Positions 1-32,698 of a stretch of DNA of 32,698 nucleotides are shown piece by piece. The notes below the pieces were generated by a model, which had not been told where the DNA came from, did not search any database, and worked only from the letters and a program-made list of their open reading frames with translations. The DNA is from a virus. Location: the IMG/VR virus record IMGVR_UViG_3300032087_002722, positions 1 through 32,698 of that record; one strand, 5' to 3'. The number at the start of each line of letters is the position of its first letter. Within the stretch, counting starts at the first letter, position 1. The position numbers and the translations under genes were made by a program.

Positions 1-8
1 CAGGCGAG

Positions 9-815
9 ATGTGGGGGCAGGCACTTTCAAACCTAGGGCAGCAGATTGGCGGCGCCATCGAACGCAAGCGAAAGAAGAAGGAAGAGAAAGAGAAGAACGA
101 GGCGGCAAAGAACATCCTAGTTTCTCGCTTTGGTCTGTCGGAGGAGGACGCTGCTGCTGGCGTCGAGAGCGGAATGACAGATGCTATCATTTCCATGAAC
201 CAATTTGCGCAACAACAGGAAGTAAGGGAGGGGCAATTAGAGGTCCAGCGAAAAGGATTGGAAATCAAACAACAGGAAGCGGCTCGGAAACAAAACGATG
301 CCGCCGCACTCAATACTGCCATTGCCGCAAATACGGACACTGAAGGTAAAGTTGACTGGGAAGGCGTCCAAGCTGCCTACAGCGAACTGGGTGGAACCGA
401 CCATAAAGGTGTAGCTGCTTTGGTAAAAGAAGCCCGCGGCTCTGGAGAACTTGTCGCCCAAACAATCGGCAACTTCAACGTCTTAACACAAAACGGCAGA
501 TATGTTCTTGGCTCGGCAATCAAAGAAGGCAGCAATACTCCATCCAACATCCGCTCCGCACGGGAGGTGCAGGAGAAAATTGCCGAAGCTAGAAAATTGT
601 TCCAGTCTGGCACACCAGAAGGAATAGCTAAAGCGAAAGACATCTTCCAAGCATACAAAGTTACCGACTCCTTAACTGGTATGATTGCAGATCCTGTCGA
701 ATACTTTAGGGGAGAGACTACCCCACCTCCACCACCACCTGCCGCAGAGATGACGGACGAGGAAAAGAAAAAGCGAGAAAGGCTGGAAGCGCTTCGAGCA
801 AAACGCGGACGTTAA
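9..815 (+). CDS. putative internal virion protein, possibly 5'-truncated
   Basis: This is a 268-residue, highly charged and mostly helical protein. Residues 18-32 are a dense Lys/Glu run and residues 60-100 look like coiled coil. Near residue 240 there is a run of six prolines, followed by a basic, charged tail. It sits directly before the giant internal virion protein gene (12-nt gap), where T7-like and related podoviruses keep their gp14/gp15-type core proteins, so a DNA-ejection or internal core role is inferred from context only. The frame is still open at the window edge. The ATG at 9 is plausible, but the real start could lie further upstream. No catalytic motif is visible. Confidence 0.7.
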   Translation: MWGQALSNLGQQIGGAIERKRKKKEEKEKNEAAKNILVSRFGLSEEDAAAGVESGMTDAIISMNQFAQQQEVREGQLEVQRKGLEIKQQEAARKQNDAAALNTAIAANTDTEGKVDWEGVQAAYSELGGTDHKGVAALVKEARGSGELVAQTIGNFNVLTQNGRYVLGSAIKEGSNTPSNIRSAREVQEKIAEARKLFQSGTPEGIAKAKDIFQAYKVTDSLTGMIADPVEYFRGETTPPPPPPAAEMTDEEKKKRERLEALRAKRGR

Positions 816-827
816 TAAGTAAATGCT

Positions 828-3800
828 ATGGCTCTTACACCAGAAGAAGAGGAAGAACTTGCACGACTTGAAGCTGAGTTCGGTACACAGGATGCAGAGC
901 CTGTTGCCGCCTCCGCATTAACACCAGAGGAGGAGGAAGAGTTAGCGCAACTAGAGGCTGAGTTCGGCAAAGAACCTACAGCCGCAACTAGCCTAACGCC
1001 AGAGGAAGAGAAGGAGCTGGCACAGCTCGAAGCTGAGTTTGGTAAGGTTCATGATCCATCTGCTGGTCAAATTGTTGCTGGTGTAGGAGCTGAAATTGCC
1101 ACAGGCGTTGGTGGACAGCTAGCCGGTACTGCAATAGGAACCGCAATTCTGCCCGGCATTGGCACTGCTGTCGGCTATGTCGTTGGCTCGATTGGCTCCG
1201 GCATTCTTGGATCTATTGCGGCACAAAAGCTTGAGGGGAGAGAAGACATCTCGTGGGGCAGGACCATTGCGGCAGGTTTAATTAATCTCGCTCCGGGCGG
1301 AACTGGCAAGGGTGCTAAGGGCGCAATAACGCTCGGAAAGGTGGCGACTAGAGAGGCTGCCAAAGGTGCAGCGTTTGGAGCCACTGAAGCTACATCACGA
1401 GCAATCATTGATGAGGGTCGTTTACCTACGGCTGGCGAGCTTGTCCAGTACGGAGGAGTAGGTGCGCTTTTTGGTGGTACGGTAGGTCCTACTGCTACCA
1501 AAATTAGTCGGAAGTTTGCAGGCAAAACCCCACAGCAAATTGATGAGGCTATTGCCAGAGGTGAGATTGATTACAAGGATCTGAACTGGGTACTAAAGCA
1601 GGGTCAAGTTGCGCCAAAGACTGACGACATGCCAAGCATGGAAGGCTTCTTGCGGCGAGAGGTAGCGCAAACCCGTGAACGTGTGATGGCGGAAGAGGCT
1701 GCAACTGCACTAGCCCAACCCAACAAACTAAGGCTCCCTACGACGATGAAGCGTATATATGCTTCTATCGCACCATCCCGCACTACGGGTCGTGGCGTAC
1801 AAGAGGAAGCCATTTCATTTAAGAACAAGATTAATGCCGCCGAGTCCGAGGCATCTCGCATTGAGCGTAGCATTAACAAGTTCATTGAGCGCAACCCCAA
1901 GGTCGCATCGAAGGTTGATGACTTTCTAGACGGGGCGGACATAGACCCATCTCTTGAGCCTGTGGCAGCACAGCTTCAACGCTACCGAGAGACAATGAAC
2001 GAGCTGCAAACGGAACTAATACAGCAGCTTGATGATGGACAAATGCAGCACCTTGGCGAAGACAGTAGAAAAGCCCTGCTTAATGCTGTACATCAGTCGC
2101 AGAAAGAAAAGAACTACGTTACTCGTGAATACGAAATCTTTACAAATAAGAACTTCAAACAAGATCCAGTTAAACGCCTTGCGGCAGAGAGAGAACTTAG
2201 AAACTACTACATTGGCGAAGGTCAAACAGTAGAGGCGGCAACCGAAAGCGCAAAGAAACACATCGATAACTTGGTAGGTAAGTCTGCTCGAAACATGGCA
2301 GACAAACCGCAAGGCTCTGTCGGTGCATCCCTTGAGGGTATTCTTCGCAAACGTAAGCAGCCGGGTCCAGCCGAGCGTGAATTCCTCGGTGAGATTGTGG
2401 ATGTGGGAGCTAAGATGCGAGGCACACTCACACGCACAGCAAGATTGGTGGCTCGTAATTCTGCCGACGATAACATAGCGAGAACCTTGGAAGATGTGGG
2501 GCTTGCATCAAGAGTCCAGCGCGAGGGCATGGATTCACTGAACCTTCGTTCAAGAGACGAGACGGGGCTGTTTGTAAACCCGGAAGTTCAGATTGCGGTC
2601 AACAAACTATACGCCGACAACTTCATCGACAAGTCTGGCGACATTATTGAGGATGGAGCAAAGGACTTAATCTCCTCTGGTATTGGTTTGTCCAAGGCGG
2701 TAAAGGTGATAGGTAATGTTCCGTCGTATGCAGTGCAGCTATGGGGCAATGCTTCAAACTTGATAGGTATGGGGATTAATCCGTTTAACCCGTCAAAGAT
2801 GAGCAGGGGGATGCGCCTAGCGTTATCGGACTTTGGATGGGTTGAGGACTTAAGCAAGAGTCCCAAGGCACGTAAGGCGCTGCTGGACGACATGCGAACA
2901 ATGGAGATATATGGACTCAAGGGTGGCAACATCATTGAATCTGACCTCCGCGCAACACTTGACCAAGGACTGTTCTCTAAGACCGTCGGAAAGGCTGTCG
3001 AGCCATTCGGCAAAGTATACTCCTCCTTGGACGTTATGGGTAGATATGTTGGATGGAAGGCAAATCAAAACACAATACGTAAGCTGTTTCCAACATTGGG
3101 AGACGAAGACGTTAAGAAGTTTGCCGCCCGAATGATTAACGACACTTATCAGAACTATGACAAGCTATCCAATACAGTTAGATGGGCTACTAAGTGGGGC
3201 GCCATGCCGCAGTTCGCATCATTCACTGCTGAGTTCGCACGGAACCAATACAACCAAGGCAGGATAATCAAGCAGATGTTGAACGGCACGTACGGAAAAG
3301 ACTTTGGTTTGCAGGTTGCACCAGAACAACTACGAGCTATGCAGCGCGAAGGAGCGAAACGGTTGGCTTCGCTTGTAGCTGTGTATGGTGGTGCGTATGG
3401 TATAACCGAAGCCATCAAGTCGGAGAGTGGCGTAGACCCTAAGAAGGAAGCAGCACTCCGTGAGACAGTGTTACCAGAATGGGACAGAAATAAGCAGTTG
3501 GCTATAGCACTAAGCGAAGACGGCACAGCTGGAAGTTACGCCAACATGTCTTACATCCTGCCACAGTCGGTAGGCGTTGCTGCACTCAGAGCAGGTATGG
3601 ATGGGTCAGACATAACCTCCCTATCTGGTCTAATAGTTGAAGAGCTTGTAGGTGAAGGTACGTTTATTAATAAGGCAGCTATGCAGGCGCTAGATAACCG
3701 CAACGATCGCGGCAAACCTATCAGCTACTCGGAGGACGAATTCGGGCAGTTCAAAGATAGGCTTGGATACTTCATCACCCAGTCATTCAAGCCCGGCACT

Positions 3801-4553
3801 GCGCGAGAGATTGACAAGATGATGAAGGCACAACGTGGTGTTGGCGACTACACCATGAAGGAGATTGCTGCTCGACAAGTTGGCTACCGTGTAAACAAGT
3901 TCGACGTCGCGGAGCAGGCACAGTTCACAATCAAGAGAACCAACGACAATCTAAACCTAGCCAAGACTGACTACAACTCCCAAAGAGACTATGGTGATGT
4001 TTCGCCGCAACAACTAGAGCGGACATACCAAGAGGCAAACGCAGCGGCTAAGAAGTCTTTTGACCAGATGGTTCGCCACAATGAGAACCTTGCTACGCTA
4101 GGGCTTACCGAGGAACAACGCATCGACGTTATGCGCGAGGCGGGTCTATCGTCCGAAAACATACTGAACGTCCTTGAGGGCAAGTATGCTGACATTCCCA
4201 GAATCGAGACCAAGTCAACCTCCGATATATACGACGAGCTTACTGGTAGCAATCAAGAGAAGGTGGCAGAGATACGGAAGATCAGCAAGGAAGATCCCAA
4301 GTTGGGTAAGGAGTTGTTTGGGAAGCACAAGGATATGCTGCTTGCTGAACGCCGCGACATCTCTGAGAGAGATAAGCTACTCCTTGCTCTCGGTACAGAG
4401 AAGCGAGCATTACGACTGTATGAGATGGGCATCCTTGAGAACCGCGAACTCCTGCGCAAGATGATGAGCAAAAAGATTGCAACACCCGAGGTGCTGTTCG
4501 CAATACATCGTAGGCATCGCGCTGAGAACGCTCCCAACCTAGGAGGGTACTAA
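828..4553 (+). CDS. large internal virion (DNA-ejection) protein with N-terminal acidic repeats
   Basis: This 1241-residue protein has the size of the T7 gp16-type internal core proteins that are ejected into the cell envelope. The N-terminus carries three near-identical acidic repeats with the core LTPEEEEELAxLEAEFG (residues about 3-19, 31-47 and 56-72). A long Gly/Ala/Ile-rich hydrophobic segment follows at about 79-133, with many GxxxG-like spacings, and could insert into a membrane. The rest is long, charged and helical, and ends with many Lys/Arg/Glu helices. I see no clear lysozyme or transglycosylase active site. It is the last gene of the rightward unit before the convergent terminator. 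The function is inferred from size, position and the membrane-active look of the N-terminus; the family is not proven. Confidence 0.75.
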   Translation: MALTPEEEEELARLEAEFGTQDAEPVAASALTPEEEEELAQLEAEFGKEPTAATSLTPEEEKELAQLEAEFGKVHDPSAGQIVAGVGAEIATGVGGQLAGTAIGTAILPGIGTAVGYVVGSIGSGILGSIAAQKLEGREDISWGRTIAAGLINLAPGGTGKGAKGAITLGKVATREAAKGAAFGATEATSRAIIDEGRLPTAGELVQYGGVGALFGGTVGPTATKISRKFAGKTPQQIDEAIARGEIDYKDLNWVLKQGQVAPKTDDMPSMEGFLRREVAQTRERVMAEEAATALAQPNKLRLPTTMKRIYASIAPSRTTGRGVQEEAISFKNKINAAESEASRIERSINKFIERNPKVASKVDDFLDGADIDPSLEPVAAQLQRYRETMNELQTELIQQLDDGQMQHLGEDSRKALLNAVHQSQKEKNYVTREYEIFTNKNFKQDPVKRLAAERELRNYYIGEGQTVEAATESAKKHIDNLVGKSARNMADKPQGSVGASLEGILRKRKQPGPAEREFLGEIVDVGAKMRGTLTRTARLVARNSADDNIARTLEDVGLASRVQREGMDSLNLRSRDETGLFVNPEVQIAVNKLYADNFIDKSGDIIEDGAKDLISSGIGLSKAVKVIGNVPSYAVQLWGNASNLIGMGINPFNPSKMSRGMRLALSDFGWVEDLSKSPKARKALLDDMRTMEIYGLKGGNIIESDLRATLDQGLFSKTVGKAVEPFGKVYSSLDVMGRYVGWKANQNTIRKLFPTLGDEDVKKFAARMINDTYQNYDKLSNTVRWATKWGAMPQFASFTAEFARNQYNQGRIIKQMLNGTYGKDFGLQVAPEQLRAMQREGAKRLASLVAVYGGAYGITEAIKSESGVDPKKEAALRETVLPEWDRNKQLAIALSEDGTAGSYANMSYILPQSVGVAALRAGMDGSDITSLSGLIVEELVGEGTFINKAAMQALDNRNDRGKPISYSEDEFGQFKDRLGYFITQSFKPGTAREIDKMMKAQRGVGDYTMKEIAARQVGYRVNKFDVAEQAQFTIKRTNDNLNLAKTDYNSQRDYGDVSPQQLERTYQEANAAAKKSFDQMVRHNENLATLGLTEEQRIDVMREAGLSSENILNVLEGKYADIPRIETKSTSDIYDELTGSNQEKVAEIRKISKEDPKLGKELFGKHKDMLLAERRDISERDKLLLALGTEKRALRLYEMGILENRELLRKMMSKKIATPEVLFAIHRRHRAENAPNLGGY

Positions 4554-4557
4554 CAAA

Positions 4558-4586
4558 AAAGCCCACCTTGTTTAAGGGTGGGCTTT
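4558..4586. terminator. convergent intrinsic terminator
   Basis: A perfect 10-bp stem (4558-4567 pairs with 4577-4586, core GCCCACC/GGTGGGC) encloses a 9-nt loop. It lies between the stop of the rightward virion gene and the end of the leftward operon. Read leftward, the stem is followed by six T residues. Read rightward it is followed by only three, so it should be the stronger terminator for the leftward operon. Confidence 0.85.
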
Positions 4587-4625
4587 GCTCTGTGAGTTAC
4601 GAGGATGCCTTATACGGGCTTTTGA

Positions 4626-4835
4626 TTACTTGTCTATATCTACACTAGGGTTTACTACGAAACGCTCCCACAGATACTCTACAACGTCTTCTGCGTGCTT
4701 GTATGTGCAGTCATCGTATAGATCTTCGAGCGTTCGCTGAAGTTCTTTCAATTCCTGCCAATACTCGTAGCCATTCCTAGCCCATTTGAACTCCGTTTCA
4801 TCCTCTGGTAGATTGTATATAAGTTTTGCTATCAT
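4626..4835 (-). CDS. small conserved phage protein of unknown function
   Basis: This 69-residue acidic protein starts MIAKLIYNLPEDETEF and continues with a helical region rich in Trp, Tyr and Leu. The N-terminal pattern (a short beta strand, NLPE, then an acidic helix) matches a small hypothetical protein that I recall from many unrelated phages, often near nucleotide-metabolism genes. No function is known to me. It is the last gene of the leftward operon, starting 6 nt after the ribonucleotide reductase stop. That G-poor spacer has no SD sequence, so translation may be coupled to the reductase. Confidence 0.7.
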   Translation of the reverse strand: MIAKLIYNLPEDETEFKWARNGYEYWQELKELQRTLEDLYDDCTYKHAEDVVEYLWERFVVNPSVDIDK

Positions 4836-4841
4836 AATTTA

Positions 4842-6743
4842 TTAGGTTAGGTCTACTACTTCGCACGACCCGGAGCTACATGCTAGGGTCTGGCTTCCGG
4901 CTGTGTTGTCCTCCTGCTCGTACTCGCTGAGTTTGTTCCAGTTAATTTCCTCTGGCATTTTGGCAAGCAGCTCTTCGTACTCCTCCTTGGAACAGTCTTG
5001 GTATGGTGCTTGTTGGTACGTGTGATCCGAGTGCGGCAAGAAGCTAACCCCGGACATCTCGTCGAAGTGCTTGTAAACGAAAGCTCCCACTTCCATCCAC
5101 TCTTCATCCCGGACAGAGATAGTTACGGATGGCTTATGCTCACACCAACTACGCTGATACTCCAGCCATAAGTCGAGCTGTTCGATTGCAGACATTTCGT
5201 TGCGAGTCACTGCTCCGTCTGGAGATTTAACCGGGAAGCTGAACACCATAGTGCTGTCTGGTTTCATTACGCATGGCTCACTTGGAACTCCAGCGTCGAT
5301 CAGCATAGATGTCAGTGGGTCTTTCACATCTGCCCGGACGGTACGAATGTAGTACTCACTGTGTCTAGCGTGGATGCCGGAAGCTGAGTCAACCAACTGG
5401 CTAACCGTCCCGGATGGTTTAACGCAAGTGATGGCGGTCGAGCGTGGGATGCCGAGCCTCTCTGCCCATGCCTTGTTGGTCTCGATGGCTGTGGTCTTCA
5501 GTGTTTGAAGCACACAGTTGAGGTTGAGTGAGCGTCCGTTGGTGATCGTGTTGTCCATGATCCCGGTCAACGACACTCCGAGCAAGCGTTCCTCCTCTGT
5601 GTTCTTCTTCCATACGTCTCGCAGGTATGTGAAGTTGGTGAGGGTAGACTGCACTGTGCCTAGTATGGTTGCGAGCTTCACCTTTCGGACTAAGTCCTCC
5701 AGCCTATCGTCTGCGCGTACTACTACTTCGGTGAGGTTACAGAACTGGTATGGTCGTAGTATGATCTCGGAGCAGGGGTTAGTACCGAACTCATGGTCTG
5801 CATCTCTACGTCCATTCTTCGCCGCCTGCTTCTTACTCGCCTCTCGGTTAAAGATGCCGCGCTCTCCAGACTTGCTCTCCATTAGGGATAGCCACTCACG
5901 CATGAACACTTCCATGCTTGGCTTCTCTGTGTATGCTGCCGAATTGTTGGCTAGCGCACGGTGCGGTGCTGTCTCCCACCACTGCCCGGACTTGGCGTGT
6001 CGCATACGGTCGTCACTCAAGTTAGACAGACTAATCATAGCACTCCGACGCACTCCGCCGCAGACCACAATCTCCCCAATCTTACACATGATGTCATGGC
6101 ATTCGATGCTGGTGAGCTTACGTCCTGCCGCTCCCTTGAATGTCTTCACTACGAAGTTGAACAGATCGACAAGCGGTGCTGCTCCACTCGCTCTACCTCC
6201 GAAAGTCTTCAGCCTTTCCCCAGCGGGTCGTACCTTCGATACGTCCCATACTGGTTCAAAGCCAATCCACAGTGCTTCCAGTACTTCGCGGAAAGCTGTA
6301 GCCCATCCTTCTTTACTGTCCTCCACCGTGATGAAGGTGCGGCAAACCTTGCCGTTTACTTTCTGTGGGTATGGAACTTCCGGTAGCTGTGCAACTGATT
6401 GTCGTTCGCAACTAAAGCCAACTCCAGTGCCACACATAAGGATGTACATAGCTTCGTCGAAGGCACGAGGGTCGTCGATAGGTAAGTAGCTACAGTTGTA
6501 GCCTGCGGTGTTGTCCCGGTCGAGGGCTTCCCCGGCGGTCATCATCGCTCGCATAGACGGCATGATGTCTAGGTCGTAGATAGCTTGGCGCACTTCCTCA
6601 ATGGTGTCGTCGTCAAGCTCACAGTGTAGTACGTTCTGCACGTACCGATCAACTGTGTCCTCCCAAGACTCGCGTCCGTAGTTGTCGAAGTACTTGGCGT
6701 ACCTAGACTTATGAATGAATTGTTGATAGTATGTTGGTAGCAT
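4842..6743 (-). CDS. nrdJ: adenosylcobalamin-dependent (class II) ribonucleoside-triphosphate reductase
   Basis: This 633-residue enzyme converts ribonucleoside triphosphates to deoxyribonucleotides with an adenosylcobalamin-derived radical, supplying dNTPs for phage replication. The monomeric Lactobacillus leichmannii-type layout is visible. There is a reductant cysteine in YNCSYLPID (C84) and a radical-site loop NPCSEI (C324, E326). The partner cysteine C335 is exactly 11 residues on, as C408/C419 are in the L. leichmannii enzyme. A C-terminal shuttle pair C622/C627 in ACSSGSCE has the family's C-x4-C spacing. The start is preceded by a 17-nt G-free spacer after the methyltransferase stop, with no SD. 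It is shorter than the roughly 740-residue bacterial enzyme, so some insertions are missing. Activity would depend on B12 in the host. Confidence 0.95.
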   Translation of the reverse strand: MLPTYYQQFIHKSRYAKYFDNYGRESWEDTVDRYVQNVLHCELDDDTIEEVRQAIYDLDIMPSMRAMMTAGEALDRDNTAGYNCSYLPIDDPRAFDEAMYILMCGTGVGFSCERQSVAQLPEVPYPQKVNGKVCRTFITVEDSKEGWATAFREVLEALWIGFEPVWDVSKVRPAGERLKTFGGRASGAAPLVDLFNFVVKTFKGAAGRKLTSIECHDIMCKIGEIVVCGGVRRSAMISLSNLSDDRMRHAKSGQWWETAPHRALANNSAAYTEKPSMEVFMREWLSLMESKSGERGIFNREASKKQAAKNGRRDADHEFGTNPCSEIILRPYQFCNLTEVVVRADDRLEDLVRKVKLATILGTVQSTLTNFTYLRDVWKKNTEEERLLGVSLTGIMDNTITNGRSLNLNCVLQTLKTTAIETNKAWAERLGIPRSTAITCVKPSGTVSQLVDSASGIHARHSEYYIRTVRADVKDPLTSMLIDAGVPSEPCVMKPDSTMVFSFPVKSPDGAVTRNEMSAIEQLDLWLEYQRSWCEHKPSVTISVRDEEWMEVGAFVYKHFDEMSGVSFLPHSDHTYQQAPYQDCSKEEYEELLAKMPEEINWNKLSEYEQEDNTAGSQTLACSSGSCEVVDLT

Positions 6744-6760
6744 TGTGTGATATGTGTTGG

Positions 6761-7501
6761 TTATGTCAATCCTTCTGACAAAATGTTAAATGCTGTTGCC
6801 GCCACTTGAGGAACCTGTCCATTCCCAATGGCTTTAAGTCTGTCCAGCCTTTTATCCACCCCATGAGTTTTTCCGAAAAGCAGGGATTCAGCCAGCATTT
6901 CTTTTCGACTGGTATTCCAAGCTCGATCTTTATAGCCGATTCCATGTGTGGGCTGTTTCGCCGTCTTTCTGACGGGCAGTCTCCGGCTGTGTCCTTGCAT
7001 AGTGGTGTAGGCAAGTACCCACATCCTGTCTCGCTTGTGCGGCGCACCGATTGCCCCAGCTCCCAACACTCCCCATCGAGCATCATACCCCAGCGCGGCA
7101 AGGTCTCTGAGGACAACGCTGAGTCCGCGCGTCCGCAGTAGTGGGGAGTTTTCGGCGAAGACAAAACGAGGTCGCATCTCTCCAACGAGTCTCGCATATT
7201 CTTTCCATAAGCTTGAACGCTCTCCGGTAATTCCCGCTCCTTTACCTGCCGCACTAATGTCTTGGCAGGGGAATCCTCCGCAGAGGACGTCAACTGATCC
7301 GCGCCATGGATTTCCGTCGAGTGTAGCCACATCATCCCATATAGGGAAGTTGGGCAGGATTCTGTCTCGCTGTCTGGCAAGCAGGACGTTTCGCGGGTAG
7401 GGTTCAATCTCGCACGCTCCAACCGGATTGTGTCCAAGTAGGACGTCAGCGAGAATGCCTCCTCCTGCCCCTGCAAAGAGGTGGAATGTGTTGTATGCCA
7501 T
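6761..7501 (-). CDS. DNA (cytosine-5) methyltransferase, compact
   Basis: This 246-residue enzyme is predicted to transfer a methyl group from SAM to cytosine C5 in phage DNA, probably to evade restriction. The C5-MTase motifs appear in order: motif I FAGAGGG (9-15), a motif II acidic residue E31, the catalytic motif IV GGFPCQ with C79, motif VI ENS (117-119, normally ENV), motif VIII HKRDR (155-159) and motif X GNGQVPQVAA (226-235). Only about 55 residues lie between VIII and X, so the target-recognition domain is unusually small and the enzyme is shorter than typical members. The whole gene is overlapped on the same strand by another 246-codon frame offset by 5 nt. The start has no SD and lies 5 nt inside that second frame. 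Confidence 0.87.
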   Translation of the reverse strand: MAYNTFHLFAGAGGGILADVLLGHNPVGACEIEPYPRNVLLARQRDRILPNFPIWDDVATLDGNPWRGSVDVLCGGFPCQDISAAGKGAGITGERSSLWKEYARLVGEMRPRFVFAENSPLLRTRGLSVVLRDLAALGYDARWGVLGAGAIGAPHKRDRMWVLAYTTMQGHSRRLPVRKTAKQPTHGIGYKDRAWNTSRKEMLAESLLFGKTHGVDKRLDRLKAIGNGQVPQVAATAFNILSEGLT

Positions 7502-7506
7502 GTCAT
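6766..7506 (-). CDS. candidate overprinted gene fully overlapping the cytosine methyltransferase
   Basis: A second uninterrupted frame of 246 codons runs on the same strand as the methyltransferase. It starts 5 nt earlier and stops (TGA) 5 nt earlier. Its ATG directly follows the TAA of the 25-codon gene at 7507-7584, which favours re-initiation here. The protein is not low-complexity. It has Trp-rich segments such as LPRWGMMLDGECW and, near the end, LMGWIKGWTDLKPLGMDRF. I recall phage proteins annotated as methyltransferase-associated or hypothetical with the same signatures (SPAKT near the N-terminal half, RWGMM.GE, LPTP, GW..WTDLKPL). Parts of those motifs are frame-shifted images of conserved methyltransferase motifs, so conservation alone could be passive. 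No function is assigned. Confidence 0.5.
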   Translation of the reverse strand: MTWHTTHSTSLQGQEEAFSLTSYLDTIRLERARLNPTRETSCLPDSETESCPTSLYGMMWLHSTEIHGADQLTSSAEDSPAKTLVRQVKERELPESVQAYGKNMRDSLERCDLVLSSPKTPHYCGRADSALSSETLPRWGMMLDGECWELGQSVRRTSETGCGYLPTPLCKDTAGDCPSERRRNSPHMESAIKIELGIPVEKKCWLNPCFSEKLMGWIKGWTDLKPLGMDRFLKWRQQHLTFCQKD

Positions 7507-7584
7507 TTATTGGATGATTGATATTACGATTGCTGTGATTGCTATGGTGATTAGGATGATGTCGATGTTGTCTAGCATTCTCAT
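7507..7584 (-). CDS. 25-residue hydrophobic micropeptide between helicase and methyltransferase
   Basis: A short frame starts at an ATG that shares its A with the TAA of the primase-helicase (TAATG). It ends in a TAA that abuts the ATG of the overprinted frame. The product begins MRMLDNID and is then almost entirely Ile/Leu/Val/Ala/Thr, a single transmembrane-length segment. The tight coupling at both ends is the main evidence that it is translated. It could also be only a coupling device that carries ribosomes into the methyltransferase pair. Confidence 0.45.
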   Translation of the reverse strand: MRMLDNIDIILITIAITAIVISIIQ

Positions 7585-9422
7585 TAGAATGGGTCTTTCA
7601 TTTGTGTGTATGTTCCGGAAAGCTGTGTACTCTCCGGGTCGAGGAAAAATTTGCGTGTGCTTTTACTGAACCACAAGTCGCGGAACACTGTGTTTCCTGT
7701 AGCTCTCTGCTTAGATATATATATTTTACCGTCGCACACTTGGTCGTCCGGGAAGCCAACTCGCTCGGTCTCGCGCTCCTTCTCCTTGTTGCGCCATACG
7801 GACATAACATTGTGAGCTGCGCCACCAATACCCTGTCCTCCGAGTACGTCCTCCACCTCCGGGATGTGGTCGTTACCTCGCTTCTTCGCGTCGGCGTGGC
7901 AGATCAGTAGCATACTGGAGTCGTTGTTGACACAGAACTTGGCAGCCTGTTTAGCCACCAAGTCTGTGCCTTCTGCATCACCTTTCTTAGTGATGTGCAT
8001 CAACGCATCCACAACAAACAAATCACATCCAAACCTGCGGTTAGCATAGTGAAAGTCTTCTCGGAGTCCTGTCCATGAAGCGGTGTTATCTTCGTCCGAC
8101 TCGATAAACCATAGCTTATCTTCAAATACTTTTAGCTCGTCGGCTATGGTGTCTACTTTTGGCGAGCGTCCGTTCAGCATCCATAGCAAATTGAACAGCA
8201 TGTTCTTGGCTGGTATCTCGAAGCTGGCAATGCAGACCCGGCGATCGTTCTCCATCATCTCATGTAGTACCATCTGGTAGGTGAGCTGTGACTTGCCGCA
8301 ACCGGGATAGCCTGTGACCACAGTCATTTCTCCGTGGCGAAAGCGGAAGGGCAGTTCAGACCATAGGAAGTTATTGCTCTCCTTCTCATGGTCAAAGCGT
8401 GCAATCTCCTCGGCAACCCCAAAGGCGTAGTCGCTGGCTGAACGTAGCTGCTGTGGGTCGTAGGTCTTAGCGTTATCGATCAGTTCTTGGAAGTGTGGCT
8501 TGCCATGTTCCTTGGAAAGTAGGAAGTCGTTGGCATCCTTGTATCCATCTGGGAGTGAGATACGGAAGCAGCGTGTGAGTCCGAGCCGCTTGGCAATCTT
8601 CTGTGCTGCCGCCTCTCCCGCCGAGTCCATGTCTGTGAGAATGTAAATCTTCTCAAACTGTTGCAGTCTTTCGTAGTCGTTATTGATCCAGTCGAGGTTG
8701 CTTGCCCCGGTCGGCATTGATAACGTAGGTACATCCGGACACATCTGATCCACACTCATGGCGTCAACCTCACCTTCAGTGATAAGAACCTGCTTGGTGT
8801 TGTCATTAACTAGCCAATGTCCCCACAGTGTAGCGTACTGCGGTACGGTGGAGCCAATCTCCTTCTTGCCGTCCTGTCTTTCAATGCCTAGCCATTTATA
8901 CATGACCGTATCTCCAGCTCCATCTATGTAGGGGAAGCGGATGTATTCCTCGTTCCAACGTAGCTGCTTGGTTGGCGGCAAGTCCTCGCGTGTGATGCGG
9001 CGAAGGTGATACTTCGACATCGTTTGCTCTTGGATACCACGGGATGTTAGGTACTCGTATGGCTTAGTGCCTCGCATGGAGTGGCAACTTAGCTTCGGCT
9101 TCTTGGGCTTTGGCTTTGGAGCAACCTCCTTCACGTCGTTCATACCACACATCTTCTTGGCGGCAGTCATGGTCTCGACCCATGTCCCACCTAGTGCGCG
9201 ATGAAGCAAGCCGAGTACGTTAAGAGACTCGTCGGTGGCTCTGTCCTTAGCGAAGTAGATGCCTCCCTTCCCGCGGAAGATGCCGGTAGATTTGCCAGCA
9301 CCTCCATCCAAGTCTCCCATACTCCACGATGCCCCGGACTTCTTGGCATTGGGGAAGTAGGTAGATACTATTTGATCCATGCGCTCCGATAGGGCGCGGT
9401 TAATTTCGTCTGGAGATGACAT
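7584..9422 (-). CDS. T7 gp4-like primase-helicase
   Basis: This 612-residue replicative protein joins a TOPRIM primase to a RecA/DnaB-type hexameric helicase. The TOPRIM acidic residues are in LITEGEVDAMS (E216) and LTDMDSAGEA (D264, D266). Walker A is GYPGCGKS (371-378), Walker B is LFVVDA (about 468-473), and a helicase His motif follows in LLICHADAKKRG. The N-terminal domain keeps the GIYFAKD...ESLNVLGLL pattern of T7-type primases but shows no zinc-binding CxxC/CxxH set. I chose the MSSPDEIN start, 2 nt after the phosphatase stop. A longer frame to 9479 would overlap that gene by 55 nt and adds an unlikely Cys/Leu-rich leader. Template-directed priming and fork unwinding in the cytoplasm follow from the family. 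Confidence 0.95.
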   Translation of the reverse strand: MSSPDEINRALSERMDQIVSTYFPNAKKSGASWSMGDLDGGAGKSTGIFRGKGGIYFAKDRATDESLNVLGLLHRALGGTWVETMTAAKKMCGMNDVKEVAPKPKPKKPKLSCHSMRGTKPYEYLTSRGIQEQTMSKYHLRRITREDLPPTKQLRWNEEYIRFPYIDGAGDTVMYKWLGIERQDGKKEIGSTVPQYATLWGHWLVNDNTKQVLITEGEVDAMSVDQMCPDVPTLSMPTGASNLDWINNDYERLQQFEKIYILTDMDSAGEAAAQKIAKRLGLTRCFRISLPDGYKDANDFLLSKEHGKPHFQELIDNAKTYDPQQLRSASDYAFGVAEEIARFDHEKESNNFLWSELPFRFRHGEMTVVTGYPGCGKSQLTYQMVLHEMMENDRRVCIASFEIPAKNMLFNLLWMLNGRSPKVDTIADELKVFEDKLWFIESDEDNTASWTGLREDFHYANRRFGCDLFVVDALMHITKKGDAEGTDLVAKQAAKFCVNNDSSMLLICHADAKKRGNDHIPEVEDVLGGQGIGGAAHNVMSVWRNKEKERETERVGFPDDQVCDGKIYISKQRATGNTVFRDLWFSKSTRKFFLDPESTQLSGTYTQMKDPF

Positions 9423-9424
9423 AG

Positions 9425-10102
9425 TTAGAGGAACATTGGTTCGAAGAAGGCAACCTTGGAGCTGTAAACAACTCCACATCCAACGATAGGTTTCTGTGCA
9501 TAGATCCTGCCGTAGTTCATGGATGGGTGGTTGCCGTCAACTCCGCAACCTGTTTGCATACCGAAGACACATTGCTCTTTGTTGGCGTGGTAAACAATAC
9601 CTCCCTGTGCATGAAGATGCCCTTGCACTAGGGAAGAGAACTCGGCAATGGCATTCTTATATCCAGCCATAGCCCCGCCTTTACACTTGTCTCCGTGTCG
9701 GTAAATTACGTCGTCAATAATTAGATCGTGGTAGCGTGGGTGTACTGTCCAGTTGTCCAGCTCCCACAGTGTCTTGAAGTCTTTCAGCACTTCAGCCGGG
9801 ATGCCGATGGTCTGTGCTTTCCGCAGGGGAAGAGCATCGTGGTTACCAATCAGATGGTCAACCTTTGGAAACGCACGCTTCAGCGCACGCACCTGCTTCA
9901 TTGCTTTACGATACTCCTCCCCGGCACTCGGCATAGATGGGTCTTTCTCATGGTAGCTTATAGCGTTCCAGTCAACAAGGTCTCCGATATGTACGACCCG
10001 GTTGCAACCGTGCTTCTTCTCAATCTTTTTTAAGAAGCGTATGTATCCGCTGTGCATTGCCGGACAGTGCGTGTCTCCGATGACTAGAACTTTATTTGCC
10101 AT
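9425..10102 (-). CDS. calcineurin-like metallophosphoesterase
   Basis: This 225-residue protein has the full metal-ligand series of the calcineurin-like superfamily: GDTHCP (D10, H12), GDLVDW (D41), GNHDA (N87, H88), a further His in YRHGDK (H136) and the closing GHLH (H162, H164). Members hydrolyse phosphomonoesters or diesters, and phage versions act on nucleic acid ends or nucleotides. The substrate here cannot be read from sequence. It lies 2 nt upstream of the primase-helicase start and 4 nt after the preceding small gene, so a role in DNA processing at replication is likely. Confidence 0.9.
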   Translation of the reverse strand: MANKVLVIGDTHCPAMHSGYIRFLKKIEKKHGCNRVVHIGDLVDWNAISYHEKDPSMPSAGEEYRKAMKQVRALKRAFPKVDHLIGNHDALPLRKAQTIGIPAEVLKDFKTLWELDNWTVHPRYHDLIIDDVIYRHGDKCKGGAMAGYKNAIAEFSSLVQGHLHAQGGIVYHANKEQCVFGMQTGCGVDGNHPSMNYGRIYAQKPIVGCGVVYSSKVAFFEPMFL

Positions 10103-10106
10103 AGTA

Positions 10107-10241
10107 TTATTTGATTAGACCTTTAAGTTTAGCTCGTGCGATGTCGAGCTTTGCTTGCTTGAGAAACTCCTCCCATGCTTGGGCGCGCTCCTCATCCGAT
10201 CCTTTACACTTCTCTCTGTACTCGTCGATGTAGTCACTCAT
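10107..10241 (-). CDS. 44-residue charged helical protein, unknown
   Basis: The ATG at 10241 overlaps the TGA of the preceding gene (ATGA). The product begins MSDYIDEYREKC, is rich in Glu, Lys and Ala, and is probably all helix. A longer frame upstream gives Arg-rich sequence inside the neighbouring gene and is unlikely. I do not recognise it. Its place between a nucleotide-pool-type gene and the phosphatase suggests an accessory replication role at most. Confidence 0.6.
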   Translation of the reverse strand: MSDYIDEYREKCKGSDEERAQAWEEFLKQAKLDIARAKLKGLIK

Positions 10242-10597
10242 TTGGTTAGTTCCCTTTCTAGTAGTTCCAATGCTCGCCATGCCATAGATACGTTGTCGCC
10301 TTCCATGTAGTGGCGTATGATTTGATCTCCGTTTCCAACTGACTTCTCTCTTGCCCAATGCATTGGCTCTCCCGGGTTGTGCTGCTCGTTGGCTTTCAAG
10401 CTGTGGTTTGCCAGCTTCAGCAGGGCATTAGGGAAGTACTCCTTAATGAATGTACCGACCGGGTACTGCTTACGTTCGTTCGCAAGCAACCCATCCAGTA
10501 CTACTACGTTCGACGTAGAACTCACCGGGGTTGTCTGGAAGTCTCCAGTTCGCGGTTGTTCTGTTTTCTTCATGGTTGTCCAAGTCTCGGAGTTCAT
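10238..10597 (-). CDS. dATP/dGTP diphosphohydrolase-like N-terminal family protein (tentative)
   Basis: This 119-residue protein has a conserved-looking core at about 46-117: YPVGTFIKEYFPNALLKLA, then EQHNPGEPMHW (71-81), a helix with RHY, and MAWRALELLE near the end. I recall this pattern from phage proteins annotated as dATP/dGTP diphosphohydrolase N-terminal or DUF5664-like. Such proteins would act on the nucleotide pool, but catalysis has not been shown for this type as far as I know. The first about 35 residues are a poorly conserved Thr/Ser-rich tail. The start is supported by AAAGGTGAT about 6 nt upstream. The stop overlaps the next ATG. Confidence 0.6.
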   Translation of the reverse strand: MNSETWTTMKKTEQPRTGDFQTTPVSSTSNVVVLDGLLANERKQYPVGTFIKEYFPNALLKLANHSLKANEQHNPGEPMHWAREKSVGNGDQIIRHYMEGDNVSMAWRALELLERELTK

Positions 10598-10610
10598 CGT
10601 ATATCACCTT

Positions 10611-11057
10611 TCATGCCAAGTCTTTCTTTAATTTGTCCAGTAGTGCGTAATACTCCTTAGCCATGTACTCTACCTGCGTGATGTACTTCTCTGCGTCGAA
10701 GCCTTCGACCCACACTCCGGATGCGAGTGTCTCGACCGCTAGGTTGACTGACTGTCCGACTTGGATTTCTTTTCCTCGGCTGTCTGGCTTACTCGCTGCG
10801 TTCCATGAATTGGTTGGGGTTGGCGAGCTAAAGCCTCCGGTGTCTGCCTTCTTTACTTTGAGCAGCACTCCATACTGGTTCTCGTTTGCCTCGTACTCTA
10901 CGTCGTCGCCTTCTTTATACGGCGGCGGGAAGTTCTTAGCATTGGCTACGCCTTCAACTCCATTGTCCAAGACCACGGCAATCTTCTTGAAGTCCTTCCA
11001 AGACTTACCGGTGTCTGTTACTGATACTACTTTAGCTGTTCCTGTTGTTGTACTCAT
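10611..11057 (-). CDS. probable OB-fold single-stranded DNA-binding accessory protein
   Basis: This 148-residue protein has a beta-rich N-terminal half (about 5-70) with an OB-fold look. A Ser/Pro/Asn-rich linker follows (about 75-95), then a C-terminal helical segment starting GKEIQVGQSVNLAVETLASG. That last part resembles the conserved tail of phage proteins that accompany single-strand binding or recombination functions. This is pattern memory rather than a proven family. It overlaps the HNH gene before it by ATGA and sits among the replication genes. An alternative is a structural DNA-binding protein without ssDNA specificity. Confidence 0.6.
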   Translation of the reverse strand: MSTTTGTAKVVSVTDTGKSWKDFKKIAVVLDNGVEGVANAKNFPPPYKEGDDVEYEANENQYGVLLKVKKADTGGFSSPTPTNSWNAASKPDSRGKEIQVGQSVNLAVETLASGVWVEGFDAEKYITQVEYMAKEYYALLDKLKKDLA

Positions 11058-11440
11058 TGTTTTGATTTATATTCTCGGCGAGCCTTGTTCTCCGCCTTTG
11101 TTTTAACTGCATGGCAATCAACGCATAGTGCTTGGAAGCCGTCAATTTCGCAGAAGAGTCGATCGATTAAATAATCCCATGAGTCAAAGCCGGTGATTGG
11201 TACGATGGGTTCGATGTGATCTGCTCGCATGTCCTTACCCGGAAATAACTCATGGCACTCGGCGCACTCATGTAGCTTACACTTCCTCCCGGTCTTGGGA
11301 TTGACTCCGTCCCTTCGGTATGCTGCTCGGATACACTCATACTTCACCGGGTACTGCGCTCGGCGTAGTGCCGACATAATGAATGACCGGTATCGAGCGG
11401 CTGTCCACTGCCCGGAGTTGTATGGTTTCTCCTTCTTCAC
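11054..11440 (-). CDS. HNH endonuclease-like protein
   Basis: This 128-residue protein has a zinc-stabilised HNH motif. It comprises the pair C59/C62, the DH of RADHIEPI (D74, H75), the pair C106/C109 and C-terminal H110 in CVDCHAVKTKAE. Proteins of this size in phage replication clusters nick or cut DNA; some are free-standing homing nucleases and others help resolve or package DNA. It starts with GTG in a GTGA overlap with the secreted protein gene upstream and ends in an ATGA overlap with the OB-fold gene, so it is translated inside the operon rather than being a mobile insertion with its own signals. Confidence 0.85.
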   Translation of the reverse strand: MKKEKPYNSGQWTAARYRSFIMSALRRAQYPVKYECIRAAYRRDGVNPKTGRKCKLHECAECHELFPGKDMRADHIEPIVPITGFDSWDYLIDRLFCEIDGFQALCVDCHAVKTKAENKARREYKSKQ

Positions 11441-11922
11441 AGTATAAGACCGATGATGAATGTGCGGTTCGGATACTCGCTGAGTGGCACTCGCTTGTAG
11501 TTCTGTGGCTCGATGACCATAGGAACTCCGTCAACTAGGATGAGATTGAGCGCATGGTACACGTCATCGCCACCTTTGACTCTGGCAAACGCGTGCTGTT
11601 GCTTCACGACCATTATGCCGCAGGCGAAGTTCTTACCCCGGAACAAACTGTGTAGTGCCACAACTGCCTTAAGTGTCACCGCGTAGTCGTCGCAATCGAA
11701 GTGCCTGTATTTGTCGCTGCGTCCAAACCTCTTGATTCTGCGAGCGTGTTCGGCAATAACATTACCTAGTTCGTACTCACTGATCGAGTGGTAGACGTGG
11801 TCATAGATGTGTACGTCCACTCCCGGATTCATCTCGACGACCTGCTCCACCATTTCGTCGGTGTTCATTGCGTACGACAGCGATGCTGCCGCCAGTAGTA
11901 TGGATAGTAGTCTTATTGCCAT
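11437..11922 (-). CDS. secreted transglutaminase-like cysteine peptidase candidate
   Basis: This 161-residue protein has an N-terminal signal peptide (MAIRLLSILLAAASLSYA, likely cut after A18). The mature part has FDCDDYA (C77) followed by HALNLILVDGVPMVIEP (H123, E138). The order and spacing match transglutaminase-like and BTLCP cysteine peptidases (Cys in GDCxDxA, then His, then an acidic residue). The protein should act in the periplasm or outside the membrane, which is unusual for a gene in a replication operon. Directly upstream are a 45-residue membrane peptide and a two-helix holin-like protein. An envelope role such as lysis, wall opening or superinfection exclusion is inferred. C101 and H110 could be alternative catalytic residues. 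Confidence 0.65.
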   Translation of the reverse strand: MAIRLLSILLAAASLSYAMNTDEMVEQVVEMNPGVDVHIYDHVYHSISEYELGNVIAEHARRIKRFGRSDKYRHFDCDDYAVTLKAVVALHSLFRGKNFACGIMVVKQQHAFARVKGGDDVYHALNLILVDGVPMVIEPQNYKRVPLSEYPNRTFIIGLIL

Positions 11923-12050
11923 TTGTCTATAATGTCATAGGTTGCTGTGCAGAAGAAGATGAACAGTGCTGCCGCAGGTGTCAGTAGACTAAGCACTGCC
12001 GCGGCAAAGGTTGAAATGTAGATGGTAGTTAGTACGTCTTTTTTCTTCAT
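11913..12050 (-). CDS. 45-residue membrane protein
   Basis: This small frame starts in an ATGA overlap with the holin-like gene. It ends 10 nt inside the secreted transglutaminase-like gene. After MKKKDVLTT comes a strongly hydrophobic stretch (about 10-36, rich in Ala, Leu, Ile and Phe), then a short polar tail ending IIDKWQ. The Lys-rich N-terminus suggests an N-in orientation with one long or two short membrane helices. It may be a partner of the holin-like protein; no family is recognised. Confidence 0.55.
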   Translation of the reverse strand: MKKKDVLTTIYISTFAAAVLSLLTPAAALFIFFCTATYDIIDKWQ

Positions 12051-12265
12051 TGCGAATTGATCTTCCAGTCCACTGCACTTTGTCCGATAGCATAGATGCC
12101 GACCGACCCATTGACTGTGGTTAGGGATATGGTTATTAAGTTTACGGTTGCTGCTGAAGCCTCCGGGTTGAGGTGGATTGCCAGCAGTCCTGCGAATGTA
12201 AACACAGTAGTCAGTGATGTACCAATTACCATGGCTATAAACTTCTTACTCTTTAGGTTGGTCAT
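12047..12265 (-). CDS. two-helix membrane protein, holin-like
   Basis: This 72-residue protein begins MTNLKSKKFIAMVIG, with a first membrane segment at about 9-31, a short polar turn (HLNPEASAA) and a second segment at about 42-63 ending in VGIYAIGQSAVDWK. The size, the basic N-terminus and the two helices fit class II holins. They also fit a common phage membrane protein with the ending GxxxxGQ..AD that is not proven to be a holin. The ATG lies in an ATGA overlap with the zinc-ribbon gene, which is why I prefer it to an in-frame start 33 nt upstream. Confidence 0.62.
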   Translation of the reverse strand: MTNLKSKKFIAMVIGTSLTTVFTFAGLLAIHLNPEASAATVNLITISLTTVNGSVGIYAIGQSAVDWKINSQ

Positions 12266-12396
12266 TGTTCTAGCCCAGTTCCCCGGCAGTCCGGGCACAG
12301 TTCAAAATAAGATCCATAGCTAAGACCCGGAAACTCTCCGTGTCCGTGACAGGTGGAGCATTCCACCTCTTCAAATTCTGTATAGTCTTCATTCAT
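12262..12396 (-). CDS. 44-residue DnaJ-type zinc-ribbon protein
   Basis: The product carries CSTCHGHG (C13, C16) and CPDCRGTG (C34, C37). These are two CxxCxGxG half-sites like those in the DnaJ cysteine-rich domain, enough to bind one zinc ion. The rest is acidic at the N-terminus. Free-standing mini-proteins of this type occur in phages, with proposed but unproven protein-binding roles. It ends in an ATGA overlap with the holin-like gene. No SD is seen at the start; the upstream 116-bp gap holds one copy of a 19-bp repeat. Confidence 0.65.
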   Translation of the reverse strand: MNEDYTEFEEVECSTCHGHGEFPGLSYGSYFELCPDCRGTGLEQ

Positions 12397-12420
12397 ATTG
12401 TTTGGATTGTTAACGCCGAG

Positions 12421-12439
12421 GTTAACCCTCGGTTGATTT
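12421..12439. repeat. 19-bp direct repeat, copy 1
   Basis: The sequence GTTAACCCTCGGTTGATTT recurs exactly at 12772-12790. This copy is in the gap upstream of the zinc-ribbon gene, and its CCTCGG pairs with CCGAGG at 12416-12421 to make a 6-bp hairpin. In the leftward direction the frame through it reads as a KSTEG-stop tail without a start codon. Confidence 0.7.
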
Positions 12440-12512
12440 TTGTCGCTTGAGCGATGCTAATGACGTTAATTAACTCTATGCAGTATTTTATGATTCGTGT
12501 TTTTCATAGCAT

Positions 12513-12752
12513 TTAGGTGTCATCGTCATTCAGACCACACTCCTTGCACATATCCCACAGAAGAAAAGTTCCATCATCTTCCCAGTCTCCAGATTGCAGC
12601 CAGTGGCAATACCCGTTTGCCTGTTCGGGCATTCCGTCCATCATTTCCCAAAACGGGCAAGTCCCTCGCTCGTCGTAACAGTAGCACCCTTTCGGGATTA
12701 TCTGCATTGCCTGATTTTCGGTCACGTTCACCCATCTGCGTTTCTTTTCCAT
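12513..12752 (-). CDS. cysteine-rich small protein, unknown
   Basis: This 79-residue acidic protein has six cysteines in two clusters (CYCY and TCPFW near residues 23-34, then YCHWL and MCKECG towards the end), together with several Trp residues. The pattern GYCHWLxxGDW...LLWDxCKECG suggests a metal-binding fold, and I recall similar hypothetical phage proteins. No function can be assigned. The start is followed by MEKKRRW; no SD is present. Confidence 0.65.
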   Translation of the reverse strand: MEKKRRWVNVTENQAMQIIPKGCYCYDERGTCPFWEMMDGMPEQANGYCHWLQSGDWEDDGTFLLWDMCKECGLNDDDT

Positions 12753-12771
12753 AGTCGTGTCAGTTCTCAGT

Positions 12772-12790
12772 GTTAACCCTCGGTTGATTT
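12772..12790. repeat. 19-bp direct repeat, copy 2
   Basis: This is an exact copy of 12421-12439. Here the repeat encodes the last five residues (KSTEG) and the stop codon of the 43-residue coiled-coil gene, and lies 19 nt upstream of the next start (12752). The first copy lies 24 nt upstream of its downstream gene, so the placement is similar. Confidence 0.7.
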
Positions 12791-12904
12791 CGGCTGTGTT
12801 AGTTTTAGCTCAGCGAGCTGCTTGCGGAGTTCTTCGTTCTCTTTCGTAGCCTCCATTAGTTTATCCAGCAAGGCTCCATGCCAGTCATCTGCTGTGCTTC
12901 TCAT
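12773..12904 (-). CDS. 43-residue coiled-coil peptide
   Basis: The ATG is in an ATGA overlap with the double-HTH gene. The product begins MRSTADDWHG, then forms one amphipathic helix (about 11-36) with heptad-like Leu spacing through LMEATKENEELRKQLAELK. It could be a dimerising partner for the HTH protein made just before it, but that is only a guess from adjacency. Its end coincides with one copy of the 19-bp repeat. Confidence 0.55.
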   Translation of the reverse strand: MRSTADDWHGALLDKLMEATKENEELRKQLAELKLTQPKSTEG

Positions 12905-13431
12905 AGTTCCTCCTTCTTTACGTACTTACCTTTGTGCATCTTGTATCCGTGCGTTGTTAGTGCCGCATAGATTGCGGTGACTCCGACCCGGAACTTCTCG
13001 GCAACCTCTTTACATTTCATACCCTTGTTGTTAATGAGGTCGAGTGCTTCATCAATGTCTACTCGTTTGATGCGTCCCTTCTTCGGCTTCCACCCGGCGA
13101 GCCTTGCCCATATCCCAACCGTCTGGCGGTGGATGTTTAACTTCTCGGCAATCTCACACGTGTGATAGTTCTGATCCAGCATCTCGGCACACTTTTTACC
13201 GACTGCAATACGCTCCTCCTTGGATGGGCGAAAGATCTTTTCCTCCTTCCCTTGTTCAATCATGCCGAGCTTCTCCATGTTCTTAAACTTATGCTTCTTG
13301 CATAGGTGAAGAAGTCGGTTGCGCTGTACCATATTGTCGAACTCTTCCTCGGTCTGGGTCGCTTCCAGTGCTGCGAGTGCCGAGGCTTCGCGCGTATTGT
13401 TCTTAAAGTATCCTGTGTCTGCCGTAATCAT
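12901..13431 (-). CDS. double helix-turn-helix DNA-binding protein
   Basis: This 176-residue protein has two HTH-like units: CEIAEKLNIHRQTVGIWARLAGW (about 92-114, quoted by its ends CEIAEK and LAGW) and CKEVAEKFRVGVTAIYAAL (about 140-158). The N-terminal 70 residues are charged and helical. The second recognition unit is preceded by VDIDEALDLINNKG. The 153-residue protein at 16252-16713 shows the same order (HTH, GW, a spacer, AIKYIN..G, HTH), so the two are probably paralogues. A role as regulator or replication-site binding protein is possible. It ends in ATGA with the coiled-coil gene and starts in ATGA with the gene before it. Confidence 0.8.
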   Translation of the reverse strand: MITADTGYFKNNTREASALAALEATQTEEEFDNMVQRNRLLHLCKKHKFKNMEKLGMIEQGKEEKIFRPSKEERIAVGKKCAEMLDQNYHTCEIAEKLNIHRQTVGIWARLAGWKPKKGRIKRVDIDEALDLINNKGMKCKEVAEKFRVGVTAIYAALTTHGYKMHKGKYVKKEEL

Positions 13432-13829
13432 AGGTACTGCTCTCCTTCCTCCATGTCGATGATGTAGTTGATTGCGTCCCGGAGCATGGTAGCGTTGGAT
13501 ACGTCTGCCGGGTGTTCGTACTCGCTCTTATACAGTTCGGTGAGTGAGTCCGAGTTAGGGTACACGATCAGTCTGCGCTTGCCGTCGGTGAGTGAGTCGA
13601 CCCACAGTGCGCAGATTTTATTATCTGCCATGTAGTCAAAGATCTCTTGGTCGGGGCGTACTACTGTCTCGTTCAATGCCTCCTCCAAATCCTTCAGTTG
13701 GAAGCATGCTCCAGCTCCAAGCTCTCCGGCTTGGTACTCTCGTGCGAGTCCGCTTGTGCTGAGTGCAAGCACTGGAGTGTACGGGTCTAGGTTTCTAGCG
13801 TCTTTGATTATGGATTTGATTGTCTTCAT
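13428..13829 (-). CDS. unknown protein, 133 residues
   Basis: The protein begins MKTIKSIIKDARNLDPY and is mixed alpha/beta with an acidic C-terminal tail (DMEEGEQYL). The central part, FDYMADNKICALWVDSLTD, looks like a folded core. I do not recognise the family. The start at 13829 is chosen because it makes an ATGA overlap with the SWIM protein gene; the longer frame upstream would run well inside that gene. It also ends in ATGA, so it is part of an unbroken chain of coupled genes from 14822 to 12773. Confidence 0.7.
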   Translation of the reverse strand: MKTIKSIIKDARNLDPYTPVLALSTSGLAREYQAGELGAGACFQLKDLEEALNETVVRPDQEIFDYMADNKICALWVDSLTDGKRRLIVYPNSDSLTELYKSEYEHPADVSNATMLRDAINYIIDMEEGEQYL

Positions 13830-14095
13830 GTGTTGTTGTGGTTGGTATTCTTTGCAAGTTGTAGGTGATACTGTGTGCCTGCCCATAGATTGCAAGCTGA
13901 AATGTGTTTACATTCTGGATATTTTTCGCCGCGCTTCCATGCCGGGTTCACTCGGTAGACATACTGTCCGCAGCTACAAGCTCCTTGTCCTTGGTTCTCG
14001 GTCATGTCCACTAGGTGAGGGTCTCCGTCTGTCTGTGAATCAACGTAGTACTGTCCGAGGTTACCGTTTGGGCTAACTTTCAGCTTTGTATCCAT
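13826..14095 (-). CDS. small SWIM-type zinc-finger protein
   Basis: This 89-residue protein carries the SWIM signature CxC-x19-CxH (C40, C42, C62, H64) in ACSCGQY and ECKHISAC. SWIM fingers bind DNA or proteins and are found in ATPases, transposases and recombination-linked factors. A stand-alone SWIM protein of this size is unusual. The first 23 nt overlap the end of the Cas4/RecB-like nuclease gene, and its stop overlaps the next start. A role as nuclease partner is possible but inferred only from the overlap. Confidence 0.75.
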   Translation of the reverse strand: MDTKLKVSPNGNLGQYYVDSQTDGDPHLVDMTENQGQGACSCGQYVYRVNPAWKRGEKYPECKHISACNLWAGTQYHLQLAKNTNHNNT

Positions 14096-14822
14096 ACTCC
14101 GGAAGGTTCCAGTAAAGGTATGCTGCGGTCTCGGCAATCTGTAAGCCCTTCGCTTTCATCTTGTCACTCCACTTCTTTGGGTAGGGTTGACCGTCGATCA
14201 CTACGATAGAGTAGATGTCCGGGTCATACGGTAGCCAGTTGTCTTTCTTTAGCATACGGGCTTCAACTGCGAGCTGTGCCAAGTCCTTGCTGTAGGTGTT
14301 ATTCTTCTCACGGAACTTAAAGTCGGCAAGCATCCACCTGTTGTCCTTGTCCTTGCCGATAAAGTCCACCGTCCCGGCAATCTTCAGCTCACGGTCGACA
14401 AGGATAGTTTCCGCCTCGCTAAAGGTGAAGTTATCCTCCAAGTACTCAATGGTTGCCGCAACCTCGTCGCAGTAAGCGTCGTTACCTTGCTCCGTGTTGG
14501 TGAAGTGTCGTTCAATAGCTGCGTGTGCTGCGGTTCCGTAGTCCGAGCTGCTGATTTCTTTACCGGTTGCCGGGCAAGTGCGTATGCCCCAAGCCATAGC
14601 TTCCAGCTCTTCAATGTCTGCGTCCGGGTGCTGCTTTGACAGCTCGACAAGTTTACGTCCTCGCCACTTCTGAATGAATGGATTCGGCAGTAAGCCTAGC
14701 ACTCCGGTCACACTCGGATAGTAGTCCGGGTTCTTCCGTGCTTGTGCCGGGGTTGTGATTGACTTGAGCCTCCGAGCGTCTCCGCCTTCCGGGCAGTTGT
14801 AAATGTGCCATCCTTCGCTCAC
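14073..14822 (-). CDS. PD-(D/E)XK nuclease, RecB/Cas4-like
   Basis: This 249-residue protein has the RecB-family nuclease layout: H100 in GTAAHAAIERHF, a beta strand with the first acidic residue in GTVDFIG (D153), the catalytic ADFKF (D167, K169) and a following helix with QLAVEARML. A SVTGVLG segment at about 37-43 is typical of phage exonucleases of this type. Such enzymes resect DNA ends during recombination or degrade host DNA. I see no four-cysteine iron-sulphur set, so it is closer to the RecB-like phage exonucleases than to canonical Cas4. The gene starts in an ATGA overlap with the small gene before it and overlaps the SWIM gene after it. Confidence 0.9.
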   Translation of the reverse strand: MSEGWHIYNCPEGGDARRLKSITTPAQARKNPDYYPSVTGVLGLLPNPFIQKWRGRKLVELSKQHPDADIEELEAMAWGIRTCPATGKEISSSDYGTAAHAAIERHFTNTEQGNDAYCDEVAATIEYLEDNFTFSEAETILVDRELKIAGTVDFIGKDKDNRWMLADFKFREKNNTYSKDLAQLAVEARMLKKDNWLPYDPDIYSIVVIDGQPYPKKWSDKMKAKGLQIAETAAYLYWNLPEYGYKAES

Positions 14823-15037
14823 TGTGTCACCTCCTCAATCAGTTTCTTGTAGTCATATGCTAGGGTGTCGATCAGCTCGGCAATGTGTTCTCCGTCGCAG
14901 TGCTGATAGTCCTCGCAAGCGTGGTCTTGTAGGTACTTGTAAAACAGCTCGTCATCCCATGCAAACCAATCACTTGGCAATAAGGCGCACAGAAAATGTC
15001 CGGCTGCACGTTCGTATAGTTCTTTATAAGGTTTCAT
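14819..15037 (-). CDS. unknown acidic protein, 72 residues
   Basis: The protein begins MKPYKELYERAAGHFLCALL and has several Trp, Tyr and acidic residues (DWFAWDDELFYKYL). It is probably helical. I do not recognise it. The 24-nt spacer upstream of the start is G-free on the mRNA strand, with CCAACCACAACATA before the ATG, and has no SD. Its stop overlaps the start of the nuclease gene, so it may set the translation level of that gene. Confidence 0.7.
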   Translation of the reverse strand: MKPYKELYERAAGHFLCALLPSDWFAWDDELFYKYLQDHACEDYQHCDGEHIAELIDTLAYDYKKLIEEVTQ

Positions 15038-15061
15038 TATGTTGTGGTTGGTTAGATTAAA

Positions 15062-15658
15062 TTATTCGCTGTCATACTTCCAGCGATGCCGCTTGCAAGT
15101 TTGCGACCTCCCGGAGAGTACATTAAATACGCCAGTACCGTAGACCTTTATTGCTTCGTTTACGCTGTCCCACCTCTTCACAAGCTCACCATCCTTGGTG
15201 AGCTGTAATACTGGCTTTCTCCTGTGTGCTACAGTGCGCTCAACACGGAGCCGCTTTACCTCTTTCTCGGATTGCGGTCTCTTATGTCCATTTCTGCGCT
15301 CATACTCATTGCACTTGTGGCACTGTCCACGTCGAGAGACTCCGCCTGTCTCTCCTCCGCAGTTCTCGCAGTACTTTACTATCGGAACTCGCCTTGTTTC
15401 CGCCTGCTCTTTTGGGGTTGCCCACCTGCAATTATCTTTGCAGTAGTCTCCATTTGGGTCGATGCGGTCGATAGTATGTTGCGGCGTGGGCTTTGCTCCC
15501 ATGTCCGCGTAAAACTGCTCAAAGCTAGACTGCCATGATTCACACACTTTGATTCCCCTACCACCGTAATCCTTCCATGAATCTCGGTTCGGGTTATTGC
15601 AGCGCGTCTTCATGTTGCAGTAGTTAGAGTACTCCGGGTATGTTTTTATATGCTCCAT
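15062..15658 (-). CDS. HNH homing endonuclease with zinc ribbon and NUMOD1-like domain
   Basis: The 198-residue protein has three parts. Residues 1-85 match a phage HNH family (YCNMKTRCNNP, YGGRGIKVCESW, DMGAKP, then IDRIDPNGDYCKDNCRWAT). Residues 97-116 form a zinc ribbon (C97, C100, C113, C116). Residues 149-195 (VLQLTKDGELVKRWDSVNEA, ending CKRHRWKY) resemble the NUMOD1 DNA-binding module of homing endonucleases. Together these mark a free-standing homing endonuclease. I chose the MEHIKTYPEY start, which lies just after a TGATATAAT element. A longer frame to 15718 would overlap the neighbouring HNH gene by 31 nt. Confidence 0.85.
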   Translation of the reverse strand: MEHIKTYPEYSNYCNMKTRCNNPNRDSWKDYGGRGIKVCESWQSSFEQFYADMGAKPTPQHTIDRIDPNGDYCKDNCRWATPKEQAETRRVPIVKYCENCGGETGGVSRRGQCHKCNEYERRNGHKRPQSEKEVKRLRVERTVAHRRKPVLQLTKDGELVKRWDSVNEAIKVYGTGVFNVLSGRSQTCKRHRWKYDSE

Positions 15659-15665
15659 GACATTT

Positions 15666-15674
15666 ATTATATCA
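15666..15674 (-). promoter_or_regulatory. extended -10-like element TGATATAAT
   Basis: The leftward strand reads TGATATAAT, a match to an extended -10 (TGnTATAAT), 7 nt before the ATG of the NUMOD1-HNH gene. No -35 is found at the right spacing; a TTGACA sits only 7 nt upstream. If used, transcription would start at or next to the ATG, giving a leaderless mRNA. It may give this endonuclease its own expression. Confidence 0.35.
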
Positions 15675-15687
15675 TACATGTCAAGGG

Positions 15688-16050
15688 CTATACTAAATAA
15701 CCGAATGCTCTTGCCCACTTGGCTCCGTAATAGACTTCGTTTGTTCCGCAGATTTCAGACCACTCTCGGTAGAATCCGGAGTCTTCTGGCATTCGTCGAG
15801 TTGCTCCGAAGTGGATCTTGGAGTGATGGCACTCGCGACATACCGAAAGCCAAGTGCTGACATCGTTCGTTCGAGTTCCTCTTCCGCACTTGTGATGCAC
15901 GTCCGTAGCTCGGCGGGGTCTTGGATATCCTTCGCCGAGACACACTTGGCAAGTTGGATTCTCCGTAAGAAATTCAGTTCTGAGTTTTCGGTATTCATCG
16001 TTCTGTTTTTGTTTACGTTTTGATACTCTTCGTAGTGGTGATCGTTTCAT
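15688..16050 (-). CDS. HNH endonuclease
   Basis: This 120-residue protein has a basic N-terminus (MKRSPLRRVSKRKQKQ) and a zinc-bound HNH core: C34/C37 in CQVC, HH of TDVHHKCGRG (52-53), C71/C74 in CREC, and HHSKIH (75-80). This is the common small phage HNH nuclease. It lies directly upstream of a second, unrelated HNH gene. It could be a homing-type nuclease or a DNA-processing enzyme; terminase-associated HNH proteins are usually next to terminase, which this is not. Confidence 0.85.
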   Translation of the reverse strand: MKRSPLRRVSKRKQKQNDEYRKLRTEFLTENPTCQVCLGEGYPRPRRATDVHHKCGRGTRTNDVSTWLSVCRECHHSKIHFGATRRMPEDSGFYREWSEICGTNEVYYGAKWARAFGYLV

Positions 16051-16074
16051 GTGGTTACCGTTACTGGCTGCCGT

Positions 16075-16164
16075 TTACCGGTTGAGCTGCGTACTGGAAT
16101 AACGCTGCGCAGGCGAGAGAACGTTACCCTGCCGCGCTAGCCACCATTTAGCGTTAATGTCCAT
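16075..16164 (-). CDS. possible 29-residue peptide
   Basis: A short frame beginning MDINAKWWLARQG fills part of the 201-bp gap between the HTH and HNH genes. It has no SD and no overlap with neighbours, so the support is weak. The rest of the gap shows nothing I can name. Confidence 0.25.
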   Translation of the reverse strand: MDINAKWWLARQGNVLSPAQRYSSTQLNR

Positions 16165-16251
16165 ATTAAACGCTTTGCTGTTGCTCGGTACGTATGCTCT
16201 GTTGTCTGGCTATAAGCCAATTTTACTGTTGGTTTCGTTTTTATGTCGAGT

Positions 16252-16713
16252 TTATTTTTCCTTCGGTGACATTCTTGAGATTGCCGCCAAGCGTTGCCGT
16301 CCGTCCAGTAGTGTGGCGTAACTGATACCGACTTGCTTTGCCGCAAGTGAAGGCTTGGCTCCGGCGTTAATGTATTTGATTGCCCGGCGTACCTGTATCA
16401 GTGAGAACGTCCGTCGGCTTGACTCAAACATGGGAGCTGTCCAGCCCTGCGTCCATGCGTAGCGGATAAGTGTCTGCGGTTGCACTCCGTGTGCTGCGGC
16501 AATGTCGCGGGCGCACTCGCCGCGCTCGAAGGCGTCCCGGCACTGTCCCATGATCTCGTCGCGGTTTTCCATTGGCTTTCCCATTCGTTTCCTTGGTTGA
16601 GGTTTCAGTGTGTCGCTTGCGTCTCCGGCTTTCAAAAGCTCCCGGTATTTGCTCGCCATACTGCGGCAGAAGTTGAGCGTGCTTGTGGCTGGGTGTTCGT
16701 GTATTGTTTCCAT
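16252..16713 (-). CDS. double helix-turn-helix DNA-binding protein (paralogue-like)
   Basis: This 153-residue basic protein has an HTH at about 66-88 (CARDIAAAHGVQPQTLIRYA) followed by TQGW, and a second at about 119-141 (AKPSLAAKQVGISYATLLDG). The layout repeats that of the 176-residue protein at 12901-13431. The second unit resembles site-specific recombinase or small-terminase HTHs, but the real small terminase is elsewhere (19896). I chose the METIHEHP start, 1 nt after the stop of the 51-residue gene; an in-frame ATG 15 nt upstream would overlap it. A regulatory role is inferred. Confidence 0.8.
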   Translation of the reverse strand: METIHEHPATSTLNFCRSMASKYRELLKAGDASDTLKPQPRKRMGKPMENRDEIMGQCRDAFERGECARDIAAAHGVQPQTLIRYAWTQGWTAPMFESSRRTFSLIQVRRAIKYINAGAKPSLAAKQVGISYATLLDGRQRLAAISRMSPKEK

Positions 16714-16714
16714 G

Positions 16715-16870
16715 TTACCGACTGGCATGTTTGGTGAGTATGTATTCGCAGCTCTGGAGCATGTCGCGCGTAGTGTACTCGGTGTTCGGTACGTCGAGCA
16801 GTTCCAGTGCTTCGTCGAGTGTGAGATTTTTCCTAAGTTCTAGGCTTTCTTCTAGCTCTTTGTAGTTCAT
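16715..16870 (-). CDS. unknown acidic peptide, 51 residues
   Basis: The frame starts with a TAATG overlap with the gene before it and ends 1 nt before the double-HTH start. The product (MNYKELEESLELRKNLTLDE at its start) is acidic and Leu-rich, probably two helices. No family is recognised. Its place right before a DNA-binding protein would fit a co-regulator, but there is no direct support. Confidence 0.6.
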   Translation of the reverse strand: MNYKELEESLELRKNLTLDEALELLDVPNTEYTTRDMLQSCEYILTKHASR

Positions 16871-17139
16871 TAGAAGGGCATGGTCGAGGTCGCTTCAATG
16901 TATGCAGCTTGCCGCAACATTCCGAGTTGCTTGTCATTTGCGAGGTCGCTGTGTTGGTTGTACACTTCGAGCCAAAAGGCGAAGCCCTGCGGTGTTGTGT
17001 GCCATAAGAAGCCGTATTTTAGAGCCTCCGGCACTCCGTCCACCTTGTACCCTTTACGGTTGGGCGAAACGGCTGCAAGGGCTGCTTCTGCGATGTCTCG
17101 CGGCAATTCTGTTTTGAATGTCTCCTCAATCGTTTTCAT
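16870..17139 (-). CDS. conserved-looking small phage protein, 89 residues
   Basis: The protein begins MKTIEETFKTELPRDIAEAA and contains the aromatic block YGFLWHTTPQGFAFWLEVY (about 42-60). I recall similar blocks (W..TP.G..FW..VY) in hypothetical phage and prophage proteins of this size. The function is unknown. Its start overlaps the 57-residue membrane protein gene by 14 nt, and its stop shares a base with the next ATG. Confidence 0.73.
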   Translation of the reverse strand: MKTIEETFKTELPRDIAEAALAAVSPNRKGYKVDGVPEALKYGFLWHTTPQGFAFWLEVYNQHSDLANDKQLGMLRQAAYIEATSTMPF

Positions 17140-17299
17140 TTTCTTCTCTCGGTTTATGTGTTGCCGCCTTGTAGAGTACGAAAGCGGTGATGCTGGCGAA
17201 GACTGTGAAGCCTTGCCATTGGTTAAAGCATGCGGAAAACGCTGCTGTTACGCTAAAGAATGCCGCAATCTGCAAAAGCTCTGACTTAGCTGTGTCCAT
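17126..17299 (-). CDS. 57-residue two-helix membrane protein
   Basis: The product has a first hydrophobic segment at about 9-25 (LQIAAFFSVTAAFSACF), a short turn (NQWQG), a second at about 31-46 (FTVFASITAFVLYKAA) and a charged tail ending REENEND. The two helices and charged C-terminus resemble small phage membrane proteins such as holins or exclusion factors. It overlaps both neighbours by 14 nt in different frames, which is compact even for this operon. Confidence 0.6.
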   Translation of the reverse strand: MDTAKSELLQIAAFFSVTAAFSACFNQWQGFTVFASITAFVLYKAATHKPREENEND

Positions 17300-17408
17300 A
17301 GTTTAAAAGGGTTTGAATGGTTTGCGTCGCAAGATCGATACAGTACTGCCGGTACTGGTATATGGTGTAACGCTCTCCGTTTAAGTATAGTGTGTAAGGC
17401 TCTCCCAT
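17286..17408 (-). CDS. 40-residue Tyr-rich peptide, unknown
   Basis: The frame begins in a TAATG overlap with the gene before it and ends 14 nt inside the next gene. The product starts MGEPYTLYLNGERYTIYQYR, a likely beta hairpin, and has seven tyrosines in 40 residues. No family is recognised. The coupling at both ends is the main evidence. Confidence 0.5.
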   Translation of the reverse strand: MGEPYTLYLNGERYTIYQYRQYCIDLATQTIQTLLNYGHS

Positions 17409-17701
17409 TAGTCCGCCTCCGTCCGGGGTTTGTAGAAGTCAGCGTGTGCCATTAGTGAAACCGGGCAAGGTGTGCCATCCGCTTCCTCGAATGCTTGTTG
17501 CAGCTCCGGGCAAATCGTTTTGAATCCTCCTATTTGCAGGTCGATCGCCCGGTGTTGCTGCCCTTGGTAGCTAGTGTTAAAGTGCTCGTACTGAATTGCA
17601 AAGCAGCCAGACTTGTGGAATTCGTCGCCGTGTTGCAGTTGGTTTGCTGTCTGGCTTCCTGCGTGCGCGTATACAATGCGTTTGAATGTGTGCTTTTTCA
17701 T
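17408..17701 (-). CDS. unknown protein, 97 residues
   Basis: The protein begins MKKHTFKRIVYAHAGSQTAN and ends FYKPRTEAD. It has two cysteines, many His residues and a mixed alpha/beta look. The start at 17701 lies 1 nt after the stop of the 54-residue gene; a longer in-frame start would run back through that gene. No function can be given. Confidence 0.7.
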   Translation of the reverse strand: MKKHTFKRIVYAHAGSQTANQLQHGDEFHKSGCFAIQYEHFNTSYQGQQHRAIDLQIGGFKTICPELQQAFEEADGTPCPVSLMAHADFYKPRTEAD

Positions 17702-17702
17702 G

Positions 17703-17867
17703 TTAGAGAATGTAGAGCTTCCGGGTTTCAATGATGTTTTCGTCCTTAATGAAGTGAGCGACGGCAAGTGTGCTGCTGTGCCGTAAGACTAGGTTTGTCC
17801 GGGTTCCTATGCTGTATGCCTTCATGGCTTCAATCCATTGTTCAAGTGTTGGGTGTGCTGTGTTCAT
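17703..17867 (-). CDS. unknown peptide, 54 residues
   Basis: This frame has one of the few strong SD sequences in the early cluster (GAAGGAGAGGAA just before the ATG, inside the preceding coding sequence) and a TAATG overlap. The product MNTAHPTLEQWIEAMKAYSI... is mixed helix and strand and ends RKLYIL. The good ribosome-binding site suggests it is expressed well. No family is recognised. Confidence 0.6.
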   Translation of the reverse strand: MNTAHPTLEQWIEAMKAYSIGTRTNLVLRHSSTLAVAHFIKDENIIETRKLYIL

Positions 17868-17962
17868 TATTCCTCTCCTTCAACTTTGGGTTTTGTCATG
17901 GTGTGGTGCATGAACGCGGCAACAACAACCGCGGCAAGTAGTGATGTAAGGGTTTCAATCAT
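17867..17962 (-). CDS. 31-residue single-helix membrane peptide
   Basis: The product begins MIETLTSLLAAVVVAAFMHH, one membrane helix, followed by a polar tail (TKPKVEGEE). The tail codons also supply the SD of the next gene. The upstream 30-nt spacer is CA-rich with a single G. The dual use of its 3' end argues that the frame is kept. Confidence 0.45.
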   Translation of the reverse strand: MIETLTSLLAAVVVAAFMHHTMTKPKVEGEE

Positions 17963-17992
17963 TGGTTTGCGGGTTTAGTGGTGTGTGTGTGA

Positions 17993-18163
17993 TTAACACG
18001 GCAAGCTGTAGACAAGCTCGCTTGCTGTGGCTCGCACTAGGTTATAGCCCGCATTTTCGAGGCGTTCTTTCTTCGCTTCAGCCTCGGCAAGTTCCTTCTC
18101 ACTAGGGAAGGTTGAAAGGTAAACTGTAGCGGTGACAGGTTTGATTTTGACTGTGTTTTCCAT
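17993..18163 (-). CDS. unknown peptide, 56 residues
   Basis: The protein begins MENTVKIKPVTATVYLSTFP (a beta strand pair), then an Ala/Glu/Lys helix, then NAGYNLVRATASELVYSLPC. The strand-helix-strand pattern suggests a small alpha/beta fold. The 18-nt spacer before the ATG is made only of C and A on the mRNA strand, with no SD. No family is recognised. Confidence 0.6.
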   Translation of the reverse strand: MENTVKIKPVTATVYLSTFPSEKELAEAEAKKERLENAGYNLVRATASELVYSLPC

Positions 18164-18181
18164 GGTGTGTGGGTGTGTGTG

Positions 18182-18373
18182 TTATTCGACAAGCTCGCCG
18201 TGTGCATCGGTGGCAAAGGCTGAGACGGTGTCTGCGTGTTTCAGCTCCCGGCGGCAAAACTTGAGAGCTTCCCGGCGTGTGCTGGCTGTTGTTGTTTCGG
18301 TGACAAGTACTCCGTTGTCGCTGTACTGGCAGTGTGCTTGGTATGCTTCTGTTTGTGTCTTATAGTAAGTCAT
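18182..18373 (-). CDS. unknown protein, 63 residues
   Basis: The protein begins MTYYKTQTEAYQAHCQYSDN and has a Thr-rich middle, a basic helix (RREALKFCRRELKHA) and an acidic end. The start is 9 nt after the previous stop; a GAGGAG lies about 13 nt upstream, a little far for a normal SD. The function is unknown. Confidence 0.65.
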   Translation of the reverse strand: MTYYKTQTEAYQAHCQYSDNGVLVTETTTASTRREALKFCRRELKHADTVSAFATDAHGELVE

Positions 18374-18382
18374 TGCTTGGGC

Positions 18383-18616
18383 TTACTCCTCGCTTAAGTG
18401 GTCGGCGATTTCTTGCCAGTCTACGTCGTCCAAAAATGCAAGTGCATACTCGAGAGCGTAGCCGTCTGCGCCGTCGCTGACTACCTCTTCGGCGTACTCT
18501 TTGCACTCCTCCGCGGTGATTTGCTCATCGGCGTCGAGATTCCATCCGTCGAAGATTTCGAGAGAGACTCTCCATGTTGCGTAGTTTGTCCATCCGTTGT
18601 ATTTTTCGCCTTTCAT
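18383..18616 (-). CDS. DUF7249-like small acidic phage protein
   Basis: This 77-residue acidic protein contains YNGWTNYATWRVSLEIFDGW near the N-terminus. The NGWTNxxTWxVxL pattern is one I recall from many small phage and plasmid proteins of unknown function (annotated DUF7249). The rest is acidic helix. It is the second gene of the leftward operon, so an early host-takeover or anti-defence role is possible but not shown. Its leader is the longest G-free spacer in the window. Confidence 0.75.
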   Translation of the reverse strand: MKGEKYNGWTNYATWRVSLEIFDGWNLDADEQITAEECKEYAEEVVSDGADGYALEYALAFLDDVDWQEIADHLSEE

Positions 18617-18649
18617 AGTGTGGTATGTGTGGTGTGTGTGGTTGTGGTT
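18617..18649 (-). promoter_or_regulatory. 33-nt G-free CA-rich translation leader
   Basis: Between two early genes the mRNA strand has no G in 33 nt and is almost all C and A (runs such as CCACACACACCACACAT). It lacks any SD. Similar G-free or nearly G-free spacers lie at 18164-18181, 17963-17992, 15038-15061 and 6744-6760. They may be unstructured ribosome landing sites. Confidence 0.5.
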
Positions 18650-18940
18650 TTATTTGGTGGGTGAATTGGTGGCAAGTGGAGAATCGCACTCCAGCGGGCT
18701 ATCATCCGCAGCACTGTCTGCCTTGCCGTAAATTTCGCTGATCTCGGGCAGTGATCTAAGCCATGCGCCGCCTCCGGTGACGATCCACTGGGCAAAGCGC
18801 ATCTCAAGCTCAACTGCTGCCTCCGGGTCTGTCTCCGGGTCATGTCCTAACTCCTCGCCAAGATACCATTTGAATTGATCTCGGACAGTTGCCATGATGG
18901 CAAGCTCGGCAGTGTTGTAAGTTCGGAGTGTGGCTTTCAT
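18650..18940 (-). CDS. first gene of leftward operon, unknown 96-residue protein
   Basis: The protein begins MKATLRTYNTAELAIMATVR, has a helical middle with Trp residues (FKWYLGEEL, AQWIVTGGGAWL) and an acidic, Ser-rich C-terminus that looks disordered. It is the first gene after the control region and so is likely to be made early. I do not recognise a family. The leader before its ATG is nearly G-free. Confidence 0.73.
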   Translation of the reverse strand: MKATLRTYNTAELAIMATVRDQFKWYLGEELGHDPETDPEAAVELEMRFAQWIVTGGGAWLRSLPEISEIYGKADSAADDSPLECDSPLATNSPTK

Positions 18941-19152
18941 GGTACTAAAGGTAGTGAGGGTTAGGGTTTTCGCAAATCAAAAAGGGTAAAAAACGTGTGA
19001 TGTTTTGCGGCTCTTGTTGGTGGTTTCAATGGCTTAGACTGCACATCGTTCAAAGTTGTTCAATCTTTTTATTGTAAAAACATTGTGAACATACTGTACC
19101 CATTCCGGGCAAGCATTCGCGGCAAACACTCCCACACACTCCCATGGACAGA

Positions 19153-19175
19153 CTCCCCTATAATAAGAGTGCATA
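19153..19175 (-). promoter_or_regulatory. T7-type promoter-like element, leftward, proximal
   Basis: On the leftward strand the 17 bases TATGCACTCTTATTATA are followed by GGGGAG, giving a predicted start at 19158. It shares 12 of 17 positions with the element at 19209-19231 in the same register, including TATG, CTCT and TATA, and like T7 promoters has TATA at -4 to -1 followed by G residues. Confidence 0.6.
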
Positions 19176-19208
19176 CCCGGCAGCACTGATCCGCGGCAAG
19201 TGTACCCT

Positions 19209-19231
19209 TCTCCCTATATAGAGAGACCATA
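19209..19231 (-). promoter_or_regulatory. T7-type promoter-like element, leftward, distal
   Basis: The leftward strand reads TATGGTCTCTCTATATA then GGGAGA, with a predicted start at 19214. From -4 to +6 it equals the T7 consensus, and CTC at -9 to -7 also agrees with T7 (TAATACGACTCACTATA). The site overlaps an 18-bp palindrome with one mismatch (19209-19226), so it could also be an operator. It would drive the leftward operon with a 273-nt leader. Confidence 0.63.
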
Positions 19232-19343
19232 CAGAGAATACCCTGTCCGGGTTCCACCGTTCCACAGGTACACACTCCAGCTCCACCGGTTCCACCGTGC
19301 AGCATACCATGCCGAGAACACTCCCGAGAGCACCTCCCGAGGA

Positions 19344-19393
19344 TCACAGGATCACAGGATCCCGAGAATGCCTCACAGGATACCTCACAGGAT
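19344..19393. repeat. four TCACAGGAT iterons
   Basis: TCACAGGAT occurs at 19344, 19352, 19373 and 19385. The first two share one base; the others are spaced by 12 and 3 nt. CTCCCGAG or close variants sit next to them (19321, 19334, 19358). Short iterated sites beside an AT-rich segment and palindromes resemble iterons of a replication origin or a multi-site operator. Confidence 0.65.
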
Positions 19394-19398
19394 TCCCT

Positions 19399-19422
19399 CT
19401 AGGATGCTCCTAGGATATATCC
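19399..19422. repeat. adjacent palindromes
   Basis: CTAGGA and TCCTAG form perfect 6-bp inverted arms around TGC (19399-19413). They run into a perfect 10-bp palindrome GGATATATCC (19413-19422). They are candidate binding sites for a dimeric protein such as the ribbon-helix-helix protein encoded at 19664. Confidence 0.6.
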
Positions 19423-19462
19423 CACCACCACAGAAAGAAAAGGTGTCCCATGCCTGCGCGGA

Positions 19463-19492
19463 GCGCGTGTGCGTGCGCGTGTGCGTGTGCGC
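19463..19492. other. 30-bp alternating purine-pyrimidine tract
   Basis: Thirty consecutive bases alternate G with C or T without a break. The tract leads into CCCCGGGGG and then AGGGGG (to 19506). Such (GC/GT)n tracts are the classic Z-DNA-forming type under negative supercoiling. Nothing else in the window has this composition. Confidence 0.7.
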
Positions 19493-19530
19493 CCCGGGGG
19501 AGGGGGTCGCTCAATCGCGCGGTCGGTTGA

Positions 19531-19540
19531 ATGTATACAT
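19531..19540. repeat. palindrome ATGTATACAT upstream of late unit
   Basis: This perfect 10-bp palindrome is flanked by GGTT (19525-19528) and AACC (19542-19545), making a longer imperfect inverted repeat. It lies between the Z-DNA-type tract and the AT-rich segment, about 125 bp before the first late gene, and is a candidate operator. Confidence 0.5.
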
Positions 19541-19570
19541 AAACCAGCCCCTAAAAAAATATACTACTCG

Positions 19571-19622
19571 ATCGCTAGTCATAAGATGACGCTCGCATCG
19601 CTAGCCACATAGTGGCGCTAGC
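19571..19622. repeat. two tandem 26-bp repeats with compensatory hairpins
   Basis: Copies at 19571-19596 and 19597-19622 are directly adjacent and agree at 19 of 26 positions. Each holds a 5-bp hairpin with a 3-nt loop: GTCAT/ATGAC in copy 1 and GCCAC/GTGGC in copy 2. Both stem differences are T-A to C-G changes on both arms (19579/19589 against 19605/19615; 19582/19586 against 19608/19612). The other three differences are two in the loop and one in the 3' flank. A TTGACA follows at 19629. Confidence 0.75.
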
Positions 19623-19663
19623 CTAGGGTTGACATCTGGGCGCTATAAGCTTTAGGCTTAGGA

Positions 19664-19903
19664 ATGAAGAAAACAATAGCAGTGAGTATGGACATTGAGG
19701 TGCTGGATCACATGAAAGCCATTGGTATTAGGAATAGGTCTAAATGGATCGAGGATGCTGCTAAGGAGCTTTTAGGTATGGATAAGGGTATGAGTATCAA
19801 CTCGAGGTTCAAGGACGTTGAGGAGCGTCTGAGAGCCTTAGAGGTGCGCAAGGACAAGGGGTATACGAATTGGGGTGTTCCGACGGAGGTGTGTGGTGAG
19901 TGA
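19664..19903 (+). CDS. ribbon-helix-helix DNA-binding protein
   Basis: This 79-residue protein begins MKKTIAVSMDIEVLDHMKAI, a basic beta strand followed by a helix. NRSKWIEDAAKELLG then completes a typical MetJ/Arc/CopG ribbon-helix-helix unit (about 3-38). The remaining half is a charged helix (FKDVEERLRALEVRKDKG) that could mediate oligomerisation. Such dimers bind tandem operators. As the first gene of the late unit, beside many palindromes, it is a strong candidate for an autoregulator or a late/early switch. TTAGGA directly abuts the ATG, which is too close for a normal SD. Confidence 0.78.
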   Translation: MKKTIAVSMDIEVLDHMKAIGIRNRSKWIEDAAKELLGMDKGMSINSRFKDVEERLRALEVRKDKGYTNWGVPTEVCGE

Positions 19904-20438
19904 TATAAGTGAGTTGGAACGGTCGATAACCAAAGCGATTGGGGAGCGCAGGGATGAACTGTGTCTCTCTGGTCGCAGAGGTTTGGAGAGGGAGAACCCG
20001 GAGAAGGTGGGGCAGGTGTTGTATAACTACTACGGGAATGGGTGGGGGCTGCATAAGGTAAGTAGGGAGATGCAGTATGACCGTGCGGCGGTGCGCACCA
20101 TCATTAGACGGTATGCCGACTACAAGGATGAATGGCGGAAGCTGGGAGGCGACCTAGCCGCAGACCGTGTGCTTAACCTGCATGATATACAGACAACCAT
20201 GCAGGACAGATATGCGGAGCATCTGGAGAATAGTGATGCAGTGCCGACACCGAAGGACATTAAGGAGATGTCCATAGCATTGATGAATGCGGAGCGTAGT
20301 GCCTCGGTAGCCAGGGGAGAGGCTACCAGTGTGACGGAGGAACGTAGGATTACGGACCAAGACTACGCAGACACTTTAGACGCAGTGAGAAAGAGAATAG
20401 AACTAGCCAAAAAAGCGGAGGTAATAGACGTTGAGTAA
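19896..20438 (+). CDS. terminase small subunit
   Basis: This 180-residue protein has an HTH-like N-terminal part (about 35-65: VGQVLYNYYGNGWGLHKVSR, then AAVRTIIRRYADYKDEWRKL), a central helical oligomerisation region, and a C-terminus with RGEATSVTEERRITDQDYADTL. The overall layout is that of phage small terminases that bind the packaging site and feed TerL. I place the start at the GTG at 19896 because GGAGGT ends 5 nt upstream; this overlaps the regulator's stop by 8 nt. The large subunit follows after two small genes. Direct family proof is lacking, but position and layout agree. Confidence 0.77.
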   Translation: MSDISELERSITKAIGERRDELCLSGRRGLERENPEKVGQVLYNYYGNGWGLHKVSREMQYDRAAVRTIIRRYADYKDEWRKLGGDLAADRVLNLHDIQTTMQDRYAEHLENSDAVPTPKDIKEMSIALMNAERSASVARGEATSVTEERRITDQDYADTLDAVRKRIELAKKAEVIDVE

Positions 20439-20646
20439 TGTAATAACAGTTGGTCTCGTATTGTTAATAGCCGCACTGGGCTACCGATGTTACCAACTGG
20501 AGGAGAGGCTGGAAGCCTATGGTAGCGAGCTTATTAAGTTTCAGACAGAGGAGGCAGAGACATTGAAATATTACTACGACATTCTGACAATTCAGAGCTT
20601 CTGGATTGAAAGGATGCAGGATCACTTAGAGGGGACTAGACTATGA
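20431..20646 (+). CDS. 71-residue membrane-anchored coiled-coil protein
   Basis: This protein starts with TTG (GGAGGT 8 nt upstream) and overlaps the small terminase by 8 nt. Residues 3-20 (NVITVGLVLLIAALGYRC) form one membrane helix. The rest is a charged coiled coil with several Tyr and Trp residues. This topology is that of an inner-membrane spanin (Rz-like) or a lysis regulator, but no outer-membrane partner is visible, so the role stays open. Confidence 0.68.
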   Translation: MSNVITVGLVLLIAALGYRCYQLEERLEAYGSELIKFQTEEAETLKYYYDILTIQSFWIERMQDHLEGTRL

Positions 20647-20885
20647 TGGAAGAGTTTGATACAGATAGCGCAGAGTTGGTTCGTGCCGTACTGGCGGAAC
20701 ATTTCCCCAACTTCGCATTCGTCATTCTAGATGACAGCGGCAACCTATATTACGATTATAATAACCATATAATAGGAGAAACCCTATTCAGTAAGGCACT
20801 GATGGATATGCAGTCGCAGATACATACGCAGGCTCTATCAGAGGCTATTGAGAACATTGACTGGGGAGACGACGAAGAAGACTAG
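20643..20885 (+). CDS. unknown acidic protein, 80 residues
   Basis: The protein begins MMEEFDTDSAELVRAVLAEH and ends WGDDEED. It has an alpha/beta pattern (FAFVILDDSGNLYYDYNN) and a strongly acidic tail. It starts in an ATGA overlap and its TAG overlaps the GTG of the large terminase, so it is co-translated with the packaging genes. No family is recognised. Confidence 0.7.
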   Translation: MMEEFDTDSAELVRAVLAEHFPNFAFVILDDSGNLYYDYNNHIIGETLFSKALMDMQSQIHTQALSEAIENIDWGDDEED

Positions 20886-22516
20886 TGGAACTTAGGTTTA
20901 CAGATCATCCCGTATGGAAGAAGCCGCTCTCCGATGAGGAGATGGAATGGCTGCTTGAGAACGACCCTGCCCTACTACAGAAGCTGTGGGAGGCGCACGA
21001 GGGTCGAATTAAAGCGGCAGAGGATGATCCACTAAATCACGGGGTGGAGCTGGAACATTGGGGCTATGCAGAGGAAAGACTAGAAACTTCTCTGAGCGTC
21101 ATGGCTCTCGGCGGCAACAGATCCGGGAAGACAGAATGGGGAGCTAGGTGTGTGGTGCGCGCAGCAATACGGAACCCCGGCTCCGTTATCGTGTGCTTTG
21201 CGCAGGACGAGGATGCTTCTGTGCGAATTCAGCAGTCGGCGGTCTTCCGCAACCTGCCACCGGAGTATAAGAAGAAAGCCAAGACAGAGACGGAGTATAT
21301 CAACTACAAGGTAAAGACAGGATTCTCCGGGGCTTCCTTAATTCTAGAGAACGGATCGCAGATATTGTTCCATAAGTACTCACAGTTTATTGCCAACCGC
21401 TCTAAGTTCGAGGGTCTGGAATTGGGGAGTAAGGAGCCGACGTGGCATAATGTAGGGCTATGGTTGGACGAATATCTGGAAGATGGCGACCTAGTGGAGA
21501 CGATGCGCTTCCGCTTGGCGACGCGCAACTCCAAGATGCTGATGACCTTCACGCCCATCGATGGCTACACACCTTTCGTATCATCCTATCTGAAGGACGT
21601 AGAGACGCTTAGAACACGACCAGCAAAGCTACTGAATGGAGAACAGTTACCGCTTATACAGGATAGCTTTAAGAAGCGCTGCGGCATCGTGTACTTCCAC
21701 TCAGACTTGAATCCGTTCGGTGGCTATGATCGCATTGCAGAGGAACTGAAGCACAGCCATAGGGATGAAATTCTGACTCGCGCATATGGTATACCGGTCA
21801 AGTCTATGACCACGTTGTTCCCACTGTTCAACACAGCGGTACATGTATCTGCCCGTAGACCGAAGGTTAGCGACAAGACTCACACAGTTTACCAAGTAGT
21901 TGACCCAGCAGGGGCTAGGAGCTATACATCTATATGGGCTGCGGTGGATGAGAAGGGCTTTGTAAGTATTTTGAAAGAGTTCCCCGAGAGAAACATTTAC
22001 GGCGAATGGGCGAAGTTCGGAGACCCTAGGTGGAAACATGGACCCGCCGCGGACAAACATTTCTTCTCCGTACAGGCATATGTCAATGAATTTAAGAGAG
22101 TTGAGGAAGAACTGGGCTTAACCGTGTTCCAGAGAATTGGCGACTCTCGCTACTTCGCTAGGGAAAATGAGGACTCTATCGACCTATTTGCACAGTTCTC
22201 GGACTGCGGCATGCACTTCGTACCGTCCAACGGTATCGACATCGACACTGGTATCACATCTCTGGATAAATGGTTTGAGTACAATCCGAACGAGCCAGTC
22301 GGTCCAATCAACAAGCCCATCGTAAATATACACGAATCTTGCGGCAATCTGATAAATAGCCTAGTAAACTGGGGACATCGCGGCAAAAGCGACGAAGCAC
22401 TTAAGGACTTCGTAGACTGCATACGATACCTACGGATGGCGAACGACGGCTATGGACCAATGCACGTAACAGAGAAGTCTTTCAAAGTAACACGTAAATG
22501 TAAAAAGGTTTATTGA
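20885..22516 (+). CDS. terminase large subunit
   Basis: This 543-residue packaging motor starts with GTG in a TAGTG overlap. The ATPase domain has Walker A GGNRSGKT (76-83), Walker B GLWLDE (191-196) and the coupling motif LMTFTP (219-224). The nuclease domain is RNase H-like, with probable metal ligands D340 (QVVDPAG), D420 (RIGDSR) and D511 (DFVDCIRYL). It pumps DNA into the prohead and cuts concatemers. The adjacent small subunit and portal complete the packaging set. The length is normal for phage TerL. Confidence 0.95.
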   Translation: MELRFTDHPVWKKPLSDEEMEWLLENDPALLQKLWEAHEGRIKAAEDDPLNHGVELEHWGYAEERLETSLSVMALGGNRSGKTEWGARCVVRAAIRNPGSVIVCFAQDEDASVRIQQSAVFRNLPPEYKKKAKTETEYINYKVKTGFSGASLILENGSQILFHKYSQFIANRSKFEGLELGSKEPTWHNVGLWLDEYLEDGDLVETMRFRLATRNSKMLMTFTPIDGYTPFVSSYLKDVETLRTRPAKLLNGEQLPLIQDSFKKRCGIVYFHSDLNPFGGYDRIAEELKHSHRDEILTRAYGIPVKSMTTLFPLFNTAVHVSARRPKVSDKTHTVYQVVDPAGARSYTSIWAAVDEKGFVSILKEFPERNIYGEWAKFGDPRWKHGPAADKHFFSVQAYVNEFKRVEEELGLTVFQRIGDSRYFARENEDSIDLFAQFSDCGMHFVPSNGIDIDTGITSLDKWFEYNPNEPVGPINKPIVNIHESCGNLINSLVNWGHRGKSDEALKDFVDCIRYLRMANDGYGPMHVTEKSFKVTRKCKKVY

Positions 22517-22517
22517 T

Positions 22518-22886
22518 ATGAAGAAACTACTAAGAAAACTAGCTGAGGAGTACAACCTTACCTTCGATGAGGCGCACGAAATTGCAACCATGCGTTTAGA
22601 TGAGAGCTGCCTCACTGGTCGCGGCAAGAATCTGTGGGTAAATGAAGCAGGGCAGGAAGTGTTGGACAATATGTTCCCTATGGATGCTATGCTCCGCGCA
22701 CGGGTAATTAAGGAACTACCCAACCCACACTACGTTCGGGCTAAGATTGCCGAATGCGCCGAGTGCATTGCGGTAAGAATCCCACACCGACTAAGAGGAA
22801 AACTCATCGACAAGACCATCTCGGTATTGGCAAAGCGCGAAGACGGCGAACGCAAGTACTACTGGTGCAAGCCTAGTCTTGACTAG
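22518..22886 (+). CDS. unknown protein between terminase and portal
   Basis: This 122-residue protein begins MKKLLRKLAEEYNLTFDEAH. It has a helical N-terminal half that could hold an HTH and a C-terminal half with three cysteines (AECAECIAVR, YYWCKP) and basic residues. It lies 1 nt after the terminase stop. No family is recognised; its position suggests a packaging accessory. Confidence 0.73.
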   Translation: MKKLLRKLAEEYNLTFDEAHEIATMRLDESCLTGRGKNLWVNEAGQEVLDNMFPMDAMLRARVIKELPNPHYVRAKIAECAECIAVRIPHRLRGKLIDKTISVLAKREDGERKYYWCKPSLD

Positions 22887-22910
22887 AATTCTAATAGTTC
22901 TCATACACTG

Positions 22911-22926
22911 GTATAATACAGTATGG
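22911..22926 (+). promoter_or_regulatory. candidate late promoter element overlapping portal start
   Basis: GTATAATACAGTATGG includes an extended -10 (TGGTATAAT, 22909-22917) and runs into the portal ATG at 22923. A 14/16 match occurs before the scaffold gene (25336-25351). No -35 of good spacing is present (TTGACT at 22879 is 27 bp away). If active, the portal mRNA would be leaderless or nearly so. Confidence 0.42.
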
Positions 22927-25106
22927 ATCAAGACACAGAATTTGAAGCAAAAACCTACGTATCGCGCAAGCCAAATGTGCGTGAACTTATCTCCGCCTAC
23001 GACGAAACTGTTACTGAACTAGGTAGCTATTTCCATTATTGCCGGGAGTCGGAGTACGAGCACGACAACTACTGGGAGGGTAAAAGCCGCGATCTACGTA
23101 AGTATGGCTCCGATGCTGTGCCTTGGGAGGGAGCTAGCGACCTAGAGAGTATGGTCGTTAAGGAGCGAATGCAGCGCCTCGTTTCACTGATGATGAGCGC
23201 AGCAAAGCGCGCCAACGTACAGGCGAACCCAGTGGGTATGGAGGATGGACCTCGCGCGGCACTCGTGCGTAAGTTCATGAAGTGGATGCTCACTAGTGGA
23301 TATATCAAACGAATCAACAAAGAGCTGGAACTGGGAGCCTATTACCTACTAGAGCGTGGGCTACTGATTACCCACATTGGCTGGCATCGAGAAGACCGCA
23401 CAGTAAAGCAGGCGGTAACGATCCAACAAATTGCAGAGGCTAACCCACAGATCGCCGAGATGATCCTAGCTGGCGGTCGTGATGACGAGTTGGTGGCAAT
23501 TATTCAGCAAATGTTCCCATCCGTCAAAGATGCTGGCGCACGCAAAGGTATTGAGGAAATCCGCGAAACAGGAACCGGTGAGTTCCCCATGGTGCAGCGT
23601 TCGGTAAACTGCCCAAGCGTACAGACCCTAGCTCCAGACGGAGAGTTTTTATTCCCACCGTTCACGTCTGATCCACAACGCGCACCTTACTGCTTTTGGC
23701 GTACCTACTACACGGTACAGGAGCTGAAGAATAAGGTGAGTACGGACGGCTGGGATGAATCTTTTGTAGACTACGTAATCGAACACCATCGCGGAGAAAG
23801 CCAAAAGGCTGACATTGATATCGACGAAGGTCGCAGAAACGTACGACAGACAGGCTTTGAGTATGAGGCAGACGAAATTGTAGAGATCGTACACGCATAC
23901 CAGCGACTGATCGATCCGTCTGACAATTCCGAGGGCATTTACGAAACGATCTTCCACGAGAGTTTCGGCGGTGAAGACATTGTAAAGAACACAGAGGCTA
24001 AGAGCAGCAAATGGGATTCAGACGACCTAGACGACTTCGAGGAGGGCGAAGAACCAGAAGTTGAGTATATTCAGCCATACGCAAAACATGAGCTGATGAA
24101 CGGGTATACCGATTATCCCGTAGAGGTTACAAAGGCATACGAGAACAACAAGCGCCTCTATGATGTAGACACCATTCCAATGCTGCTTCGCGGCATGCAG
24201 TGGCAGGTAAAGATTGAGACAGACTCGCGCATTGACCGTAATAGCATCTCAACCATGCCACCGATGATGCACCGCATGGGCTATGCACCAGACGACTACG
24301 GTCCCGGCGCACGCATCCCATACATGAGTAAGGGTGACATCGACTTCGCGCCAATCCCGGCGTACGACCCCGGCTCTGTAGAGATGGAGCGTAACATGCA
24401 GGCACGCGCAGACCGACTCGTAGGCTTAGACATTGAAGATCCACTAAGCCAAGTTCAGCGGCAGGCAATGACCGACAAGTTCCTAGACCACATCGGACGT
24501 GTGCTGTATCGCTGCTTCCAGATGTTCCAGCGTTTCGGACCAGACGATGTTATGTTCCGCGTCACTGGCTCACCAGAGATGGTTGAGTTCAAGAAGGGCG
24601 ACCCTAATGAGAACTACGACGTGCTGTTGAGCTACGACGTAATGAACACTGACCCAGAAACTCTAGAGAAGAAGCTGAGTCAGATCGCTTCGTTGATACA
24701 GATGGACCGCAATGGCACTATGGACGTGGATAAGTTCATCGCGTTGGCGGCATCCAGTATCGACCCTATCGTAGCAGACCAAATGCTGATCCCATCACAG
24801 GATGCACAGAAGAAGATTGGCGAGCAAGTTACGGCAGATCTCGGACAAATCTACGCAGGCATCGAACGCCCAGCACTTCCAAACGGAGCGCAGATTGCAC
24901 TACAAGTTATCCAAGCATACACGCAGCAGCCAGATATTCAACAGCGTCTCATGCAGGATGAAGCATTCCGCGCACGTCTTGAGAAATATCAAGGGCAGTA
25001 CACGTTCATGATGCAGCAAGCACAGAACGCTCAGATTGGTAAGATTGGTACGGCGCCTGCCCAGATGGGCGGCGTCCAAACACAGGGCATGCAGCAACAA
25101 GGCTAA
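22923..25106 (+). CDS. portal protein
   Basis: This 727-residue protein follows the terminase and precedes the scaffold and capsid genes. It has the pattern of large podovirus portals of the P22/phiEco32/SU10 kind: an N-terminal region with WEGKSRDLRKYG and VPWEGASDLESMVVKERMQR, a long alpha/beta core, an acidic insertion (DDLDDFEEGEEPEVEY, about 360-375), and a Gln/Met-rich C-terminus that would line the barrel. The dodecameric ring is the DNA channel and terminase docking site. The ATG has no SD; a TATAAT lies 5 nt upstream. Confidence 0.9.
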   Translation: MDQDTEFEAKTYVSRKPNVRELISAYDETVTELGSYFHYCRESEYEHDNYWEGKSRDLRKYGSDAVPWEGASDLESMVVKERMQRLVSLMMSAAKRANVQANPVGMEDGPRAALVRKFMKWMLTSGYIKRINKELELGAYYLLERGLLITHIGWHREDRTVKQAVTIQQIAEANPQIAEMILAGGRDDELVAIIQQMFPSVKDAGARKGIEEIRETGTGEFPMVQRSVNCPSVQTLAPDGEFLFPPFTSDPQRAPYCFWRTYYTVQELKNKVSTDGWDESFVDYVIEHHRGESQKADIDIDEGRRNVRQTGFEYEADEIVEIVHAYQRLIDPSDNSEGIYETIFHESFGGEDIVKNTEAKSSKWDSDDLDDFEEGEEPEVEYIQPYAKHELMNGYTDYPVEVTKAYENNKRLYDVDTIPMLLRGMQWQVKIETDSRIDRNSISTMPPMMHRMGYAPDDYGPGARIPYMSKGDIDFAPIPAYDPGSVEMERNMQARADRLVGLDIEDPLSQVQRQAMTDKFLDHIGRVLYRCFQMFQRFGPDDVMFRVTGSPEMVEFKKGDPNENYDVLLSYDVMNTDPETLEKKLSQIASLIQMDRNGTMDVDKFIALAASSIDPIVADQMLIPSQDAQKKIGEQVTADLGQIYAGIERPALPNGAQIALQVIQAYTQQPDIQQRLMQDEAFRARLEKYQGQYTFMMQQAQNAQIGKIGTAPAQMGGVQTQGMQQQG

Positions 25107-25322
25107 ATGGAACAGATACCACAAGACGTAGCAGCTTTACACACTCACGAGGCTTTTGCCCGGTTCATCGGTCAGATGCACAAGAAACGTGAGGCAACCA
25201 TTCGCGACTTGCACGACAAGGACACAGACCAAGTCATGCAGCTCTCCGGGCGCATCGCGGAACTTCAAGACCTGCTCGACTTGGCGGGTTGGGAAACTTT
25301 ACGGAAAGCCTACAATTTGTAG
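25107..25322 (+). CDS. small helical protein after portal, unknown
   Basis: This 71-residue protein starts at the ATG immediately after the portal TAA. It is helical, with HEAFARFIGQMHKKREATIR and SGRIAELQDLLDLAGWETLR. I recall similar proteins of about 70 residues directly after portal genes in marine podovirus-like phages; their function is unknown to me. Translation is probably coupled to the portal. Confidence 0.73.
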   Translation: MEQIPQDVAALHTHEAFARFIGQMHKKREATIRDLHDKDTDQVMQLSGRIAELQDLLDLAGWETLRKAYNL

Positions 25323-25335
25323 GTTTTGCGGTTCA

Positions 25336-25351
25336 GTATAATAAAGTATAG
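25336..25351 (+). promoter_or_regulatory. candidate late promoter element before scaffold
   Basis: GTATAATAAAGTATAG matches the element at the portal start in 14 of 16 positions. It lies 32 nt upstream of the scaffold ATG, leaving room for a short leader with AAAGGCGG. No -35 is recognised. It could boost scaffold and capsid expression. Confidence 0.42.
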
Positions 25352-25383
25352 CCGATCGCAAGGCGTTAAAAGGCGGCAAATAT

Positions 25384-26448
25384 ATGAGTACAACAGAAGT
25401 CGCAGTTGACGAAGGGACTGCTGAAAACCCTACGGTAAAGTCAAATGTGAGTGCGGATCAATGGGAAGCCAGCCGCATTCAAACGATTCTAGAGGGCGGA
25501 GCCAGAGCGAAAGCCGAGGAAGAGTCCAAGGAATCGGTGATTCAAGAGCAACCTCCAGAGCAGGGAGTACCTGCCGAAGAGATTGAAGAAGAATCCCCCG
25601 ATGTTCTTTCTAAGATTGATTTAGAGGGTCTCTCTGATGACGAGCTTTCCGCATTGCGCGAGAAGTTGATTCCGGGCGCTGAGAAGCGTATCCACGAGTT
25701 GACGGCGAAACGCAAACTAGCGGAAGAGGAGTTCGCTGCTTATCAAGCACAGAACCCCTTGGATCAGCCAGATGAAATTACCGAGAATCCATTTAACGAT
25801 TTGGAAACTGTCGAGGACTTGCAAGCTAAGTTCAAGGAGTCGAAACAAATCTTTAAGTGGGCAGACGATCTGTTGGATGACAACGGATTAGCTGCACCGG
25901 ACGACGTAATCTTCACTGAAGGCGGCAAGGAGTTTACTAAGGCACAGATTAAGCAAGCTAAACGTGAAGCAGACGAAGCTATGGAGATGTATCTCCCGGA
26001 TCGTTTACAATCACTCCAGAAGGTACAGCAAGCTACGCAAATCAAAGCACAGCTTCAAGAGAAAGCGAAAGCAGACCTTGAGTGGATGAAGGACGAGGAG
26101 AGCGAAGTCTACAAGAAGTATAGCGCAGAACTTGAAGGTCCGATGTACCAAAAGCTGATTGAGACAGCGCCTGCCGAAGTTGCAGCTTATCTCCCATACG
26201 TTATTGCCCACGCGGCAAATAGCCTATATGGAGGGTTACAGCCAGCTAAGAAGGAAGCTGTCCAAGAGGAAGCGGTACAGGCAAGCGAGTTCCGAACTGA
26301 ACCACCAAAGTCAGCACAGCCCGCTGCTGCTGCACCTCGTACGAAGAATACGGCTAAATCTAAAGCGATCGAAGAACTGCACAAACGGTATAAAAAGACA
26401 GGCAACCCCGACGACTGGGACAAATGGCAACTAGCACGACGCAGTTAA
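25384..26448 (+). CDS. capsid scaffolding protein
   Basis: This 354-residue protein is strongly acidic in its N-terminal half. It is rich in Glu, Lys, Ala and Gln, with long predicted coiled coil (about 100-150 and 185-250), an Ala/Pro linker (SAQPAAAAPRT, about 307-318) and a basic C-terminal helix (IEELHKRYKKTGNPDDWDKW). This composition, and a basic C-terminus that would bind the coat protein, are typical of scaffolds. It sits directly before the major capsid gene (20-nt gap). It would be lost or cleaved during maturation; no protease domain is seen. Confidence 0.85.
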   Translation: MSTTEVAVDEGTAENPTVKSNVSADQWEASRIQTILEGGARAKAEEESKESVIQEQPPEQGVPAEEIEEESPDVLSKIDLEGLSDDELSALREKLIPGAEKRIHELTAKRKLAEEEFAAYQAQNPLDQPDEITENPFNDLETVEDLQAKFKESKQIFKWADDLLDDNGLAAPDDVIFTEGGKEFTKAQIKQAKREADEAMEMYLPDRLQSLQKVQQATQIKAQLQEKAKADLEWMKDEESEVYKKYSAELEGPMYQKLIETAPAEVAAYLPYVIAHAANSLYGGLQPAKKEAVQEEAVQASEFRTEPPKSAQPAAAAPRTKNTAKSKAIEELHKRYKKTGNPDDWDKWQLARRS

Positions 26449-26468
26449 TAACTAAATAATAATAAGAA

Positions 26469-27449
26469 ATGGCATTCTCAAATACATACGACACTACTAA
26501 TCCGGGGTCGGCAGTATCGAATCGCGAGCATCTTACTGATGACCTCACTATATTTGCTCCCGAAGATACGCCAATCCTTTCCAGCCTTCCTAAGAAAAAG
26601 GCTACAGCAACTAAGGTTGAGTGGACCGTTGACGTTCTCGACGCTCCTCGCAACTCTCCTATCGCTGAAGGCGAAGACGTAACCAGCTTCTCGGACAAGT
26701 TCGAGGGTCGCGCACGTCTCGACAACCGCGTACAGACATTCCGCCGCGACTGGAAAGTCTCCAAGATCCAAGATGCAGTCACATCTGTTGGTCCAGCTAA
26801 CTCCGTACAAGCACAGAAGAAGTGCCTGCGTGAGATCAAGCGCGACATCGAGCTGACTCTCATGGACAATGGAGTTAAAGCAGCCGAAGACGGTGCAGGT
26901 ACAAAGAACCAAATGAGCGGTCTGGACACTTGGATCGACTCCGCTGGTCCTGCTGACGTTCCTGCAAGCTTCCGCACTCCTGCTGCAAGCATCCACGGTT
27001 CTGGCGCATTCACTGAGACAGTTCTCAACAACATGATCACCAGCATCTACCGTGTAAACGGCGAGAGCAATGGTTTGACTCTTGTTGCTGACACTGAGCT
27101 TCGCCGCAAGATCAGCGACTTCCAATACCTTGGCGACCAAACTTCCGTTGTCCGCAACGTGAACTATGACGGTGGCTCTGGTGAAGTTACACTGAGTGTT
27201 GAACTCTATCGTTCACACCACGGCGTTATCTCCATTGTCAACATGAACCCTGTCTGCGCTCCAGACACAACTAACAAGGACTATGGCTACCTGCTGAACC
27301 TTGACTACGCTTGTGTTTACGAGTTACTTCCTCTTATGAGCTACCAGCTCGAGGACGAAGGTGGCGGCAAGCGCGGTTACATGGACGCAACCTTGACACT
27401 GGGTATCAAGCATCCCGGCGCTCACGGTAAGATCACAGCACTTAGCTAA
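26469..27449 (+). CDS. SU10-like major capsid protein (DUF5309 family)
   Basis: This 326-residue coat protein begins MAFSNTYDTTNPGSAVSNRE and continues with APEDTPILSSLPKKKATATK, which is the N-terminal signature of the SU10-like major capsid family (DUF5309). It has an HK97 fold and occurs in phiEco32-related and many environmental phages. The remaining regions (RARLDNRVQTFRRDWKVSK, LYRSHHGVISIVNMNPV) also fit that family. The gene has an A-rich upstream region without SD. Codon choice is more uniform than in neighbours, as expected for the most abundant product. Confidence 0.95.
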   Translation: MAFSNTYDTTNPGSAVSNREHLTDDLTIFAPEDTPILSSLPKKKATATKVEWTVDVLDAPRNSPIAEGEDVTSFSDKFEGRARLDNRVQTFRRDWKVSKIQDAVTSVGPANSVQAQKKCLREIKRDIELTLMDNGVKAAEDGAGTKNQMSGLDTWIDSAGPADVPASFRTPAASIHGSGAFTETVLNNMITSIYRVNGESNGLTLVADTELRRKISDFQYLGDQTSVVRNVNYDGGSGEVTLSVELYRSHHGVISIVNMNPVCAPDTTNKDYGYLLNLDYACVYELLPLMSYQLEDEGGGKRGYMDATLTLGIKHPGAHGKITALS

Positions 27450-27467
27450 TAAGGAGGAGAAGTAATT

Positions 27468-27926
27468 ATGGCTAAATTATCAAATCAAGAAAACTTCTAC
27501 TTCACAGACGAGCTGGTTATTAAGTATTCCGACTTTGCGGATACTACGACCGACAACGCTACGAAAACATTCACTTACGCTATCCCTGCTGGTAGCATCG
27601 TAACCTGCGCCGCAGCTAACCTGCGGACAGCATTCGATGACTCCGGTGCTGGCGACGAGTTGACTGTTACTGTAGGTGATGGTACTGATCCAGACGGCTT
27701 CTTAGCTGCTGCTGCGTTGCACACCGATCAGACCGAAATCTCGTTTGTAGGTAACACTGGTGCGTACTTGGACAATGAGAACGGCAAAGTATATGCTACT
27801 GCCGACACCATTGACATCCTGTTCACACCCAACATTTCTACTGGCACGGACTACGCTCTTTCTGAGCTGACCGCTGGTGAAATTGTATTCAAGTTCGGTA
27901 TCGTTGCAATCGATCCCAACGCTTAA
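27468..27926 (+). CDS. probable head decoration protein
   Basis: This 152-residue, Thr/Ala/Asp-rich protein is mostly beta strand (TKTFTYAIPAGSIVTCAAAN, GKVYATADTIDILFT) and ends with TDYALSELTAGEIVFKFGIV. Acidic beta proteins of this type directly after the capsid gene are usually decoration or cement proteins. The SD is one of the strongest in the window (AAGGAGGAGAAG before the ATG), consistent with high expression. Family identity is not proven. Confidence 0.78.
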   Translation: MAKLSNQENFYFTDELVIKYSDFADTTTDNATKTFTYAIPAGSIVTCAAANLRTAFDDSGAGDELTVTVGDGTDPDGFLAAAALHTDQTEISFVGNTGAYLDNENGKVYATADTIDILFTPNISTGTDYALSELTAGEIVFKFGIVAIDPNA

Positions 27927-27940
27927 AGATTAACTCAACA

Positions 27941-27970
27941 GGAGTGGCTCCGCTTCGGCGGAGTCGCTCC
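27941..27970 (+). terminator. stable hairpin with TTCG tetraloop between head genes
   Basis: GGAGTGGCTCCGC and GCGGAGTCGCTCC pair over 13 bp (two wobble pairs in RNA) around a TTCG loop closed by C-G, an exceptionally stable tetraloop. It is followed by ACCCTTTATATG, a weak T tract. It lies 14 nt after the decoration gene stop and 9 nt before the next ATG. It may be a partial terminator, an mRNA 3'-end stabiliser, or a block to ribosomes. Confidence 0.72.
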
Positions 27971-27979
27971 ACCCTTTAT

Positions 27980-28291
27980 ATGGACATCATTACTAAGTTA
28001 CCAGAGAAGTGCTACTCCGGAGAAGAGCTTAACGCTGCTTTCGAGCGTGAGCTACGTATGGGCTTTCAGATGGAAAAAGCCACAGAGAAACAGCGCATGG
28101 ATATTGCGCGTAAAGATGCCCAAAAGCACAAAGGCAAGATTCACCCAGTACTAGGTGAGTGTGTTGCCACAATACCAGCCCGAGACTTCTTCCGACTCGC
28201 CAACAAGTATGGACATGAAGAAGTACACTCGGAAGAATTTCTAAAGTATTACCAGAAGAACTTCAGCGATCTGGCTCCTAACAAGTTCTAA
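27980..28291 (+). CDS. unknown protein, 103 residues, head-tail region
   Basis: The protein begins MDIITKLPEKCYSGEELNAA and is helical and basic, with RKDAQKHKGKIHPVLGECVATIP, and ends LAPNKF. It has no SD: the purine-rich sequences upstream are locked inside the hairpin at 27941-27970. I chose this ATG over a GTG inside the hairpin because the extra N-terminus would be Arg/Ser repeats encoded by the stem. The function is unknown; a head completion role is possible. Confidence 0.73.
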   Translation: MDIITKLPEKCYSGEELNAAFERELRMGFQMEKATEKQRMDIARKDAQKHKGKIHPVLGECVATIPARDFFRLANKYGHEEVHSEEFLKYYQKNFSDLAPNKF

Positions 28292-28293
28292 CT

Positions 28294-28908
28294 ATGCAGA
28301 ATCGGACATACGCACAGTTACTAGATACCATCGAGGCGCTTGCTGGCGTAGACTCGTTCGATCCATCTTCCGAAGAGGGGAAGATTCTGAGCTTTGTTAA
28401 TCGCCGAGCGTTTGCTGCATACAGCGCAAGCTCGGTATGGGAGCGTTTTGTTGTGGTAGGCGAAGAGCGCACCCTTAGCGCCGGGCAACTTGTACCATTT
28501 ACGGAAACCGCCAAGAATAATATAGGTGAGTTCAATCGAATCCACCGCAAGCAACCATTCTTAAACAGTTCAGCACTGGAGTATGACTTCTACGTAGACG
28601 CAGACGGAGCGCACGTAATGAACATTTCACCCACCGATAGCACGTCGGTATGGGTAACATATAAGAAGGAGTTTACCGACTACACCACAAGCTCTACAGA
28701 CATTCCCTTTGAATGGTTTGAGTTCCTTGCCCACGGAGCATATGCCGACTTCCTGCGTATGGATGGGCAGTTGGACGCAGCTATGGTTGAAGAGGACCGA
28801 GCTAAGGAATATCTGATGTGGTCTCTGGAAAAAGCGCAGAGCCGCAACAATAAATCTAACATTGGCAAACGCATAAGAACTTACGGAACAACACAAAGGA
28901 GAGGATAA
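28294..28908 (+). CDS. putative head-tail adaptor
   Basis: This 204-residue protein starts MQNRTYAQLLDTIEALAGVD. Its C-terminal helical region is typical of podovirus adaptor proteins, with SSTDIPFEWFEFLAHGAYAD and EEDRAKEYLMWSLEKAQSRN. These bind under the portal and link it to the tail nozzle. The gene position, after capsid and decoration genes and before tail proteins, agrees. The assignment rests on pattern memory and position. Confidence 0.75.
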   Translation: MQNRTYAQLLDTIEALAGVDSFDPSSEEGKILSFVNRRAFAAYSASSVWERFVVVGEERTLSAGQLVPFTETAKNNIGEFNRIHRKQPFLNSSALEYDFYVDADGAHVMNISPTDSTSVWVTYKKEFTDYTTSSTDIPFEWFEFLAHGAYADFLRMDGQLDAAMVEEDRAKEYLMWSLEKAQSRNNKSNIGKRIRTYGTTQRRG

Positions 28909-28911
28909 ATC

Positions 28912-29178
28912 ATGGGATTCGGAGGACAAGGAATACGTAACAACACACTGGCGTTCTCACTATCTGGTAGTGAGGTAATTGATGACACAGCTGCACACAC
29001 TGGAGAGTGGGGCTGCATTCAAGTCATTAACACGGCAGTTATCGCTTCGATCACAATGCCAAATGTAACGAACTCCGCAGGCTATGCTGGTATCACACTC
29101 GATCCCGGCACACTGATCTATGGAGACATTACAGCAATTACACTTACATCTGGCGTTGTAACAGCACACAATCTCTAG
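28912..29178 (+). CDS. small beta-rich virion-associated protein
   Basis: This 88-residue protein (MGFGGQGIRNNTLAFSLSGS at its start) is mostly beta strand and Thr/Ala/Gly-rich, with IVINTAVIASITMP-like strands and the end TAITLTSGVVTAHNL. Similar small proteins occur next to adaptor or tail genes in environmental phages. A strong SD (AAAGGAGAGGA) precedes the start, which suggests a multi-copy virion part. The exact role is unknown. Confidence 0.73.
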   Translation: MGFGGQGIRNNTLAFSLSGSEVIDDTAAHTGEWGCIQVINTAVIASITMPNVTNSAGYAGITLDPGTLIYGDITAITLTSGVVTAHNL

Positions 29179-29179
29179 T

Positions 29180-30820
29180 ATGCACTCTGGTCTAGGCTTA
29201 ATTCTAAATCGGAACAAGAGCCTTTTCAAAGGGCTTCTGGATAATTTCTCTGGTGCTTCTGCCGCCTACTCATTACGTAGGTTGGCGAAGGGCGAGGGAG
29301 AGGTTGTCCGTGTTCGCCGAGCAAGTGACAATGCGGAACAAGACTTCTCTGCTGCTGCGGTAGCAAGTGGAGCTATGACCGATTGGGTTAATGCCTACAC
29401 CGACCTACCGCTAGACGTAGATAGTGGAGCTGCGGCAGCCTACTCCCTGCGCAACCTTAAAGCATCCTACACGGGCGATGTGGTAGAGGTGCGACGTTCT
29501 AGCGATGACGCAGAGGAATCCTTTACTGCTGCTGAGGTTGCTGATGGTACGCTTGAGAGTTGGGTGGGCGCTGGTAATGACGGACACGTCAAAACTTGGT
29601 ACGACCAGAGCGGCAACACGAATGACGCAACTCAGACTGACACTGCAAAGCAGCCAAAGATTGTTGAGGGTGGGTCTTTGCTGGCTGACGGCGTAAAGTT
29701 TGACGGCACGGATGATGGATTGAGATACGATGGTTTGGTATTAACGTCTGGTACATTTTTCTCGACGTCTGTGGTAACTCACGCAGATGGAACGAATACA
29801 GCTCAAGGGCAGATTTACGGGCAATATCCCGGTAATGGTCGTTGGTATCTTACGGCTGCAGCCAATGACGAATATCAATTTTTTGCTAGTTGTGACGTTG
29901 AAAGCATCACTCAAGTATATGGGTTTATCCCGCCAGTTACAAAGCTGTTAACGGCGCAGGGAGATGGAAGTAACTTTATAGGATTTTCGGACGGACTAAA
30001 CATCGGTTCAGATACTTATGACACTTTCAATCCAGCGCAAAACAACAGCGATTTTACCATTGGCTTTGACCACGATGGCACTAGACCATTTGATGGTTCG
30101 GTCGCTGAAATAATCATCTACAACTCCGACCAGAGCGACAACCGTATAGCCATTGAGGCTAACATCGGTGACTACTACGGCATTAACCTGCCAGCAGGTG
30201 TCGACTCCGGCAACAATGAAGTGGATGGCTTTGTAACTAAATGGTACGACCAGAGCGGCAATGGTAATGATGTAGTACAGACGACTGCTGCAAACCAGCC
30301 GAAGATTGTAAATAGTGGCTCACTTGTTACTGGCGGTATGCGCTTCGATGATAATCAGTTCTTAGAGACAGTTCCTACATTTACATACGGCAGCGGCACT
30401 ACACTGTCTACGTTTATTACTAACAGTTCGGATGGAGATGAGAACGCGTATCTGTTAAGATTCTCCAGCGACTACATTATTTACAATACTGGAGGCGGTG
30501 TACGCAGGGCATTTGCTGGAACTAATGCGAATGCTGGTAATGTCACTGGAGGCGAAGAGCTGTGGACAACAATATCTGAGCTAAATACTGCTGGCGGTAC
30601 GTCTAATTTCTATGTTGACGGAACTCTTACTTCGGCTGCGGACGCTCCCATTGGAACAGGAACCGTGTCGAATCGAGTCCTAAACATTGGTGGCAGTGGA
30701 GCAACTACTCACTGGAACGGAACTGTAAACGAAGTGATTCTCTACGCTACCGACCAGTCCTCCAATCGTACGGCAATCGAGGCAAACATTGCAGACGAAT
30801 ACGGAATAACACTTCCTTAA
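29180..30820 (+). CDS. tail protein with duplicated LamG-like (concanavalin-type) modules
   Basis: This 546-residue protein is built of repeats. AYSLRRL...VVRVRRASDNAEQDF (about 29-70) recurs at about 87-128. TWYDQSGNTNDATQT...QPKIVEGGSL (about 139-167) recurs at about 354-382. A closing segment IIIYNSDQSDNRIAIEANIG (about 311-330) recurs at the C-terminus. The AYSLR...YTG..V.VRR.SD and YDQSGN.ND signatures are those of LamG-like or GH54-related beta-sandwich domains that bind or cut sugars. It probably sits on the tail as a glycan-binding fibre or spike part. The first AYSLR unit lacks a following sandwich, so it looks like a partial duplication. Confidence 0.88.
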   Translation: MHSGLGLILNRNKSLFKGLLDNFSGASAAYSLRRLAKGEGEVVRVRRASDNAEQDFSAAAVASGAMTDWVNAYTDLPLDVDSGAAAAYSLRNLKASYTGDVVEVRRSSDDAEESFTAAEVADGTLESWVGAGNDGHVKTWYDQSGNTNDATQTDTAKQPKIVEGGSLLADGVKFDGTDDGLRYDGLVLTSGTFFSTSVVTHADGTNTAQGQIYGQYPGNGRWYLTAAANDEYQFFASCDVESITQVYGFIPPVTKLLTAQGDGSNFIGFSDGLNIGSDTYDTFNPAQNNSDFTIGFDHDGTRPFDGSVAEIIIYNSDQSDNRIAIEANIGDYYGINLPAGVDSGNNEVDGFVTKWYDQSGNGNDVVQTTAANQPKIVNSGSLVTGGMRFDDNQFLETVPTFTYGSGTTLSTFITNSSDGDENAYLLRFSSDYIIYNTGGGVRRAFAGTNANAGNVTGGEELWTTISELNTAGGTSNFYVDGTLTSAADAPIGTGTVSNRVLNIGGSGATTHWNGTVNEVILYATDQSSNRTAIEANIADEYGITLP

Positions 30821-30821
30821 C

Positions 30822-31211
30822 ATGTACTTACTACTCGGACAATCTGGCGAAGAATACGCAAAGGCACTTAGTGCAGGGCTGTGGAAACTGTCTCGACCTA
30901 ATGCAGACAACGAGACGACACAATACTACTCTGGCTGGATCACCCATGCCGACGGTCGCGTTGCGCTCCATGTTCCAGACGATACGCAGCCCATCCATGG
31001 AGAGTCCGACGTTGCTGCATTTCTTCCACTAATTACCAAGGAAGGTTTACCGCAGCAGGCAATCGACGGTTTCGCCAACGCCATCACAAATGGCAAGGGT
31101 AAGCGTCTATCATTTCTCTCTATCATACAAGCATCACCTACATTCTCAGCCGATCTGCGTACGCGCGAACAACTAGAAGCAGACGGCTGGTTCCCAACTG
31201 AGGAAATTTAA
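30822..31211 (+). CDS. unknown tail-associated protein, 129 residues
   Basis: The protein begins MYLLLGQSGEEYAKALSAGL, is mixed alpha/beta, and ends REQLEADGWFPTEEI. It is encoded between two glycan-binding-type tail proteins and ends in a TAATG overlap with the second. A chaperone or tail-completion role is possible from position alone; no motif is recognised. Confidence 0.75.
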   Translation: MYLLLGQSGEEYAKALSAGLWKLSRPNADNETTQYYSGWITHADGRVALHVPDDTQPIHGESDVAAFLPLITKEGLPQQAIDGFANAITNGKGKRLSFLSIIQASPTFSADLRTREQLEADGWFPTEEI

Positions 31212-32698
31212 TGGCTCAATACTACGATCTAGGCACAATCACACTACCTACGGCGCTCCGTACTGTCAACGTATCGAACAGTACTGAACTCGATACAGCT
31301 ATAACCAATGCGATTCCGGGCGACCGTATCGTTCTGGCTAATGGTACATACACATCTGGTGTGTCGATCAAGGACCTAGATGGTACTGCGGCAAACCCTA
31401 TCGTATTCGTAGCCGCAAACGCAGGGCAGGCAACGATCACGGGATCTGTGCATGGTCGCAACATCGGCATAGCCAATTCCTCATACCTAGAATTTTACAG
31501 CCTACATTTTACTGGAGCCTCTACGTGGGGCTTTACTATTGGTAAGGCGTTCTCGACTGATCCCAACTTTACCACAGGCGGTCACCATATTAAGATTGTT
31601 GACTGCGAGATTAGCAACTCTGGGCAGCAAACGTTAAAGGTTAATAGTAATAGCTATAACGTAGATATCATTGGTAACCGCATTCACGGCACTGGTGTGT
31701 CTGGTGGCAATAACGCATATTCAGAGGGCATCTATGTCGGTGACGGCACGACTACGGCAGACAGGTCTCACGACATTCTAATCCAAGGCAACCACATCTA
31801 CGACATCGGTAACGCCAATGCTTGGGGCGAGGCTATCGACATTAAGGTTACAGTCTACAACATTACAGTAGTAGATAACCTTATCGAGAACGTGGTGGTC
31901 AACTCACAGGGCGCAATTACGGTACTGCTTAACACAAGAAGCTACCCAGTTGGCGAAACCGATCCAAACATTGTTATCTCTCGTAATGTTATCCACAATG
32001 TAACAAAGCGAGTTGGTGGATATAATGGCTCTGGTATTTCGGCTGGCTCCAATGGCGTTCTTGTAACTAATAATGTAATTTGGGACTGTGAAGAAAACTC
32101 CATCATTGTTACAAAGGACGCTTCAAATACGACAGGCGACTTTACGATCTATAACAATACCTGTTGGGATGGCATTTCGGTTAACGGCTACGGCGTTTAC
32201 CAAAACAACCCAGTAACGCTAATCCAGAAGAACAACTTAATCAAAGGGTCTGGCGCCACATCGGACGACTATACTGCCGTAGACGCGGACTGCGTAGGAC
32301 CAACTACAGGTACGGCGATTTATAGCACCTATACGGGGTCTGGCTTCCAGTTAGCGCAAACCAGTGCAGCGGTTTCTTCTGGAGTTCAACTTACTGAAGT
32401 TACCGACGACGTAACGGGCGCAGTTCGTCCCGGCGGCAACTACAGCATGGGTGCGTTCAGCTCGCTCACTGGCAACCCACCGCTGAATTACACAGTTACA
32501 TTCTCTGTTAATGGCAATGGTTCTATCTCTGGAACCAACCCTCAGACGTTAAATACAGGGCACAGCACTTCGTCGGTCACGGCAGTTCCAGATGCAGGTT
32601 ATAAGTTTACTGGATGGACTGGTGGTACCACTAGCTCGGACAATCCCTTAATTATTGCTAACGTAACGTCCGATTTAGCTGTCGTTGCTAACTTTGTA
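31211..32698 (+). CDS. right-handed beta-helix tail spike with InlB-like repeat, 3'-truncated
   Basis: The frame is open for 496 codons to the window edge. Residues about 15-370 form a pectate-lyase-type parallel beta-helix, with many turns of the kind NVDIIGNRIHGTG, DILIQGNHIYDIG and NITVVDNLIENVV. A linker (RPGGNYSMGAF, about 409-419) follows. From about 426 a divergent InlB B-repeat-like domain begins (YTVTFSVNGNGSISG, then DAGYKFTGWTGG). Phage beta-helix proteins of this kind are receptor-binding spikes, often depolymerases; a catalytic acid set cannot be assigned here. InlB-like repeats usually occur on bacterial surface proteins. More repeats may follow beyond the edge. Confidence 0.9.
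   Translation, partial: MAQYYDLGTITLPTALRTVNVSNSTELDTAITNAIPGDRIVLANGTYTSGVSIKDLDGTAANPIVFVAANAGQATITGSVHGRNIGIANSSYLEFYSLHFTGASTWGFTIGKAFSTDPNFTTGGHHIKIVDCEISNSGQQTLKVNSNSYNVDIIGNRIHGTGVSGGNNAYSEGIYVGDGTTTADRSHDILIQGNHIYDIGNANAWGEAIDIKVTVYNITVVDNLIENVVVNSQGAITVLLNTRSYPVGETDPNIVISRNVIHNVTKRVGGYNGSGISAGSNGVLVTNNVIWDCEENSIIVTKDASNTTGDFTIYNNTCWDGISVNGYGVYQNNPVTLIQKNNLIKGSGATSDDYTAVDADCVGPTTGTAIYSTYTGSGFQLAQTSAAVSSGVQLTEVTDDVTGAVRPGGNYSMGAFSSLTGNPPLNYTVTFSVNGNGSISGTNPQTLNTGHSTSSVTAVPDAGYKFTGWTGGTTSSDNPLIIANVTSDLAVVANFV

Follow-up and report, generated by a model that had tools for sequence, protein, structure and literature searches.

A fully overlapping pair of reading frames in phages as a putative split C5-cytosine methyltransferase

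Several C5-cytosine methyltransferases consist of two polypeptides, M.EaeI among them, and Lee et al. are said to have reported in 1995 that the small subunit of M.EcoHK31I is encoded in another frame within the large-subunit gene. In M.EcoHK31I, motifs I-VIII and X lie on the large polypeptide, where the target-recognition domain (TRD) is also predicted, and motif IX lies on the small one; in M.AquI, the other two-polypeptide enzyme compared here, motifs I-VIII lie on alpha and IX-X on beta (PMC3404938). Here we describe a viral locus that, judged from its sequence and that of its relatives, is very probably a C5-methyltransferase split into alpha and beta like M.EcoHK31I and M.AquI, with the two genes in full overlap and the beta frame supplying the enzyme's missing half. 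Matched by motif description, the pair resembles M.EcoHK31I in having motifs I-VIII and X on the large subunit and motif IX assigned to a second polypeptide. Unlike M.EcoHK31I, it is phage-borne with no restriction gene in the immediate neighbourhood, its TRD is assigned to beta rather than to alpha, its overlap extends over 246 codons with starts 5 nt apart, and the phage beta can carry several TRD modules. It shares with M.AquI the natural splitting of a C5 methyltransferase, but here the alpha frame again includes motif X, and the overlap of the genes is complete. Two-polypeptide C5 enzymes are already known; no published account of this phage arrangement was found in the literature searched, and searches of E. 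coli and of plasmids turned up only prophage-like or other pairs.

The window, by which we mean the whole stretch of DNA analysed, comes from a virus record and is 32,698 bases long. It carries tail, terminase and capsid genes as well as genes for ribonucleotide reductase and a primase-helicase; these latter two enclose the overlap, which is on the minus strand. As a preliminary description of this DNA had stated, and as the list of open reading frames bears out, two nearly coincident same-strand frames of 246 codons each are found there, both with ATG starts: P1 (7501-6761), here called alpha, and P2 (7506-6766), here called beta, in the +1 frame of P1. The same description was right that the second frame starts at the stop of a micro-gene, the beta ATG following directly on the TAA of a 25-codon ORF, and translational coupling between the two is possible; calling P2 Trp-rich was too strong for a handful of Trp among 246 residues. 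The features of the locus are as follows.

6761-7501, minus strand: alpha (P1), 246 aa, C5-cytosine methyltransferase frame with motifs I-VIII and X, without IX
6766-7506, minus strand: beta (P2), 246 aa, overprinted, +1 relative to alpha; phrog_1008 at 1.9e-16
7004-7492, minus strand: alpha catalytic core, motifs I-VIII (P1 aa 4-166); frame 1 dNN/dSN 0.15-0.18
7262-7276, minus strand: alpha motif IV, GFPCQ (P1 76-80), with the expected catalytic Cys79
6809-6844, minus strand: alpha motif X, DRLKAIGNGQVP (P1 220-231); phrog_1008 290-319 matched in the P1 frame
7015-7311, minus strand: beta core domain (P2 aa 66-164), SPAKT...PRWGMMLDGECWEL...; phrog_1008 32-153
6892-7014, minus strand: putative beta TRD module (P2 aa 165-205), LPTP...; frame 2 constrained, frame 1 neutral
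6841-6891, minus strand: beta motif IX-like helix, LNPCFSEKLMGWIKGWT (P2 206-222); phrog_1008 263-282; dNN/dNS 0.29
7336-7506, minus strand: beta N-terminal leader (P2 aa 1-57); amino-acid neutral, though most relatives keep it open
7499-7506, minus strand: paired starts ATGacATG, with the beta ATG at 7506-7504 and the alpha ATG at 7501-7499
7507-7584, minus strand: 25-aa hydrophobic ORF from the ORF list, its TAA abutting the beta ATG

Elsewhere in the window a second overlapping ORF pair with nearly coincident 3' ends (15688-16050 and 15693-15998, minus strand) consists of an HNH endonuclease and a 101-codon ORF without a match.

P1 is a C5-cytosine methyltransferase (PF00145 at 4e-29, phrog_363 at 1e-63), and a profile built from its relatives matches HhaI at 4e-31. 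It has the catalytic domain of PF00145, motifs I-VIII with PCQ, and its Pfam match covers only residues 4-172, corresponding to positions 2-168 of the 324 in the profile, and ends at motif VIII. Motifs I-VIII and X are common to the P1 relatives; when motif IX was looked for between VIII and X in these relatives, nothing similar was found. The earlier view that one frame holds all the C5-methyltransferase motifs fails on this point, P1 being without motif IX. In PF00145 a single polypeptide carries, after VIII and before X, a TRD and motif IX; neither is present in P1, and both are assigned to P2, which also goes against the earlier picture of a separate frame-2 protein laid over a complete enzyme.

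The database search of the second frame that had been proposed gave a divided answer: phrog_1008 ('DNA methyltransferase') matched at 1.9e-16, but no Pfam or NCBIfam family did, and a P2 profile found nothing meaningful among PDB sequences. The phrog_1008 profile matches the window in relay, with positions 32-153 and 263-282 in the P2 frame and then 290-319 in the P1 frame. Relatives of P2 share the core, mostly one to five 'PTP' modules, and the motif LNPxWVEWLMGWPxGW; P2 itself has PTP modules and LNPxxxExLMGWxxxW, whose in-frame counterparts between VIII and X in related single-frame methyltransferases are the TRD and motif IX. Moonbeam-type mycobacteriophage enzymes, for example, carry P2-like modules and FPEWMMGWPAGW in frame between VIII and X, and hhalign aligns P2 159-226 with this region at 96.5% (E 7.8e-10). 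Because this profile comparison aligns exactly the modules and FPEWMMGWPAGW, the C-terminal third of P2 probably comprises the TRD and motif IX. Motif IX most likely lies in beta, as assigned by position and by profile and weak sequence likeness rather than by structure; hhalign of P2 against canonical enzymes did not pick up motif IX, and the phmmer alignment of Moonbeam with HhaI motif IX is not significant alone. An AF2 model of P2 alone, made with 27 relatives, was poor (mean pLDDT 53), an outcome that fits a subunit needing its partner to fold but that by itself gives no support. The AF2 model of a fused relative was confident in the catalytic domain and the IX/X end and not in the TRD, and its PDB matches confirm the fold of a C5 methyltransferase along its whole length (HhaI, Z 22) while being silent on the TRD.

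Relatives were collected through P1 (55 viral contigs) and through P2 alone (six in one search, the best 80 of at least 313 in another); with annotated phages and plasmids included, the set holds 165 loci, of which 130 fall below 85% P1 identity. Both frames are open together in more than 100 diverged relatives. As a null model, the synonymous codons of the methyltransferase were shuffled with protein and codon usage fixed, which predicts about 3-10 stops per locus in the +1 frame; almost every relative is free of them throughout the overlap. Across 124 representatives (<85% identity), stops stood at 0.06 against 1.20 expected opposite codons 56-110 and at 0.01 against 1.39 opposite codons 110-163. 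All 27 loci picked by P1 only, a set not biased towards P2, were without stops over codons 56-163, where 3.7 were expected. The reverse view agrees: alpha lies in the -1 frame in 80/80 of the best 80 of at least 313 loci found with beta patterns, and with beta residues fixed, alpha has no stops through the TRD in 122/122 loci, 2.48 being expected in each. Intact methyltransferases with many frame-2 stops, named in the preliminary description as the finding that would speak against overprinting, are absent from the window's family; they occur, by and large, only among the Moonbeam-type fused enzymes, in which TRD and IX have moved into frame 1. At five loci (L059, L061, L062, L064 and L119) alpha and beta change frame at one shared point, which is the pattern that a sequencing error or a disabling indel would leave.

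Substitutions were classed per frame in the manner of OLGenie over 66 disjoint pairs; the bootstrapped units are these pairs, which have ancestry in common. As control, the virtual +1 frame was taken in 15 flanking genes and gave 0.85 (0.72-0.98), a value near the control meaning no frame-2 constraint. The beta dNN/dNS was 0.86 over P1 codons 1-60, 0.67 over 60-165, 0.45 in the TRD after motif VIII and 0.29 in the stretch holding LNPxxxExLMGW (motif IX), and within the beta core the frame-2 constraint climbs from about codon 109. The alpha dNN/dSN was 0.15-0.18 over codons 1-165, 1.03 (0.91-1.14) in the TRD and 0.26 at motif X. Because a P2-guided alignment could favour P2, the TRD was also aligned as nucleotides blind to frame in 18 pairs, and the answer was the same and stronger: 0.09 (0.06-0.12) for beta and 1.09 for alpha, with changes altering P1 only at 45% of sites and changes altering P2 at 5-6%. 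From these frame-blind ratios, P1 is a neutral passenger in the TRD region, yet one that is kept readable. Selection changes frame along the gene, acting on frame 1 in motifs I-VIII, on frame 2 in the TRD and on both frames at the IX/X end. A small TRD due to a double coding load, as had been suggested, finds no support in this pattern, for frame 1 has no constrained TRD (dNN/dSN 1.03-1.09). The proposed check of synonymous constraint came out positive, methyltransferase synonymous divergence (codons 1-165) being 0.287 against 0.587 in flanking genes and lower in 15/15 pairs, a gap to which mosaicism may contribute in pairs with a less conserved flank protein.

The start codons carry a signal of their own. 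In one clade alpha starts ATG-AAT-GAG, and the AAT creates the beta ATG at +4; this second codon is AAT in 37/37 representatives, where the rest of the same genes have AAC 186 times and AAT 141 times (43% AAT), giving a probability of ~3e-14 if the loci were independent and a less extreme one given their shared ancestry. In the window's clade the beta ATG stands 5 nt upstream of that of alpha (ATGacATG), as seen in 19 representatives including the window. The beta start codon is under selection, and we infer that a single ribosome landing site serves both starts. Given the absence of the stops predicted from shuffled codons, the halved synonymous divergence of the methyltransferase and the conserved beta start, chance is excluded as an explanation of the overprint; frame 2 stays open more than chance allows and, given frame 1, is under purifying selection, as an overprinted gene should be. 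The same-strand overprinted gene first described is upheld, and is conserved among relatives, by the openness of frame 2 beyond the shuffle expectation, the excess constraint on methyltransferase-synonymous sites and the conserved beta start. The words 'full length' hold for that start, selected beside the alpha start, but not for amino-acid constraint over the first ~55 P2 residues, which are neutral (0.86 vs control 0.85) and look like a translated yet unconstrained leader. A stop count opposite codons 3-30 had suggested that the beta N-terminus was absent, a result that reversed once the TGA that the alpha start creates in the beta frame (aTGAATG) was left out.

The pair could work as follows. 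Frame 1, alpha, would bind SAM, catalyse the reaction with motifs I-VIII and contribute motif X; frame 2, beta, in the +1 register, would provide target recognition via one or more 'PTP' modules, along with motif IX. With starts 4-5 nt apart, both frames would be opened from one ribosome landing site, the stretch coding for the beta TRD giving alpha a neutral linker on its way to motif X and beta traversing the alpha motif region to reach the TRD and IX. Joined as a single enzyme, alpha and beta would then methylate the DNA of the phage, probably as protection from host restriction. The sequences show that both frames are open, that selection changes frame, which motifs each frame holds and that the beta start is conserved; translation of both frames, heterodimerisation, the need for both subunits, the DNA target and the biological role are inferred.

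Monomeric C5 methyltransferases of Firmicute prophages also carry an overprinted relative of the beta core, a ~145-aa +1 ORF with sharp borders opposite codons ~50-193. In 80/80 relatives of one such enzyme (L200-L279, e.g. L220:1847-2356), a sample seeded by a P2-found locus and so giving no prevalence among all such enzymes, there are 0 +1 stops opposite codons 56-190, with stops on both sides at or above expectation. The frame-2 ratio in the monomeric enzymes is 0.41 and 0.33 inside the core ORF and 0.75-0.79 downstream. Their +1 proteins form a family of their own, phrog_16143; S. thermophilus phage P0095 has them annotated. Both phrog_1008, which matches P2, and phrog_16143, the short Firmicute-phage form, are beta-type families under the name 'DNA methyltransferase', an annotation silent on overprinting and on the missing catalytic motifs. 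Since the monomeric enzymes are already complete, the core must do something further in them, and because it is conserved there too, the beta core may have a role beyond carrying the TRD and IX. Perhaps, and we hold the chances to be even, the core is an old domain that was born inside the +1 frame of C5-methyltransferase motifs IV-VIII and has stayed locked to it across phages of many hosts, a scaffold for interchangeable TRD arrays in split enzymes with a second function in monomeric ones. If so, it would be among the most widespread same-strand overprinted genes of bacterial viruses, mostly unannotated.

The presence of the core in complete enzymes is the main point against the view of beta as a specificity half only. 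An independent overprinted protein, such as a regulator, inhibitor or chaperone of the methyltransferase, would fit the ~145-aa +1 ORF kept in 80/80 sampled Firmicute-prophage enzymes that already have motifs I-X in frame 1. We nevertheless think it improbable: in the window's family alpha lacks IX and is neutral in the TRD, beta carries the PTP modules and IX that are in frame in fused relatives, and an unrelated protein leaves this division of motifs between the frames unexplained. The order in which the constrained segments follow one another (frame 1, frame 2, frame 1) is also what a double frameshift would read, and phrog_1008 has IX and X joined in one frame, so that one might think of a single polypeptide made by programmed ribosomal frameshifting, +1 after VIII into TRD/IX and back for X. 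This is very unlikely; frameshifting would make superfluous a beta frame that is open and gaining constraint upstream of any shift site, a selected start for beta and an alpha frame kept stop-free through the TRD. Moreover, IX and X overlap in the window DNA, so that a ribosome shifting backwards could not translate the whole of each.

We give next to no credence to a frame 2 without coding function, left open only because the methyltransferase is conserved and codon usage is biased. On inspection, frame-1 motifs do limit the +1 residues (GFPCQDI, for instance, yields [DAGV][SF][PLHR][AV][KR][TI]), but the stops predicted from synonymous shuffles are absent, frame-1-synonymous changes are suppressed, the TRD is conserved in frame 2 and not in frame 1, and the beta start shows AAT in 37/37 cases, data that already contradict such a reading.

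A double-coded methyltransferase gene is widespread in phages, usually with only one of its two proteins annotated. Interpreted as an overlapping split enzyme, it would make sense of odd labels in phage records (paired 'DNA methylase' genes, 'internal gene', 'may be inactive'), the proteins concerned being the two parts of a single enzyme. Many annotated phage methyltransferases would then be missing, in the annotation, the half that gives specificity, one of the frames having been dropped by the gene caller, so that cloning the annotated gene alone would be expected to fail. The locus is furthermore a natural system in which selection passes between reading frames along a gene with sharp borders, and a potential test bed for enzyme splitting through frame change and for swaps of target specificity in a double-coded gene.

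Other phages arrange the same parts differently. In the Streptomyces phages Samy, phiBT1 and Heather, which are arranged as M.AquI, alpha ends after VIII and beta holds modules, IX and X in one frame; in Samy, gp50 has the phrog_1008 segments in one open frame, and the adjoining gp49 extends no further than motif VIII. In Catdawg the overlap of genes 6 and 5 measures 209 nt, and in Paenibacillus phage Shelly beta lies inside alpha, its gp56 carrying the note 'g55 internal gene'. Both frames are annotated as methyltransferase, without explanation, in Shelly (gp55/gp56) and in Streptococcus phage P0095 (gp50/gp51). Modules, IX and X are fused in the alpha frame of Moonbeam, PFR2 and prophi104-2; the Moonbeam-type loci (L168-L199) have LLPTP arrays in frame, and their +1 frame opposite codons 56-163 is mostly no longer kept open. 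Gene 9.1 of Streptomyces phage phiBT1 (L161) bears the label 'DNA methylase may be inactive'; the modules, IX and X that it lacks sit in the unannotated frame downstream. In Stenotrophomonas phage SOVA965 (L152) the CDS annotated 'DNA-cytosine methyltransferase' is the beta frame, the catalytic alpha being unannotated, and in Lactococcus phage 4268 the annotated 186-aa methylase orf14 (L281:1305-1862) apparently ends after VIII and has a beta-like +1 frame over it.
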